This document shows positions 1 through 64,000 of a stretch of DNA of 64,000 nucleotides, in pieces. Made by a program: the position numbers and the translations under genes. Each line of letters begins with the position of its first letter. The first letter of the stretch is position 1. The notes under the pieces were generated by a model that made no database searches, was not told the DNA's origin, and saw only the letters and a list, made by a program, of their open reading frames with translations. The DNA is from Bacteroidota bacterium (GTDB lineage: Bacteria; Bacteroidota; Bacteroidia; Bacteroidales; JAAUTT01): NCBI GenBank assembly GCA_021779665.1, contig JAJYAG010000009.1, forward strand, positions 4,986-68,985, in the 5' to 3' direction.

Positions 1-268
1 CATAACCTTCGGTAACAAATACTACTGGAGCTTTTGGATCTCTGAAAAATAAAAACACCCGCTGTTTGAAACTTTCCAGTTCCTGTTTTTTATGATCAAC
101 CGGCTGCTGTACCATTAATATATAAGCTTCGGGAAAAAACGTATTTTCAATTTTGGTTATCTCAGCGTTACCAAGCTGTTTCAGTTTGGTAAAAAGCTCT
201 GTGTCCTGAGCTGTAAGTAACTGCACGGCCAGAATTAAAAGGCCGGCAAGCGTAAATAATTTTTTCAT
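1..268 (-). CDS. Secreted S37 (PS-10) family peptidase, N-terminal part
   Basis: Only the first 89 residues lie in the window; the gene runs off the left edge. The protein begins with a signal peptide (MKKLFTLAGLLILAVQLLTA, probable cleavage near residue 21). It continues with QPVDHK near residue 55, FKQRVF near 67 and VVFVTEGY at 82-89, the pattern I know from the N-terminus of Bacteroidota S37/PS-10 tripeptidyl aminopeptidases. The catalytic serine region is outside the window, so activity cannot be judged. The ATG at 268 is chosen because it gives the signal peptide and sits 39 bases after a good promoter. The family call rests on remembered motif similarity. Confidence 0.72.
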   Translation of the reverse strand, partial: MKKLFTLAGLLILAVQLLTAQDTELFTKLKQLGNAEITKIENTFFPEAYILMVQQPVDHKKQELESFKQRVFLFFRDPKAPVVFVTEGY

Positions 269-306
269 GGCAGACTGGTGAATGACAATATTTAAAAGAA
301 TAGCTG

Positions 307-337
307 CAAATTAAGCAATGGAATGATCAAAAACAAA
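307..337 (-). promoter_or_regulatory. Bacteroidota-type promoter for the S37 peptidase
   Basis: On the minus strand TTTG (334-337) is followed after exactly 19 bases by TTAATTTG (307-314), one base off the TAnnTTTG -7 consensus of the Bacteroidota primary sigma factor. It lies in the gap between the radical SAM stop and the peptidase start. Confidence 0.6.
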
Positions 338-345
338 GACAACCG

Positions 346-2007
346 TTATGAGACATTTTTATCCGGCAGAACGATCGTTGGCTTATCAGTTCCGGTGTAT
401 TCAATAATCAGCAGATCGGGCATTGGTTTCACCCGGTCATTTTTTACTAGTTCGTCGACCGAAAAATTTACCTGGTGTATTGCGTACCTGTATTTGTGAA
501 GATTGAGCTTTTGCTTTTCCACGATTGCGTTTCGCTCCTCATTGCCAATTTCCTGTAAAAACCTTGTGCCCGGTTTGACTTTGTAGCTTGTATAATAATC
601 CAAAGCTATCAATTCCTGCAAAATCTGGTCGGAAGGATAATGCTGAACCGCAAATTCTTGAAGCGTTAAATATATTTCAATTAAACCGTCGCTGGCCATG
701 TTAGTCCGTTGCTTTTGAAACAAACTCAAACCAAGCAGAAAGTCAAATATTGAATAATTCAGAGCAATGTATTTCAAAGTTTGCAGGGCGCGCTTTCTGT
801 TCCAGTAAATATCGAGCGTTTGCTCAACAGCTTCTATATTTTCAAGTTCTGTTTTACCCAGGTATTTACTTTCGATAATCTGGTAAGGCGGCAACGGATC
901 GAATTTATAATGATGCTTCTCACTATTATTGCGAATGGGTGTTCCTTTAAGAAACTTCAGAAAACCAAGCTGCAATTCGGGAGCAAAAAGTTTAAAAACT
1001 TCTTCGAAACTGTATTTGATGTCGGCAAAGTAGTCGTGCGGCAAACCGACAATCAGATCGAGGTGCATTTCAACTTTAGCTGAAACCGCATTAACAAAGG
1101 TCTTAATGTTCTCAAAGTTTTGTCTGCGCTTCACTTCCTGGTTCGATCGCGAATTTAAAGTCTGTATCCCTATCTCGAACCGGAAAAGTCCTTTGGGAAC
1201 ATTTTGCTTTATAAAATCAATGAACTCTGGCTGAATTATATCTGCCTTAATTTCGAACTGGAATATGTTACCCGGCTTATGATTTTCCAGGATAAACCTT
1301 AATATTGAAATTGCAAAATCGGGCCGCGCGTTAAAAGTCCGATCGAGAAACTTAATGGTTTTGCCATGCTCCATCAGGTAAAGCAGGTTCGACTGGATGG
1401 TTTCCATTCGAAAAAAACGCAATTTATTGTCGAGACCGGCCAGACAAAATTCGCAACAATTGGGACACCCGCGCGAAGCTTCAATATATGAAATTTTGGT
1501 GTTAAGTTCTTCGGCAGCAATGCTTTGGTATGGATTTATATTTTGTAAGAGTTGCAGATTAATTGACTCCGACAAATGATTTTGAACTACATCCTCTCCT
1601 ATTTTCCAAACCAATGAGGGAACTTTACCAAAATCAGGAAATTCTTTTAAGAAAGATGTAAATGGAATTTCGCCTTCTCCCAAGATTATAAAATCTACCT
1701 CCGGTAAAGCTATTATGTCTTTCCATTCATAAGAAACTTCCGGTCCGCCGAGTAATATTTTACACGAAGCATTCCGCTGTTTGATCCGTTTTGCTATATC
1801 AAGCGTTTGGGTTATATTCCAGATATAACAACTGAAAGCAACCAATTCGAATTTGCTGCAATAATCAGCAATCTCATCAGGATTATCCTTAAGATTAAAT
1901 TCCCTGACGTTTAAACCTGTATGGACTTTATTGAGCTCGTACAACAATCGTATAGCCAGGTTCTGATGGATATATTTCGAGTTTATTGTAGTTAAGAGAA
2001 CTTTCAT
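346..2007 (-). CDS. B12-binding-domain radical SAM protein (DUF4080 type)
   Basis: 553 residues. Residues 1-125 form a cobalamin-binding-like Rossmann domain (LLGGPEVSYEW near 85, ILGEGE near 108). A radical SAM core follows, with the [4Fe-4S] motif CxxxCxxC at C181, C185 and C188 within GCPNCCEFC. The C-terminal 150 residues resemble the DUF4080 extension. Proteins of this architecture are common in Bacteroidota and Firmicutes, usually with unknown substrate; tRNA or metabolite methylthiolation and methylation have been suggested by analogy only. Both flanking genes are also on the minus strand, but a terminator upstream and a promoter downstream make it look monocistronic. The start at 2007 gives a normal MKVLLTTINS beginning. 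Confidence 0.85.
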   Translation of the reverse strand: MKVLLTTINSKYIHQNLAIRLLYELNKVHTGLNVREFNLKDNPDEIADYCSKFELVAFSCYIWNITQTLDIAKRIKQRNASCKILLGGPEVSYEWKDIIALPEVDFIILGEGEIPFTSFLKEFPDFGKVPSLVWKIGEDVVQNHLSESINLQLLQNINPYQSIAAEELNTKISYIEASRGCPNCCEFCLAGLDNKLRFFRMETIQSNLLYLMEHGKTIKFLDRTFNARPDFAISILRFILENHKPGNIFQFEIKADIIQPEFIDFIKQNVPKGLFRFEIGIQTLNSRSNQEVKRRQNFENIKTFVNAVSAKVEMHLDLIVGLPHDYFADIKYSFEEVFKLFAPELQLGFLKFLKGTPIRNNSEKHHYKFDPLPPYQIIESKYLGKTELENIEAVEQTLDIYWNRKRALQTLKYIALNYSIFDFLLGLSLFQKQRTNMASDGLIEIYLTLQEFAVQHYPSDQILQELIALDYYTSYKVKPGTRFLQEIGNEERNAIVEKQKLNLHKYRYAIHQVNFSVDELVKNDRVKPMPDLLIIEYTGTDKPTIVLPDKNVS

Positions 2008-2069
2008 AGATATTCAACGGAAAAATTGCAGAAGAACTATATAATTAGATTCCTCGCACAAAATAAGTG

Positions 2070-2119
2070 AAAAAAGAAACACTCCTGTCAGATCACATTA
2101 AAAACCCTCAGGAGTGTTT
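2070..2119 (-). terminator. Rho-independent terminator after the MlaEFD operon
   Basis: An 11-bp perfect stem, AAACACTCCTG (2077-2087) with CAGGAGTGTTT (2109-2119), is followed on the minus strand by a run of six T. It lies 40 bases past the MlaD-like stop and ends that operon. Confidence 0.85.
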
Positions 2120-2158
2120 GGGAATAATTAATCATTCTCCCTTCAAAGAGATAACATC

Positions 2159-2896
2159 TTATTTTCGCCTCTTTTTAGTTTTCGAAGTTGAATCCTTTGC
2201 AGCTTCATTCTCCTTTTGCTGCTCCTGTTTGGCTTTTTCCTTTTTGCGGAAGAACCCTCTGAGCAGAATATTGCTTTTGGCAGCTTCCATGTTTTCCTGG
2301 AAACCCTGGGTCCCTTTTTTAACATTTGTGACGGTCTGGTCTACATCCTTAGCAAAGGAGCTGTCCATAAACAATTTACCAACAGTTCCCTTCCCTGAAC
2401 TAATGGATTGGGTAATTTTTGAAAAATCTTCAGTGATAACAGCTGCATTTTCAATGGTTGTTTTCAGGTTTTTGAGAATATCGTCCATGTTTATTGGTGC
2501 GGTTGTGGCAATAAAAGCATTGCTCTTCACTATCCTGCCTGAGCTTCCGGGAGTAATAATCAGAATTTTATTTCCCATAATACCTTCGGACCCAATAACA
2601 GCCCGCGAGTCGGATTTTATAAATTTCTTGACATCCTGTTGAATCTGCATATCTACTCTAACGGAAGTATCGTTAAGAATAGTGATATTATCAATAATCC
2701 CAACGTTAATGCCCGCAAATCGCACATTATTTCCTGGTTGCAAGCCGCTCACATCTTTAAAAACTGCCCGCAAACCAAAGGTGGTATCAAAAAGGTTTTG
2801 CTTTTTCCCAACAAAATAAATTCCGATGATAAAGAGCAATATTCCAAGAGTAACAAATACCCCAAGCTTTAATTTATTCCCCGTTTGTGTTTTCAT
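2159..2896 (-). CDS. mlaD: MlaD-like MCE domain protein
   Basis: From the ATG at 2896 the product is 245 residues. One transmembrane anchor lies near residues 8-28 and is followed by an MCE domain near 35-115 (AVFKDVSGLQPGNNVRFAG is the typical start). The tail is charged, Lys/Glu-rich and probably coiled coil. MCE proteins form hexameric periplasmic rings that shuttle phospholipid between the membranes. An upstream in-frame start at 2932 would overlap the ATPase gene by 25 bases and add residues before the anchor; 2896, 11 bases after the ATPase stop, is more natural. It is the last gene of the operon. Transport direction and cargo cannot be read from the sequence. Confidence 0.85.
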   Translation of the reverse strand: MKTQTGNKLKLGVFVTLGILLFIIGIYFVGKKQNLFDTTFGLRAVFKDVSGLQPGNNVRFAGINVGIIDNITILNDTSVRVDMQIQQDVKKFIKSDSRAVIGSEGIMGNKILIITPGSSGRIVKSNAFIATTAPINMDDILKNLKTTIENAAVITEDFSKITQSISSGKGTVGKLFMDSSFAKDVDQTVTNVKKGTQGFQENMEAAKSNILLRGFFRKKEKAKQEQQKENEAAKDSTSKTKKRRK

Positions 2897-2907
2897 ACCT
2901 TTACTTT

Positions 2908-3684
2908 TTATTGAAAAAACGAACGAACCCACGGGTCGTCGGCATTTTCAAGTTCATTATAAGTACCTTCCGCAACACAGTAACCGTCTTTAAAAACCAC
3001 AATCCGGTTGGCTGTTATGCGGGCGCATTGCATGTCGTGTGTAATAATAATTGAGGAGGTTTTATTTTTCTTCTGAACTTCAAGAATAAGTTTACTGATA
3101 TCTTTTGCCGTTACCGGATCGAGTCCGGTTGTAGGTTCGTCGTAAAGAATTATCTCGGGCTTGAGAATGAGGGTTCGGGCCAGGCCCAATCTTTTTCGCA
3201 TTCCGCCTGATAACTCGGCAGGCATTTTATCAATAGCTTTCGACAAACCCACACTTTTCAGTGCCTCAAGCACCAGGTTCTCCTTATCCTGAGCTGAGAG
3301 CTTTTTCTGATCGCGCAAAGGGAATTCAAGATTTTCGCGCACAGTCATTGAGTCGTAAAGAGCGGCACTCTGAAAAAGAAATCCAATTTTTTTGCGCAAA
3401 ACATTCAGCTCATCATTCGATATAGCCGAAACATCGTTCCCCAGTATAACCAGTTTACCTTCGTCGGGCTCAATAAGCTGCACGAGACATTTAATCAGAA
3501 CCGACTTGCCGGATCCCGATTTACCCAATACCACCAGGTTCTCACCTTTGCGTACAGTAAGGTTTACATCTTTCAAAACATGTAAGTCGCCAAACGATTT
3601 TTTTAAATGCTGAATTTCAACAGCAAAATCATCATTCACCGATGTCCTTTTCTCCGGAACAGCAACTTCAGTATTTCGATCCAT
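2908..3684 (-). CDS. mlaF: MlaF-like ABC transporter ATPase
   Basis: 258 residues with every ABC ATPase signature: Walker A GKSGSGKS near 54-61, signature LSGGMRKR, Walker B ILYDEPTTGLDP and an H-loop histidine in IIITHD. LSGGM, rather than LSGGQ, is typical of the MlaF/Mkl group that works with MlaE permeases. About 20 extra residues precede the domain. The start overlaps the permease stop as TGATG, indicating translational coupling. It should energise the neighbouring permease for lipid transport at the inner membrane. Confidence 0.9.
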   Translation of the reverse strand: MDRNTEVAVPEKRTSVNDDFAVEIQHLKKSFGDLHVLKDVNLTVRKGENLVVLGKSGSGKSVLIKCLVQLIEPDEGKLVILGNDVSAISNDELNVLRKKIGFLFQSAALYDSMTVRENLEFPLRDQKKLSAQDKENLVLEALKSVGLSKAIDKMPAELSGGMRKRLGLARTLILKPEIILYDEPTTGLDPVTAKDISKLILEVQKKNKTSSIIITHDMQCARITANRIVVFKDGYCVAEGTYNELENADDPWVRSFFQ

Positions 3685-4505
3685 CAGTAAGAAAATAAAC
3701 TTGTAATTTGAACTGCCATGAGGTCAATGATGAAAATCAGAAGGGAGGCGATTACCACTGACGAATTAGCGGAATAACCAACACCCTCAGTTCCATTTTC
3801 GGCATTATACCCCTTGTAAGTACCAATAATTCCAATGGCAAAACCAAAAAAGAATGTTTTAATAAATGCCGGGAAGATGTCCATAAATTCGACCTTTTCG
3901 AATACCTGAACTATAAATAACCTGAAACTGATATCGCCATAAAGATTAACGCCTATGTAGGACCCAAAAATCCCTATGGCATCGGCAAAAACTGCAAGAA
4001 CGGGAATCATAAGCATGGAAGCAACAACCCGGGTAACCACCAGATATTTGAACGGATTTGTACCCGAAACTTCCATAGCGTCAATTTGTTCTGTTACTTT
4101 CATTGAAGCAAGCTCTGCTCCAATTCCTGAGCCCGACTTGCCGGCACATATCAGCGCTGTTATTACCGGACCGATTTCCCTGATGAGAGACACGCCCACC
4201 ATGGCAGGTAGCCAGGCTTCGGCACCAAAATTCTTTAAAGTAGGTTGCGACTGCATGGTTAAAACCAAACCCATAATAAAACCTGTGATTGCTACCAGGG
4301 GAAGAGAATTATATCCAATTTTATAAGACTGTTTGGCCGTTTCGCTAAATTCGAACCCTTTACGAAACAGTTGCCTGAAAAATTCAAAGCTGAAGGAAGT
4401 AATAAGCGAAACCTCTAAAAAGAAGCTCTTCAGATGCCTGAAAGGTATTTTGGGAGTTTTCTCCGAAATCTCGTCTTCACTATCGTACAGGTTATGCCGT
4501 GCCAT
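3684..4505 (-). CDS. mlaE: MlaE-family ABC transporter permease
   Basis: 273 residues with five or six hydrophobic segments and the MlaE-family core, visible as GLVLTMQSQPTLKNFGAE near residue 80 and SLIREIGPVITALICAGKSG near 105, then SMKVTEQIDAMEVSG. It is the inner-membrane permease of the lipid transport system. The start lies within the end of the AI-2E gene (14-base overlap) and the stop overlaps the ATPase start by one base, so the three genes are surely one transcript. No separate MlaB or MlaC gene is adjacent, which is usual for this phylum. Confidence 0.9.
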   Translation of the reverse strand: MARHNLYDSEDEISEKTPKIPFRHLKSFFLEVSLITSFSFEFFRQLFRKGFEFSETAKQSYKIGYNSLPLVAITGFIMGLVLTMQSQPTLKNFGAEAWLPAMVGVSLIREIGPVITALICAGKSGSGIGAELASMKVTEQIDAMEVSGTNPFKYLVVTRVVASMLMIPVLAVFADAIGIFGSYIGVNLYGDISFRLFIVQVFEKVEFMDIFPAFIKTFFFGFAIGIIGTYKGYNAENGTEGVGYSANSSVVIASLLIFIIDLMAVQITSLFSY

Positions 4506-5610
4506 GCTTCTTCCGGAATTTAAACTTTTTTAAATAATTGAACTTATTACCCGACACCGGCATGGAATCCCCAAGCAAAAAACCCCATGGCTGCAGAGGT
4601 TCCACTCTATCGCAAATCACTTTTACAAGGGCAATAAGAGGTATAGATAAAAACATACCGGGAATTCCCCACAGAGCACCTCCTGCAATAACGGCCATAA
4701 TGGAAACAAAAGCATTCAGCTTTACCTTGGATCCGATAATTTTAGGAACCAGAAAATTATTATCGATAAACTGAATAACAAGGTAGTTAATTAAAACAAA
4801 GAGAGCGTATGACGGATGATCCTTGGTTACAAGAGCTACAATCATATAAAGCAATGCTGTAATTATGGCTCCCAGGTAAGGAATAACGTTAAGCAATCCA
4901 CCCATCAGTCCTAACAAGAGCGCATATTCAATTCCTAAAATAAAAAGACCAATTGAATTCAGTGTTGCAACTATTCCTGTTTCAATTATCAATCCTATCA
5001 GGTAATTTTTAATAATATCCTGGGTAACAGGTAAAATTTCGTTTAACTCTGAGCGGTGCTGTTTTCCGAAGACATCGTGCAAAAAACCAACAATGATAGG
5101 TTGATAATACAACATCATAAAGACATACACCGGAATCAGGAAAATTCCAACAAGTGTATTGCTCATGGTAGAAATTGTATATCCTATGACTGCTCCGCTT
5201 TTATTTAGCAAATCCTTTTCAAGGTCGGACAGCCATACCTGAAAACCATGAGGACTTGTATTTAACATACCGGCACCCCAGTTCACAAAACCGGTGGTGA
5301 GCGATTTTACTTTTTCGATCAGGGTTGGAAAGGTATCGACAAAGTTGCTGAACTGACTGAAAAATACAATACTAAAAGCAAGCAGAATTAAAATTGCCGG
5401 TATAACGGTAAGCATTACTGCCAGAATACGCGAAATGCCCCGGCCCTGGAGCCTGTTTACAACCGAACTCAGCATAATGGAAAAAAGGCCTGCAAAAGTC
5501 AGCGGAATTAAGAAATCGCGCGCCACATACAGCAAGCCTATAAGACCACAAAGCCCCAATATATATAAAGGGGCTTTAGGTACAGAGGTATGATTATCGG
5601 CAGAATTCAT
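4492..5610 (-). CDS. AI-2E family transporter (TqsA/PerM-like permease)
   Basis: 372 residues, about eight transmembrane segments, with the family hallmark GLLNVIPYLGAI near residue 240 and FLVPKIIGSKVKLNAFVS near 290. Members export or exchange small molecules, and some act as Na+/H+ antiporters; the AI-2 role of the founder cannot be assumed here. The start overlaps the stop of the upstream 134-residue gene by four bases (ATGA) and the stop overlaps the permease start by 14 bases. This tight coupling to the MlaEFD set suggests co-expression for envelope maintenance, which is an inference. Confidence 0.87.
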   Translation of the reverse strand: MNSADNHTSVPKAPLYILGLCGLIGLLYVARDFLIPLTFAGLFSIMLSSVVNRLQGRGISRILAVMLTVIPAILILLAFSIVFFSQFSNFVDTFPTLIEKVKSLTTGFVNWGAGMLNTSPHGFQVWLSDLEKDLLNKSGAVIGYTISTMSNTLVGIFLIPVYVFMMLYYQPIIVGFLHDVFGKQHRSELNEILPVTQDIIKNYLIGLIIETGIVATLNSIGLFILGIEYALLLGLMGGLLNVIPYLGAIITALLYMIVALVTKDHPSYALFVLINYLVIQFIDNNFLVPKIIGSKVKLNAFVSIMAVIAGGALWGIPGMFLSIPLIALVKVICDRVEPLQPWGFLLGDSMPVSGNKFNYLKKFKFRKKHGTA

Positions 5611-6011
5611 CCATTAACAGAACCGGTTTCCATTTTTTGTCTGTAAAAAACACGATGCAACAAACCGGAACCAATGGTTTTTATAGTGTCGGCATGTCGC
5701 GAAACAAAGTTCGAGATAACCATCTGAGCCAATCCGCCGGCAAAATTCCGGAGAACATTTCCAGATTTTCGTACAATTAGTTTTTTGGTTATCAAACCGG
5801 TAGTTAATCCAAGCGTGGAACCTATGACATTTTCGGCCATGTGAGGCGTACTCAAAAATTCGCGGTAAGTTGCTCTGAGGAGATTGATTGGTTTAAGACT
5901 ATCGAACGCATCATTGAGGTTATCTTTAAAATCAACCCATTGTTCTCTTTGCTTGTACTCCAGTTTGGCAATAACTTCTTTAAGTTCGGAAGTAGAGGTT
6001 ACTTTCTGCAT
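5607..6011 (-). CDS. Unknown protein between holin-like and AI-2E genes
   Basis: 134 residues, no family recognised with confidence. The N-terminal 45 residues are charged and helical (VIAKLEYKQREQWVDFKDNLNDAF), suitable for a coiled coil. The middle, 60-110, is Gly/Ala/Val-rich with amphipathic character (GSTLGLTTGLITKKLIV), perhaps a membrane-associated helix pair. It starts two bases after the stop of the holin-like gene and overlaps the AI-2E start. The arrangement of a small charged helical protein beside a DUF1469-type protein resembles YqjD-YqjE pairs, but sequence similarity is not evident. Confidence 0.75.
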   Translation of the reverse strand: MQKVTSTSELKEVIAKLEYKQREQWVDFKDNLNDAFDSLKPINLLRATYREFLSTPHMAENVIGSTLGLTTGLITKKLIVRKSGNVLRNFAGGLAQMVISNFVSRHADTIKTIGSGLLHRVFYRQKMETGSVNG

Positions 6012-6013
6012 AA

Positions 6014-6361
6014 TCAGTCTTTTTTAAAGATTTGTTTAAGAATAATACTACTCACTAACCTTTTAATGCTTTGTCCGAATAAAAAATAGAAAGCCAGGGC
6101 ACAAAGCGCGTAAAATGCCGAAACGATCAGGAAACCCAGATACATCTTATTCAAAGCCTCTCCCAGCCAAATTGATACCCCAATGCTTAGCATTATTATA
6201 AATAAAACACCAATAAAAAAAACGGTGACATTAAGTACCACTGTCGATGCTACAAAAGTTGCTTTGTCAAGGGCTTTGTATTTTAAAAGTTCTATACTGG
6301 TTCTTCCGAAATCTTCGGCACTTTCTATCAAGGATTCAAGTACATTTTCTTTTCCTTCCAT
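6014..6361 (-). CDS. Phage-holin-superfamily (DUF1469/YqjE-like) membrane protein
   Basis: 115 residues. A charged N-terminus (VLESLIESAEDFGRTSIELLKYKALDK) precedes two strong transmembrane helices near 38-62 and 70-95, the plan of the Phage_holin_3_6 (DUF1469) family. Such proteins are found in cellular envelope-stress operons and are not evidence of a prophage. It is the first gene of the six-gene operon ending at MlaD, and a terminator at 6405-6441 separates it from the gene upstream. No clear promoter consensus was found in the 50 bases before the start. Confidence 0.78.
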   Translation of the reverse strand: MEGKENVLESLIESAEDFGRTSIELLKYKALDKATFVASTVVLNVTVFFIGVLFIIMLSIGVSIWLGEALNKMYLGFLIVSAFYALCALAFYFLFGQSIKRLVSSIILKQIFKKD

Positions 6362-6404
6362 ATATATAGTTTTAGGAGTTAATCCTTAAGCACGGGGAGG
6401 TCGC

Positions 6405-6441
6405 ATAAAAAAGCAATAGGTTGTTGACAGGCAACAACCTA
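6405..6441 (-). terminator. Terminator between the sigma-factor unit and the lipid-transport operon
   Basis: A 10-bp perfect stem, TAGGTTGTTG (6417-6426) and CAACAACCTA (6432-6441), has a five-base loop. On the minus strand it is followed by TTGC and then six T. Confidence 0.8.
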
Positions 6442-6497
6442 CGCTTATAATTGCCTATAACGATTTTTGGAAAATTACCAATAACGCTTTTTGATAA

Positions 6498-6761
6498 TCA
6501 ATTTACCGTTTCACTCCCGATAATTTTTACCAGGTCCAGCATTGAATGAGCCTCACTTCCATTAAAAATAACCTTATCCGATTCAAAATCGAAACCGGAA
6601 AACCGAAGTTTAACGCTCTCGTATGCCTTCATTTTAGTTGGGTAGAAATTTTCCTTTTTCTCTCTGGATTCCTGTATATCACCTTTCGAAGAAAAATATG
6701 TATTGGTGTTTGCTACCCAACCTCCTTCAATATTCGATACTGTAACTACATATATTGCCAT
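6498..6761 (-). CDS. Small unknown protein after the ECF sigma factor
   Basis: 87 residues from the ATG at 6761; a TTG at 6803 would give 101 residues and overlap the sigma gene by 11 bases, but the ATG gives a cleaner MAIYVVTVSN start. The product looks like a soluble alpha/beta protein with a strand-rich beginning (MAIYVVTVSNIEGGWV) and no signal peptide or membrane segment. I recognise no family. It sits where an anti-sigma factor often lies, 31 bases downstream of the sigma gene and before a terminator, but shows none of the usual anti-sigma features (no zinc motif, no membrane helix). Confidence 0.65.
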   Translation of the reverse strand: MAIYVVTVSNIEGGWVANTNTYFSSKGDIQESREKKENFYPTKMKAYESVKLRFSGFDFESDKVIFNGSEAHSMLDLVKIIGSETVN

Positions 6762-6792
6762 CTTCGTAAGATTTTCAGTTAAAAACCTGGCA

Positions 6793-7290
6793 CTAACTTG
6801 CAATCATGCTCATTAGTTTTTTCCGGGCAAAAAATATCCGGCTTTTCACCGTCCCTATCTTCAAATTCAGTTTTCGTGCAATTTCCTTGTATTTAAACCC
6901 TTCAACATGCATATTGAATGGTATTTTATAAACGTCCTCGATAGTGTCGATCATTCGTACTATCTCGTTTATTTCGGAGTATGAACTGGCGGGCTGAACC
7001 ATATCTTTTTGATAGTCCATTACAGCAATATCAGGGCCTTTGTCGTCGAAAGCCTTACGGTATAAACTTTTCCGACGGTAATGGTTTATGTATGTATTTT
7101 TCATGATGGTTGAAGTCCATGCAAAAAGATTAGTGTCATCACGAAATTTTTCTTTCGCCTTCATGGCCTTTAAAAACGTTTCCTGCAACAAATCCTGTGC
7201 ATCTTCTTCATTTGTTGTAAAATTAAAAGCTATATAGCTCAGTTTATCCCTTAAGGAAACTAATTGTTTATTGAAGTCTGCTGTGTCCAT
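6793..7290 (-). CDS. ECF-type RNA polymerase sigma factor
   Basis: 165 residues. Region 2 is at about 12-80 (DAQDLLQETFLKAM is the core-binding helix; FAWTSTIMKNTYINHYRR is region 2.3-2.4). Region 4 is at about 110-160, ending with the helix-turn-helix YKEIARKLNLKIGTVKSRIFFARKKL. It should direct RNA polymerase to a specific regulon. No recognisable anti-sigma gene is adjacent; the next gene downstream is an unknown 87-residue protein. The ATG at 7290 is the natural start. The target promoters cannot be deduced from the window. Confidence 0.92.
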   Translation of the reverse strand: MDTADFNKQLVSLRDKLSYIAFNFTTNEEDAQDLLQETFLKAMKAKEKFRDDTNLFAWTSTIMKNTYINHYRRKSLYRKAFDDKGPDIAVMDYQKDMVQPASSYSEINEIVRMIDTIEDVYKIPFNMHVEGFKYKEIARKLNLKIGTVKSRIFFARKKLMSMIAS

Positions 7291-7349
7291 GTACTTAAAT
7301 CTAGATTGAATATTTAAAAACTTTTAGGCTGTTGTGGGAACCCTGAAGG

Positions 7350-7383
7350 AAATACTGCCTGGCCTCAACTCCAGACAGTATTT
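7350..7383 (-). terminator. Hairpin after the 38-residue gene
   Basis: Arms at 7350-7362 and 7371-7383 pair in 12 of 13 positions around an eight-base loop. The hairpin follows the minus-strand small gene by 23 bases. The T run is better on the plus strand (TTTTT) than on the minus strand, but no plus-strand gene precedes it, so I assign it to the small gene. Confidence 0.5.
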
Positions 7384-7405
7384 TTAAATTCAAATTATAT
7401 AAGGA

Positions 7406-7522
7406 CTACTTCTTGGATTGCCCTTTTTCTGTTTTTCCACTCTGATTCCCTTTATTACCGCCTTGCTTGGAGGCTCCTTTGTCTGAACCGGAAGATTTTC
7501 CGGTTTCTTTAGATTGTGCCAT
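7406..7522 (-). CDS. 38-residue hydrophilic low-complexity protein
   Basis: A complete frame from an ATG at 7522 to TAG at 7406. The product, MAQSKETGKSSGSDKGASKQ followed by GGNKGNQSGKTEKGQSKK, consists almost entirely of Lys, Gly, Ser, Gln and Asn. It should be disordered, strongly basic and possibly nucleic-acid associated. The start has AAACAG seven bases upstream but no strong ribosome site, and a hairpin follows the stop. The biased composition and bounded transcription context favour a real gene. I recognise no family; it recalls small stress-induced KGG-type proteins only in composition. Confidence 0.6.
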   Translation of the reverse strand: MAQSKETGKSSGSDKGASKQGGNKGNQSGKTEKGQSKK

Positions 7523-7813
7523 AAATTTCTGTTTTAAGGTTTCATGGTAATAATAATGGGAATATCGTACCTAAACCTTATAGCTTTAATACACAATATT
7601 ATAGTATAATTTAGAAGGGGAATGTTGTTGCTATATTTCTCCAAAGTGGGGCAAACTGTCAACAGTCGGTAGTGAGTTGGGTATAAAATATCAGGTTGGA
7701 TAGTAATTAAACAAAGCTGAAATGGAAATGCACTTTCAAACCAATAAAAAATAATGCAAATTTTTGAAAATGTGTGGAACATAATTTGAAAAACAGGTGC
7801 TAAAACTTACCGG
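7523..7813. other. Gene-free stretch of 291 bases
   Basis: AT-rich spacer between the divergent 38-residue gene and the BrkB-like gene. I see no RNA gene or strong promoter. A loose -7-like ATAATTTG lies at 7781-7788. An open frame on the minus strand here has protein-unlike composition and is rejected. Confidence 0.5.
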
Positions 7814-8755
7814 ATGAGAAAACTTTCGTGGAGAGGTTGGTTAAGTGTTATAAAAAAGACCTTCAGTAAATTTTTTGATGATAAAGGTATGAAGCTTAGT
7901 GCTTCCCTGGCTTATTATACCATATTTTCACTACCGGCATTGTTAATTCTGATCATTGGCCTGGGAAGTGTCTTTTACGGAAAAGAAGCCATTCAGGGAG
8001 AAATTTTTCATAGCATAAACGATTGGATTGGAGCTAAACCAGCAGCTCAGGTGCAGGAAATGCTCAAAAAAACAACTATGGAGTATAACAGTGTTTGGGC
8101 AACTATTTTAGGTGTGGTTACTTTGCTTGTTGGAGCTTCCACAATTTTTGCCGAAATTCAGGACTCAATCAATATTATCTGGGGCCTGAAACCCAAACCT
8201 AATAAAGGCCTGATAAAACTAGTGCTTAACAGGCTTCTCTCGTTCTCTATGATTCTGGTACTTGGCTTTTTATTTCTGGTCTCCCTTCTGCTAAATGCTA
8301 TGCTTACAACTTTTATGGAAAAGCTGAAGAGCCTGTTCAACGATCAGATTGTGCAATTCTTCTTTATTTTCGATTATATATTTGTTTTTACAGTCATCAC
8401 ACTCCTTTTTGCATCCATCTTCAAAGTTTTACCCGATGCCCGGATAAAGTTCCGCGATGTGACTACAGGAGCTATGGTTACAGCAGGCTTATTTATGCTG
8501 GGCCGGATATTAATTGATTATTACATGAAAAACGTTGCCGATTTAACCACCTATGGAGCTGCAGGCTCTATAATAGTTATTCTCTTATGGGTATATTACA
8601 CCTCAATAATTTTATATCTGGGGGCTGAATTTACTCAGGTATATGTTACAAAACGCGGCGACGAAATTATTCCTTACAATTATGCTGTCAAACTCGAGAC
8701 CCGCATAACTGAAAAAGACCCGGTAACAAAAACCAAAAAGACTAAAAAGATTTGA
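7814..8755 (+). CDS. YihY/BrkB-family inner-membrane protein
   Basis: 313 residues with six predicted membrane helices and the family marks KLSASLAYYTIFSLPALL near residue 28, a central ITLLFASIFKVLPDARI near 198 and GAAGSIIVILLWVYYTS near 250. The tail is basic (TKTKKTKKI). The family was once called ribonuclease BN or virulence factor BrkB; its real function is unsettled, with a transport role likely. It is convergent with the sigma-54 activator, whose stop lies three bases downstream, and appears to be a single-gene unit. Confidence 0.9.
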   Translation: MRKLSWRGWLSVIKKTFSKFFDDKGMKLSASLAYYTIFSLPALLILIIGLGSVFYGKEAIQGEIFHSINDWIGAKPAAQVQEMLKKTTMEYNSVWATILGVVTLLVGASTIFAEIQDSINIIWGLKPKPNKGLIKLVLNRLLSFSMILVLGFLFLVSLLLNAMLTTFMEKLKSLFNDQIVQFFFIFDYIFVFTVITLLFASIFKVLPDARIKFRDVTTGAMVTAGLFMLGRILIDYYMKNVADLTTYGAAGSIIVILLWVYYTSIILYLGAEFTQVYVTKRGDEIIPYNYAVKLETRITEKDPVTKTKKTKKI

Positions 8756-8757
8756 TC

Positions 8758-10152
8758 TTATTGTGACTCTTCGTAGTTCTTTATTTTATTGTACAGGGTT
8801 TTCCTGTCAATATTTAACTTTTCGGCAGCTTTGCTCTTATTAAAATTAACATCGCGTAAAACGCTCATTATGGTTTCATATTCAGCACGTGAAGCAGCAT
8901 CTTTTAAACCGAAATCCTTCTTAATAACAGTGGGTTCAGTTGCGTTCTCCTGCTTATTAATAAAGTGCGAAGGACTAATAATCTCCACTGGCAGACTACT
9001 CATGCCAACCAATCCTGATTTTGTAAGCAATACCGCTCTGCGAACAACATTTCTGAATTCGCGGAGATTGCCGGGCCAGGTGTAACGCATAAAAATATCC
9101 ATCACATCTTTATCAAACCCTTCAATTTTCTTGTTCAGTTCTTTATTGCTCTTATCGAGGAAAAACTCGGCAAACAAAGGTATGTCCTCACGACGGTTTC
9201 TCAAAGGAGGGATATTGATTGTAAATTCGTTAAACCTGAAATATAAGTCCTCACGGAATCTGCCATTCTGAACGGCTTCCTGCAGACTTTCATTCGAAGC
9301 AACTATTATTCTGATATCTAACGGCATCTCTTTAGTACCGCCAACTTTTTTAAACTTACGTTCCTGAATTACCCTCAGCAATGTGGCCTGAATATCGTAA
9401 GAGAGGTTAGACACTTCATCGAGAAAGATGGTTCCGTTGTTTGCTGCTTCAAAATGGCCTTCCTTATCGTAAAGAGCCCCGGTAAACGACCCCTTAACAT
9501 GCCCGAACAATGTACTTCCGGCAAGTTCTTTGGAAATAGCTCCGCAGTCGATAGCTACGAAAGGCTGACTGCTGCGGTCGCTGCGCTCGTGTATGGTTCT
9601 TGCAATAACTTCTTTACCTGTACCAGTTTCGCCATACAAAATAACACTGTAATTGGTCGGAGCCACAATATCAACCTGATTATACAAATCAAATGCAATT
9701 TTGGATTTACCAACCATATAGTTGCTATTATTCCCAACAGGAGTTTTCCTGGGTTTTGAAACCTGTTCTTCCTGCGGCTCATTAACAACTAATGAGGAAC
9801 TAGCAGCCGACAAAACATTAAGAACCTCATCGGGAATCAAAGGTTTTGCAATATAGTCGAATGCACCTGCTTTTATTACTTCAACAGCAGTTTTTATATG
9901 AGAGTAGCCTGTGATAATGATAACTACAGTGGCGGGATTAATCTTTTTTAATTCAACTAAAACATCTTTCCCATTTTTATCGCCCAACTTGTAATCACAT
10001 AACACAATATCATAATTCACTTCCTTAAACTTTGATATACCTCCGCTGGCTGTATAAGCGGCCTCCGCTTCGTAGCCGTTTTTGTTAAGGTAACGGGTCA
10101 GTAAGGAGCATATATCAGCGTCGTCATCAATAATCAGTACTTTTTTACCCAT
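8758..10152 (-). CDS. Sigma-54-dependent response regulator (NtrC family)
   Basis: 464 residues: receiver domain 4-118 with acidic DDD at 9-11 and phospho-acceptor D53; AAA+ domain about 145-375 with Walker A GETGTGKE, the sigma-54 contact loop as GSFTGA, Walker B TIFLDE and the arginine-finger region FREDLYFR; C-terminal Fis-type helix-turn-helix near 420-460 (NKSKAAEKLNIDRKTLYNKI). It activates sigma-54 promoters when phosphorylated. The loop is GSFTGA instead of canonical GAFTGA. The likely partner is the CHASE3 kinase 211 bases upstream on the same strand. Confidence 0.93.
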   Translation of the reverse strand: MGKKVLIIDDDADICSLLTRYLNKNGYEAEAAYTASGGISKFKEVNYDIVLCDYKLGDKNGKDVLVELKKINPATVVIIITGYSHIKTAVEVIKAGAFDYIAKPLIPDEVLNVLSAASSSLVVNEPQEEQVSKPRKTPVGNNSNYMVGKSKIAFDLYNQVDIVAPTNYSVILYGETGTGKEVIARTIHERSDRSSQPFVAIDCGAISKELAGSTLFGHVKGSFTGALYDKEGHFEAANNGTIFLDEVSNLSYDIQATLLRVIQERKFKKVGGTKEMPLDIRIIVASNESLQEAVQNGRFREDLYFRFNEFTINIPPLRNRREDIPLFAEFFLDKSNKELNKKIEGFDKDVMDIFMRYTWPGNLREFRNVVRRAVLLTKSGLVGMSSLPVEIISPSHFINKQENATEPTVIKKDFGLKDAASRAEYETIMSVLRDVNFNKSKAAEKLNIDRKTLYNKIKNYEESQ

Positions 10153-10214
10153 AGTGAATGGTTATTCGATTGCAATTATATTATTATTATTTTTTCAGTC
10201 AAATCTGTTCAAGG

Positions 10215-10222
10215 CAAAATTA
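10215..10222 (-). promoter_or_regulatory. Possible -7 element for the sigma-54 activator gene
   Basis: The minus strand reads TAATTTTG, an exact TAnnTTTG match, 62 bases before the start. No TTTG is found 19 bases further upstream, so only half of the promoter is supported. Confidence 0.35.
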
Positions 10223-10363
10223 CAATAAAGAATATGAAAAACGTTTGTAAAAGCCTTTTATTTAAAGGGTTTCCCTTATTTAATAGTTATTTGTTTAAAT
10301 CAAGCCCAAGTTAAACATTTTAAACGTAATTTGAAATCTGATATTTAGATTTAGTCCAAATTA

Positions 10364-11779
10364 TTATGAATATTGCTCAGCTTTCTCCAACTGTACTCCA
10401 GTTAATCGGAGTTTAAGGTAAATGAAAAACGTGGTTCCTTTTCCAGGTATACTCTCAAGTGAAATGCTTCCATTATGGTTTAAAATAATATTCTGGGTAT
10501 TTGTTAAACCCAAACCATTTCCGGCCTCTTTTGTTGTGAAATACGGCTCAAAAATTTTTGAAACCGCATCACTATCCATACCCGCCCCGTTGTCTTTTAT
10601 CGTAATAAGGCATAGTTGTTCACGATTTTCCACTTTAATTTCCAAAACCCCTTTATCAGGCTCCATAGCTTCAATTGCGTTCACAATAATATTCAGGAAA
10701 GCAAGCTTCATCTTTTCAGCATCCACTTCTACCTTCCCCGATTGTAAAGAATAATTCTTTATAATCTTAATTCCCTGAAGGTTAATACGGTCTGACGCAA
10801 GGTCAATGGTTTCATCAAGAATATCTCCGGGTGAAACCAGAGCCAGTTGAAGTTCAGAGAACTTTGTGGAATTCAGTAACTTAGAAATCAGGGTATTTAT
10901 TCGTTCTGAGTTTCTTTTAATAATATCAAGCAGAAAAGCGTTGTCTTCGTTATCGGCAATTGAATCTTTTAACTGATCGGTTGCCAGCGCTATACTGGTT
11001 AAAGGGTTCCTTATTTCGTGAGCAAGTGTCCTTGAAATACGACCGCTTATCGCAAATTTTTCTATACTTTTTAAATCTGTTAACTCCTTATTCGCAGTTT
11101 TCAGCTTTTCAATTCCTGCCTCGAGCTCCGACCTGTATATTTTTTTGGCTTTATTTTCTTTTTCAAAAGTTATCAGGGAAATAATAGCGAGAAAAATAGC
11201 CAGTACCAGAGATAGCAAATTGGTTATTTTAAGTGAGGCATATGTTTCATTATACTTTTTAACCCTGTCGAGTAGATTGGCCCGCTCATGGTCCTGCATT
11301 ATTTTCACGGTTTTACGGATATTACTCATGAGGTTCACTTCAGGAAACCCTAAACTTTCCATCATCTCAGGAGTAAGATTCAAATTATTGATTTGAACAA
11401 GTGCCCTCTCCATCAGGTTAGTCTTACTTTTTATCAAAGCTTTTATAAATTCAAGTCTGACTTGCTGAGTAGAATCGTTTGGAGAAATAAACCGGAGAAC
11501 ATTATATATGGAATCGGCTTTTTGCCTCACATTAAAATAGGGGCTTAGCAACACACTGTCGTGTGTCAAAGCATACCCACGAATACCTGTCTCAGCATCT
11601 TTCATTGCCGACACAAGTAACTCCAGATTAAAGATGGTTTCGTTAGTACGATCGACTGTCTTCGATCTTTTTTCCATCTCAAGTGTATTGAGATAAATGA
11701 GAAAATACGAAACTAATAAGATACCAAAAGCCAAAACATATCCATTTCGTACTTTTTTCTCCGACTGATTAATTTTCAT
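10364..11779 (-). CDS. Membrane sensor histidine kinase with CHASE3 domain
   Basis: 471 residues. Transmembrane helices at about 14-31 and 185-205 bracket a periplasmic CHASE3-type helical domain (DAETGIRGYALTHDSVLLSP near 61). After a short linker come the HisKA domain with H254 in TLAHEIRNPL and a HATPase domain with the N box (NIIVNAIEAM), G1 box (DNGAGM) and G2 box (GNGLGL). It should autophosphorylate and pass phosphate to the NtrC-type regulator encoded next on the same strand. The signal for this CHASE3 domain is unknown. Confidence 0.92.
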   Translation of the reverse strand: MKINQSEKKVRNGYVLAFGILLVSYFLIYLNTLEMEKRSKTVDRTNETIFNLELLVSAMKDAETGIRGYALTHDSVLLSPYFNVRQKADSIYNVLRFISPNDSTQQVRLEFIKALIKSKTNLMERALVQINNLNLTPEMMESLGFPEVNLMSNIRKTVKIMQDHERANLLDRVKKYNETYASLKITNLLSLVLAIFLAIISLITFEKENKAKKIYRSELEAGIEKLKTANKELTDLKSIEKFAISGRISRTLAHEIRNPLTSIALATDQLKDSIADNEDNAFLLDIIKRNSERINTLISKLLNSTKFSELQLALVSPGDILDETIDLASDRINLQGIKIIKNYSLQSGKVEVDAEKMKLAFLNIIVNAIEAMEPDKGVLEIKVENREQLCLITIKDNGAGMDSDAVSKIFEPYFTTKEAGNGLGLTNTQNIILNHNGSISLESIPGKGTTFFIYLKLRLTGVQLEKAEQYS

Positions 11780-11919
11780 AAATAAAAGCTATAGCTTAGA
11801 ATATAAACCAACGACCAGTGATTTTTGTTGAATATTACAAAATATTCCATTAATAACAGCAAGATGGCTTCTACTTAAATAAAAACATGAAAATAATCAT
11901 GCATATTCCCTGATTTTTT

Positions 11920-11927
11920 TAAATTTG
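11920..11927 (+). promoter_or_regulatory. Possible -7 element for the PAS kinase
   Basis: TAAATTTG matches TAnnTTTG exactly and lies 65 bases before the chosen ATG at 11992. The -33 position does not carry TTTG. If used, it would exclude the TTG at 11938 as start, because transcription would begin about there. Confidence 0.4.
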
Positions 11928-11991
11928 CCTACATCAATTGATTTTCGGGAATTTAGATTCGTTACGCAAAAACTATAGGAACTTTTTTAAA

Positions 11992-14010
11992 ATGTCCAAT
12001 ATGACTCCAAAAAAAAAGTTAGAGGAAAAAGATATTTTTTTAAAAACTACCCCTGACCCAGATATAGAAATTCCAGCTGCACTGAATCTGGAAGATTCGC
12101 GAAGGCTGCTTCAGGAATTAAAACTCAAAGAAATTGAATTAGAATTGCTTAATGAAGAATTGAGCCATAAAAATGAACAACTTAGCAATAAGTTAAAAAT
12201 CTACTCCGACTTTTTCGATAATTCAACCTTACCATTATTAAGTTTAAACAGCAATGGGACAATTTCCTTAGCAAACGAAGCTTTTGCAGACTTTATAAAA
12301 CAACCTCTCAGCAAACTTGAAGGCTCCAATCTACGAGATTATCTTACATCCGAATTCTCGGACAAATTGCAATTCCTGCTCTCGCAAACAGGAAGCATTA
12401 CTCTTAAGTTTGAAACTCCTTATGCTGAGAAAATAGAAGCTTATGCAGATGTAAAGATATCATCTAATCGCCAAACTTCTCAACTTACTCTTCATCCGTT
12501 AACCACCACGGTCCTTGAAGAAAAGCATGCGACCGATGAGCAGATTTACAGGGCAATAGGCGAATCCATCAATTACGGAATCTGGGTTTGTGCCCCCGAC
12601 GGCCGAAATATTTATGCCAGCGATTCCTTTCTAAAGCTGGTAGGGATCACCCGGGAACAATGTTCCGATTTTGGCTGGGGCGATGTTCTCCATCCTGAAG
12701 ATAAAGAAAGAACCATTGCCGCCTGGAAGGAATGTGTTCAAACCGGAGGAAAATGGGATATTGAGCACCGTTACCGGGGAGTTGACAATAAATGGTATTA
12801 CGTTCTAGCACGTGGTGTCCCTGTAAAAAACAAAACGGGTGAAATCATTTATTGGGCGGGAATTAACCTGGATATTACAGAGCTTAAAAATGTTCAGCTT
12901 TCTCTTAAGGATAGTGAAGACAGGTACAAGGCCTTATTTGAATCGATGCCTATTGGGCTCGCAATCAGCGATACATCTGGAAAAATTATTTATGGTAATA
13001 ATAAATCCCGAAGTTTGCTTGGAATCAACCGCGCCGAGTTAAAAAGAGGAATCGATATTTCCAGATGGAACTTTGTACGGAAGGAAGGATTGGAAATAGT
13101 GCCGGCAAAGCTTCCCGACATGAAAGAATATTATATCAACCGGGTTATTGAAAATACCGAAATAGGAATTGTAAGGGATAACAAAGAGATAACCTGGTTG
13201 AATGTTACTGCCGCACCCCTTCAAAATCCCAATGAAATACTGATTGCATTTATTGATATAACGGAAAAAATTGAAAGAGAAAATCAGCTGAAAATGCTTT
13301 CAGAAAAATTTCAGGAGCTAAATGCCACAAAAGACAAGTTTTTCTCCATCATAGCTCACGATTTAAAAAACCCTTTCAATTCCATATTAGGTTTTTCAGA
13401 ACTGATGATGAAAAACCTTTCCAAATACACCATTGAAGAAATTGAGCGTTTTATTGGAATTATTCACAGTACCTCAAAAAATGCCTACAATCTGCTCGAA
13501 AACCTTTTAAACTGGTCGAGAACACAAACAGGAACCATAGAGTTCAGTCCAAATAATTACGATTTAAATGAAATAATCCTCAGCAATCTCGATTTTGTTA
13601 AGAATTATGCTCTCAAAAAAAGCATACGTATTAATTACGAACCTTCCGGAAAGCTTATTGTGAATATCGATAAGAATATGATTGATACGGTTTTCCGTAA
13701 TCTTCTGACCAATTCCATAAAATTCTCCTACCCTGGAGAAAAAGTTGATCTTAAAGTTGAAGATGAAGGCGATAATTATCGAATCAGCATCCGCGATTAT
13801 GGTATAGGGATAGAAGAAGAAAACATGGACAAGCTTTTCCGTATCGATAGCAAATACAGCAGCTTTGGCACCAATAACGAGAAAGGAAGCGGCTTGGGTT
13901 TAATTATCAGCAAGGAGTTTATTGAACGTCATGAAGGACATATCCGCGTAAAAAGTGAATATGGCAAAGGCAGTGAATTTATATTTACCTTACCGAAAGC
14001 TGTTTTCTAA
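11992..14010 (+). CDS. Cytoplasmic multi-PAS sensor histidine kinase
   Basis: 672 residues from the ATG at 11992; an upstream TTG at 11938 would add 18. AGGA lies 11 bases before the ATG. The order is a charged coiled coil near 20-70 (LEIELELLNEELSHKNEQ type), a first PAS near 75-165, a PAS-PAC near 185-300 with WYYVLARGVPV and WAGINLDITE, a third PAS near 310-430, HisKA with the phospho-acceptor in IIAHDLKNPF (His about 456), and HATPase with NLLTNSIKFS and GSGLGLIIS. There is no membrane segment, so it senses an internal signal. No response regulator is adjacent; it is an orphan and convergent with TamL (four-base overlap). Confidence 0.9.
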   Translation: MSNMTPKKKLEEKDIFLKTTPDPDIEIPAALNLEDSRRLLQELKLKEIELELLNEELSHKNEQLSNKLKIYSDFFDNSTLPLLSLNSNGTISLANEAFADFIKQPLSKLEGSNLRDYLTSEFSDKLQFLLSQTGSITLKFETPYAEKIEAYADVKISSNRQTSQLTLHPLTTTVLEEKHATDEQIYRAIGESINYGIWVCAPDGRNIYASDSFLKLVGITREQCSDFGWGDVLHPEDKERTIAAWKECVQTGGKWDIEHRYRGVDNKWYYVLARGVPVKNKTGEIIYWAGINLDITELKNVQLSLKDSEDRYKALFESMPIGLAISDTSGKIIYGNNKSRSLLGINRAELKRGIDISRWNFVRKEGLEIVPAKLPDMKEYYINRVIENTEIGIVRDNKEITWLNVTAAPLQNPNEILIAFIDITEKIERENQLKMLSEKFQELNATKDKFFSIIAHDLKNPFNSILGFSELMMKNLSKYTIEEIERFIGIIHSTSKNAYNLLENLLNWSRTQTGTIEFSPNNYDLNEIILSNLDFVKNYALKKSIRINYEPSGKLIVNIDKNMIDTVFRNLLTNSIKFSYPGEKVDLKVEDEGDNYRISIRDYGIGIEEENMDKLFRIDSKYSSFGTNNEKGSGLGLIISKEFIERHEGHIRVKSEYGKGSEFIFTLPKAVF

Positions 14011-16277
14011 AAAGGATATCCGATAGCAAAATTCCAAACAGTATCCATATCCGAAACTTTTTGAATCTGGTTGGGAGAATGAAGCGGAAACCCGACATCG
14101 ATTCTGATAATGAAATACTGATTAAGGTATCTCAAGCCTGTTCCCCAGCCCACTGCCAGCTGCTTCAGAACTTTTCCGGTTTCAAACTGAGCTCCCGACC
14201 TCAACGTATCTTCCTTTGCAAGCCATATATTGCCAGCATCGAGAAATAAAGCCCATTCGAAGCTTTTGGCTATTTTATACCTGTTTTCAATGTTTCCAAG
14301 CAGCATTATTTCGCCGCTATGGTTTATGAGAACATCCTTCGATTTATCGGCGTAAGCTCCCGGGCCTACCGAGCGAAACCAAAAAGCTCTAATGCTGTTG
14401 GCTCCCCCGAGATAATACTGCTTTATTCCGGGTAATAATCCTGAATTGCCTATTGGCAAACCAACGCCGGCACTAACCCGCGTCGCAATCCTGTTCTTAC
14501 GCGCAACATCCCAATACATCCGGTAATCGACTGTAGTTTTAACGAATTGGGCATAGGGTGTTCCCAGAAATTTTAAGGGTTCCTGTGCCGTACTTCTTTT
14601 GCCTAAAAGGTTTTGAATTCCATAAAGCAAGTTGCCCGAGAGATCTATAGCTCCTGTGAATGAAGTTCTAAAACGCCGTGGATCTTTATCAGGCACAGCA
14701 TAGCGATAGGTGTAGTTTGTCCCGATCATAAACTGATCGGAGAAACTTTGTTTGAGTAAAGGATTTTTGTTCACCATGGAATCGAAAACATGCGTACTTT
14801 TAAGCATATGCTGATAAGTAATATCAATCAGATTAAGCTCATGACTGCGAAACACCGACTCAGCCCACCGGTAACCATAGAGCAATCTGAAAAACGACAT
14901 CTGATAAAACTGCATCTGGTTTATATATCGTAAATCCAGACGTATATGGTTATTCGGGATAAATTTTGAAGAAATGACTTCAGGATTTATCAACAGGAAT
15001 CGCGGAAATTTTAATTCGGCTGAAGCCCCGGCTTCGTAATTAAAATCTCCTATGAAATCATTTTTTGATTTTGACAGATAAGCTTCAATACTACCATAAG
15101 TGCGGACAGTAAGCTGCTCCCCTCCGCCCAGAAGATTGCGGTTGGTATAAACAAGCTCGGCTACCGGACCTGCAAAATCGTTGGACTTATTAACCAAATC
15201 GGCCGACGCCCTGAAGTTATTTAAGCTGTTTGGTGTAAGATCAATGTTGACGTTAACTCTGTTGTTGTAATTTGTATCCGGCGTTGCATCAAGGTTAGTA
15301 TATTTAAAAACACTCAGCGATGACAGGTTTTTGTTGGTGATACTATAGTTTTCGGTAGTTAACAACCCACTGTCCCTGAAAAGGATAAAATGCCTGAAAT
15401 ACTTAGGTTTGAGTAACCTACCTGTTAAAAAAGTCACTCCTTTGTATTTAACTGTATCCTGAATGGTGAGCGAATCTTTAACAGAATTATCATAAACCAT
15501 AACTTCGTTCACATACCAGGGTTGCAGGTTCTTACGGTCGGTTCCATCCTTGATTCTCATGGAGAGATCTATCTTCCGGGTTTGCCTGTTCGAATCTGCT
15601 TTGAAAATAAGGAAGTCGGGTGAAAAATAATAAAATCCATTTGTTTTGAGCAAAGCATCAATTCTCTCTCTTTCTTCCTTAAGTCTTTCAAGGTTATACC
15701 TGTCGCCAGGATGCAGCAGCGACTTTTCCTTAAGGGAATCAATAAGATGAACAATCAATGTATCGTCAATAGCAACATCAATATTTCCGAGATTATAAGG
15801 CGGCTCCACATAACAGTTATATAAAACCTTTCGTTGCTGCTTTCCAAGTCTTGTTTTAATTATCTGAGATTTAACGCGCGAATCCAGGAAACCGTTTGCT
15901 TTTAAGACTGTCTTGAGGGATTGGGCCACTTCGTCCACAGGCACATCCGAAAGAAGCACCGGTCGTTCACCGTAGGTGGTCCCCAAGTAATTATTGTCTT
16001 TTTTCCCTTTGCTGAAAATACTATAAATCCATAACTTATAAGGAAGTCCGAGAATTCTGCGGTTAGGAAGAGGATAAACTTCTTCCTTTAGCAAACTTTC
16101 TACCTTCGATGTTCCCGAAACTCCTTTATCTGCATGAACTTTTATTTTTGCTCCTGCATAAAGGTATTCGTCATCTTTGAGAATTTTGGAGCTCAGGCAC
16201 GAACTTAACAGCAATATCGCTGAAAACAAAATAATTAAAATACGGAAATTTCCGGAAGTCTTATTCCTTTTCATCAT
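14007..16277 (-). CDS. TamL-like outer-membrane lipoprotein of the BamA/TamA (Omp85) family
   Basis: 756 residues. The N-terminus is a lipoprotein signal with lipobox LLSSC (C27). A POTRA-like region follows at about 100-260, and the C-terminal two thirds form an Omp85 beta-barrel, with the signature LGGANSIRAFWFRSVGPGAY near 635 and an ending in aromatic Phe (NFAIGYPF). Bacteroidota use a lipidated TamA relative, TamL, together with TamB. This fits the adjacent TamB, whose stop overlaps this start by 17 bases. It probably helps transport lipids or assemble outer-membrane proteins. Confidence 0.88.
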   Translation of the reverse strand: MMKRNKTSGNFRILIILFSAILLLSSCLSSKILKDDEYLYAGAKIKVHADKGVSGTSKVESLLKEEVYPLPNRRILGLPYKLWIYSIFSKGKKDNNYLGTTYGERPVLLSDVPVDEVAQSLKTVLKANGFLDSRVKSQIIKTRLGKQQRKVLYNCYVEPPYNLGNIDVAIDDTLIVHLIDSLKEKSLLHPGDRYNLERLKEERERIDALLKTNGFYYFSPDFLIFKADSNRQTRKIDLSMRIKDGTDRKNLQPWYVNEVMVYDNSVKDSLTIQDTVKYKGVTFLTGRLLKPKYFRHFILFRDSGLLTTENYSITNKNLSSLSVFKYTNLDATPDTNYNNRVNVNIDLTPNSLNNFRASADLVNKSNDFAGPVAELVYTNRNLLGGGEQLTVRTYGSIEAYLSKSKNDFIGDFNYEAGASAELKFPRFLLINPEVISSKFIPNNHIRLDLRYINQMQFYQMSFFRLLYGYRWAESVFRSHELNLIDITYQHMLKSTHVFDSMVNKNPLLKQSFSDQFMIGTNYTYRYAVPDKDPRRFRTSFTGAIDLSGNLLYGIQNLLGKRSTAQEPLKFLGTPYAQFVKTTVDYRMYWDVARKNRIATRVSAGVGLPIGNSGLLPGIKQYYLGGANSIRAFWFRSVGPGAYADKSKDVLINHSGEIMLLGNIENRYKIAKSFEWALFLDAGNIWLAKEDTLRSGAQFETGKVLKQLAVGWGTGLRYLNQYFIIRIDVGFPLHSPNQIQKVSDMDTVWNFAIGYPF

Positions 16278-19200
16278 CGGCTTCTTGTTGGTTATCGGCT
16301 ACAGATTCAGGTTCTTCAGGTTTTTTGAAAAGTTCCGACAGCTTATTAAAATCCTTTTGAAAAAGAATGCCCGCGCCGGTACTGATAATTTTCCCTTCCA
16401 CCAAACCACGGTACTCACTTCTTCTGAATGTTCGTACTTTCAAAGTTCGGGGCTTATTTACCAGATATTCAATATTGAATTCCGGACTGATCCTGTCGGC
16501 TATGGATTGATGCTGCTGTTCCTGCTCATCGGCCTGCAAAACCACTGTTACTCCAAGTGCAATGTTCAGTCGGTCGTCGGCAAGTTTTTTTGAGGCAGCT
16601 ATCTTCATTTCGGTGCGAAGATTATCCTGGGTCTCACTTCCGTAATTATCGTACGATTCCAGATCAAAATGCAGGTCTATAAACTTCAGCTTTTGGGCGG
16701 CAAGCTGATTAAGTGCATTGGAAATAACCACATTCACACCTCCGTTGTTTCCTAAAACATTGGCAAAATTGTTAAATCCGAAACTACCAAAGAGTAATAA
16801 AGTCATAGCCTTTTGATTCAGCTCCGACTCATTGGAGTTTATTTCCTGAAGTTTTGCCGCAACCATGCCACTTTCCACGCCCTCATACTCTTTAGGCAAG
16901 GACAGATGGAAATTAAATTGTGGATCCTCCAAAGAACCGCTTATATTCATATTAACCATAAAAGGCAGGGTACTCGAAGTTTCAGTGGTATTTAAAAGTT
17001 CGGCGGGCGAGGTTCGTACCTCGTAAAAAGCCCTGAGGTTCAGCTCTGGTTTCGAAATATTACCATACCATACTATGTAACTGCTGTCGGCAATCTGAAA
17101 CTTACGCTTTAGCCCGGAGAGGCTGATGGTATAATCGCCTCCCGAAATATCCAGGCGTCCGTTTAAACGGGGCGACTGATAGGGCCGCTGGCTCATGGAA
17201 AAGGTACCTCCGGCCTCCATATTTAAACCCAGATTCCTTACCGGATCGGTGATAATGGTTACAGCTGTATATTTTGCCACCGAAATATTAGCGGTCACTG
17301 CCAGGTTCTGACCAATGGACTCTTCAGAAGGGCCTTCCTGCACTTTTTTCACGCCATCGAATTCAATTACACCTTCTTCGGTGAGTGTAGAGGCTTGTTT
17401 CGTTATTTTATAAAAAAACCGGGAACCTTCATCAATTGTAACTTCGGCATTAACATGCGGGGATTTGTCTTCTCCCGTAAGTTTTATATTACTGGTTACA
17501 ATCAACTTGTTATCCTGACCAGGTAAATTATCAGGCGGTCCCTGATATGCCAGAAATTCTTGAGTGTTCACATTGAGATTATACTGTAGTTGCTTAAGGT
17601 TCGCCAAGGCAACTCTCCCGTTAATTTCCATAGGATCGCCATCATCATCCTTTATTGTAAAGTTTTTAAAAGCTACTTCCTCGCCATTAAAAAGGATTTT
17701 TTGCTTGTCAATCCGAAATTTTGCCTGAATTGGTTCAATAAAGGCAGAAGCTTTATCAAAACCAATTTCACCGTTTACACGCGGCTCAGCAAAATTTCCC
17801 TTTAAATTTAATGAAGCATTTACCACTCCCGCGGCATCTGAAATAACATCGCTGATGAGAGGCTGTAAAGCAGCAATGCTTAAATTTTGAGTACTAAGAT
17901 TAAGATCCATCGGAGCATCTTTTGATAATCCGTAAGTACCCATAAGCTTTAATCGCATGTTTTCCTGCCCGAAATTTACATTGAGCTTTGCCACTTCGTT
18001 GTTTTCCGTATTCGAGGCTAAAACATTCAATTCTCCCAGAGTTCTTTTTTCAAGAACAATGTCAGTGATTCCAAGTTTTGCATCAAAAACAGGCACAGGT
18101 TTGGCAAACAGGTTAGTCGCCATGAGCTCCCCATCAATCTTACCTGTGAGGAAGGCAGTATCTCCATATAAAACTTCCGAAATCAATGCAAGGGTCATAT
18201 TTCTGAAGGAAGCAGCTAATTTTTCGGGCCGCTGTGCATCACTCAGCAGCGAAATCACCTTATCGCCCGAACTAAGTTTGACATCCTTAAAAACAACATT
18301 TTTATTTCGGATAAAAGTTCTGTTACCACCATCAACATCCCAGTTATCATGGTTAAGCATAAGGGGTTCTTTTATTACCAGATTAAGTTCTGGGTTTTGA
18401 GGCTCCAGAGCAATACCGATATCGAACCATTTCTGGGAAGCTGCATTGGAAAAAGCAATCCTGGAATTCAGCGTTCCATTGCTCAGGTCGCTCATCAGTG
18501 AAATATCTCTCAACGTATGAACTTTATTATATAAAGCATCTGTTTTAAAGTCGACCCTGAAGGATGAATCCTTGCCGGAAGCTGAAAGTTTAAGCTTGTC
18601 AACTTCGAAATCGTTAAAGATTAACTTTTCAATATTCACATCCGAAACTAACCGGTTACTTTTTAACTGGGCAGATATTTTTGCTTTTTCAGGAATATCA
18701 ATACGAATGGCCATCAGGTCATTCAGCATGGACAAATCGTCGATATTCAGATCAAGATTGAAGTATTTGCTGCTGTTTTGGGCAGAATCAGCCTTATCTT
18801 CAGAAAAGTACTGCGAGAAATAATTTTTCATAACACCGGGAATCTCCTGAAGTGGTATATTCCCATTGTAGGCGATGCTGCCAAAATTGCTTTTCACCCT
18901 GGCCTCTACGCTATCGCCCATAACCGAGTAGAAAAGTTTGGAATCGGTATTAATTTCATCTTCAGGAATTCTTACATTCAGCTTCATCGTATCCATTGAA
19001 GCCACAAACCTGCCATCACCTTTTGAAACATAACGGGCATCGATTATGCCTGAAAGAGCGATTGTATCTTCAATAAGTTTCATGGCATAAAGGTCCAGGT
19101 TCCGGATATGGGTGTTCACTTTAAACTCGGGACTGTCAGTTAATTTGCCGTTAACCTTCAATTGTAAATTAGTTATAGGGTCGTGCGATGTTAAATTTGC

Positions 19201-20976
19201 ATTTACTAATCCCTTTTCAATTCCCCCCTGAAGTGAGATATCGTTATAATTAACTGTATTGTAGACTACTGAAGCAATATGAAGGGAAAAATCAGTATTC
19301 ATGGAATCGGGTTTAAAACCAGTGCCAGCCGCATCAATAGTAGCATTTAATTTACCAAGCTGCTGGTTTTGAGCAAAAAATCCTCCATCAACATCTATGA
19401 AGTCGACTTTGATTTTGTACACGGGCTGTTGCATCTGCTTCATTTCGGCCGAAAATCGCACATTACCTTCATTGGTTTTAAGCTCTCCATGACCACCGAT
19501 CACTTGTTTAAGCGATTTCACATGGCCAGTAAAATTTAGTTGCGATGGAATGCGATTAAGGTTGGAATACAGGCTCTTCGGCAAATATGGCACAAAATCG
19601 CTCATAATCAGTTTCGAAGATGTTATGCTGGCATTGAAGTCGGGAACTGCCCCACTGTCCGAATTTCCCAACTGGGCAGATGCTACTGCATTCATATGAG
19701 AATTTCCAAGTTTAAATTGAAAAGGACTTACATTTATGTTATTACCCTTGGCGCTCGCACCAACAGTCATGGAAACGTAGCTGGATGTTCGGTTGTCAGC
19801 AAAACGAAGGGAATTTATGCTGGCATTCCAGAGTTTACTGCTTAAAAAAGATGCCGATAAATCGATTTTGATATCCGATAGTGAAATATCTCCCAGGTAA
19901 TAAAGAGTGCTATCGGGCTGAACCAGGTTCCTTAACCTGATACGATCGAAAGCCAGCTGGCTTTGTCCCAGCTTAATCTTCCAGCTGCTTTCGGGTTCAA
20001 CTGTTTTATCTGATTCTTCTTTGCTGGCAGATACCTGGGATGAACCTCTGTAGTCAATTATTCCTTTTTTAATCTGAATACTGCCAATTTCGATGGTTTG
20101 TGAAGCCAGATCGAACGATTTAGGTAAAACCTGTGCCTCACCAATTGTGTAGGTGCCTCCCGAGTTTGAAAGTGAATCGGTTTGAGAAAAAGTTACAGCG
20201 CTGAGATTTATTTTTTTTAGAGAAAGTGCCAGACTTTTGGTACTATCGGCTTTTTCAACAGCTTTTTCTACTGTCTTTATAGTTTTTTGTGCACGGTTGT
20301 AAGTAATAAGGCTAACCTTTGTATTGGCCAGCAGAATTTCATCTATATCGAATTTTAATGAATCAAGATTATTTTTATCTACATCCACCCTTAACCTGCC
20401 AAGCTTCACCGAGAATTGCATACTGTCACTCAGGTTATGATAAACAAAATTGCTTTTCTCCAGCCTTAATTTTCTTACCTGAATATCCCAGGCGCTTTTG
20501 CTATCAGTTTTTTCCTGATTTTCTCCACCCGCGAACGAATTGATTATAAAATCAAGGTTGGTCCTGCCCTCCTTGTCAAGAATGAGGTAGTTAAATGTGG
20601 TACCTTCCAGCAGGACATCTGAAATCACTATTTCTTTACGGAACAAACCTGCCGGATTAAGCCCTACTTTCAGCTTACGGGTGTTGATTACAGTATCCTG
20701 CTGTCTGTCGGCAATAAAAAGATCTTCCAACACAAGACTTCCCGCAAAATTTATACGGATATATCCAAGCCTTACTTCAGTATTCAACTTCTCTGAAAGG
20801 GTTGTAACAACCTTGCTTTTTATATAATTCTGAACAGAAGGAAATTGGATCAGCACAACTATTAACACAAAAAGCAAAAAAATTGCCAGTAATGACCTTA
20901 CAATAATTTTCCGTAAAGTCACCAAAACCCGCCTAAGCTTATGAGATCCCGATGATTTATCCTCTGACATAACCAA
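16261..20976 (-). CDS. tamB: TamB-like translocation and assembly module protein
   Basis: 1,571 residues. A single signal anchor lies near 24-46 (ILLAIFLLFVLIVVLIQFP). The rest is a long beta-rich periplasmic protein of repeating strands, ending in the conserved DUF490/TamB C-terminal domain at about 1100-1520 with LNGRLDISGGDYTISLSGL near 1290. TamB-like proteins span the periplasm as beta-taco rods with a lipid groove and act with TamA or TamL. The length is in the range of Bacteroidota TamB proteins. It is the first gene of a two-gene operon with TamL. The 277 bases upstream are shared with the divergent cupin gene. Confidence 0.9.
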   Translation of the reverse strand: MVMSEDKSSGSHKLRRVLVTLRKIIVRSLLAIFLLFVLIVVLIQFPSVQNYIKSKVVTTLSEKLNTEVRLGYIRINFAGSLVLEDLFIADRQQDTVINTRKLKVGLNPAGLFRKEIVISDVLLEGTTFNYLILDKEGRTNLDFIINSFAGGENQEKTDSKSAWDIQVRKLRLEKSNFVYHNLSDSMQFSVKLGRLRVDVDKNNLDSLKFDIDEILLANTKVSLITYNRAQKTIKTVEKAVEKADSTKSLALSLKKINLSAVTFSQTDSLSNSGGTYTIGEAQVLPKSFDLASQTIEIGSIQIKKGIIDYRGSSQVSASKEESDKTVEPESSWKIKLGQSQLAFDRIRLRNLVQPDSTLYYLGDISLSDIKIDLSASFLSSKLWNASINSLRFADNRTSSYVSMTVGASAKGNNINVSPFQFKLGNSHMNAVASAQLGNSDSGAVPDFNASITSSKLIMSDFVPYLPKSLYSNLNRIPSQLNFTGHVKSLKQVIGGHGELKTNEGNVRFSAEMKQMQQPVYKIKVDFIDVDGGFFAQNQQLGKLNATIDAAGTGFKPDSMNTDFSLHIASVVYNTVNYNDISLQGGIEKGLVNANLTSHDPITNLQLKVNGKLTDSPEFKVNTHIRNLDLYAMKLIEDTIALSGIIDARYVSKGDGRFVASMDTMKLNVRIPEDEINTDSKLFYSVMGDSVEARVKSNFGSIAYNGNIPLQEIPGVMKNYFSQYFSEDKADSAQNSSKYFNLDLNIDDLSMLNDLMAIRIDIPEKAKISAQLKSNRLVSDVNIEKLIFNDFEVDKLKLSASGKDSSFRVDFKTDALYNKVHTLRDISLMSDLSNGTLNSRIAFSNAASQKWFDIGIALEPQNPELNLVIKEPLMLNHDNWDVDGGNRTFIRNKNVVFKDVKLSSGDKVISLLSDAQRPEKLAASFRNMTLALISEVLYGDTAFLTGKIDGELMATNLFAKPVPVFDAKLGITDIVLEKRTLGELNVLASNTENNEVAKLNVNFGQENMRLKLMGTYGLSKDAPMDLNLSTQNLSIAALQPLISDVISDAAGVVNASLNLKGNFAEPRVNGEIGFDKASAFIEPIQAKFRIDKQKILFNGEEVAFKNFTIKDDDGDPMEINGRVALANLKQLQYNLNVNTQEFLAYQGPPDNLPGQDNKLIVTSNIKLTGEDKSPHVNAEVTIDEGSRFFYKITKQASTLTEEGVIEFDGVKKVQEGPSEESIGQNLAVTANISVAKYTAVTIITDPVRNLGLNMEAGGTFSMSQRPYQSPRLNGRLDISGGDYTISLSGLKRKFQIADSSYIVWYGNISKPELNLRAFYEVRTSPAELLNTTETSSTLPFMVNMNISGSLEDPQFNFHLSLPKEYEGVESGMVAAKLQEINSNESELNQKAMTLLLFGSFGFNNFANVLGNNGGVNVVISNALNQLAAQKLKFIDLHFDLESYDNYGSETQDNLRTEMKIAASKKLADDRLNIALGVTVVLQADEQEQQHQSIADRISPEFNIEYLVNKPRTLKVRTFRRSEYRGLVEGKIISTGAGILFQKDFNKLSELFKKPEEPESVADNQQEADDEKE

Positions 20977-21121
20977 TATAATTCAGGTGGTAAAAACAGA
21001 TATCAATACCTGTGCCAATACTTTATAAACAACATAACTACAAAATGAGTCAACAAAATGGATATTTTCCAAAGCATTATAAATGCCCGCGGAGATCGGA
21101 ATTAAATGGGCAAAAAATTCC

Positions 21122-21165
21122 CCTGTTTGTGGTATGTCATAATGAAAACCCAAACAGGCATAACC
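21122..21165. repeat. Inverted repeat between divergent tamB and the cupin gene
   Basis: CCTGTTTG at 21122-21129 is repeated inverted as CAAACAGG at 21151-21158. A second, offset pair, GGTATG (21131-21136) and CATAACC (21159-21165), is nearly complementary. No T run follows. It could be an operator or an mRNA leader structure; function unknown. Confidence 0.4.
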
Positions 21166-21253
21166 ACTTATCTTATTTATAATCTGAAAGGTTATAAACT
21201 GGTACGAAATTTATATCAGACAATTGACCATCAAACTTTAAAACCGGATTATA

Positions 21254-22186
21254 ATGGATTTATCATTACATATTGATACAATTAATGCAGATGAACTTAC
21301 AACGGAGTTATTCCGCAGGAATTATCTGAAAAAATCGAAACCTCTGATCATAAAAGGGTTTTCCAATATATTCCCGGCAGGTAAAAAGTGGGATTTTGAT
21401 TATCTGAAAAAAAGGCTGGGAACATTTCAGGTGGGAATTTTCGATAACCGCGTTAAAACATCCACGGCATACGTTAAACCCGATTCTTATATGCCTTTCT
21501 CCGAATACCTTGACATCATAGGTTCTAATGAAGAAACTCCGCTACGGATCTTTCTTTTCAATATTTTCAAGGAGTTTCCGGAGTTAAGAAAGGAATTCCC
21601 GACACCCGTTATCATGAAAGGGATACTTGGTAAGATGGGATTTGCCTTTTTCGGAGGGAAAAACACAACGGTTCGCTTTCACTACGATATTGATGCCTCA
21701 AATGTATTGATGACCCAGATTTTAGGCCGAAAGCGGGTTATTCTTGTATCACCTGAATACAACCGTTTAATTTATAAGCTTCCATTTTCCTCCTTCTCAT
21801 TAATAGATCCAGAGCAGCCTGATTTAAAGAAGTTTCCTGCTTTACGGTATGTGAAAGGTTACGATTTTATCCTTTATCCGGGCGATGCGTTGTTTATGCC
21901 CAGCAGATACTGGCATTTCAACACCTATCTCGAAGGAGGCATGGCCGTTTCGTACCGGTCAATGGCTCATCACACAGATGATTTATACAATGGACTAATG
22001 AACACAACTGTTCGCCTGGTTTTTGATAAGTTAATGTTTAGTTTGTTTAAGGAAAAATGGACTGAATATAAAGTGCAGGTGGCCTTTGACCGTGCCGATG
22101 AGGAATTGAGGAAGGCAACCTACTCCATGAGAGAATACCGGGTGATTAAGCCCGATAAAAAGATTATTAAAGTTGAACAATACTGA
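21254..22186 (+). CDS. Cupin-8 (JmjC-like) domain protein
   Basis: 310 residues. The jelly-roll core shows the Fe(II)-binding triad of JmjC/cupin-8 oxygenases: H143 and D145 in FHYDID, and H221 in PSRYWH, with the lead-in GRKRVILVSPEY and YPGDALFMPSRYW. Relatives are 2-oxoglutarate-dependent hydroxylases of proteins or small molecules; the substrate here is unknown. The order cupin, DUF6496, phosphoketolase, with gaps of 5 and 3 bases, makes a plausible operon. The tail is charged and helical. Confidence 0.85.
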   Translation: MDLSLHIDTINADELTTELFRRNYLKKSKPLIIKGFSNIFPAGKKWDFDYLKKRLGTFQVGIFDNRVKTSTAYVKPDSYMPFSEYLDIIGSNEETPLRIFLFNIFKEFPELRKEFPTPVIMKGILGKMGFAFFGGKNTTVRFHYDIDASNVLMTQILGRKRVILVSPEYNRLIYKLPFSSFSLIDPEQPDLKKFPALRYVKGYDFILYPGDALFMPSRYWHFNTYLEGGMAVSYRSMAHHTDDLYNGLMNTTVRLVFDKLMFSLFKEKWTEYKVQVAFDRADEELRKATYSMREYRVIKPDKKIIKVEQY

Positions 22187-22191
22187 ATGTT

Positions 22192-22380
22192 ATGGCGAAA
22201 TATTCGAAAGAAAGTCAGGAAATGGTGAAAGATGCCATGCACCGCATGAAAAAAGGGAAGCTGAAAAGCAGCAGTGGCGATAAAGTAACCAATCCAAAAC
22301 AAGCTGTGGCTATTGGATTATCCGAAGCACGTGAAAAAGGAGCTAAGGTTCCCCGAAAAAAAGAATCAGAAAAAAAATAA
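22192..22380 (+). CDS. DUF6496 small basic protein
   Basis: 62 residues, highly charged, with the family pattern MAKYSKESQEMVKDAMHRMK and then KQAVAIGLSEAREKGAKVP. The composition resembles small stress-related proteins, with helices rich in Lys and a KGG-like loop. Function unknown; nucleoid or RNA association is only a guess. It sits five bases after the cupin stop and three before the phosphoketolase start. Confidence 0.82.
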   Translation: MAKYSKESQEMVKDAMHRMKKGKLKSSSGDKVTNPKQAVAIGLSEAREKGAKVPRKKESEKK

Positions 22381-22383
22381 AAT

Positions 22384-24762
22384 ATGGCTGAAAAACTAAC
22401 ACCCCGGGAAGTCGAAAATATAGATGCATACTGGCGTGCATCAAACTATCTTTCAGTAGGTCAGATTTACCTGATGGATAATCCGCTACTCCGGCTACCT
22501 TTAACCGTGGAACATGTAAAACCACGGCTTTTAGGGCATTGGGGCACCACACCCGGGCTAAATTTCATCTATGTTCACCTTAACCGGGTAATCAAGAAGT
22601 ATGATCTCGATATGATTTATGTGGCAGGCCCTGGACATGGCGGACCTGCATTGGTGGCTAACACATATCTTGAAGGATCATATTCTGAGTTTTATCCGGA
22701 AATAACTCAGGATGAAGCGGGTTTAAAAAAGCTTTTTACACAATTTTCGTTTCCGGGAGGAATTCCAAGCCATGCAGCGCCGGAAACACCCGGTTCGATT
22801 AACGAAGGCGGAGAGCTTGGATATTCATTGGCCCATGCCTACGGAGCTGTATTCGACAATCCCAACCTTATTGCAGCCTGTGTAATTGGAGATGGTGAAG
22901 CAGAAACCGGAGCTCTGGCTGCAAGCTGGCATTCGAACAAATTTCTGAATCCGGTAACTGACGGAGCTGTTTTACCGATTCTCCATCTCAATGGTTATAA
23001 AATTGCAAGTGCAACCGTGCTATCACGCATCAGCAAGGAAGAGCTTATCAGTCTTCTCTATGGTTACGGCCATAAGCCATTTTTTGTTGAAGGGGATGAT
23101 CCCGGTATGATGCACCAGCTAATGGCTTCTGCACTCGACGCCGCCTTTGAGGAAATAAAACAGATACAGGACGATATACGCACCAATGGTTTTAAAACCC
23201 GCCCTCAGTGGCCCGTGATAGTATTGCGCTCTCCAAAAGGATGGACAGGTCCCAAAGAAGTTGATGGTCATGCAACGGAAGGCTCCTTTTGGTCGCACCA
23301 GGTTCCCCTGAGTGAGGTGGAAAGCAATCCCACTCATTTGAAGCAACTGGAAGCATGGCTCAAAAGTTACCGGCCCGAAGAACTCTTTGATGAAAATGGA
23401 AAGTTCAGACAGCATCTGGCCGAATTGGCTCCTGTAAAAGAAAAACGGATGGGAGCCAGTCCTTATGCAAATGGCGGTTTATTATTAAAGGAGCTTGATT
23501 TGCCCGATTTTAAGAATTATGCGCTGGAAGTTCACGAGCCAGGCACAAAGGAAGCAGAAGCAACCAAGATTTTTGGAACTTTCCTGCGCGATGTAATAAA
23601 ACAGAATCCTCGAAATTACCGGCTGATGGGTCCTGATGAAACCTCCTCGAACAGACTGAATGCTGTTTTTGAAGTAACGACCCGTACCTTTACCGAACCA
23701 TTAAACAGCAACGATGTTGCCATTTCCAGGAATGGCCGTGTAATGGAAATTCTGAGTGAGCATTTATGCCAGGGGTGGCTGGAAGGATATCTGTTAACGG
23801 GTCGCCATGGCCTTTTCTCGAGTTACGAAGCTTTTATTCATATTGTCGATTCTATGTTCAACCAACATGCAAAATGGCTCAAAGCTTCACGGCATATACC
23901 ATGGAGAAAACCGATTTCATCTCTCAATTATCTGCTCACATCGCATGTGTGGAGGCAGGACCATAACGGATTCAGTCATCAGGATCCGGGGTTTATTGAT
24001 CATGTAATAAACAAGAAAGCCGAAATAGTGCGTGTTTATCTGCCGCCAGATGCTAATACCCTGCTGTCGGTGATGGATCACTGTTTACGGAGCAAAAATT
24101 ATGTAAACGTGATAGTTGCAGGAAAGCAGATGGCACTTCAGTTTATGGACATGGAATCGGCAATTCGTCACTGCACAAATGGAATTGGTATATTTGAATG
24201 GGCAAGCAACGACATGTGCGAAGATCCTCATGTGGTGATGGCATGTGCAGGAGAGGTTCCAACACTGGAAACGCTTGCTGCGGTTAGCATATTACGCGAG
24301 AGAATACCTGAATTAAAGATCAGAGTAGTAAATGTGGTGGATCTTATGACCCTGCAGTCGGCAAATGAGCACCCGCATAGTCTTTCCGATCCCGACTTCA
24401 ATGTTCTCTTTACAAAAAATAAACCTGTAATTTTTGCATTTCATGGATATCCATGGCTTATTCACCGGTTAACCTACCGGAGATATAATCATGGAAACTT
24501 CCATGTGCGTGGCTACAAGGAGGAAGGCACCACTACCACGCCTTTCGATATGGTAGTCCTGAATGATCTGGATCGTTTTCACCTGGTGATGGATGTGCTG
24601 GACCGTGTAAATATTGTAAAGGAAACGGCCGATCTGCTCAGAGAGGAAATGATGGATAAACTCCGGCAGCACCAGGAATATATTCGCAAATACGGTGAAG
24701 ATATGCCCGAAATCAGAAACTGGAAATGGGAAAACAAACATGAAATGGCAGAGAACAGGTAA
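22384..24762 (+). CDS. Phosphoketolase
   Basis: 792 residues, the usual length of xylulose-5-phosphate/fructose-6-phosphate phosphoketolases. Visible marks are [18 protein letters not shown] near 51, GPGHGGPA near 82, [15 protein letters not shown] near 141, the thiamine diphosphate motif GDGEAETG at 169-176, and [14 protein letters not shown]. The enzyme cleaves the ketose phosphate with inorganic phosphate to acetyl phosphate and an aldose phosphate, in the cytoplasm. It would bypass part of glycolysis and supply acetyl phosphate. The sequence does not decide between X5P-only and dual specificity. It is the last gene of a three-gene unit. Confidence 0.95.
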
Positions 24763-24959
24763 TATCAGGCATGTAGTCTTCTGTCCACGTTTTGAAGAAT
24801 ATGTTCCCCACCTGACGTTCAACTCTGGAAACGCAGAAATGAATGTTTAAAACTAACATTCTGATTAAATGCATATTGACAAATAATTCATATTTGGACT
24901 TGTGGCATCATTTTTACAGCAATTCATGTAAATACTTATTTCTAACAAAAGGTTGAATT

Positions 24960-25670
24960 ATGCTGTACAATGCTAAAAATATCCTCGATAACAAAATTCA
25001 GGCTATCGATGGAGAAATAGGAAATCTGGACGATTTCTATTTCGACGATCAATCCTGGGGTATACGGTATATGATAGTTGATACAGGCAATTGGATTGAA
25101 GGCCGGAAGGTTCTTCTTTCTCCTGTAGTTATTCAAACGCCGGACATTTCGAATAAATATATCATGGTTAATTTAACCAAAGGTCAAATAAAGAATAGTC
25201 CGGATATTGATACCAAAAGACCTGTATCCCACCAACATCAGGAAGATTATGTTTGGCCGGCTTTTGGGATTGGAGCCGTAACTCCGCTGATGATCGACCC
25301 AGGTCCTGTAGACAATGAGATCCCAAGAAGTAGCGATGATCCTCACCTGAGAAGTACTGATGAGGTTTTTGGATATACTATCAGTGCTCTGGACGGTGAA
25401 ATAGGTCATATCGACGATATGATTATTGATGATGACACCTGGAATATCCATTTTTGGGTTGTTAAAACCAAAAGCTGGTTACCTGGCAAAAAAGTTCTGA
25501 TTTCCCCGCAATGGATTTCATACATAAGCTGGGAAGATAAGAAAGTGTTTGTGGATGCAACTGTTGATTCTATAAAGAACAGTCCCGAATATGATCCATC
25601 CAGACCGTTTGAACTTGAATATGAGTCGGAATTAAACAGCTATTATGGCCGAACAAGGATGAATGGTTAG
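24960..25670 (+). CDS. Double PRC-barrel domain protein
   Basis: 236 residues with two homologous PRC-barrel repeats at about 8-85 and 138-215. Each has a DGEIG turn (IQAIDGEIGNLDDFYFDD and ISALDGEIGHIDDMIIDD) and ends in KNSP followed by a short Arg-Pro tail. The 50-residue linker is acidic and proline-rich. PRC barrels bind proteins, RNA or small ligands, as in RimM, the photosynthetic reaction-centre H subunit and sporulation proteins; this one has no enzyme domain, signal peptide or membrane helix. It is expressed alone, with a strong terminator 65 bases after the stop. Confidence 0.85.
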   Translation: MLYNAKNILDNKIQAIDGEIGNLDDFYFDDQSWGIRYMIVDTGNWIEGRKVLLSPVVIQTPDISNKYIMVNLTKGQIKNSPDIDTKRPVSHQHQEDYVWPAFGIGAVTPLMIDPGPVDNEIPRSSDDPHLRSTDEVFGYTISALDGEIGHIDDMIIDDDTWNIHFWVVKTKSWLPGKKVLISPQWISYISWEDKKVFVDATVDSIKNSPEYDPSRPFELEYESELNSYYGRTRMNG

Positions 25671-25735
25671 ATTGGTGTAAGGAAAAATAGTATGATTTAG
25701 TTTTTAGGTTAGGTTAAACATGTATTTTCGATAAG

Positions 25736-25763
25736 ACTGCGCGAAGGTTCGCGCAGTTTTTTT
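25736..25763 (+). terminator. Strong terminator directly before a small gene
   Basis: ACTGCGCGAA (25736-25745) and TTCGCGCAGT (25748-25757) form a GC-rich stem, followed by six further T. It closes the PRC-barrel transcript, but ends only 16 bases before the next ATG and 3 bases before its ribosome binding site. Confidence 0.88.
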
Positions 25764-25766
25764 GAG

Positions 25767-25774
25767 AAAGGAGG
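25767..25774 (+). promoter_or_regulatory. Strong Shine-Dalgarno that decides a start
   Basis: AAAGGAGG lies five bases before the ATG at 25780. It is unusually strong for this window, where most starts lack one, and it rules out the in-frame start at 25762, which lies inside the T run. Confidence 0.75.
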
Positions 25775-25779
25775 CAATT

Positions 25780-25947
25780 ATGTTTCGACGTTATTTCAGA
25801 CAGTTCTTCAGTAATCTTTTTGCAAGAGAAACTGACGAGATTAAACACAAAGAAAATGATCTCGACCGGCAGGTTGCCCGGCTGAAACAAATGCAACGAT
25901 CGGCAAAATATCGTCAACGCCCTCGTAAAAAGGAAACGGTTTTATAA
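25780..25947 (+). CDS. 55-residue basic protein
   Basis: Product MFRRYFRQFFSNLFARETDE and onwards, ending KKETVL. The first 16 residues form an aromatic and basic amphipathic helix, suited to membrane-surface binding; residues 18-45 are charged and coiled-coil-like (KENDLDRQVARLKQMQR); the tail is very basic. No family is recognised. The excellent ribosome binding site supports it as real. It lies between two hairpins with no visible promoter of its own. Confidence 0.68.
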   Translation: MFRRYFRQFFSNLFARETDEIKHKENDLDRQVARLKQMQRSAKYRQRPRKKETVL

Positions 25948-25953
25948 ACCGTT
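25935..25953 (+). terminator. Hairpin across the stop of the small basic gene
   Basis: AACGGTTT (25935-25942) and AAACCGTT (25946-25953) have a three-base loop that includes part of the stop codon. GTTTTG follows. Probably a weak terminator or 3' mRNA-stabilising stem. Confidence 0.5.
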
Positions 25954-25963
25954 GTTTTGATTT

Positions 25964-25998
25964 AAGTTGAAGAAGGTTACTTATCTCTTCTTCAACTT
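25964..25998. repeat. 12-bp perfect inverted repeat
   Basis: AAGTTGAAGAAG (25964-25975) and CTTCTTCAACTT (25987-25998) are exact complements around an 11-base loop. No T run follows on either strand. It is the third hairpin in 260 bases and may be an mRNA structure or a protein site. Confidence 0.6.
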
Positions 25999-26071
25999 CA
26001 CTTAAGAATTGGAATTTTAGGAAACTTCGTCCTGCATTGGTGCGTATAAAAACGCAATTAATATTAAACCA

Positions 26072-26374
26072 ATGCAACGAAGCTTGTTTGCCATTTTTGT
26101 AAGTCTGACAGGGATTCTGATTCTGCTGAAAATAAATTATAATATCGCAGAAATCTGGAGTATGTCGGGCGAAAAAACCAGGGCCTTATTCAGTATGGTT
26201 GAATTCGGTTTTCTATACAAATATTCGGTTGCAGCCTTCGGGATTACAGCACTTATACTTACTTTTCAGGCTTACAGGCGTGATGAAGATAAAAAATGGA
26301 TTATTATATCTTCAGCTACAGGGTGCTTCGCTCTTCTGTCAACCTTTCTGAAATTATGGAAATTAATGGTCTGA
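26072..26374 (+). CDS. Small two-helix membrane protein
   Basis: 100 residues. It has hydrophobic helices near 5-22 (LFAIFVSLTGILILLKI), 47-67 and 80-95, separated by charged loops (RRDEDKKW). No conserved motif is recognised. The frame is open between the hairpin at 25964-25998 and the small lipoprotein gene. Plausible as an inner-membrane protein of unknown role. Confidence 0.6.
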   Translation: MQRSLFAIFVSLTGILILLKINYNIAEIWSMSGEKTRALFSMVEFGFLYKYSVAAFGITALILTFQAYRRDEDKKWIIISSATGCFALLSTFLKLWKLMV

Positions 26375-26544
26375 TTTTTTGGCAATTTCCTGATACCGCA
26401 AAAAGTCTCCTATGGACATATAGCCACCACTTCGAATAAACCTTCACCTCCGGAATATATCTGTCTGCAGGCCTCAAAGTTCCGCCCCATCAACATTACT
26501 TTAACTTAATTGTTTTTTAATTAGATACAAAAATCCAACTGATT

Positions 26545-26715
26545 ATGAAAAATACACTCTTTACTCTTCTTTTAGCTTTTATGCTTATTACCGTTCAAAG
26601 CTGCAGTCTTATTGGCGATATTTTTCAAACCGGCATGTGGACGGGAATCATTATTGTAGTTATAGTAGTGGCGTTGATAATTTTTATCATTGCAAAAATC
26701 AGGAAAAAAACTTAA
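26545..26715 (+). CDS. 56-residue small lipoprotein-like membrane protein
   Basis: Product: MKNTLFTLLLAFMLITVQSC, then SLIGDIFQTGMWTGIIIVVI, then VVALIIFIIAKIRKKT. The first segment is a signal peptide ending in a lipobox (VQSC, Cys20). A GD-F-aG-WTG stretch precedes one strong transmembrane helix and a basic tail. Similar short proteins with a GDIFK.G.W.G motif occur widely in Bacteroidota and have at times been misnamed; no function is known to me. The combination of a lipid anchor and a second membrane helix is unusual. Confidence 0.72.
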   Translation: MKNTLFTLLLAFMLITVQSCSLIGDIFQTGMWTGIIIVVIVVALIIFIIAKIRKKT

Positions 26716-26819
26716 GCCTTAACAGGTCAGGGCTGTGAATAAAATTTAGCTGGTCGTGTGATTTTGTCATAAATAAGCTACGATTTAAATTATAACTTTA
26801 CAGTTATATCGTTCAGCTT

Positions 26820-28319
26820 ATGTATTTCAGAGCCACTTTTATCGCGTTAGGGGTATTTACCTTTGTGAGTCTTCATTCTCAGACTAAAACCGTTTATTAT
26901 AATCAGTCTCCGGAATATTCTTCCATACATCGAATATACGAGGGTGTAGTAATCCGGGTAACCGACAGCATACCTGTGCCCGGGGTTGAAATATCGGTTG
27001 ACAGGCTTGGTACTGAGGTGTATACAAACAGCGCCGGTTACTTTAAATTTGAAGCTCCGGAAAATATTTCGGCAATAAATCTTAAAAAAGAGGGCTTTAT
27101 AGGTGCCAGAGAAGTTATTTTGGGAAATAATAAATTCGAAATTGCCATGTTCCCTGAAAATCCAACCAAAACAGAGGAACAGCTCATCCAAAAAAGCTAT
27201 GTGCTTACAAGTTTTAACGATTTATCAGGAGAAAGTCTCAAGGCTAACGAGTCCAGGTTGAAGTCGATGCTGAAAACAGAGGTTCCCGCTGTGATCAGAG
27301 TGCTGATGCCCGACAATACAGTTGTTGTGATGAGTACGGACGAATACCTGAAAGGTGTTGTACCTGCTGAGGTTCCTGCAAGCTGGGACATGGATGCTCT
27401 AAAAGCCCAGGCTGTTGCAGCCAGAAGTTACGCAAGTGTTAACTTTAAACATAACAGTCAGGGTGCCGATGTTTGCACAAGCACCCATTGTCAGGCATGG
27501 AAAAGTACTCAAAATGAACGGACTACTCAGGCGGTGAATGAAACCTCAAATTTTTCGGTCAAATACCAGGGTGCGATCATCAATGCTTTATTCTTCTCAC
27601 ATTGTAACGGTACCACCCGAAATAATGAAAGCGTTTGGGCCGGAACTCCGGTTCCATACCTCAGAAGTGTCAGCTGTCCCTGCGGGTTTACAGCTCATAA
27701 TGCCCATGGAGTTGGAATGTGCCAATATGGTACTCAGGCAATGGCTTTGAAAGATTCGACCTGGGAAAGCATTTTAAAATGGTATTACACAGGAACCACA
27801 GTAGATAAAACCCAGCTCGTATATGGAACCCTCAAAGGCGCTATTTACCAAGGAAGTGATAACACCAACCTCAGTAACAGAATTACCGGAGCAACTGTTA
27901 CACTCAACAACGGATTGGAAGTAACTTCAGCTAATGAAGGCCTGTACAGCTTTGATATTGTTCCTGGTCAATATACGGTTACAGCATCAAAACCGGGTTA
28001 CAGAAGTGCAGCCGTAACCCGGGATATAACGGCAGGGAACACCATCTGGGGCAGTATTGAATTAACGCCTAATGTAGGTATTTCAGATTTACCGTCACAA
28101 AATGTGATAATTTATCCTAACCCGGCAAGGGATCATTTCAATATTAATATTAGCGAAGAAGCAAATGTAACAATCACTAATTTGACCGGTCAAATTAAAT
28201 ATAATGGTAAAATTAGGAATAAGAAATTAGATATCTCCCAATGGCAACCTGGCATTTACATCATAAAAATCACTGATTCGGGATATTCATTTACTGATAG
28301 GTTAATTGTCACAGAATAG
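26820..28319 (+). CDS. Secreted SpoIID/LytB-like protein with T9SS type A sorting domain
   Basis: 499 residues. After a signal peptide (about 1-20) comes a carboxypeptidase-regulatory-like beta domain (40-110). A SpoIID domain spans about 165-330, with YLKGVVPAEVPASW (E184 in the place of the catalytic glutamate), LKAQAVAARSYA and HNAHGVGMCQYGTQAMA. A second regulatory-like domain follows (335-420), then a sorting domain from 428 with YPNPARDHF and a final LIVTE. SpoIID cleaves glycan strands lacking stem peptides; LytB-like relatives stimulate amidases. Cysteines are present in the core (CTSTHC, CPC). A T9SS tag means export across the outer membrane, where peptidoglycan would not be native. 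A terminator follows. Confidence 0.86.
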   Translation: MYFRATFIALGVFTFVSLHSQTKTVYYNQSPEYSSIHRIYEGVVIRVTDSIPVPGVEISVDRLGTEVYTNSAGYFKFEAPENISAINLKKEGFIGAREVILGNNKFEIAMFPENPTKTEEQLIQKSYVLTSFNDLSGESLKANESRLKSMLKTEVPAVIRVLMPDNTVVVMSTDEYLKGVVPAEVPASWDMDALKAQAVAARSYASVNFKHNSQGADVCTSTHCQAWKSTQNERTTQAVNETSNFSVKYQGAIINALFFSHCNGTTRNNESVWAGTPVPYLRSVSCPCGFTAHNAHGVGMCQYGTQAMALKDSTWESILKWYYTGTTVDKTQLVYGTLKGAIYQGSDNTNLSNRITGATVTLNNGLEVTSANEGLYSFDIVPGQYTVTASKPGYRSAAVTRDITAGNTIWGSIELTPNVGISDLPSQNVIIYPNPARDHFNINISEEANVTITNLTGQIKYNGKIRNKKLDISQWQPGIYIIKITDSGYSFTDRLIVTE

Positions 28320-28339
28320 CTATTAAATTAAGAGAAACA

Positions 28340-28377
28340 AAAAAGCTCGTCCTTAATTGTGTTCGGACGAGCTTTTT
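28340..28377. terminator. Bidirectional terminator between spoIID-like gene and copA
   Basis: AAAAAGCTCGTCC (28340-28352) and GGACGAGCTTTTT (28365-28377) form a 13-bp perfect stem with A and T runs at both ends, so it works on both strands. It ends next to the copA stop at 28378. Confidence 0.92.
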
Positions 28378-30804
28378 TTATTTCACAAACTTCAACCTTA
28401 AACTATTCGATACCACAGAAATTGAACTTAACGTCATAGCAGCTCCTGCAATCATAGGGTTGAGCATAAAGTGCCAGATGGGATAAAGTGCTCCTGCTGC
28501 CACCGGAATTCCGATAACATTGTAAGCAAAGGCCCAGAAAAGATTCTGTTTGATAGTTCTCACGGTTTTTTTCGAAAGCATCAAAGCCTGTGATATTTTT
28601 TGAAGGTCGGAAGAGATAATTGTAATTTTAGCTACATCCATTGCAATATCCGACCCGCGCCCCATGGCAATACTGACATCGGCCTGCGCCAATGCCTGCG
28701 CATCGTTAATACCATCTCCTGCCATTGCGACCACCCGTCCTTCTTTTTGCAGCTGATTGATGATTTCGTGTTTTTCCGACGGCAATTTCCCGGCATAAAC
28801 CTTTTGAATATTCACTCTGCGAGCTATAACTTCCGCAGTTTTTGGCTGGTCGCCAGTGAGCATAATTACTTCAATGCCGGCATTCTGAAGACTTTTAATT
28901 GCGTCAACCGAGGTTGGCTTAATACTGTCCGATACAGCAAATATGGCAATTAGCTTCCCCTTTGCAGCAAAGTAAAATACAGTGGCAGCCTCATTCTGCC
29001 ATTCATCGGTTATTACCAAAACTTCGGCGGGAATAGAAACTTTATAATCGTTCATCAGTTTATCGTTGCCTACCAGGTAAGCTTCGCCTGAAAAAGTGCC
29101 TTTAAGGCCTTTTCCTGCAATGTTTTCTATTGCGACTTCTCCTGAAGAAGTGGTATAACCTTTTCCTTTCAGAAAAACTGCTACTGCTTCGGCAAGAGGG
29201 TGCCCCGACTGCTTCTCCATTTGCGCAAGCACGGCTAAAGAATCTGTATTGTCCGTATCTTCGTTTAAAAGGTAAAAATCAGTTACCGAAGGCTTCCCGA
29301 GAGTTATGGTACCTGTTTTATCAAGAACCACGGTATCAACTTTCCGAGCAAGTTCCAGACTTTCAGCGTCTTTAATCAGGATACCCATTTCAGCTCCTTT
29401 ACCTACACCAACCATAATTGCAGTTGGGGTTGCCAGTCCAAGTGCACAGGGACACGCAATAACCAAAACGGTAACCATAGCAACCAATCCCATGGTTAAA
29501 GCATTATCGCCCCCAAATACTAACCACGAAATAAAAGTCAGAATGGCTATTCCAATGACCACCGGCACAAAAATACCAGCAATTTTATCGGCCAGTTTCT
29601 GAACAGGAGCTTTACTACCCTGGGCTTCCTGCACCATTCGTATAATTCCGGCCAGCAAGGTTTCGCTTCCAACTTTGGTAGCCCTGAAAACAAAACTGCC
29701 TTTTTGATTGATTGTTCCTGCAAATACCTTTGCATCCACTGTCTTTTCAACCGCCAGAGGTTCGCCGCTAATCATACTTTCGTCGACAAACGAGCTTCCC
29801 CTGACGACTACACCGTCAACAGCGATTTTATCGCCTGGCTTTACAACAATCAAGTTGTCTATAGCAACCTCTCCTATTGGAACTTCTGTTTCGTGTTCGT
29901 TATGGCGGAGAACCGTGACTGTTTTGGGCTGCAATCCGACAAGTTTTTTGATAGCTGAAGAAGTATTGGCTTTAGCACGTTCCTCCAGCATCTTTCCCAG
30001 TAAAATAAAAGTAACTACAACTGCGGCGGCTTCGAAATAAACATGATTATGAACGCCGGCTTTATGCAGCACATGCGGAAAAAAAGTTGCAAAAGCACTG
30101 AAGACCCAGGCTATACCGGTACTAAGAGCCACCAGGGTATCCATATTGGATGTAAAATGTTTCGCCTGCTTCCAAGCATTAATAAAGAAATTACGGCCAA
30201 ACCAGAATACAACCGGGGTGGACAAAGCCAGCATGATATAGTTGGCATAAGGCATGTTCATAAAAAACATCCCGATTACTACCACCGGAACTGTCAATAA
30301 AGCCGAGTAAATTGTTTTTCGCTTTGTCTCAGCCTGATAGTTTTTTCGGGAATCTTCAAGAAGCTGATCGGCATTCTCTTCCTGTACTATTAAATCGTAA
30401 CCAATGGATTGAATTACTTTCTTCAGTTCACCGGGGTTTGTTGTACCCGGAACATAGTCGACCAGAACGGTACTTCCGGCAAAATTTACTGCAGCATCAA
30501 TTACTCCGGGCTGCGATTTCAGCATGGACTCCACACTAAGAGCACACCTTGCGCACGACATGCCTGTAACCGGATAAGTCTTTTTCACACTCGTAACATT
30601 AAAACCTGTTTCACGAATTTTATTTACAATTTCAAATGTAGGCACATTGCTTCCATTCGTTCCTATAACAGCTCTCGAATTGTTGAGTTCAACCTTGTGC
30701 GAAATTATTCCGGGAATTGTCCCTAGCGCTTTATCAACCTGTATTGCGCAATGTTCACTTCCCATACCTGTTATCGGAAGGATAATTTTGTCCGTTGCTT
30801 CCAT
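28378..30804 (-). CDS. copA: Copper-exporting P1B-type ATPase
   Basis: 808 residues. HMA domains lie at about 6-70 and 76-140. The second has the metal motif C84-A-R-C87; in the first the motif is S16-E-H-C19, so one Cys is missing. Eight membrane helices include the CPC metal site in ACPCALGLATPTA. The catalytic core has DKTGT, the SGHPLAEA His-Pro motif and GDGIND. The CPC plus two HMA plan marks Cu+ export to the periplasm. The start at 30804 has a normal MEATDK. The upstream minus-strand AraC-type regulator probably controls it. Confidence 0.93.
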   Translation of the reverse strand: MEATDKIILPITGMGSEHCAIQVDKALGTIPGIISHKVELNNSRAVIGTNGSNVPTFEIVNKIRETGFNVTSVKKTYPVTGMSCARCALSVESMLKSQPGVIDAAVNFAGSTVLVDYVPGTTNPGELKKVIQSIGYDLIVQEENADQLLEDSRKNYQAETKRKTIYSALLTVPVVVIGMFFMNMPYANYIMLALSTPVVFWFGRNFFINAWKQAKHFTSNMDTLVALSTGIAWVFSAFATFFPHVLHKAGVHNHVYFEAAAVVVTFILLGKMLEERAKANTSSAIKKLVGLQPKTVTVLRHNEHETEVPIGEVAIDNLIVVKPGDKIAVDGVVVRGSSFVDESMISGEPLAVEKTVDAKVFAGTINQKGSFVFRATKVGSETLLAGIIRMVQEAQGSKAPVQKLADKIAGIFVPVVIGIAILTFISWLVFGGDNALTMGLVAMVTVLVIACPCALGLATPTAIMVGVGKGAEMGILIKDAESLELARKVDTVVLDKTGTITLGKPSVTDFYLLNEDTDNTDSLAVLAQMEKQSGHPLAEAVAVFLKGKGYTTSSGEVAIENIAGKGLKGTFSGEAYLVGNDKLMNDYKVSIPAEVLVITDEWQNEAATVFYFAAKGKLIAIFAVSDSIKPTSVDAIKSLQNAGIEVIMLTGDQPKTAEVIARRVNIQKVYAGKLPSEKHEIINQLQKEGRVVAMAGDGINDAQALAQADVSIAMGRGSDIAMDVAKITIISSDLQKISQALMLSKKTVRTIKQNLFWAFAYNVIGIPVAAGALYPIWHFMLNPMIAGAAMTLSSISVVSNSLRLKFVK

Positions 30805-30886
30805 AGTTCTTATTTTTTATTTTGATACAAATTTCGGAACTCCGGGAAGGTTAGTTGTTATAAAATTTATGTGGGGGTTTACAGAA

Positions 30887-30905
30887 TTTGGTGGAGCTCT
30901 CCAAA
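30887..30905. promoter_or_regulatory. Possible operator upstream of copA
   Basis: TTTGG (30887-30891) and CCAAA (30901-30905) flank a GAGCTC palindrome with a one-base offset. The site is in the 155-base gap between the AraC-like gene and copA. An imperfect dyad of this type could bind a regulator; not proven. Confidence 0.3.
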
Positions 30906-30959
30906 GAATAAGGAAAAGACCTTTCAAAAAAATTAAACTTCTCGAAAGAAAAAGAATAT

Positions 30960-31517
30960 TTAAATCTCGTCGAGCCCTTTACGATGATGGTTTTTGAGGT
31001 TTTTAAATTCGGTAGGCGAGAAACCGGTAACCTGCCGGAACTGACTGCTAAGATGGGCCACGCTGCTATATCCAAGCTCCCAGGACATCTGCGAAAGTGT
31101 TAGTTCGTTATAAACCAGCCATTCCTTAATTAATTCCACTTTTAGAGCTATGATATATTTTTCGATGGTGCTGTTTTCCATTTGCGAGAAAAGGTGACTT
31201 AAATAATTGTAATCGCGCTGAAAATGATCCTCAAGAATAGCAGAAAGCTTGAGTTTTTGCTCCGAAAGATTTCCCTGCCGGGTGTACTGCAGGAGAAAAG
31301 TTTTGATTTCGCTCACAAGTTTTGCCGATTTTTCCTCCAATAGCTCAAATCCATTGTTTTTAAGAATTTCCGAAATTTTGGCCAAATCAGGGTTCTGACT
31401 AGTTATTACAACCTTTCCAAGTTCAATATCTTCAACAATAAACCCATTCGTCGTAAGTTCTTCGTTTACCACACGGATGCAACGCGGGCAGACCATATTC
31501 TTAATAAAAAGTTCCAT
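30960..31517 (-). CDS. AraC-type regulator with N-terminal CxxC metal-binding-like domain
   Basis: 185 residues. Residues 1-65 look like a ferredoxin-fold HMA domain (MELFIKNMVCPRCIRVVNEE), with CxxC at C10 and C13, a VITS strand and an ILKNNGFELLEE ending. Residues 80-185 form the AraC helix-turn-helix, with the segments LSQMSWELGYSSVAHLSSQF and VTGFSPTEFKNL. It is encoded upstream of copA on the same strand, separated by 155 bases, and probably activates copA on binding copper. The metal-sensing role is inferred from the motif and neighbour. It lacks the AraC cupin domain. Confidence 0.85.
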   Translation of the reverse strand: MELFIKNMVCPRCIRVVNEELTTNGFIVEDIELGKVVITSQNPDLAKISEILKNNGFELLEEKSAKLVSEIKTFLLQYTRQGNLSEQKLKLSAILEDHFQRDYNYLSHLFSQMENSTIEKYIIALKVELIKEWLVYNELTLSQMSWELGYSSVAHLSSQFRQVTGFSPTEFKNLKNHHRKGLDEI

Positions 31518-31627
31518 AAATTGTTTACAAACTATTGTATAATATTAATCATTTTTACCGCCGTGTTGTTATAACCATAATTGTAAATTCATTAATTTTA
31601 ACAATGTAATTCAAAACATAAATACCA

Positions 31628-32065
31628 ATGTTGAAGATCGACCTTTATCACCCCGAAAGACAAAAACTTCATGCCCATTTTGCCAATCTCGTAAAGCTTG
31701 CCAAAGCTGATGGCATAATTGATGACAATGAACATCAATATTTATATAAATTAGGAAAACGCATCAACATGACTCAGGAGGAAGTAGACGTATTTATAAA
31801 CAAACCACTCACAGATGCGTTCATTCCTCCATTTGAGCTTGAGGATAAATTTGAGCAACTACACGATATGATTGCTGTTATCATGGCTGATGGTTCTATC
31901 GACGAATCGGAAAAGAAATTATGCCGGGCCTTTATCATCGGCCTTGGCTTTGAAGACAGTAAAACCGATAAGATAATCGATGTGATCTCAAAACTTATTA
32001 CCGAAAAAGTGGATCACGATGAGGCTTTTGAAAAATTCCGCAAAGAACTTTTCAGAAGAGGATAA
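31628..32065 (+). CDS. TerB-like protein
   Basis: 145 residues, all alpha-helical, with the TerB/DjlA-type pattern of two helical repeats and acidic metal-like loops (KLAKADGIIDDNEHQYL near 30 and VIMADGSIDESEKKL near 88). TerB-family proteins occur in tellurite resistance and membrane-associated stress systems; here no other ter genes are adjacent, so a tellurite role is unsupported. It is divergent from the AraC-like gene. Confidence 0.78.
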   Translation: MLKIDLYHPERQKLHAHFANLVKLAKADGIIDDNEHQYLYKLGKRINMTQEEVDVFINKPLTDAFIPPFELEDKFEQLHDMIAVIMADGSIDESEKKLCRAFIIGLGFEDSKTDKIIDVISKLITEKVDHDEAFEKFRKELFRRG

Positions 32066-32084
32066 TTCAAAATAAACACAGATC

Positions 32085-32504
32085 ATGGACACTTATTGGC
32101 CATGGTCTGTGAAAAAATTTAAAATTTATTTCATGCCCCTTCCCGAAGTACGAAGCAGTAATATCTCCATGCACCTGAGCCGGGAAGATATTGTGCTTGA
32201 AACCGCTGCCCAGATCATGAAAGATTTCGGACTTTTCGGAATCACCATTACCTTCTCAGGAGACACAACCAATGCTTATTTCGAATTGCACAACCAGCTT
32301 GTGCATCAGATAGAGTCGCTAATTGACCGTGATTACGGCCGTTTGCTTTCGGTGTTGTATCAGGTGGATATTTCGGAAAAAGATATTGCCCGATCGGCCG
32401 AAGAACTACCCGAATATAATCAGGTTGAGCTAATTGCGCATCAGATTATTGTCCGGGACTTGAAAAAAGTCCTGACTAGGCATTACTTCAAAAACCATAA
32501 ATGA
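32085..32504 (+). CDS. Unknown protein after the TerB-like gene
   Basis: 139 residues, soluble, no recognised domain. The N-terminal 16 residues are aromatic and basic (MDTYWPWSVKKFKIYF); an internal ATG at 32133 (MPLPEVRSS) is an alternative start that would drop them. The remainder is helical and acidic, with a strand-like ITITFSGD and several His residues. It follows the TerB-like stop by 19 bases and overlaps the next small frame by four, so the three may be co-transcribed. Confidence 0.65.
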   Translation: MDTYWPWSVKKFKIYFMPLPEVRSSNISMHLSREDIVLETAAQIMKDFGLFGITITFSGDTTNAYFELHNQLVHQIESLIDRDYGRLLSVLYQVDISEKDIARSAEELPEYNQVELIAHQIIVRDLKKVLTRHYFKNHK

Positions 32505-32683
32505 ATTGTATTGTTCTTCAGGGGTTAAATCCCGGTAAAGCAACATTTGGAACTCCTTATAACAGTACACAGGGATTCTCTTATGATACAGCCCTGTTTC
32601 TTTTTATTATCACCCTGGCTGCAGGTTTTTATATTGCCATCAGAGTAAAACAAAGTCTTAACAAATCCCAAAAAGAAGATTAG
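32501..32683 (+). CDS. Small possible single-helix membrane protein
   Basis: 60 residues starting in an ATGA overlap with the previous stop. One hydrophobic helix near 30-47 (TALFLFIITLAAGFYIAI) is followed by a charged tail (KQSLNKSQKED), giving a type III-like topology. No family is recognised. The stop overlaps the convergent DUF116 stop by four bases. Coupled translation and the clear membrane helix are the only support. Confidence 0.48.
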   Translation: MNCIVLQGLNPGKATFGTPYNSTQGFSYDTALFLFIITLAAGFYIAIRVKQSLNKSQKED

Positions 32684-33807
32684 CCCACAACCCGCTGCAA
32701 CTGTTCCTCGCTTATATCGGTAGGAATTCCGTTTTTATGCCAGTGTTTTTTACATCCGCAATAGTCCAGAAACACACATTGCGAAGGAATATTCAGCTTT
32801 TGCATTTCGTATCCGCCTTTGAGAAGATTCAATACACAGGCAACACCAATTAATCCTGTAGTTTCCTGATTTTTCCAGTATTTCAGAAAACGTGTAAAGT
32901 CTGACGAATGAGGTATCAAAACAACTTCAGTATCTTCTGTGGAATACTCCCATCGTTTAATATTGATGTTGCATTCGGGAGAACAGCCCGTGCAAACCAT
33001 TTTCGAACCTTTTACCCTGGCTTTACATTTACCGTCGGAAGGATTGCTCATGCAGGTCGGAAGTAAAATCACCTTTTTGGAAGTTTTCTGAAATACAGGC
33101 TTTAAAGCTCGGTTTAAAATCTCTGCACCAAACATATTCAGGTGATATTCAACTTCATGCCTTCCACAGAAAATATAATTTTCTTTAAACTTATGTTCCT
33201 GTAAATGGTTCTGACGAAACGATTTTACATTTTCGGTAAATTTCCCAAGGTTTGCTTTGGCAGCGACTTCAAAGTCAGAAGCTTCGAGGCTTGCATTTTC
33301 CAGAATTTTGCATTGCTCTTCCATCGGCAACCGAATCAAATAACTTTGCCAACACTTCAATCGTAACGTTTCTTCCGAGAATTCACCCGTAGCATCCAGC
33401 CATTTTATAAAATGGTTTAATCTGCTGTACGAATCAATTTTTACACGGTTAAAAGTTCTGTTTAATAAAATGGTCGACAAAACTCCCCGAAGCTTGTCAA
33501 TGGCTGGCTTCAGAACTTTGTAACGACTCCGGCCTTTATACAAAATATTAAGAAATGCCATACCCAAGCCGGTTGATGACATTGCATTGGAAGAATATTT
33601 ATTCAACAACACTCCGAGTGTAAGATATTCCAGGTAATGTTCATCGAATGTTCGGGTAGTATCTTTACTTTGAGCGGCTATAAAATCTTTAATATAATGA
33701 AGTGTTCTCTCCGTACGTTCCTCCAGAACAGTGGATGAAAAGTCAGAAAGCTCCTCGTAAAAAGGTTGCTCAGTTGCAATATTCAGTTTGTATGTAATTG
33801 TCTCCAT
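32680..33807 (-). CDS. DUF116 domain protein
   Basis: 375 residues. The N-terminal 220 residues are helical and not recognised. The C-terminal part matches DUF116, with a cysteine-rich segment (LPTCMSNPSDGKCK and VCTGCSPEC), then IGVACVLNLLKGGYEM and FLDYCGCKKHWH. At least nine cysteines in the last 130 residues suggest a bound metal or iron-sulfur cluster. DUF116 proteins occur in archaea and anaerobic bacteria and have no settled function. A promoter of good quality lies 25 bases upstream. Confidence 0.82.
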   Translation of the reverse strand: METITYKLNIATEQPFYEELSDFSSTVLEERTERTLHYIKDFIAAQSKDTTRTFDEHYLEYLTLGVLLNKYSSNAMSSTGLGMAFLNILYKGRSRYKVLKPAIDKLRGVLSTILLNRTFNRVKIDSYSRLNHFIKWLDATGEFSEETLRLKCWQSYLIRLPMEEQCKILENASLEASDFEVAAKANLGKFTENVKSFRQNHLQEHKFKENYIFCGRHEVEYHLNMFGAEILNRALKPVFQKTSKKVILLPTCMSNPSDGKCKARVKGSKMVCTGCSPECNINIKRWEYSTEDTEVVLIPHSSDFTRFLKYWKNQETTGLIGVACVLNLLKGGYEMQKLNIPSQCVFLDYCGCKKHWHKNGIPTDISEEQLQRVVG

Positions 33808-33831
33808 AAAAAATGCGGAATTTTATGGGTA

Positions 33832-33862
33832 CAAAACTAATACGGCACGCAGGGCATGTAAA
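33832..33862 (-). promoter_or_regulatory. Promoter for the DUF116 gene
   Basis: On the minus strand TTTA (33859-33862) precedes TAGTTTTG (33832-33839), an exact TAnnTTTG match, after 19 bases. The start codon follows after 24 bases. Confidence 0.65.
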
Positions 33863-33930
33863 ATCAATATCGGCGAATCAGCAAAATTGACCGATGAATC
33901 CTTTAAATCAAAACCTGAATTGTTTGAAAA

Positions 33931-35043
33931 TTAGAAGTTATCGGGATCGAAAAGCAGCAGTTGCCCGCCATTATCAGCACTGTGATGTCTGGTCTGAAAT
34001 ATCCCGAAATTGGAAACGCCAATCCCCAGCAGTCTTATCTTTTTATTCTCGGGATCGCTGTCCAATAACAGTTGTTTTGCTGTTTGAAGAATAATTTCGC
34101 GGTCTGTAACCGGTTGCAGAAAGGAATAACTCCTGGTTATCTGCTGGAAATCACTGTATTTTATTTTGAGCGTAATGGTGCGGCCATATAAATTATACCT
34201 TCGCAACCGCTCAAAAACATACACCGAAATCTTTTCCAGCTCCTCGTTCATCTCATCAACGGTAGTTAAATCGTATGGAAAAGTATCTTCACCGCTCACC
34301 GATTTCGTTTCGCGATGAGGTTCAACTTCGCGGTTATCGATTCCCCGGGCAATATCATAAAAGAAATGACCCATTTTCCCGAAATGCCTTACCAGTTCCT
34401 GACGGGTAAGTTTCTTAAGATCGGCTCCGGTGTACAAACCCAGTTTATTCATTTTCTCGGCAGTCACCTTTCCCACTCCATGAAACTTTGAAACCTCAAG
34501 CTGTTCCATAAACCTTTCAACCTTTGAAGGACCAATAAAAGTGAATCCGTCGGGTTTATTGAGGTCGGAAGCAATTTTTGCCATGAATTTATTGATAGAA
34601 ACTCCGGCAGAAGCAGTAAGATTAAGCTCTTCGCGGATAGCTTGTTTAATTTGTTTGGCTATATCGATGGCTGAGCCAATGCCTAATTTATCGGTGGTAA
34701 CATCAAGGAAGGCTTCATCCAGCGATAGTGGTTCAACAAGATCGGTATACCGGTAAAAGATTTCGCGGATATGATTGGAAACGCCTTTATACACGTCGAA
34801 CCGGGGTCGCAGAAAAATTATCCGAGGACATAATTGTAAAGCCTTTTTGGAAGGCATTGCTGAACGAACGCCGTACTTGCGGGCCTCGTAGCTGGCAGTA
34901 GCAACAACCCCGCCTCTGCCTTCTGGCGATCCGCCAACAGCAACCGGTTTTCCCCGGTAGTCCGGATTATCACGCTGCTCTATGGAAGCATAAAAAGCAT
35001 CCATATCCACGTGAATTATTTTCCGAAAGTTCGCCTTTTCCAC
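33931..35043 (-). CDS. dinB: DNA polymerase IV (Y family)
   Basis: 370 residues from a GTG at 35043. The catalytic acids are visible in HVDMDAFYASIEQ and LSLDEAFLD, and the whole palm, fingers, thumb and little-finger plan is present, with SAGVSINKFMAKIASDLNKP and FHGVGKVTAEKMNKLG. It does error-prone translesion synthesis. A TTG at 35100 would add 19 hydrophobic residues that do not belong to the family; it also lies upstream of the -7 promoter element. A GTG start with a 12-residue lead is therefore preferred. The usual C-terminal clamp-binding motif is visible as QLLLFD near the end. Confidence 0.93.
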   Translation of the reverse strand: MEKANFRKIIHVDMDAFYASIEQRDNPDYRGKPVAVGGSPEGRGGVVATASYEARKYGVRSAMPSKKALQLCPRIIFLRPRFDVYKGVSNHIREIFYRYTDLVEPLSLDEAFLDVTTDKLGIGSAIDIAKQIKQAIREELNLTASAGVSINKFMAKIASDLNKPDGFTFIGPSKVERFMEQLEVSKFHGVGKVTAEKMNKLGLYTGADLKKLTRQELVRHFGKMGHFFYDIARGIDNREVEPHRETKSVSGEDTFPYDLTTVDEMNEELEKISVYVFERLRRYNLYGRTITLKIKYSDFQQITRSYSFLQPVTDREIILQTAKQLLLDSDPENKKIRLLGIGVSNFGIFQTRHHSADNGGQLLLFDPDNF

Positions 35044-35066
35044 CTTTAAAACCGAGATTAAAAAAT

Positions 35067-35101
35067 CAAAGATAAAACAGCATTCAAAGAAATATAACAA
35101 A
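35067..35101 (-). promoter_or_regulatory. Promoter for dinB
   Basis: On the minus strand TATCTTTG (35067-35074) is an exact -7 match; TTTG at 35098-35101 lies 23 bases upstream, at the long end of spacing. It places the transcript start near 35060 and so supports the GTG at 35043. Confidence 0.55.
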
Positions 35102-35107
35102 TTCGAT

Positions 35108-35138
35108 TTTTATAAGAGTAGTGAATCATTTAACTTTG
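35108..35138 (+). promoter_or_regulatory. Promoter for the membrane-anchored sensor-like gene
   Basis: TTTT (35108-35111) and TAACTTTG (35131-35138), an exact -7 element, are 19 bases apart. It is back to back with the dinB promoter and precludes the GTG at 35138 as a start. Confidence 0.6.
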
Positions 35139-35158
35139 TGTATCTAAAAATTCCTAAA

Positions 35159-35674
35159 ATGACGACTCAAACACCCTCCAATCCCGCTGAAAAAAAGACA
35201 AGTACGTGGAAATATATCTGGCACCATAAACTGGTATTCTTTTTACTTCTATTGCTAATTGCAGGTGCAGGCTGGGCCGGAATAAAAATCCTTACCTTAA
35301 AGCGCGGATTTAACAAGGAAAAAGCTACAATCACCAATAAATTTGCTGAAGAAACTGCTCGTGTTTTTTCCTGGGCTGTGAGGGGCGAAATGTTGCGCGA
35401 AAACAAGGATCAGGTAAATCAATATTTCATGAATTTGGTAAAAGAACCCGGCTTTAAAAAAATTCAGCTGGTAGATATTTCCAATTCGACCGTTATAGTT
35501 TCTACTGATAAAAAAGATGAAGGAAGCGCTGTGTCCGACACTTCCATTCTAAATGCCACTGTTTCCCGCCAAATTACAAATGAGGATTATCTAAGAACTA
35601 TTACTCCGGTAATGGGATTAAATTCCAGAATGGCGGTATTGGTGATTGACAGGGAAATTCAATCAACTAAATAG
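35159..35674 (+). CDS. Membrane-anchored protein with periplasmic sensor-like domain
   Basis: 171 residues from the ATG at 35159. A charged cytoplasmic head (about 1-20) precedes one transmembrane helix near 21-40 (LVFFLLLLLIAGAGWAGI). The remaining 125 residues look like a single periplasmic alpha/beta domain, with a long helix and strands IQLVDISNSTVIVSTD and TITPVMGL, recalling PAS/Cache-type sensor domains. No output domain follows the sensor, so signalling would need a partner. Function unknown. It may share a transcript with the ABC permease 155 bases downstream. Confidence 0.7.
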   Translation: MTTQTPSNPAEKKTSTWKYIWHHKLVFFLLLLLIAGAGWAGIKILTLKRGFNKEKATITNKFAEETARVFSWAVRGEMLRENKDQVNQYFMNLVKEPGFKKIQLVDISNSTVIVSTDKKDEGSAVSDTSILNATVSRQITNEDYLRTITPVMGLNSRMAVLVIDREIQSTK

Positions 35675-35829
35675 ATATTGTACGTTTTCGAACACTCAAA
35701 TCGTTATTTCGTACATTATTAGTGGTATTTTACAACTGCTATTTTTAGCTATTACTTTGCCTCATAATCAATTAATCACTCATGGCATAATGATTGATTC
35801 GGCGTGATTGTATTGCTAATATTCGCTTT

Positions 35830-38253
35830 ATGATCCGCAGCTATTTTAAAGTCACTTACCGAAACCTTCTCCGACAAAAATCATTTGCATTTATAAATAT
35901 ATTCGGTTTAGCTATTGGATTAGCTTGCAGTATATTAATAGGACTTTATGTAAATCACGAATACAGTTACGATAAATTCAACCATCACTACGACCGGCTC
36001 TACCGGGTAATGCTCGACTTCAAAATGGGAACCAATACGATGTCGGGCCCTTTAAGTCCGGCCCCAATGGCAACAGAAATTCTAAGACAATTACCCGAAA
36101 TTGAAACAGCCGTAAGGATTCGCCACCAGGGTAATAATGCTGTAAGAACCGATAACGGCACCTTTTATGTTGAGAAATTCTTTTTTGCCGATTCTAATTT
36201 TTTCGAGATCTTCAATGTACACTTCATTTCGGGCGATCCCAAAACTGCACTCATCCGACCCTATACAGTAGTGATTACTGAGCAAACAAGCAAAAATCTG
36301 TTCGGTACAACAAATTCCGTGGGGAATTCCTTTCGGATTACAAACGGGGACTCAACCCTTTACGAAGTTACCGGGGTTGTAAAGCAATTCCCTTCCAATG
36401 CCCACTTCCACTTCGATATGCTGGCATCTATGTCGGGTTGCGCTGACAGCAAAGTGCTGATGTGGCTTGGAAATAACTATTACACCTATGTTCGTCTGAA
36501 AGAAGGAACAAACGTGAAAGAATTAGGAACAAAATTGACTGAATTGTTTGCCAAAAATGCATCGCCTCAGGTAGTGAAATTCTTCAACATTTCGATTGAA
36601 GACTTTATAAAAGCTGGTAACAAAAGCAACTATGGTCTCCAGAAGGTTACCGACATACACCTTAAATCGAACTTGAACTATGAGATAGAACCGAACGGCA
36701 ATCAGCTTTACGTTTCAATTTTTATACTCATAGCCATATTTGTATTACTCAATGCGTGCATCAATTTTACAAATCTTACCACAGCCCGGTCGGCAAACAG
36801 AGCTAAAGAAGTGGGATTGAGAAAAGTTTTAGGATCGGACCGGAAAGATCTTATTATTCAGTTCATTGCTGAATCGGTAGTGATAAGCTATATAGCTGTT
36901 TTAATGGCATTATTGATAGTTGAACTTTTACTACCACAGTTTAACAAGCTGCTAAACGTTAATCTTAACCTGAGTTTATCCGGGTATCTGAAGCTGTTTC
37001 CATTTGCAATTCTGTTTGCAACGCTGGTAGGAATAGTTTCGGGGACTTATCCTGCTTTTTATCTTTCGGCATTCAACCCTGAAAAAGTTCTAAAAAATAA
37101 ATTTCTTCAGGGGTCGAAGCGAAACTGGTTAAGAAACATACTTGTAATAACTCAGTTTACAGTTTCCGTTGTCATACTGCTATGCACGATGCTCGTAACT
37201 TCCCAACTTAAATTTATTCAGGATAAAAACCTGGGATTTGATAAGGACAAGCTGTTAATAATTGAACGCACCAATCCGATTAGAAATAATATGAAAGTAT
37301 TTATTGACGAACTTCGGAAATGTTCGGCAATTGAAGAAGTTTCTTTATCGGATGCAGTTCCTGTACGTCAATTCGGCGATGCAGGATATACTCTGAATGA
37401 CGGAAACTCCAAAGATATTTTCTTAATCAACAGATATTCTGTAAATAATCATTATCAGAAAACAATGGGAATCCAGATGAAAGAAGGACGTTTCTTTTCG
37501 GAAGAATTTCCGACTGATTCGTCAGCGGTGGTTATTAACGAAGCAACAGCGCGTTATCTGGGCCTTAAAGATCCGTTGGGTAAAGAAATATGGAGTTCCG
37601 GACAAGGCGATAATAAGGAAAAACACAAAATCATAGGTGTAATGGATGACTTTCATTATGAATCGCTGCATCGACCTGTAAGTCCTCTTTTACTGCATCT
37701 CTCCAAGGATTATTATGCCGGTTATGTAAACATCAGAATAAAAGAAGGAAAAGAAAACGACGTGTTTGAGTTTGTAAATCTCACCTGGAAAAACCTGGCA
37801 CCTGAAACCTCATTGCAGTATTTCTTTTTTAACGACCAGTTTGATAAAATGTATAAAAAGGAAATTGAGACCCGCAGACTGATGAATGTTTTCGCCATTA
37901 TTGCTATCCTGATTGCCGCTTTGGGCTTATTCGGTCTGGTAGCCTATTTGGCCGAGAAACGAACCAAGGAGATTGGTGTGAGAAAAGTTCTGGGCTCCTC
38001 GGTGTGGGAAATAATTCAACTTATGACTAAAGATGTTACGGTGCTTGTTATTCTGTCGTATGTGATAGCCGCTCCGTTTGCTTATTGGTGGATGAACCAC
38101 TGGCTCACACAGTTTGCATTTAAAACACCTGTTCACCTGTTCATTTTTATAGTAGCCTTAATTATAGCAATGTTGGTTGCCTGGTTAACAGTAATAGCTA
38201 TTGCAGTTAAAGCAGCAACACGAAACCCGATAGAATCGCTTCGGTATGAATAA
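35830..38253 (+). CDS. FtsX/MacB-type ABC transporter permease
   Basis: 807 residues from the ATG at 35830 (MIRSYFKVTYRNLLRQK); an in-frame TTG at 35794 would add 12. The protein is two fused permease halves. Each has an N-terminal anchor with a MacB-PCD periplasmic domain and three C-terminal helices with the FtsX motif (NRAKEVGLRKVLGS near 345 and KRTKEIGVRKVLGS near 725). These permeases work mechanically in the periplasm, driving efflux or signalling. No ABC ATPase gene is adjacent in the window, so the partner is encoded elsewhere. Very common in Bacteroidota in several copies. Confidence 0.9.
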   Translation: MIRSYFKVTYRNLLRQKSFAFINIFGLAIGLACSILIGLYVNHEYSYDKFNHHYDRLYRVMLDFKMGTNTMSGPLSPAPMATEILRQLPEIETAVRIRHQGNNAVRTDNGTFYVEKFFFADSNFFEIFNVHFISGDPKTALIRPYTVVITEQTSKNLFGTTNSVGNSFRITNGDSTLYEVTGVVKQFPSNAHFHFDMLASMSGCADSKVLMWLGNNYYTYVRLKEGTNVKELGTKLTELFAKNASPQVVKFFNISIEDFIKAGNKSNYGLQKVTDIHLKSNLNYEIEPNGNQLYVSIFILIAIFVLLNACINFTNLTTARSANRAKEVGLRKVLGSDRKDLIIQFIAESVVISYIAVLMALLIVELLLPQFNKLLNVNLNLSLSGYLKLFPFAILFATLVGIVSGTYPAFYLSAFNPEKVLKNKFLQGSKRNWLRNILVITQFTVSVVILLCTMLVTSQLKFIQDKNLGFDKDKLLIIERTNPIRNNMKVFIDELRKCSAIEEVSLSDAVPVRQFGDAGYTLNDGNSKDIFLINRYSVNNHYQKTMGIQMKEGRFFSEEFPTDSSAVVINEATARYLGLKDPLGKEIWSSGQGDNKEKHKIIGVMDDFHYESLHRPVSPLLLHLSKDYYAGYVNIRIKEGKENDVFEFVNLTWKNLAPETSLQYFFFNDQFDKMYKKEIETRRLMNVFAIIAILIAALGLFGLVAYLAEKRTKEIGVRKVLGSSVWEIIQLMTKDVTVLVILSYVIAAPFAYWWMNHWLTQFAFKTPVHLFIFIVALIIAMLVAWLTVIAIAVKAATRNPIESLRYE

Positions 38254-38322
38254 ATACTTAAAGATAATGAACACCAGGTATTAAGAAATTTCCAGTAAAC
38301 CCTCGGGCTAAAAGGAAAGATA

Positions 38323-38341
38323 TACGACCCGCAAGGTCGTA
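38323..38341. repeat. Small hairpin after the ABC permease
   Basis: TACGACC (38323-38329) and GGTCGTA (38335-38341) form a seven-bp stem around CGCAA. No T run follows. Possibly a mRNA 3' stem or a dispersed palindromic unit. Confidence 0.4.
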
Positions 38342-38445
38342 ATTCAGTCAAAATAATAGTTTAATAGTTTGTTAATGAAACATACAGGACAGTTGTGAAA
38401 TCAGGCCTGGTTTCATATTTAGCTTAACGCCTTTTTTCAGATCTT

Positions 38446-38501
38446 AAAAGTCAATCATTTGCATATTACCCAAAATGGTAATGAACAAATAATTGACTTT
38501 T
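38446..38501. terminator. Large bidirectional hairpin between the permease and thrA
   Basis: Three nested stems, AAAAGTCAAT/ATTGACTTTT, ATTTG/CAAAT and ATTACC/GGTAAT, are separated by symmetrical one-base and three-base mismatches around a six-base loop. The arrangement is fully symmetric over 56 bases. A and T runs at the ends suit termination on both strands between convergent genes. Confidence 0.8.
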
Positions 38502-38511
38502 ATAGCTTTCT

Positions 38512-40941
38512 CTATACATTAGCAACCCTTATCACATCGGCAAAAACGCCTGCCGCTGTAACTTCAGCACCAGCTCCATAACCTTTTATAATCATAGGTT
38601 GCTCATAATACCTTTCTGTAGTAAGTGTTATTATGTTATTACTTCCTTCCAGGTGGTAAAAAGGATGATCGGACGAAACAACTTTCAGCTCAATAGAAGG
38701 TTTCCCGTTTTCCAGGGAAGCGACAAAACGCCATTTTTTGTTCTCTTTTTCAAGAACCTTACGCTTAGCTTCGAACTCTGCATCATATTTCTTTACATTG
38801 ACCCAGAAATCGTCTAAAGAACCTGCAAAGCATTCTTTAGGGAGAAAAGTATTAATCTCAACCTGATCTTTCTCAATAGGATACCCGGACTCTCTTGCAA
38901 GAATCAGAAGTTTGCGCACCACATCGGTTCCACTCAAATCGATACGGGGATCGGGTTCCGAATATCCTTTTTCTTTGGCAAGTTCAATGGTTCTGCTTAA
39001 AGGTGTGCTTTCGCTGATGGTATTGAAAATAAAGTTGAGCGTACCGGAAACCACAGCTTCAATTTTCAGAATTTTATCGCCGCTGCGGATAAGGTCGTTA
39101 ATGGTATTTATAATTGGCAACCCCGCTCCCACGTTGGTTTCGAACATAAACCTGACACCTTTTTTGCGTGCTTTATTTTTTAAGTGGCTGTAATTCTCAT
39201 ACTCCGATGAACACGCAATTTTATTAGCAGTAACCACCGAAATATAATAATCGAACACTTTATGGTAAATGGATGCCACACTTTCGTTTGCTGTACAGTC
39301 AATTAAAACACTATTGCGAAGGTTTAACTTGGCCATCTGAAGCACAAAGTCATCGATAAGATAAGGTACGCTCTCTTTCTCAAACTCATCGAGGTAATTT
39401 TCGAGATTGATACCATCAGCTTTCATCAGCATACGTTTGGAATTGGCAATTCCCACCACGTTAATTTTCAGGCGATGATCCTCCATTAGACTGTTTTGCT
39501 GACGCAGAATCTGGTTCAGCAAACTTTTCCCAACATTCCCGATACCTACCAGAAACAGATGTAATTCTTTAAAGTGGGAAAGAAAAAAGCCCTCGTGAAT
39601 TGCATTTAAAGCTTTGCGCAGACTTATTTTCCTGATCACCACCGAGATGTTCAACTCCGATGAACCCTGTGCTGTGGCAATAACACTCACCCCATTTCGG
39701 GCAAGTGAAGAGAACAGTCCCGAAGATATGCCCGGAGTATTTTTCATCCTCTCCCCCACTATGGCAATAATGGAGAGATCGTCTTCCATCGATATTTTTA
39801 TTTCATTCCGGATAAAAACTTCAGTCTGAAATTCTTCTTCAATAGCTTCCCTTGCTTTTACGGCGTCGACAGGGCTCACGGCTACACTGATAGAGTACTC
39901 TGAAGAAGCCTGGGTTATCAGTATGACATTTGACTTGCTCTTGGCCAATGCACGGAATACTCTCATTGAAATTCCGGAAACACCAACCATGCCAGCTCCC
40001 TGAATGGTAATCATGGTAATATCGTCAATGGACGAAATCCCCTTAATTGGCGCGTTGATATTGCTTTCGAGATTGTTGCCAATGTAGGTTCCACGACATT
40101 CGGGATTAAACGTATTCTTGATTGCAACGGGAATATTCTTTTTATAAACCGGATGAATGGTTGGCGTATAAACTACCTTAGCTCCAAAGTGCGACAGCTC
40201 AATTGCTTCGGCATAAGTAAGAGAGTCGATAGCATAAGCTTTGGATACTTTGCGCGGATCGGCGGTCATAAATCCATCCACATCAGTCCAGATTTCCAAT
40301 ACCGATGCATTTAACGCAGCCGCAACAATGGCAGCGGTATAGTCGGACCCGCCACGTCCCAAAGTGGTAGTTTCATCGGCTTCGTTGCGGGCAATAAATC
40401 CTGGTATTACGGGAGTATGATCCAGAACTGAAAAATGACGGGATACCAAATCGTCGGTAAGATCGAAATCAACTTTAGCATTACCATAATTGGAATTGGT
40501 GCGGATAAAGCTGCGCGCATCATGAAACTTCCCTTTCCTGATAACATTTGAGAGAATATAAGCCGAAAGATGTTCGCCAAAGCTAAGGATATAATCGCTG
40601 GTTTTAGGTGTTAAATCCTTCAGGAGATAAACACCGTTAAGAATATCTTCTAGTTCATTGATCAACAGCTTTACCTGCGCCAGGATAGCGCTTTGAACGC
40701 GTGGATCGATGAGTTCGCGAACTGCCGAAAGATGACGAAGTTCGAGCTGTGCGAGTTCAGTGTGAAATGTATCATCGCGTTCAACAGCCATTTTCGACAT
40801 TCGGAGCAGCTGATCGGTAACGCCCTGAAAGGCAGAAACTACAACTATGCAGCTTTCCTGCTGCGCCTCTACAATGTTTTTGACCAATCGAACACGGTCG
40901 GGACTTCCTACCGAAGATCCACCGAACTTTAACACTTTCAT
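38512..40941 (-). CDS. thrA: Bifunctional aspartokinase/homoserine dehydrogenase
   Basis: 809 residues. The aspartokinase half starts MKVLKFGGSSVGSPDRV and carries TLGRGGSDYTAA. ACT-type regulatory domains lie at about 310-450 (ITIQGAGMVGVSG, IAIVGERMKNTPG). The homoserine dehydrogenase half begins near 460 with a Rossmann motif, LFLVGIGNVGKS, and holds VVTANKIA and VSGTLNFIFNT. It catalyses the first and third steps of the threonine and methionine branch from aspartate. Threonine feedback inhibition is expected from the family. No thrB or thrC is adjacent, and I see no leader peptide with Thr/Ile codons in the upstream 350 bases. Confidence 0.95.
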   Translation of the reverse strand: MKVLKFGGSSVGSPDRVRLVKNIVEAQQESCIVVVSAFQGVTDQLLRMSKMAVERDDTFHTELAQLELRHLSAVRELIDPRVQSAILAQVKLLINELEDILNGVYLLKDLTPKTSDYILSFGEHLSAYILSNVIRKGKFHDARSFIRTNSNYGNAKVDFDLTDDLVSRHFSVLDHTPVIPGFIARNEADETTTLGRGGSDYTAAIVAAALNASVLEIWTDVDGFMTADPRKVSKAYAIDSLTYAEAIELSHFGAKVVYTPTIHPVYKKNIPVAIKNTFNPECRGTYIGNNLESNINAPIKGISSIDDITMITIQGAGMVGVSGISMRVFRALAKSKSNVILITQASSEYSISVAVSPVDAVKAREAIEEEFQTEVFIRNEIKISMEDDLSIIAIVGERMKNTPGISSGLFSSLARNGVSVIATAQGSSELNISVVIRKISLRKALNAIHEGFFLSHFKELHLFLVGIGNVGKSLLNQILRQQNSLMEDHRLKINVVGIANSKRMLMKADGINLENYLDEFEKESVPYLIDDFVLQMAKLNLRNSVLIDCTANESVASIYHKVFDYYISVVTANKIACSSEYENYSHLKNKARKKGVRFMFETNVGAGLPIINTINDLIRSGDKILKIEAVVSGTLNFIFNTISESTPLSRTIELAKEKGYSEPDPRIDLSGTDVVRKLLILARESGYPIEKDQVEINTFLPKECFAGSLDDFWVNVKKYDAEFEAKRKVLEKENKKWRFVASLENGKPSIELKVVSSDHPFYHLEGSNNIITLTTERYYEQPMIIKGYGAGAEVTAAGVFADVIRVANV

Positions 40942-41293
40942 AAAATTACTTTTTTAGTTTACATATAAAAAATAAGCTGCCAGACCACTGAACATCCAGC
41001 CGCCGGTTATAAAAATTTATTCGTTAATAAGCTTTTAATGATTGACAGGCCGGAAACTTTCCCATGTGAACATGACCATTGTGTAGGTGCGGGTTCGCAT
41101 CGTACGCATGGCTGTTGTTGAGAAAGAAGAAAATCTAACAGTTTCCATTCTGTTTCTTGATTGTAAGTAAAATCTTACACTTTTAATCGTTTTGTAAGAT
41201 TTTGCTAAATAAAGAAAAAATCCTGAATTAAAAAAAGAAAATTTGTTGAGATTATAAAATGAAGCTTATGATCTGTAAAAAATTAATAATTCA
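40942..41293. other. Intergenic stretch of 352 bases between thrA and the NarL-type regulator
   Basis: The longest gene-free stretch. It contains the inverted repeat at 41162-41203 and an AT-rich tail. I see no RNA gene, no full promoter match for thrA and no leader peptide. Confidence 0.6.
41162..41203. repeat. Triple TGTAAG-type inverted repeat
   Basis: AAAATCTTACA (41169-41179) and TGTAAGATTTT (41193-41203) are perfect 11-base complements around 13 bases. A further TGTAAG at 41162-41167 pairs with the same CTTACA (41174-41179). Two alternative stems share one arm. It follows the stop of the regulator gene by about 90 bases; it could be a terminator or a regulator binding site. Confidence 0.55.
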
Positions 41294-41953
41294 TTAAATA
41301 TCTATCAGCTTATTCTTTATGGCAAACATTACCAAATGGGCGGTATTCTTTGAGTTTGTTTTATCCAGAAGATTAGCCCTGTGCTTGTCAACGGTGCGCT
41401 TGCTAATATGCAGGTTATCTGCAATTTCGTTGTTCGACAGCCCGTTGCAAATTTGAATAAGAACTTCTATTTCACGTTCGGAGAGCGCTTCTGTAAGTTC
41501 CTGCTCTTTATGACTGGAGCGAATGTTCTTCACAACATTGTAAAGCAATTCCTGCGAAAAGTATTTTCCTCCCTGATAAACCGTAATCAAAGCATTCTTC
41601 ACTTCGTTTATATCGGAATTCTTAAGCAAAAAGCCCTTCACTCCAGCTTCAATCATTTTGTAATAGTATTCTTCTTCGCCAAACATGGAAAGCGTTATAA
41701 CTTTCAGCTCCGGATATTTTTTCAGCGCTTCCTTGGTGGCTTCGATACCGTCCAGTACAGGCATATCGATATCCATCAATACAATATCGGGCTGTATGTG
41801 TGGAAGTAAATCAAGAAATTCCTTTCCATTTTCAGCCTCCGCAACAACGTTGAAATGGCCTGCGGTTGTGAGCAAAATTTTTAATCCGTTGCGAAAAAGG
41901 CTATGATCGTCAACAATGATTACATCAAGTATTTTTCCATTCAGGGTATTCAT
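41294..41953 (-). CDS. NarL/FixJ-family response regulator
   Basis: 219 residues. The receiver domain has DDH at 15-17, phospho-acceptor D61 in LMDIDMP, and the lysine in GFLLKNS. The C-terminal LuxR-type helix-turn-helix is at about 152-215 (LSEREIEVLIQICNGLSNNEIADNLHISKRTVDKHRANLL). It follows the kinase gene by six bases and is co-transcribed with it. The regulon is unknown. Confidence 0.93.
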   Translation of the reverse strand: MNTLNGKILDVIIVDDHSLFRNGLKILLTTAGHFNVVAEAENGKEFLDLLPHIQPDIVLMDIDMPVLDGIEATKEALKKYPELKVITLSMFGEEEYYYKMIEAGVKGFLLKNSDINEVKNALITVYQGGKYFSQELLYNVVKNIRSSHKEQELTEALSEREIEVLIQICNGLSNNEIADNLHISKRTVDKHRANLLDKTNSKNTAHLVMFAIKNKLIDI

Positions 41954-41959
41954 ATCAAA

Positions 41960-42928
41960 TTAAATTTTAACCCTTATCAATATTTTAGTTCCTGTTTCCT
42001 GGTTACTCTCAATGTCTATTTTTCCTTTAATGGTATTGATGCGCGAAATAATGTTTTTGTAACCCATCCCTTTCGGATTAGTATTGTCGTAAATTACTTC
42101 ATTCACATCAAAGCCAACACCATCGTCGCTGTAAGAGATAATGATACATTTGGGCTGATGCGTAAGCACAATCTCGATATTCCTGGCATTAGCGTGCTTA
42201 AGTGTATTATTGATAAGCTCGCAGGTAACCCTGTAAAGCACAACCTCAATGTTTTCATCGTATCTCTGATCGAAAGCATTGGTGTCAAAATTAATGCTTA
42301 TAGCTTTTGATTCTTCTATCTTATTGGTAAAATTTTTTAAAGCGCTCGCTAATCCAAAGTTGTTGAGTATATGCGGACTTAAATTATTCGAAATTTCCTT
42401 TATACTCTTAATAGACTCGTTTATAATAAGATCTGCATTTTTGATGATATGCTTTTTATCCGGATCGCTCTCCATTTCATTCAAGGTTGAAACTGAAAGT
42501 TTCACGGTTGAAAGTAACGGGCCTAAACCGTCGTGCAAATCTTTGGCAAACCGCCTGCGTTCCTTTTCTTCAGTCTGTATAATTGCATTTATAAGCCGCT
42601 TTTCAGCTTCCCTCCGCGATTGCTCCACCTTCTTGATAAAGTTAAAAATTCGCCTGATCAGCAAAACGCCAATGGAGAAAAGTAACGATGTAAATAACCC
42701 CAGCCAGGTGTATACAATACCCATATCAATGGGAATTTTTTCGTCGAGCACCGGCATGAGTTCAAAAATTCTCAACACCGCCATTAAAAGAAAACCAGCT
42801 GTAATAAGAATCCATGAAAGATTATACTTTGTAATCCTTGTTAACCTTATAGCGGCAACTGCAGCAACTACCTGCAATATAATGGATATTACAAGAGTTA
42901 TTTTGGTAATCATATTCGGGCCTTCCAT
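41960..42928 (-). CDS. NarX-type sensor histidine kinase
   Basis: 322 residues. Three membrane helices at about 8-28, 38-55 and 72-95 lack a sizeable extracytoplasmic domain, so the signal is probably sensed in or at the membrane. A coiled coil leads to the HisKA_3 dimerisation helix with the phospho-acceptor H132 in FAKDLHDGLGPLLS and to a HATPase with ELINNTLKHANA and DDGVGFD. It should phosphorylate the adjacent NarL-type regulator. A second in-frame ATG at residue 6 is a possible start. Confidence 0.92.
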   Translation of the reverse strand: MEGPNMITKITLVISIILQVVAAVAAIRLTRITKYNLSWILITAGFLLMAVLRIFELMPVLDEKIPIDMGIVYTWLGLFTSLLFSIGVLLIRRIFNFIKKVEQSRREAEKRLINAIIQTEEKERRRFAKDLHDGLGPLLSTVKLSVSTLNEMESDPDKKHIIKNADLIINESIKSIKEISNNLSPHILNNFGLASALKNFTNKIEESKAISINFDTNAFDQRYDENIEVVLYRVTCELINNTLKHANARNIEIVLTHQPKCIIISYSDDGVGFDVNEVIYDNTNPKGMGYKNIISRINTIKGKIDIESNQETGTKILIRVKI

Positions 42929-43030
42929 CGCAAATTGTTGAAAACTTCTGCAAATTAAGGAATAAAATTAGATCGTTACTATGATGGGTGGAATTCTAAA
43001 AATTTATAGTTTTACCACAACTTAGAAAGA

Positions 43031-43342
43031 ATGATGAACAGGTTAAAAAAGATATGGTTTGCAATTCTGCCTCTATTGAAAAATAAGTACACGCTGAGCT
43101 TGATACTGTTTTTCTCCTGGATCATTTTTTTCGACCAGAACAATCTGCTTGACCGTGTTGAAAACATTCGTCAGCTTCACCAACTGGAAAACGACCGCAT
43201 TTATTACATCGGGAAAATTAACGAGGATACTGAAAGATTAAAGGAATTAAAATCTAATTCCGGCAATCTGGAGAAATTTGCCCGCGAGCAATATCTCATG
43301 AAAAAACCTAAGGAGGATATTTTTATTATTGTCAAGGACTAA
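43031..43342 (+). CDS. FtsB/DivIC-like septum protein
   Basis: 103 residues. It has a short basic head, a transmembrane helix near 21-38 (YTLSLILFFSWIIFF), a coiled coil at about 45-80 (QLHQLENDRIYYIGKINEDTERLKEL type) and the conserved end LEKFAREQYLMKKPKEDIFIIV. This is the standard plan of septum-formation initiators that bridge FtsQ and FtsL in division. Two adjacent ATG codons (43031, 43034) are both possible starts. It stands alone on the plus strand, and its stop overlaps the convergent glycosyltransferase stop by three bases. Confidence 0.88.
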   Translation: MMNRLKKIWFAILPLLKNKYTLSLILFFSWIIFFDQNNLLDRVENIRQLHQLENDRIYYIGKINEDTERLKELKSNSGNLEKFAREQYLMKKPKEDIFIIVKD

Positions 43343-44598
43343 AGGCTTCCCAGGCCAAATCTGTCCCATTTACGGTAAACATGCAGCATTTCTTCGTACG
43401 ATTGGGGTGTCAGATCCTTTCCCTTGGATTTGAGCAATTTGCTGCATTCGGTTTTTACGGGCATTTTAGGATAGGAAATCTGAGCTGCAAAATTAAGGTA
43501 TTTCACAATTTTAAAGGCATCGAACCAATTAAAGAACCGTTTCCGGAAACTCTGAAACGTTCCGCTGTTGTCATAAATCTGGGCAATTGCTTTTTCCACT
43601 TCGTTTTCATGAAGAAACTGACGGAGAGCTGTATCAGTCAACATTGCTTCAGGTATGGATTTTTGATTATAGATGAGGCTTATGTTCTCAAAAAGATTTT
43701 TTAATGGCAGAAATGATGCATATTGATAAGTAAGAAAATCAGTCTGATCAGTCTCCATCCATTTTGTCATTGAGGCGCCGGTACCAAAGGGCACCCGGTT
43801 TGAAACCCTTGCCTGGGGAAAAACTGTGGTATCGTTAATCTCAGAATATCCGCCCAGCGAAATAATTTTATTGAGAAAATAAAAATCCTCTCCGGCCTTA
43901 AATTTATTCATTCCACCCTGTTTCACATAGGCACCGGCTCTGACAGCAAAACTGGAACCTACTGTATGATATGAGTTAGGAAAACCTGTAAAGCGAATCG
44001 CCTGCACCAGATACCGAAGATGTGTTTCGTACTGAATAATTCCTGAGCGCATGCGGCTACCTTCAATTTCCTGAAAGGAATGTTCAAAATATATGGAAGC
44101 TCCAGGTGTTTTAGGATGGGAAGTAAAATGCGCCGAAATCACTTTCAAATAATTGGATTCAACTTTGGCATCGGCATCAAAACCGCAGATTATACCATTT
44201 TCATTTCCAAGCCTGTTAAACCTGCTAACAGCTTCATCCATTCCAATCTTACGGGCTAAACCTACACCGGCAAATTTCTGTGGTAAATCGGGAACATACA
44301 TCGCAAAACACGAGAAGCCTGGTTTGTTATGTTCAGCTGCCCATGCTTTAATATTTTGAAATGATTGTCTGTTATACTCCATAACATCGGAACTACATTG
44401 CTCCCCAAAATTGATAACCACAATTATTTCCAGACAAATTCCATCGCGATCACACTTATATAATGACTCCAGCGAAGAAATTATATCGGGTTCGTTGAAA
44501 CAAGGGATAACAACAATTATGAAAGTTCCTTCAACAGGCAACACCGAAATTGAAGGACTGTGATGATGTTTGGAGAGATATTGATCGAAGTACAACAT
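43339..44598 (-). CDS. Family 2-like glycosyltransferase
   Basis: 419 residues, without membrane helices. The N-terminal GT-A fold has FIIVVIPCFNEPD near 27, the nucleotide-sugar acid motif as FDADAKVESNY near 164, and VGSSFAVRAGAYVKQGGMNKFKAGEDF near 240 with the late acidic ED. The substrate is unknown; the hydrophilic C-terminus differs from synthase-type family 2 enzymes. A terminator for the preceding OmpH gene lies directly before the start, so it needs its own promoter or readthrough. Confidence 0.82.
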   Translation of the reverse strand: MLYFDQYLSKHHHSPSISVLPVEGTFIIVVIPCFNEPDIISSLESLYKCDRDGICLEIIVVINFGEQCSSDVMEYNRQSFQNIKAWAAEHNKPGFSCFAMYVPDLPQKFAGVGLARKIGMDEAVSRFNRLGNENGIICGFDADAKVESNYLKVISAHFTSHPKTPGASIYFEHSFQEIEGSRMRSGIIQYETHLRYLVQAIRFTGFPNSYHTVGSSFAVRAGAYVKQGGMNKFKAGEDFYFLNKIISLGGYSEINDTTVFPQARVSNRVPFGTGASMTKWMETDQTDFLTYQYASFLPLKNLFENISLIYNQKSIPEAMLTDTALRQFLHENEVEKAIAQIYDNSGTFQSFRKRFFNWFDAFKIVKYLNFAAQISYPKMPVKTECSKLLKSKGKDLTPQSYEEMLHVYRKWDRFGLGSL

Positions 44599-44607
44599 AT
44601 TGAAACG

Positions 44608-44632
44608 AAAAAAGGGTGCCGAAGCACCCTTT
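44608..44632 (-). terminator. Terminator after the OmpH gene
   Basis: On the minus strand GGGTGC-TTCG-GCACCC, a stable UUCG-type tetraloop, is extended by A/T pairs and followed by six T. It ends 10 bases before the glycosyltransferase ATG. Confidence 0.93.
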
Positions 44633-44650
44633 ATATTTTTTGTTTTTCAA

Positions 44651-45274
44651 TTATTTCTTGGTACCTGCCTTCTTATCGGCATCATACTTTTCGTTCAGAC
44701 CTTTGATAACTTCTTTTGTAATATCAAGTCCCGGATCAGCATATAAAATCTTGCCGTCAAAAGAATTACCAAGAACAAAAGTAAAATTTTTGCCTTTGTT
44801 ATATTCCTTAATATAATCCATAATGCTATTCATGGATTTACGCAGCATAACAGCATTTTCTTCCTGAAGCTGAGCTCCATAGCTATCGCGAAGTTTATAA
44901 AGGTTCTGTTCTTCGAGTTGAAGCTGTTGGCCCATCTGTTCAAGTTTGGAGCGTACTTCCAGACCACGCTGAGCTTTGTACTGCAAATCCTGATAATTTT
45001 GCTGCAGCGATTTTGATTTGGAATTCAATTCAGAATCATATTGTTTTCCTTTGCTTTCGATTTCTTTAATTAAATCTTTGGTCATGTTGTAGTTAGCCAT
45101 AACCGAATCGATTTCTACAAAAGCTATTGAACCGGGGCCAGCTTTAACAGCGGTTGAATCGGATGATGAAGCTGAAGATGAACCAGAATTTCCTTTGCCT
45201 GTAAAATAAAGAACATACAATACAATAACAGCTACTGCAAGAACTGCCTGAATAATAATACCCGCTTTTTTCAT
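44651..45274 (-). CDS. OmpH/Skp-like periplasmic chaperone
   Basis: 207 residues. An N-terminal anchor or uncleaved signal lies near 5-25, followed by a Ser-rich linker (SGSSSASSSDS). The OmpH core begins with IAFVEIDSVMANYNMTK near 51; long coiled-coil helices follow (SKSKSLQQNYQDLQYKAQRG), then a strand-rich end with FTFVLGNSFDGKILYAD. Skp-type chaperones hold unfolded outer-membrane proteins. It has a perfect promoter of its own and a terminator, making it a single-gene unit downstream of the PorP/SprF gene. Confidence 0.88.
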   Translation of the reverse strand: MKKAGIIIQAVLAVAVIVLYVLYFTGKGNSGSSSASSSDSTAVKAGPGSIAFVEIDSVMANYNMTKDLIKEIESKGKQYDSELNSKSKSLQQNYQDLQYKAQRGLEVRSKLEQMGQQLQLEEQNLYKLRDSYGAQLQEENAVMLRKSMNSIMDYIKEYNKGKNFTFVLGNSFDGKILYADPGLDITKEVIKGLNEKYDADKKAGTKK

Positions 45275-45301
45275 TGTTTATACCTTTTTTTAATGGATGG
45301 G

Positions 45302-45332
45302 CAAATATAATGGAATGATTGAATAATTCAAA
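45302..45332 (-). promoter_or_regulatory. Perfect Bacteroidota promoter for the OmpH gene
   Basis: On the minus strand TTTG (45329-45332) is followed after exactly 19 bases by TATATTTG (45302-45309). Both elements match the TTTG-N19-TAnnTTTG consensus without error, 27 bases before the start. Confidence 0.82.
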
Positions 45333-45352
45333 AGTAGGTACAAAAATTTGAA

Positions 45353-46366
45353 TTAGAATTCGGGGCAAGGTACTGAATGTAGTTTTCTCTTCTTGGCATA
45401 TTTGGCAAACTCGATACTTAAAGAAAGTTCGTGAGCGCCTGCAGTTTTATCAATCAGGTTGGAAATTGTAAAATCGTAGCTATATCCTATGCTTACTCTC
45501 TGTGTTTTAAACCCGACAAGAAAAGCAAACATATCACCCCTGGTGCTGTTAAGAATCGGAATACCTCTGTACCAAAGGCCAAAAACAAGCGGGCTTTTGT
45601 TCCAGTAAATACCCATATCGAGCTGGTTATATTTATCCTGATTCTTGTACATAAATGCTACCGATAATGTCTCATCGATCGGACGCAACAAACGACCTTT
45701 TCTAATCAATGTAACCCCTCCAAATACTGAAGTTTTAAGAGGTACAATATGTTCATCGGCCATTATGGAAAGATTAGGCCGCATAAGATGATCGACAGAA
45801 AGCCCAATCCACATTTTAGAATTGTAAATGATGAGAGAAGACGCAACATCGAAAGCTCCAACTTTATCCTTTTCAGGGAAAACCATCGTTCCGTTCGGAT
45901 CAATTATCCCCTGATCAGTCAGCTGATAAGGAAGAATTAATTTGGAATAATCAAGCGATCGCTGAAGATAAGTGAACTGAAGTCCCGGCCGTAAATGCCA
46001 GAAATCGTTAAACTGAAAATCGTAAGAATACTGAAGACCTGCGAGAAGCGTACCGTATCTTCCGGCACCTGCAACATCGCGCAGAGCCAAAAAACCTATT
46101 CCGCTATTAAAGTTACTGAAATAGTGGTCGAAAGACGTGCAGTAGGTTGTATAACTCTTAGGGAGCCCCGGCCACTGGATGCGATAATTTGTGTAAACCC
46201 GGTTCTGAAGTGTTGATCCTGCAAAAGAAGGAGCCAGATATAGTTTGTTGGCAAAAAACTGGGTAAAATGAATATCCTGAGCCTTTGTTGAATTCGTTAA
46301 AGAAATCAAAAACAATAAAGCAAAAATTGAGAATGCGCGCCGTATATATTTCTTTGCTTGTACCAA
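45353..46366 (-). CDS. PorP/SprF-family type IX secretion membrane protein
   Basis: 337 residues. After a signal peptide (about 1-29, ending TKAQ) comes the family start, DIHFTQFFANKLYLAPSFAG, then a beta-barrel with SGIGFLALRDVAG near 95, SLIIYNSKMWIGLSVDHLM near 180 and SIGYSYDFTISNL near 300. PorP/SprF proteins help T9SS to secrete or attach large type B cargo. It lies 195 bases downstream of the giant PKD protein on the same strand, like sprF after sprB in Flavobacterium johnsoniae. It probably serves that protein specifically. Confidence 0.93.
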   Translation of the reverse strand: MVQAKKYIRRAFSIFALLFLISLTNSTKAQDIHFTQFFANKLYLAPSFAGSTLQNRVYTNYRIQWPGLPKSYTTYCTSFDHYFSNFNSGIGFLALRDVAGAGRYGTLLAGLQYSYDFQFNDFWHLRPGLQFTYLQRSLDYSKLILPYQLTDQGIIDPNGTMVFPEKDKVGAFDVASSLIIYNSKMWIGLSVDHLMRPNLSIMADEHIVPLKTSVFGGVTLIRKGRLLRPIDETLSVAFMYKNQDKYNQLDMGIYWNKSPLVFGLWYRGIPILNSTRGDMFAFLVGFKTQRVSIGYSYDFTISNLIDKTAGAHELSLSIEFAKYAKKRKLHSVPCPEF

Positions 46367-46561
46367 GTCAGTCCAGATAAAATTACTTTTCCACTTTCAT
46401 CTAAAATTTAATTCAACAATCCATCTTCCAGTTAATGACGAACATATGCAATTAAATTTTGGGTTATTACGTTATATATCCATCACTTTTTCGTTAAAAA
46501 CCGAATTTTGTTACACGTTTAGAGTAAAATAAAATATCTTACATCAAAAAAGAAAGGTTTT

Positions 46562-49500
46562 TTATCTAAGCAATGTTACATCACCTGCTTTATTGAAACT
46601 TGAACCGTTATAGAATTTCCCCTTTGCTTTCCAGATATAAACATCCGACTTACACAACTTACCTTTGTAATAGCCGTCCCATCCAATTTTCACATCCTTC
46701 GTTTCGAATAATAATTCGCCTAAACGGTCATAAATTTCGAGTTTATATTCAGCAATTCCGTCATGGTGCGGATGAAATACCGTGTTCTTAATATCGGGAA
46801 GTGTATACTTTCCATCACCCGGACCATCTGTACTTGGTTTAAATGCATTCGGGAATATCAGAACACCAGTTCCCTTTACTTCCACAGCACGCTGCATTAC
46901 AACTGAGTCGAAGCATTGATGCTCTGTCCATACATTTAAAGTTATATCGTAAAAACCAAGTTCTTTGTATGTATGTGACGGCTCAAAAACATCGGAAGTA
47001 TCACCATCGCCAAACTCCCATAGATACCTGTTTCCAAGTTTACTTGTATTATAGCAATGTACAAGGGCATCGGGAAGCATAACCTGCCGTGGCGAAACGT
47101 CGAAGCTGACCTCCGGTTTCGGATAAACTACCACTTCACGATAAGTAACATCCTCCGGTCCATCGCCATAGGTCGTAAGTTTTACCTGATATTTTCCGGG
47201 TTTATTATAGATATGGTTAGGATGCATTTCTGTTGAAACAGAACCATCATCAAATTCCCATTTATAGGTAGTAGCCCATGTACTGTGATTTGTAAAAGCT
47301 ACCGTTAAAGGTACACATCCGTTATCGCTTGCATCAAAATCGGCAATTGTTTTTGGAGCAAATACCCGTATTCTGTGACTTGCCGAATCAGAGCAATGAT
47401 TACTCCATACATTCAGTTTGATATTGTAATTGCCCCATCTTAAATATTCATGAACCCCGGGTTCCATAACGGTTGTAGTTTGTCCGTCGTCAAAATTCCA
47501 GAAATAATTCCAGTTACCCGGATTGGTCTGATTGTCAATATTAACCCTTGCATCGGGATAAAATAAATGCGAAGGCAAAGCTGAAAAATCAACAGTAGGT
47601 TGCGGGTAAACAGTTACCTGACGGAACATGGTATCGGAACAACCAAATTGAGAGAAGCCAATCATCCGGACATTAAAGGTGGTGTCGTCGATAGAACTGT
47701 TAAAGAACCTGTGGGTGGGATTTTTTAATGCGCTTGTAATGTTATCACCAAAATCCCATTTGTAAGTGACTGCACGCAAAGTTCTATTTACCATTGGAAC
47801 TAACAACGGACTACATCCGGCAGTATCCGGAGTAAAGTCAGCAACAACACGGGGGTAAATATTAATGCTTTGCTGAATCTGATCGGTACAATTATGAACC
47901 GATTGTACAAACAACTTCAGATCGTAAGTAATAGTGGTCGGTTTTAAATTATCATATATATGCGTAATGGGGTTCAGATCAGTTGAAAGAGTTGAATCTC
48001 CATCACCAAAACTCCAGTAATAATAATCGCCAGCCTCCGATAAATTGCGGATTGGCAAATGGAACGGAGGACAATTTACAGAATTATCAACATCTAATAA
48101 AGCCTTTGGCTTGGCATAAATTGTAACCTTTTTATTAATTGTGCTGGTACAATTGAAAATAGAAGTTGCTGTAAGCGAAAGATTATAAACAGAATCAACA
48201 TTACTGAAATTGGTATAAGTATGTTTAGGACTTGTAATCACAGAAGTTCCCATATCGCCGAACACCCAATTATATCTGTTTGCATTGCGCGATTGGTTTG
48301 TAAATGCTATTTCTAAAGGATGACAGCCTCTTAGTGTGTCTTGGGTAAATGCAGCAGTAACTTCCGGGAACACCTGCAGTGACAAACTTGTGGTATCCTG
48401 GCACTTTCCATTATAACTTGCAATTAATCTGGGATAAAAAGTTTGAGGAGTCGTACCCAGATTTCGATAAGTATGGGTAAACACAGGAGCTGTGACATTC
48501 GACTGCTGTCCATCTCCAAAAATCCATTGAAAACCGTTTGATCCGGCTGAAGAGGAATTGGTTATGGAAATAGGATGTGGAGAACACCCAACGGGTTTAT
48601 CGAACGAAAAACCAGCTTTTATAAATGGATAAACTTTAATACTGACTGTTGAAGAATCCACACAATTATAAATGGAATAGGCTTTGAGTTTTGTTGTAAA
48701 AGTACGTTCACTCGATGTTAAATTTTCGAAAGTATGAGAAGGACTTTTAGTAACAGCCGAACCACCATCACCAAAAAACCATTGATAGGAAACAGGGACC
48801 GTTCCCGGACCAGATTGATTGGTGTAATTAACTTTCAAAGGATTACAACCTTCGGTAACATTGCTTGTGAAAGTCGCTTTTACTTCGGGATAAATTGTAA
48901 TCTGAATGGAATCGCGGCTTTTGCAGATTCCATTTGTATTACTTGCAATTAACCGGAGATTCCTCCTTAATGGCTGATTCGACGGGTTATTTAACGAATT
49001 GTTAATATAAACATGCGAATAATCTATGGATGAGTGATTATCAACAGTTCCATCATCGTACATCCACTGGTACTGGGTTATACTTCCACGGGAGGAATTA
49101 TGTATTTTAACTTCATATGGCGAACATCCTTTTACTGAATCAACAGAAAACTTAGCTTCTACATAAGGATAAACATTTATATTAATGATTGTATCATCAA
49201 TACAGTTATATTCAGATGTTACGGTTAGTTTAACCGGATAGACCTGCGTTGTATTTGTGGTATTTGAAAATATATGTTCAGGATTCTGAAGTGTTGAGGA
49301 GGTATTATCCCCAAATTCCCATTTGTAATATTTTGAAACATTATTTAAATAATTCGATTTGTTGGTAAAATTTACAGGCAATGGATTACATCCGATAATA
49401 ACATTAGGCGCAAAATCAGCTTTAATTTCAGGATAAACAGTAATACGCTGCATAACAGAATCCCTGCAGCCTCCGCCGTTTTTGACAACAACTTTAAGCT

Positions 49501-52500
49501 GGGGCGCAAAAACGACACTGGTGGTATTACGGTACCTGTGAATTGTATCTATAACGGAATGATTATCGGAACTACCATCGCCATATTTCCATTCATAACT
49601 TACTATTCCGCCCCGGGATTTATTCTTTATTGCGGCATTGAAAGGAGCGCAGGCGGATGGAACATCAACCGAAAACTGCGGATCCAGAAACGGATGTATT
49701 ACAATATCCCTTTCAGCATAACCATTGCAATATTCGTTCGACATGCCCGTCACTTTTACTTTATAAGTTTTATCAATGGTTGTTAAATTCGTAAATAAGT
49801 GACTGGGATCTTTAACTGTTGAAGTATTCCCATCGCCAAAGTCCCATAAATAAGAAGTGATAGCCTGTGCGTTGGCCGAAGAAGTAACAAATTCTATCAA
49901 TGTTGAATCGCAATAGTTATTATTAATGCTGGTAGGCAAACTGATAGAGGATTTTAGGACCGGTACAAAACTCAATGACGTTTGGGGGTAAACAGTAATC
50001 TGACGCGATACGGTATCAGGACACCCAGTATCATATTGATGACGAACAGTAAGCTTAAGCTTGTAGTTAACCGGTGCGGCCGTTGTGTTGGCAGGATAAG
50101 TATGAATCAGCGTATCGTTATTTACAGTCCGCGTAACCCCATCACCGAAATCCCACAGATATTGACTTATAGCGCCTTTATTAAGAGAGTTATTCTTTAT
50201 CCTGATAGTCAGAGGACTGCATCCACGAACCGTATCAACAGTAAAACTTGCTTTTACAAAAGGATATACTTTTACAGTTGCTGTTGCAGTATCGCGACAG
50301 TAATAAGGAGAGGTGGCAACAAGACTGACATTATAAGTTGTATCGGTTGCCCGGAATAAATTCTCAAAAATGTGTACCGGATTTTTATCAGGAGCTGTAC
50401 TTCCATCGCCAAAATTCCAGTGATACAGAGAGTCAGCAACATTCCCGTTCGACATATTCCTGAAATTCACAATATTGGGGTTACACGAAGTGGTGTCTTT
50501 CGGATAAAAATTTGCATTAATGGTTGGATATACCACAATTTGCTTAGTAAGGGTATCCGGACACTCGCCAAAATATGAGGCCCGAAGCTTATAGGTGTAT
50601 ACGATAGGGTTGTATGGGGAGGTATTATTCTGAAAACTACCTGTTGCAGGTTGAACAAAACTGGTTTGAACCGGCGGTGTAAAAACAATGGGTGGATTAT
50701 TGTCCTTTTTATAACTCCATTCATATTTTGTTGCTCCAATCGACTTATTTGTAACGTTAATGTTAAAAGGAGCACAAGCAGCGGTTTTGTCGGTTTCAAA
50801 ATAAGCTCTCACCTCAGGCAGAACTCTTACAGTAATTTTCAGGGTATCGTCGCCAAAACATTTTGATTGCCGCACTACCACGTAATAATCGTGAACTCCC
50901 GGAGGACAGAACACCTGTGGTGTGGACACCTTCTGATTGCTAAGGTAAGTGGGCGGACCACTTGGTGTACCATAATGCCATGTATATTCCAGACCGCCAT
51001 TGGCACGTAAAAATACAGTATCGCCAAAACAACTGACATGTGATGTTTCATTCACCGACGCCACCACGGCGGAAGCCATAGTTGCATTAAATGAAGAAAA
51101 ATATCCATACTTGTTGGTTTGCCCGCTAAACCCGTTGGTTATCCCCAAATGGAAAAAGTCCTTTTCATTAACTACCCTCACCGCCTGGTTTATAGGAATT
51201 AAAGCACCAATCCCGGAATTTCCCCTGTAGTTTTTATGTAAAACAACCCATCCTGCCGAATCCACAGGCTCAAACCATTCCGGAGGAATCGGTTTGCTTG
51301 TATTATCCTGATAATAAATTGTAAAATAATTATGAGATTGTGTAGGAGAATTTAAAGGAATGTTTTTGTCATAAGGAATCATCAGATTCATGGTCATAGA
51401 ACTGCTACCATCGGAAGCGATACTTGACCGGAAAAAAGAAACTTCATTGGAGCCGGTACAATTGGTGATAGGAGGCAGTACGGCTCCTCCCATTTCGCAG
51501 CCTATACCTGTAATGTGAAAAACATATATCGGTTGGGTGGCAAAAATATAGATAGAGGTCTGATTATCATCGTTAATATCGGGAGTTACAAAAGTTGTCT
51601 GTTGGGCATTTATTGTGGTACTATACAACAACGACCCATCCTTCTTTCTAAAGAAAATCTGTGTCCCGGGTTGTGTGGCTGTAACAATAATCTGTTCGCC
51701 CCGTTCCGGCTGCTGAACACCTGCGGGTGCTGCCGCAGTTGATGCATTACCAGTCATTACCAGGTATTTGTTGCCAATTACATTTGTAGGAATTATTTGA
51801 TCACCCAGAATATCATAACAAGAATAGGAAGCTACAGGAACAGAATCGTCATTTATTGTAATTGCAATAGGTTTATTACTGGTAACCCTGGTGCCCGACA
51901 AATGTCCCTTTGCCGTACGGCTGTTGGCTACCATCGAATATGTTTGACCTTTATTGAGAGTAACAGAATAAGAAGATAGATCGGTCCTTCCTTTTATGAG
52001 GGCTGTTGGGTAAACAGTAATAATGGTTCCATCTTCAGTAGCCACAATATTTGCGCTCGACAAAGGGCTATCCGGAGAATATTTGGCTGGAACAGAGTCG
52101 TTATTCCATATATTCTGAAACGGGAGATAAAAATCCACTCCCAAAGAGTTTCGGCCTTTTAACGAAAACAGATCCCTGTTATAATAGTTATCATAGTCAT
52201 AGTAAACAGTAATCTCGTTATTCGACTTAATATAAATACCCCTGTTTGTAATTCCTGTTGTGGCTGTGACATTATAAGCAGAGGGATTTGCATAAATATC
52301 GCCAAAGGTAGGAAAGCTGTTAGCCATTAGCTGACTATAACTCTGACTCGGAGGGATATCAATTACCTTTGTAACAAAGGAAGGGTTAGCCGGCATCGAA
52401 ATTTCAACATGAGCAGTTACAACATTGGATTGGTTTGTAATTTTAAAACTTACATTATTGGCATTTGTAATAGACCCATGGTTATTTGTTTCTTTTGGTA

Positions 52501-52603
52501 TAGCAAACCAAAACTCCTTATCCACCTGGGCATGTAATATGTTGAGGCTAAAAAAGAAAAATCCAAGCGTAATAAAACACTTTTTCACAAGGCAATAGTA
52601 CAT
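46562..52603 (-). CDS. Giant PKD-repeat surface protein with T9SS type B sorting domain
   Basis: 2,013 residues from the ATG at 52603; an ATG at 52636 would add 11 residues before the signal peptide. After the signal (ending NILHAQ) comes an IgGFc-binding-like domain at about 20-390 (KEFWFAIPKE, GIYIKSNNEITVYYDYDN). A cysteine-bearing Ig-like unit and about 15 PKD domains of about 85-90 residues follow; 14 show the WxFGDG-type core. The C-terminus is a CHU_C gliding-type domain (FPNAFKPSTDGPGDGKY to the end). It should be exported by T9SS and act as a cell-surface adhesin, together with the PorP/SprF gene next to it. Confidence 0.92.
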   Translation of the reverse strand: MYYCLVKKCFITLGFFFFSLNILHAQVDKEFWFAIPKETNNHGSITNANNVSFKITNQSNVVTAHVEISMPANPSFVTKVIDIPPSQSYSQLMANSFPTFGDIYANPSAYNVTATTGITNRGIYIKSNNEITVYYDYDNYYNRDLFSLKGRNSLGVDFYLPFQNIWNNDSVPAKYSPDSPLSSANIVATEDGTIITVYPTALIKGRTDLSSYSVTLNKGQTYSMVANSRTAKGHLSGTRVTSNKPIAITINDDSVPVASYSCYDILGDQIIPTNVIGNKYLVMTGNASTAAAPAGVQQPERGEQIIVTATQPGTQIFFRKKDGSLLYSTTINAQQTTFVTPDINDDNQTSIYIFATQPIYVFHITGIGCEMGGAVLPPITNCTGSNEVSFFRSSIASDGSSSMTMNLMIPYDKNIPLNSPTQSHNYFTIYYQDNTSKPIPPEWFEPVDSAGWVVLHKNYRGNSGIGALIPINQAVRVVNEKDFFHLGITNGFSGQTNKYGYFSSFNATMASAVVASVNETSHVSCFGDTVFLRANGGLEYTWHYGTPSGPPTYLSNQKVSTPQVFCPPGVHDYYVVVRQSKCFGDDTLKITVRVLPEVRAYFETDKTAACAPFNINVTNKSIGATKYEWSYKKDNNPPIVFTPPVQTSFVQPATGSFQNNTSPYNPIVYTYKLRASYFGECPDTLTKQIVVYPTINANFYPKDTTSCNPNIVNFRNMSNGNVADSLYHWNFGDGSTAPDKNPVHIFENLFRATDTTYNVSLVATSPYYCRDTATATVKVYPFVKASFTVDTVRGCSPLTIRIKNNSLNKGAISQYLWDFGDGVTRTVNNDTLIHTYPANTTAAPVNYKLKLTVRHQYDTGCPDTVSRQITVYPQTSLSFVPVLKSSISLPTSINNNYCDSTLIEFVTSSANAQAITSYLWDFGDGNTSTVKDPSHLFTNLTTIDKTYKVKVTGMSNEYCNGYAERDIVIHPFLDPQFSVDVPSACAPFNAAIKNKSRGGIVSYEWKYGDGSSDNHSVIDTIHRYRNTTSVVFAPQLKVVVKNGGGCRDSVMQRITVYPEIKADFAPNVIIGCNPLPVNFTNKSNYLNNVSKYYKWEFGDNTSSTLQNPEHIFSNTTNTTQVYPVKLTVTSEYNCIDDTIININVYPYVEAKFSVDSVKGCSPYEVKIHNSSRGSITQYQWMYDDGTVDNHSSIDYSHVYINNSLNNPSNQPLRRNLRLIASNTNGICKSRDSIQITIYPEVKATFTSNVTEGCNPLKVNYTNQSGPGTVPVSYQWFFGDGGSAVTKSPSHTFENLTSSERTFTTKLKAYSIYNCVDSSTVSIKVYPFIKAGFSFDKPVGCSPHPISITNSSSAGSNGFQWIFGDGQQSNVTAPVFTHTYRNLGTTPQTFYPRLIASYNGKCQDTTSLSLQVFPEVTAAFTQDTLRGCHPLEIAFTNQSRNANRYNWVFGDMGTSVITSPKHTYTNFSNVDSVYNLSLTATSIFNCTSTINKKVTIYAKPKALLDVDNSVNCPPFHLPIRNLSEAGDYYYWSFGDGDSTLSTDLNPITHIYDNLKPTTITYDLKLFVQSVHNCTDQIQQSINIYPRVVADFTPDTAGCSPLLVPMVNRTLRAVTYKWDFGDNITSALKNPTHRFFNSSIDDTTFNVRMIGFSQFGCSDTMFRQVTVYPQPTVDFSALPSHLFYPDARVNIDNQTNPGNWNYFWNFDDGQTTTVMEPGVHEYLRWGNYNIKLNVWSNHCSDSASHRIRVFAPKTIADFDASDNGCVPLTVAFTNHSTWATTYKWEFDDGSVSTEMHPNHIYNKPGKYQVKLTTYGDGPEDVTYREVVVYPKPEVSFDVSPRQVMLPDALVHCYNTSKLGNRYLWEFGDGDTSDVFEPSHTYKELGFYDITLNVWTEHQCFDSVVMQRAVEVKGTGVLIFPNAFKPSTDGPGDGKYTLPDIKNTVFHPHHDGIAEYKLEIYDRLGELLFETKDVKIGWDGYYKGKLCKSDVYIWKAKGKFYNGSSFNKAGDVTLLR
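46890..50870 (-). repeat. PKD domain array within the giant surface protein
   Basis: About 15 repeats of 250-280 bp, each encoding a W-x-[FY]-[GD]-D core and a YP turn near the domain end (VYPxV, IYPxV). Fourteen cores are clear, as LWDFGDG, EWKYGDG, KWEFGDN, QWMYDDG and similar. One unit near the N-terminus (EWSYKKDNN) is degenerate. DNA copies have diverged, so this is an old array. Confidence 0.75.
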
Positions 52604-52857
52604 ACTTCTTGAAATAATGTTTTGTAAAAGCAACATTCCGACATACGTTTTTAATGTTTACGAAAGAATGTTCCTAAAAGTTATGGGCAAATAGCAAAGA
52701 ACCTGCTTAGAATTTAGTATATTTTTAAACACTGCCCGAATATTCCTGTAAAATCAAAAGTAGTCCCTCAAAATAAACCTCTGGTCAAAAATTATGAATA
52801 GTTGCTAACTTTTACTGCCCAAACCGTATAAAAATTAAATTGTCATTAAGAAGATAA

Positions 52858-55800
52858 ATGTTTTTTTTGAGATTTATAATATTATTAACAATAAGTTTTG
52901 TTCCGGCTGCCTTATTCGGGGCAACGCAGACTATTACTTTTTCTAATACCACAAAAACTTATGGAGATCCAGCATTTTCTCCGGCAACAGCAACTTCAGG
53001 ATTGCCGGTATATTATTCAAGTAATAATCCGTCGGTAGCAATTATTATAAATGGAGGCACACAAATTCAGATTGTTGGAGCAGGAACAGCTAAAATCACT
53101 GCTTCTCAGCCTGGAAACGGATCCTATTCCGCAGCTCCAAACAATACTAAAACTCTTACAGTAAATAAAGCAACGATAACTGCTAACGTCGATCCCTACA
53201 CGCGGGAATATGGCGACCCTAATCCAGTATTTACAATTAATTATTCCGGGTTTGTTAACGGAGAAGATATCGACGTATTAGATGTCCTGCCAACAGTATC
53301 CACTTCTGCTGTGCAGTCCTCCAAAGCAGGAAATTATGCAATCACCTTAAGCGGAGGTAGTGACGTAAATTACAAATTCAGTTTCACCAATGGCACATTA
53401 ACTATTACCAAAGCTCCAGTTACTATCATTGCCGATGATAAAACCAGAATTTATGGAAGTTCTAATCCTACCTTCACTCTTAGTTATGTAGGATTAAAAA
53501 ACAGTGATACCAATTCCAAGATAAATACCAAGCCAACCATTTCTACCCCAGCAACAACTTCTTCGAATGTAGGAATATACCCCATCATTTTAAGCGGTGG
53601 CATCTCCGACAGTTACAGTATAACGCTGGTAAATGGAACGCTGGAAATTACAAAAGCAGAGTTAAAAGTTACTGTTGACAACAAAATTAAAAGCTATGGT
53701 GATAATAATCCTACTTTAACTTTTAAGTATTCACCATTTAAATTAAACCAAAATGCATCTGTTCTGAATGAGGTTCCTACAATCTCAACAACTGCAACAA
53801 AAACATCGGATGCCGGCATATACCCCATAGTTTTGACAGGAGGAGATGCAAATAATTATTACTTTACGTTAATAAATGGCACATTAACAATTAACAAAAA
53901 ATCATTAAAAGTCACTGCTGAAAACAAGACCCGCCTGTATGGACAGCCCAATCCTGCTTTAACATATGTATATAGCGGATTCGTTCTAGGGGAAAATGCC
54001 AGCGATTTAATTCAGCAACCATCTATATCCACCACAGCAAACATAACAAGCAACGTGGGGAGTTATCCCATTACCCTTACCGGAGGAGAAGCATTGAATT
54101 ATAGCTTTAATCTGGTTGCAGGGACTTTAAAAATAACGCAGGCTTCACAAACAATTGATTTTCCTGAACAACCAGTAATAGCCTTCGGGGCACCCGACTT
54201 TAGCCCGGCAACTGCTTCAACAGGTTTGCCAATTACCTATTCATCATCGGACATCAATATTATAAGTGTTGTAAACGGAAAGCTGCACACTACCGGAGTT
54301 GGGCAAGTATTAATAACTGCCTTTCAGGCCGGAAACATAAATTACGCTCCTGTTAATACCTTCAGATGGATATCTGTTGGAAAAACAAATCAGGTTGTTA
54401 CTTTTCCCGGTGATATTACCAAAAAATACCTCGATGAGGATTTTAACCCAGGAGCCACGGCCAGTTCGGGGTTACCAGTTACCTATACTGTTGCCGATCC
54501 TTCTGTTGCTGTTCCTTCCTTTGGGGGAATAAAAATTATTGGAGCAGGTGTCACAACCATAACTGCAACTCAACCTGGAAATTCCTCTTTTAGCCCGGCA
54601 AGTGCAACAGTTATCCTGACAGTAGAAAAAACTTCTCAAGCCATAACATTTCCAGCACTACCCCCAGTAGATTATACCTACACGGATTTTACTCCCGGGG
54701 CTACATCGGATTCGCATCTTGATGTTGTTTACACCAGCGACAACCCATCAGTGGCTGTTATTATAAATAACCTGATCCATATTTCAGGGACTGGAAAAGC
54801 AAACATAACAGCCTCGCAACCAGGAAATAAAAACTATCAGCCCGCCGATGATGTAACAAGAGAATTAACTGTGAACAAGGCTGTGCAAACCATCACTTTT
54901 GACATCCTTCAGTCAAGAAACTACAACGATCCTGATTTTTCACCTGACGCTTATTCAAGCTCCGGCCTTCCCATTCTTTATTCCAGCAGCAATCCGGCAG
55001 TGGCGACAATTGTAAACAATCAGATTCATATAACGGGTGTTGGAAGTACCGAAATCTCAGCCAGTCAACCGGGTAATACAAATTATCAGCCTGCCGGTAC
55101 CATATCACGCACTTTGCAGGTTAGCAAATCGCAGCAGGTAATAACATTCAACTCTATACCCGAACAGGCAATTGATAATCCGGTTTATACACTAACAGCC
55201 AGCGCCAGCTCCGGTTTAAATATCACTTATAGCATTGATAACACAGATGTTGCCACAATAAACAACGGAGTAGTTCAGATCCATAAAACAGGCACAGCCA
55301 ATATCACGGCCAAACAGTCGGGTAATGCCTTGTATCAGCCTGCCGGAGAGGTAACTCAGAAACTTATTGTAAAAAACTCATCACAAACGGTTACATTTGC
55401 CCCTTTACCATCCAAAACATTTGGAGATCCGGATTTTACCATATCAGCTACAGCCAGCTCCGGACTGCAACCCTCCTTTTTCAGCGATAATACAAACATT
55501 GCTGTCGTTACCAACAATGTAGTTAAAATAACAGGTGCAGGAACCGTAAATATATATGCCACTCAATCCGGAAACGATTATTATGCAGCTGCTACTCCAA
55601 CTCCGCAGATTCTTACTATTGGCAAAGCTTCACAAAATATAAGTTTTCAGCCCATACAGGATAAAGTATTTGGTGAACTGCCTTTTATACCATTGGCAAC
55701 GGCAAGTTCCGGTTTAAATATTGAATATTCAAGCAATAGTCCCGACGTGGCAATTGTTATCGACGGGAAAATATACATTACCGGCGTTGGTACCGCCCAA

Positions 55801-57876
55801 ATAACAGCCATTCAGGGCGGGAATAAGAATTATCTGCCGGCAACAACAGTAACAAGAACTTTAACAGTAACAAAAAGTAATCAAACAATTACCTTCAATA
55901 CGTTACCTGTAAAAAAATATGGCCAGGCAGACTTTTCGGCCAATGCTGTCAGCAGTAGCGGACTTCCCGTCACATACACAAGCAGCAACTCTGCTGTGGC
56001 AACTATTGTAAACAACCGGATCCATATAGTAAGTCCCGGAGCTACAATTATTACAGCTTCTCAAGCTGGTAACGAAAATTACACACCAGCAGCTTCTAAA
56101 ACACAAGTTTTAACTATTGAGAAAGCATCGCAAACTATTGAATTTGCTCAGTTACCCGAAATCAGATTCGGAGCTTCAGACATTCAGCCTGAAGCTACTG
56201 CAACTTCAGGTTTACCAGTAACTTTTTCGAGCAGTAATGTTAATGTTATCAAATTGGTTAACGGTTTCATTCAGGTCGTTGGAACCGGATCTGCAAGTCT
56301 TATCGCAAGTCAGAATGGCAACCAATATTATAATGCGGCGCCCTCTGTTTCGCAAATTGTAGTTGTGAATAAACAGAATCAGGTTATAGTTTTCGACTCC
56401 ATTCCTGAGAAAACCTATGGCGATATCGATTTTGATCCGGCTGCTTTTGCCAGCTCAGGCTTACCAGTAACACTTACTATCGAAAACCCTAATGTTGCTG
56501 TACTGAAAAACAATAAAATCCACATTGTTGGTGCGGGTAGTACTAAAATAACAGCAAGTCAGGATGGGAATAAAAACTATAGTGCCGCTGAAATAAATGT
56601 TACACGCTTATTGGTGGTAAAAAAAGCTTTAATTATTGTTTCACCGGATAAGGCTACCAGAAATTATCTTGCCACCGATCCTGTTTTTACAATTACATAC
56701 AGTGGATTTGTTAATGACGAAAGCATAACAGCTATAGATGTTTTGCCAAAAGTAACCACAACCGCAACACCTTCCAGTTTTCCGGGAATGTACGATCTGA
56801 CTGCATCGGGAGCTATGGATAATAATTATAATTTTGAATATCAAAAAGGTATTTTTCTGATACTCGGAACTACACCTTTAAAACCTGCCAAACCTGAAGG
56901 TAAAACAAAGCTGTGCATTAATGCGGGAAAGCAGGAATTTAAGACCTCCGGAGCAATTTTTGCATCCACCTTCAAGTGGAGCATAACGCCCTCAAATGCA
57001 GGTGAGTTGACCGAATCGGGTAAAACCGCCACTTTAGCATTCAATTCAAAGTTCACCGGGAAAGTAGCAATAACAGTAAAAGCCATTAATAACCAGGGAG
57101 TGAGTGAGCCATCGGATACCTTATTTGTAAACATAATGGATATTCCGGAGCCTCCAACGATTTCAACCCGGGGATCGTATTGTTCAACTAACAATTATGG
57201 TGACTCAATAAAAATCCTGAATTCCCAACCCCTATACAACTATCAGCTTGTTCTTAACGGGGTCAACCAAAACGAAATTCTGGAGGGGAACGGCGGAGTA
57301 ATTTCATGGTCTAACCTGTATGAAGGGAATTATGCTATAGTGGAAAACGTCTGCAATACCACATTAGCTGAGAATTTAAAGATCGTAAAAGTAGACCCAT
57401 CATCGGTAAAGCCTCAACTTGAAGTTAAATGGAACGATGTAATTGTTTGCCGCAATACAGGAGACTCCATTGGAACGTATCGCTGGTTTTATAATGGTGA
57501 GGAGATTGTGGGTCAAAACAAACAATATCTCTGGACACAGAAAAAAGAAGGTTACTATTCAGTTGTAACATCCGATATTTCAGGTTGTCTGTTCTCATCC
57601 GACAGCATCAGGATTGAACGTGAAATCCAGGCCTCAATTTATCCTAATCCCAATCAGGGAAATTTCAGGTTAACATTCGGCAATCAGTTTAAGGGTCAAA
57701 CGTTAGTGCGGATATCGGGATCCAATAGTATACCGGTAAAAACATTAACATTCAGCAAAGAAACAGAGCAAGTGGAAATGGATTTCAGTTTACCCGACTT
57801 AAAACCCGGAATATACTTTCTCGAAGTAATACAGAAGAATGAAAGAGTTTTCTATGAAAAATTCATCAGAGAATAA
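52858..57876 (+). CDS. MBG/Ig-like repeat surface protein with T9SS type A sorting domain
   Basis: 1,672 residues: a signal peptide (about 1-21, ending LFGA), one Ig-like (Big-type) repeat, four MBG-type repeats with YGDPNP-like starts and NYxFxxxNGTLTITK ends, ten more Ig-like repeats with Q-x-[IV]-x-F openings and SxQxGNxxYxPA ends, and a fifth MBG repeat. Then come about 270 residues of Ig/PKD-like and linker sequence with Cys residues, and a sorting domain (SIYPNPNQGNFRLTF to KFIRE). It should be secreted by T9SS and anchored at the surface. The short repeats resemble stalk or adhesin modules; ligand unknown. The small barrel-protein gene starts four bases downstream. Confidence 0.9.
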   Translation: MFFLRFIILLTISFVPAALFGATQTITFSNTTKTYGDPAFSPATATSGLPVYYSSNNPSVAIIINGGTQIQIVGAGTAKITASQPGNGSYSAAPNNTKTLTVNKATITANVDPYTREYGDPNPVFTINYSGFVNGEDIDVLDVLPTVSTSAVQSSKAGNYAITLSGGSDVNYKFSFTNGTLTITKAPVTIIADDKTRIYGSSNPTFTLSYVGLKNSDTNSKINTKPTISTPATTSSNVGIYPIILSGGISDSYSITLVNGTLEITKAELKVTVDNKIKSYGDNNPTLTFKYSPFKLNQNASVLNEVPTISTTATKTSDAGIYPIVLTGGDANNYYFTLINGTLTINKKSLKVTAENKTRLYGQPNPALTYVYSGFVLGENASDLIQQPSISTTANITSNVGSYPITLTGGEALNYSFNLVAGTLKITQASQTIDFPEQPVIAFGAPDFSPATASTGLPITYSSSDINIISVVNGKLHTTGVGQVLITAFQAGNINYAPVNTFRWISVGKTNQVVTFPGDITKKYLDEDFNPGATASSGLPVTYTVADPSVAVPSFGGIKIIGAGVTTITATQPGNSSFSPASATVILTVEKTSQAITFPALPPVDYTYTDFTPGATSDSHLDVVYTSDNPSVAVIINNLIHISGTGKANITASQPGNKNYQPADDVTRELTVNKAVQTITFDILQSRNYNDPDFSPDAYSSSGLPILYSSSNPAVATIVNNQIHITGVGSTEISASQPGNTNYQPAGTISRTLQVSKSQQVITFNSIPEQAIDNPVYTLTASASSGLNITYSIDNTDVATINNGVVQIHKTGTANITAKQSGNALYQPAGEVTQKLIVKNSSQTVTFAPLPSKTFGDPDFTISATASSGLQPSFFSDNTNIAVVTNNVVKITGAGTVNIYATQSGNDYYAAATPTPQILTIGKASQNISFQPIQDKVFGELPFIPLATASSGLNIEYSSNSPDVAIVIDGKIYITGVGTAQITAIQGGNKNYLPATTVTRTLTVTKSNQTITFNTLPVKKYGQADFSANAVSSSGLPVTYTSSNSAVATIVNNRIHIVSPGATIITASQAGNENYTPAASKTQVLTIEKASQTIEFAQLPEIRFGASDIQPEATATSGLPVTFSSSNVNVIKLVNGFIQVVGTGSASLIASQNGNQYYNAAPSVSQIVVVNKQNQVIVFDSIPEKTYGDIDFDPAAFASSGLPVTLTIENPNVAVLKNNKIHIVGAGSTKITASQDGNKNYSAAEINVTRLLVVKKALIIVSPDKATRNYLATDPVFTITYSGFVNDESITAIDVLPKVTTTATPSSFPGMYDLTASGAMDNNYNFEYQKGIFLILGTTPLKPAKPEGKTKLCINAGKQEFKTSGAIFASTFKWSITPSNAGELTESGKTATLAFNSKFTGKVAITVKAINNQGVSEPSDTLFVNIMDIPEPPTISTRGSYCSTNNYGDSIKILNSQPLYNYQLVLNGVNQNEILEGNGGVISWSNLYEGNYAIVENVCNTTLAENLKIVKVDPSSVKPQLEVKWNDVIVCRNTGDSIGTYRWFYNGEEIVGQNKQYLWTQKKEGYYSVVTSDISGCLFSSDSIRIEREIQASIYPNPNQGNFRLTFGNQFKGQTLVRISGSNSIPVKTLTFSKETEQVEMDFSLPDLKPGIYFLEVIQKNERVFYEKFIRE
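52921..56865 (+). repeat. Sixteen tandem protein-domain repeats (1+4+10+1 order)
   Basis: Repeats of about 230-250 bp encode Ig-like (I) and MBG (M) domains in the order I-M-M-M-M-I x10-M. The I units share [YK]-x-[DG]-x-DF-x-P-x-A-x-[AS]-SGLP and GAGTxxITASQPGN signatures; the M units share YG-x-x-NP and NGTLTITK. Confidence 0.8.
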
Positions 57877-57880
57877 TCCA

Positions 57881-58720
57881 ATGCGTTGCTTCAGAATTAT
57901 AGCGGCTTCGTTTTTATTTTTGATTCTTTTCTCCCCGTTACTTATTGCCCAGAAAATAATAACTTATGGAATTGAGGTAAATGCCTCCTCATGCTGGTTA
58001 TCGGGAAAAGCTCCCGAACAGCTTACCGGATTTTCAAAAAAAGGAAGTTATAATGCAGATTTTGGAATAACGGGCCAATATTACATCAATAAAAAAAATG
58101 CAATTAAATCAGGCCTTCAAATAGTAAATAGCAAATATTCGTACCAGGCGTCAGATTATAAAATTCGCTTCCCCGATACTGACAGCGAGGGTAAGAACTA
58201 TGAAAGGATAGTGAGCGGCAGAGATATTTCAGAAAATACATCTGCAATCTCATTACACATTCCAATTATCCTGGTACATGAGTTCATTATTAACCGTAGT
58301 TTCAGAGTATTTGCTGAAATTGGCCCCTCCATTGCAGTTCCGCTTACAGGGGAAAGTAAGGTAGCTGGAATATTTACCTATAAAGGATATTATGATGATG
58401 GCGGTTTTACTCTGGAAGATATTCCACTTTATGGTTTCAATTCCGACGTAATTATTAAGCGAAACCAAAACCCTGCCTTTTCTGTTATAAACCTGGAAGG
58501 CTCGGCAGCTGCCGGATGTTTAATTAATATTAACCGATACTGGCGATTATCATTCGTTTGTAAATACCAGAGATCGTTCACATCCATTGCGAAACATGAA
58601 AATGGTTCATTCTATATTTCCAATAAGATCAACGAATTCAATTCAATACTCGGCGCACCCGGTACAGGTATTAGCAATGTTTCTTTTGGTTTTGGCATTC
58701 AGAAAGCAATTCTGTTTTGA
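57881..58720 (+). CDS. Outer-membrane beta-barrel protein
   Basis: 279 residues from the ATG at 57881, which gives a clean signal peptide (MRCFRIIAASFLFLILFSPL, cleavage after LIAQ). Upstream in-frame starts at 57839 and 57854 would overlap the MBG gene. The mature part alternates aromatic and hydrophilic strands, e.g. ITYGIEVNASSCWLSG and NSILGAPGTGISNVSFGFGI, and ends in a strand, as in porin-family small barrels. It begins four bases after the MBG gene stop, so the two are probably co-transcribed; a role as a partner or anchor is a guess. Confidence 0.82.
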   Translation: MRCFRIIAASFLFLILFSPLLIAQKIITYGIEVNASSCWLSGKAPEQLTGFSKKGSYNADFGITGQYYINKKNAIKSGLQIVNSKYSYQASDYKIRFPDTDSEGKNYERIVSGRDISENTSAISLHIPIILVHEFIINRSFRVFAEIGPSIAVPLTGESKVAGIFTYKGYYDDGGFTLEDIPLYGFNSDVIIKRNQNPAFSVINLEGSAAAGCLININRYWRLSFVCKYQRSFTSIAKHENGSFYISNKINEFNSILGAPGTGISNVSFGFGIQKAILF

Positions 58721-58913
58721 TGCAAAAACAAACACACTGGTACAACTCAAATTAATCTGAAAATAATAACCTTATTAAAAGGGTTCCGTAAAAAGATCCA
58801 GAACCCAAACTTAATCTACGAGGCATAAGTTCTTAATAATTTAAAAGTTATAACCTCCTAGACCGATAGCTGAGTAAACTATCGTGCATTATTTGATACG
58901 TAAAATTGCAGGC

Positions 58914-61900
58914 ATGAAGAAACTATTTTTTATTCTTTTTCTTTTTACGATTGCTTTTGTAAATTTTTCCAAAGCGCAAACGTTTAATATTACCCAGCTG
59001 GATACGTTTGCCATAAGCGCATTACCAGATCAGCCAATATTAAAAGTTGTTGTAAATACAGGTGCTAGTTCAAGCCTCTCTCTCGAGCGATTAGTAGTTT
59101 ACTCAACCAGCGAAGACAGTCTTGACATTGAAAATGTCAGAATTTACCGAACTACCGGTAATCGGTTTTCAAAAGCCGATTATCCAGCAGAAATAGAAGA
59201 AATAACTTCCATTGGAGCCAACCTTCTGAAAGATTCAGCCGTTTTCACCGGTTTAACATTCCCGCTTAAAGCTGGAGATAATATTATATGGGTTGTATAC
59301 GATCTTTCGAAAACATCGAAAGCCGGCCATTTTATCGACGGATATATTAAAGCCGGCGGGATCAAAATTTCAGGAAATACCTATCCTGCGGAAAATGCGA
59401 ACCCGAACGGAGAAATATTAATAAGACAAAAATATTTTACGGAGAATTTTGAGAAGTTTGGCGATAACCGAAAACCATTAAACTGGACTATCAGCGGGGA
59501 TATAAATGCCGACTGGAAATGCGAGTTAGGAGGTTATGCCGGAAATCCGTCCACAGCTAAGTCAGGAAGTCTTAATGCCAGATCATATGCAGAAAATCCT
59601 TCCGGGCGCGTTAGCAGGATGATATCCAAACCCTTAAACCTGTCTCTTTCCATAAAGCCCAAACTAACGTTTTATCACGCACAAATGTTCAGGCCCGTTA
59701 CCGATAAGTCGGACTCATTAGGCATCTATTATGGATTTACTTCAACAGGCCCTTGGAATTTTATTAAAAACTATACCTTACCAACACCTGATGGTTTATG
59801 GGTAAAAAGAGAAATAGACCTCCCGGATGAAATGATCAACAGCAATGTCTACCTTGTTTTTAAAAGTACAGCGCAGTGGGGTTTCGGAGTTTGTGTTGAC
59901 AGTATTACCATTTATGAAGCAAATGTTTCGGAACGAAAAATAAAATCTATCAATTGCGATCATCCAACCACTTATTTTATTCCCCAAGGCTCGTCGAACA
60001 ATCCAATTTTGAGATATAATATTGGTGTAACAGGCAACACTGGCAGCCTTACTTTTTCTTCATGCACGGTGAATTCATTAAACACCTCAGATGATGATAT
60101 TTCCAATGTAAAACTATTTGCAACAGCCGACTCAGTTTTTATTGCTCCATCGCTAATAGGTACCGGAACTTATTCGGGCGGTAAGGTAACTTTTAACGGA
60201 TTTACCCGCAAACTGGAATCAGGAGATAATTATTTCTGGATTACCTACGATGTTAAGGCTAATGCAATTCCCGATAACATTCTTGATGCCAAAATAACCC
60301 CGGGCGATCTGGTTATAAGCGATGGTGCCACATATCCCAATGCCGAGCTATCGCCGGCCGGTTCAAGAATCATTAAACAGTCGGTTTTTTTTGATGATTT
60401 TGAATCGGATAAGGGATGGATCTTCAATGGTGAATTTGAAAGAGGAGCTCCTCAGGGTAAAGGAGGTGTAGCATTTGGTTTCAGGGACCCTTCGGTTGCT
60501 TATTCCCTGTCGAACATTATGGGTACTGATTTAGGCTTGGCTGCCAATACCGGTGATTATAATAAAAGTGCCCGAGATTTAGCTACTTCACCTTTAATTC
60601 AGGCCAGGTATTTTAAAAATACTCTTTTTAGCTTTGCCCGGTGGCTGAATGCCGAAAACCAGGATAGTGCCGTAATAGAGTACCAATATGAAGGCGATAG
60701 TAAATGGAACATTCTTTGGGAAACTCCTTCAACAATCATCGATGGTTCCTGGTCGGTTTTTTCAACTTCTACCAAAAATGTTTTCGACAGAAAAAACTTT
60801 AAACTCAGGTATCGGCTGGGTACTACTAACGTACTCGAAGAATACTCAGGATGGAATATCGACGATGTATTTCTTACAGGCGACAGTATTAAATATGATG
60901 CAGCGTTAATGGAGTTTTTAGGCCCTTTTAGTGCCTGCGGTCTTACAAGTGGTGAACAGGTGCAGGTAAAAGTTAAAAATACTGGACCAAAAACGCTCTC
61001 AAATATTCCAATAAAGCTATCGATAGACGGTGGAAAAAACTGGGTGACAGAAACCATACCCGGTGACCTGACTGTTGAAAATACAACCACACATACTTTT
61101 CAGCCGGTTAATCTGAGCAAACCAGCCAAATACAAGATTATTGTAAAATTAGCTTACCCAGGAGATAATTATAATGATAACGACAGTGTTGTCTACGATC
61201 TCACCTCTGTTCCAACCTTTACCCCACCCTTTTCCGATGGTTTTGAAACAGACACATCCTTTTGGCTTATCGGTGGGATTAACCCTTCATGGGTGAATGG
61301 AAAACCTTCCGGCATTGGGTTCAGCAATGCATATGAAGGTATCAAATGCTGGAAAACAGATGCGTACTCAGGTTACCATGCTCTCTATGAAAATTCATAT
61401 ATTGAAAGTCCCTGTTTTAACCTTTCGGATGCTGAAATACCCGTAGTAGACATGTACTACAGGTATTACACACAACTTAAAAAATCGGGTGCCCGCATGG
61501 AATATTCACTCGATGGAGGAACCTCTTATCAATACCTGCCAACAAACGAAATCAGTGTATTTCCATGGAACTGGTATAACGACTCAATAAGAACCTTTCA
61601 TGACAAAACTATCGGATGGACTTATCAATCGCTAAACGGAACCGAATTAACATGGATGAATGGAAAACAGGTTTTACCTTCCGACGCAGCAAACAAAAGT
61701 CTTGTTCGTTTCCGGTTCCATTTCAAAGCCGACTCCAGTCTGGTAACACCCGATCCGGGTTTTGCTTTCGACAACTTCAGAATTCTCAATTCGCCATATG
61801 ATGCAGGGGTTGTTTCAATTGACGACTTGTCTTCACCTGCCTGTCAATATGCCAACTCCGATAAACTAAAAGTTACTGTTAAGAACTTTGGCCTTAGAAA

Positions 61901-64000
61901 AATAAGGCAGAACGACTCGATTATAGTTGCAATAAAAGTTAATGATAATCCTGTTGTAAAAGACACATTCAAGCTTGCATCCGATTTGAACATAGCCGCC
62001 ACCCAACAATTTACCATGAAGAAATCGGTTAATTTCGGCGATCCGGGTAATTACAAAATAAAAGCCTATATCATCGATCCTAAACCTGGTTATTATGGAA
62101 CCGACAACGATACTGCAACTCTGGATATTACTGTATACACCAACCCGATTACCAATCTGCCCGATACTATATCTACAGCCAGAGCTGATACCTTAACTGT
62201 TAAAGCACATTTTGACACCGACTATAATTATGAATGGATTTTCGGTGGCAGTATTGTTTCAACAACTTACCAGGTTGATGCCATAACAACCGGGTTCGGA
62301 GAGCATTCGCTTACAGCAGAAAACAAAATTTCAGGATGTATAACCAGGGATACCGTTTTTATTAAGCGGTTAATACCCGATTTGGGAGTTGTAGAAATAT
62401 CTTCGCCAACCAATAATTGCGGTTACAAAACTCCTATGCACCCTGTTATAAAAATTCAGAATTTTGGAACAGATACCATCAGGGCAAACCAGCTATTCCC
62501 GGTTAAATTACAGTTGAACAAAAACGCGGTAATCACTGAGAATGTAACTTTAAATCAAAAGCTTGCACCAGACAGCATTATTCAACTCACGCTGGTTTCA
62601 ACCCTCGACCTGATCACTCCGAAACAAGATACTTTGAAAGTGTGGACACAGATACCTGGTGATGATGATATAACCAACGATACCACTGTATCTGTTTTCC
62701 AGATTTATGGCTATCCTGATATTTTCCTTGGAAACGATACCACCATTAAAGGAAAACTGAACTGGGATCTTGATGCCGGAACCGGGCATAAGACCATTCT
62801 CTGGAGCGATGGCCAGACAACAACCGAAAAATATACAATTTCGTGGCCTGGAAAATATTGGGTAACTGTAACCGATAATAACGACTGCGCAAGCACCGAT
62901 ACCATAAAAGTGCATATGGTTATTCACGACCTTAAGATGAGCAGCCTGGTTGCACCTATAAATGCTTGTACACAAACAGCCACAACAGCGGTTCAGTGCA
63001 GAATCAAAAATGCAGGTACCGATACTATCAAAATCTCTGAGACAATTACCTTATTTTACGAATTTAACAATGGCGCCAAACAGGAAGAAATTCTCAATCT
63101 GAGCAACGAACTCCGGCCAAACGATTCCATCATATACACTTTCACTCCTAATGTAGATATGAGTGCAACAGGATCGTATAAATTTAAGGTAAAATCAATG
63201 ATTGCTGGCGATATACAACCTTTGAACGATAGTATTTTAAAAACAGTGGAAGTATTTGGAAAGCCTGCTCCCGATATTGGTACCGACCGTATTGTTCAGG
63301 CAATGACATATTCCTTATATCCTGGTAAATTTGTAAGCTATAAATGGCAGGATAATTCAACGGATTCGGTATGGACAATCAGCAAAACCAAATACCAGTC
63401 CAACAATACCTATAAAGTTACAGTAACCGACGCTAACGGTTGTACTGGAGAAGCTACCCCTGCAGTATTCCTTTTGATTAACGATCTTAAGATCTCAGAA
63501 GCTATTGTAGCTTCCACCAGTTGTTCACTTTCCGACAAGGAAATTATCAATGTGAAAGTTGAAAACTTTGGGAATGCGCCTTTAATGAATAAGCTGGTAG
63601 ATGTCTCGTATACATTAAACGGAGGTGCTGAAGTGAAGGAGAACTTCACATTTAATGGAGCAGTGGGAACTTCAATGGTGCATACTTTTACAGCCCCGGT
63701 TAATATGTCAGCACAAGGAAATTATATTTTTAAATTCAAAATAAAATTTGCTGAAGATGTTAATCCGCTTAACGATACTGTAACCCATCTTTCCAAAGTA
63801 TTAGGATTTCCTGTTGTAGACTTTAAAGCACCGAATGATACCATTGTCACCCGACTTCCATACACATTACACGCAGGTCCGGGTTACGCCGAATATCAAT
63901 GGCAGGACAATTCAACCGATTCGGTATTCACAATTACCAAAGATAATTATGTGGCAGCGAACCCAATTTACACCGTAGTTGTCACAAATTCCAGCGGGTG
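58914..64000 (+). CDS. Giant modular secreted protein, N-terminal 1,695 residues (cut by window end)
   Basis: The frame is open from the ATG at 58914 to the window edge. After a signal peptide (MKKLFFILFLFTIAFVNFSK, ending AQ) comes a domain like the BNR-associated N-terminal region of sialidases (37-170) and a jelly-roll, MAM/cleaved-adhesin-like domain (176-336, FTENFEKFGDNRKPLNW). A second such pair follows (362-490; 491-660, FFDDFESDKGW), then a CARDB-like domain and a third jelly-roll domain (775-961, FSDGFETDTSFW). Four CARDB plus Ig-like modules run from 963 on. No enzyme motif is visible. A T9SS sorting domain is expected beyond the edge but is not seen. Its start lies 193 bases past the barrel gene. 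Confidence 0.85.
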   Translation, partial: MKKLFFILFLFTIAFVNFSKAQTFNITQLDTFAISALPDQPILKVVVNTGASSSLSLERLVVYSTSEDSLDIENVRIYRTTGNRFSKADYPAEIEEITSIGANLLKDSAVFTGLTFPLKAGDNIIWVVYDLSKTSKAGHFIDGYIKAGGIKISGNTYPAENANPNGEILIRQKYFTENFEKFGDNRKPLNWTISGDINADWKCELGGYAGNPSTAKSGSLNARSYAENPSGRVSRMISKPLNLSLSIKPKLTFYHAQMFRPVTDKSDSLGIYYGFTSTGPWNFIKNYTLPTPDGLWVKREIDLPDEMINSNVYLVFKSTAQWGFGVCVDSITIYEANVSERKIKSINCDHPTTYFIPQGSSNNPILRYNIGVTGNTGSLTFSSCTVNSLNTSDDDISNVKLFATADSVFIAPSLIGTGTYSGGKVTFNGFTRKLESGDNYFWITYDVKANAIPDNILDAKITPGDLVISDGATYPNAELSPAGSRIIKQSVFFDDFESDKGWIFNGEFERGAPQGKGGVAFGFRDPSVAYSLSNIMGTDLGLAANTGDYNKSARDLATSPLIQARYFKNTLFSFARWLNAENQDSAVIEYQYEGDSKWNILWETPSTIIDGSWSVFSTSTKNVFDRKNFKLRYRLGTTNVLEEYSGWNIDDVFLTGDSIKYDAALMEFLGPFSACGLTSGEQVQVKVKNTGPKTLSNIPIKLSIDGGKNWVTETIPGDLTVENTTTHTFQPVNLSKPAKYKIIVKLAYPGDNYNDNDSVVYDLTSVPTFTPPFSDGFETDTSFWLIGGINPSWVNGKPSGIGFSNAYEGIKCWKTDAYSGYHALYENSYIESPCFNLSDAEIPVVDMYYRYYTQLKKSGARMEYSLDGGTSYQYLPTNEISVFPWNWYNDSIRTFHDKTIGWTYQSLNGTELTWMNGKQVLPSDAANKSLVRFRFHFKADSSLVTPDPGFAFDNFRILNSPYDAGVVSIDDLSSPACQYANSDKLKVTVKNFGLRKIRQNDSIIVAIKVNDNPVVKDTFKLASDLNIAATQQFTMKKSVNFGDPGNYKIKAYIIDPKPGYYGTDNDTATLDITVYTNPITNLPDTISTARADTLTVKAHFDTDYNYEWIFGGSIVSTTYQVDAITTGFGEHSLTAENKISGCITRDTVFIKRLIPDLGVVEISSPTNNCGYKTPMHPVIKIQNFGTDTIRANQLFPVKLQLNKNAVITENVTLNQKLAPDSIIQLTLVSTLDLITPKQDTLKVWTQIPGDDDITNDTTVSVFQIYGYPDIFLGNDTTIKGKLNWDLDAGTGHKTILWSDGQTTTEKYTISWPGKYWVTVTDNNDCASTDTIKVHMVIHDLKMSSLVAPINACTQTATTAVQCRIKNAGTDTIKISETITLFYEFNNGAKQEEILNLSNELRPNDSIIYTFTPNVDMSATGSYKFKVKSMIAGDIQPLNDSILKTVEVFGKPAPDIGTDRIVQAMTYSLYPGKFVSYKWQDNSTDSVWTISKTKYQSNNTYKVTVTDANGCTGEATPAVFLLINDLKISEAIVASTSCSLSDKEIINVKVENFGNAPLMNKLVDVSYTLNGGAEVKENFTFNGAVGTSMVHTFTAPVNMSAQGNYIFKFKIKFAEDVNPLNDTVTHLSKVLGFPVVDFKAPNDTIVTRLPYTLHAGPGYAEYQWQDNSTDSVFTITKDNYVAANPIYTVVVTNSSG
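61800..64000 (+). repeat. Four CARDB plus Ig-like modules of about 550 bp
   Basis: Module starts encode DAGVVSIDDLSSP (61800), DLGVVEISSP (62379), DLKMSSLVAP (62928) and DLKISEAIVAS (63483), spaced 579, 549 and 555 bases. The later modules share the segment WQDNSTDSV, encoded by nearly identical DNA near 63349 and 63902. Confidence 0.78.

Follow-up and report, generated by a model that had tools for sequence, protein, structure and literature searches.

A predicted one-component copper sensor in Bacteroidota: an AraC-family regulator with a metallochaperone-type head upstream of copA

Described copper sensors and the comparison with this locus

Among one-component copper sensors, the standard examples are CueR (MerR family), CopY and CsoR. 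Copper and other soft metals are also bound by the CxxC sites of heavy-metal-associated (HMA) domains. The AraC family consists mostly of activators, and AraC itself occupies a direct-repeat site, araI1-araI2, with a spacing of 21 bp. An AraC-family regulator whose copper response requires CXXC, YbtA, has been described from the Yersinia high-pathogenicity island; it responds to copper-yersiniabactin via a larger Cys-rich domain and controls siderophore genes, not a copper pump (PMC8725597). A survey of marine bacteria reported no copper systems in Bacteroidota other than two-component and ECF-sigma ones (PMC10141476).

The window analyzed here is a 64,000-nucleotide stretch of a Bacteroidota bacterium genome (contig JAJYAG010000009.1). 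It contains a 185-aa ORF on the minus strand, starting with ATG at 31517, whose product combines an HMA-like head with an AraC-type DNA-binding domain (Table 1). As predicted here for the regulator, CueR, CopY and CsoR control a copper P-type ATPase from the cytosol as one-component systems that rely on cysteines; their folds and operators are unrelated to those of the HMA-AraC proteins. The C-terminal DNA-binding domain is common with the AraC/XylS members AraC, SoxS and MarA, and the apparent direct repeat at HMA-AraC loci has the spacing of araI1-araI2. However, the head of AraC is a sugar-binding cupin-like domain, and SoxS and MarA have no head. The fold and the CxxC loop of the regulator head are shared with CopZ, Atx1, ATP7B and the N-termini of CopA. 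Unlike these chaperones and pump domains, the head is fused to a DNA-binding domain, and its family carries the loop N-M-V-C-x-R-C in place of the usual G-M-x-C-x-x-C.

The preliminary description had regarded this design as different from the MerR/CueR, CopY and CsoR sensors. The Pfam matches agree: they contain only the AraC HTH, with neither the CsoR/RcnR domain (PF02583) nor the MerR N-terminal HTH. No CsoR gene was found in the window's genome, and of three MerR-type genes elsewhere in it, the one examined (113 aa) has no cysteine. CsoR is present in 61 of 198 Bacteroidota genomes, mostly within one family; therefore, the gap filled by HMA-AraC is not universal. The regulator also differs from the YbtA type, with a 61-residue HMA head and a copA neighborhood instead of a large Cys-rich ligand domain and a siderophore neighborhood. 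No published description of the HMA-AraC family was found in the open-access literature, which was the literature covered.

The placement of the regulator directly upstream of a copper ATPase, as first described with no strand given, was confirmed by the ORF positions and by the Pfam and sequence motifs of copA. The copA gene is the next gene on the same strand, co-oriented and 155 bp 3' of the regulator gene. Its 808-aa product is a P1B copper P-type ATPase with two N-terminal HMA domains, in whose sequence the CPC, YN and MxxSS motifs were read. The assembly has no second close copy of this copA; the P1B ATPase that comes nearest to it is 37% identical. On the other side of the regulator, a divergent gene encodes a TerB-like protein. 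Elsewhere in the window, positions 26820-28319 (+) encode a SpoIID-like protein that carries a carboxypeptidase-regulatory-like repeat and ends in a T9SS-type C-terminus (by eye), and positions 32680-33807 (-) encode a 375-aa DUF116-domain protein with a cysteine-rich C-terminal half.

Table 1. Features of the regulator-copA locus, in window coordinates
Feature	Position	Strand	Evidence
HMA-AraC regulator gene, 185 aa	30960..31517	-	ORF; Pfam AraC HTH; two-domain AlphaFold2 model; relatives in at least 183/395 genomes
HMA-like head, residues 1-61	31335..31517	-	AlphaFold2 model; structure alignment to Atx1/CopZ; family profile vs PDB HMA chains
C10-P-R-C13, putative metal-site motif	31479..31490	-	Sequence; C10 and C13 unchanged across the 30-protein alignment
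Linker helix and AraC-type DNA-binding domain, residues 62-185	30963..31334	-	Pfam HTH_18 1.6e-12; Z 14.4 to 6swi
Predicted operator TTCTGTAAACCCCCACATAAATTTTATAAC, direct repeat with 21-bp spacing	30857..30886	-	Matrix match; spacing peak over 44 loci
TTTG core, predicted -7 promoter element of copA	30828..30831	-	25 nt after operator; spacing shared with other loci
Predicted target gene copA (P1B copper ATPase, two HMA domains)	28378..30804	-	

Domain structure of the regulator

The N-terminus of the regulator reads MELFIKNMVC10PRC13IRVV, with C10-P-R-C13 as a CxxC in the first loop, the position that it occupies in HMA domains. Across 30 aligned proteins, in which 28 of the 29 relatives were 43-51% identical to the window protein and one was 30% identical, C10 and C13 were invariant and I-K-N-M-V-C-x-R-C was nearly so. 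The CxxC is therefore not a chance occurrence.

An HMA-like CxxC head fused to an AraC domain had been proposed from the letters of the sequence, and the AlphaFold2 model, structure alignment and family profile all upheld this proposal. The model (pLDDT 88) showed two domains, the AraC part being helical. In the head, it placed a strand at residues 2-6, a helix at 11-23, strands at 27-32 and 35-39, a helix at 45-54 and a strand at 58-60. Residues 1-70 were to be compared with HMA domains, and a prediction of no ferredoxin-like fold over residues 1-65 would have counted against the proposal; the fold predicted over residues 1-61 is the babbab ferredoxin-like fold of the HMA domain (PF00403). 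Residues 1-60 aligned with Atx1, GolB and CopZ in VIA-align at Z 8-9 and rmsd 1.7-2.0 A over about 60 residues.

The head was not named by single-sequence searches of Pfam, NCBIfam and the PDB; it was named by the family profile and the structure model. The profile built from 30 family members matched PDB HMA chains of ATP7B (1e-12) and CopZ (6.5e-5). The window protein gave no match to PF00403 over the Pfam curated cut-off, and 15 of the 30 members matched it weakly (E up to 1; best 2.6e-4). By the model, the head is thus an HMA-like fold that lies outside the curated Pfam boundary.

In the C-terminal part, residues 102-172 matched HTH_18 and HTH_AraC (7.6e-7), both over the Pfam cut-offs. 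Residues 62-185 aligned with AraT (6swi) and, at Z 11.6, with the AraC DNA-binding domain. Pfam and the structure alignment thus agree on a DNA-binding domain with two helix-turn-helix units, as in AraC/XylS members. A search for viral structural relatives returned only phage AraC-domain proteins and weak matches.

Family distribution, neighboring genes and predicted operator

Relatives were found by genome search in 183 of 395 sampled Bacteroidota genomes, which is a lower bound with the best eight candidates scored per genome. The named loci include Flavobacterium, Chryseobacterium, Pedobacter, Chitinophaga, Pontibacter, Prevotella and Ignavibacteria, and relatives on plasmids are annotated only as AraC family regulators or HTH proteins. 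The HMA-AraC design is therefore not rare, and the window gene does not stand alone but belongs to a large family that has no name. At three loci (L068, L086 and L102), two tandem HMA-AraC genes that are 35-40% alike precede copA; the second, close behind the regulator at about 10001-10560, also carries a CxxC. A paired or heteromeric sensor is possible at these loci.

The survey of gene neighbors found a phylum-wide linkage to copper pumps. Of 80 related loci, 56 had a CopA-matching P-type ATPase within the sequence covered, in most cases as the next gene downstream and with the same orientation; the set was partly gathered by the motif KNMVCxRC and so cannot test the cysteines. At other loci, the regulator adjoins an HMA-bearing ArsP-type permease, an HMA-MauE protein, a multicopper oxidase, an RND pump or a DUF326 protein. 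When the pumps were sorted by motif, C-x-R-C members lay beside P1B-1 (Cu) pumps in 55 cases, all but a few. Every C-S-H-C member that has a pump (6/6) adjoins one of the CPC-GLVIS, DxG type found among Zn/Cd pumps, although these members form one clade and the link counts as one evolutionary event. Because this clade adjoins Zn/Cd-type pumps, metal choice varies within the family.

Whether the cysteines follow the metal genes was read from a census that disregarded the cysteines and took every family member of 20 genomes plus two paralogues of the window's genome (82 distinct proteins); the genomes were picked among paralogue-rich ones, so that its percentages are not phylum-wide rates. A recognized metal gene was nearby on the same strand for 29 of 60 members with both cysteines and for 0 of 22 without the pair (Fisher p 1.2e-5). 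About half of the cysteine-bearing members had no recognized metal neighbor in this crude motif test. Homologues that lack the CxxC and still adjoin copA would have argued against a metal-sensing role; none of the 22 adjoined copA or another recognized metal gene. A receiver-domain gene adjoined 12 of these 22, compared with 1 of the 60 cysteine-bearing members. The cysteine state changed only about four times on the tree, with one pair on supported branches, which left a phylogenetically independent test without power; the link between cysteines and metal neighbors is thus suggestive and does not amount to an independent contrast.

The HMA fold seems to be reused without metal in the cysteine-less members. 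At L147, L149, L150, L158-L165, L167 and L192, such members sit immediately 5' of genes for receiver-domain (LADDDEDDR) proteins and sensor kinases. Two paralogues occur in the window's genome. In one (L118:3941-4528, +), the metal loop is largely deleted (NIVCPD), and this paralogue sits among Ku and LigD-like end-joining genes (names by eye). The other (L118:10656-11249, +) keeps C-N-Q-C and has lost the first strand; its neighbors, by eye, are ferritin-like, DUF4142-like and YtxH-like stress-type genes, and no metal gene was seen among them.

The gap between regulator and pump contains a direct repeat, roughly TnTTRYAAA N12 TTnTGTAAC. A scan of repeat distances in 44 gaps gave a peak at 21 bp (z 9.7 vs dinucleotide shuffles), the runner-up being 11 bp (z 4.1). 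The 21-bp repeat is a putative direct-repeat site two helical turns long, as expected of AraC/XylS proteins. An operator matrix was trained solely on gaps before pumps and then run on 21 held-out loci that have a different metal target. For 18 of them, the top-scoring site anywhere in the locus fell in the gap between the regulator and the metal gene (0.09 expected), and 81% of these gaps reached 10 bits compared with 5% of 220 control gaps. Conservation of this predicted operator in the regulator-copA gap argues for a direct link in regulation, which extends the preliminary description.

In the window, the operator score was modest (10.5-10.7 bits leave-one-out, shuffle p 0.0016). The highest-scoring matrix match anywhere in the window (51297, minus) falls within the coding frame of a 2024-aa protein and was discounted as a chance match; this protein (46562-52636, -) has PKD-like repeats and a gliding-motility-type C-terminus (by eye). 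Genome-wide, the strict operator pattern gave 5 matches, compared with 6 in the reversed control. Since this is no excess, no wider regulon is claimed in the window's genome.

The -7 promoter element of Bacteroidota is TAnnTTTG. In 27 of 42 loci, the window included, TTTG follows the repeat after exactly 24 or 25 nt, and an A stands three bases before TTTG in 27 of 27. The TTTG and its upstream A thus match part of the -7 element. A TTG in the -33 region was present in 3 of those 27 loci.

Proposed mechanism, alternatives and meaning

The best model is a one-component cytosolic Cu(I) sensor, with an HMA and an AraC domain, that activates copA; we give it a probability of roughly 0.78. When copper rises, Cu(I) would be bound by C10 and C13 of the regulator, to which it might be delivered by exchange between HMA domains, the way chaperones and pumps exchange copper. 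Metal-loaded regulator molecules would then occupy both half-sites, which lie 21 bp apart in front of copA. Of these, the one nearer to copA would cover or abut the -33 region of a TTTG -7 promoter that mostly has no recognizable -33 box; hence, the bound regulator would recruit RNA polymerase and turn copA on. An activator geometry is suggested because tandem half-sites two helical turns apart sit just upstream of a -33-less promoter. We infer the binding of Cu(I), its effect on DNA affinity or on activation, the number of bound molecules and activation itself.

The same sensor and operator could instead serve repression: the apo-protein would keep the copA promoter shut, and Cu(I) would lift this block. 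A site over the -33 region could equally well keep RNA polymerase out. Against this, the TTTG -7 core, the -33 TTG missing at most loci and the rigid operator spacing fit an activator that replaces the missing -33 contact, and the AraC family is mostly one of activators. Release of a repressor is the rule by which CopY and CsoR control copper genes (PMC10141476), and the repressor version, which suits the promoter geometry less well than an activator, is unlikely on balance.

Two other alternatives concern the signal. A different soft metal (Ag(I), Zn(II), Cd(II) or Hg(II)) might be the inducer at the window locus, as the binding range of HMA CxxC sites and the C-S-H-C clade beside Zn/Cd-type pumps, with metal choice differing within the family, would allow. 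However, the window pump has P1B-1 (Cu) motifs and C-x-R-C pairs with P1B-1 pumps bar few cases, which makes an inducer other than Cu(I) quite improbable. Still less credible is a CxxC that works as a thiol redox switch or is purely structural, with the regulator sensing oxidative stress or something else. The cysteine-less relatives beside receiver-domain or stress genes indicate that the fold can work without metal; yet the cysteines of the window protein belong to the metal loop of an HMA fold of the chaperone type, do not vary among the aligned relatives and are never absent beside a metal gene in the 82-member census.

HMA-AraC appears to be a phylum-wide metal-sensor type, an AraC-family regulator with a metallochaperone-type sensor head. 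In a broader proposal, to which we give even odds, the HMA-AraC proteins would be the general one-component soft-metal sensors of much of Bacteroidota in place of CueR, CopY and CsoR. The loop would set the metal (C-x-R-C for Cu, C-S-H-C for Zn/Cd), the head would take metal directly from chaperones or pump domains of the same fold, and the cysteine-less branches would have been rewired to two-component and stress signaling.

Such a family would explain cytosolic copper sensing in many copA-bearing Bacteroidota, and an AraC-type member would join the bacterial metal-sensor folds. It brings a concrete predicted operator and promoter for testing. Furthermore, the transfer of metal from chaperone or pump domains straight to a regulator of the same fold becomes testable.
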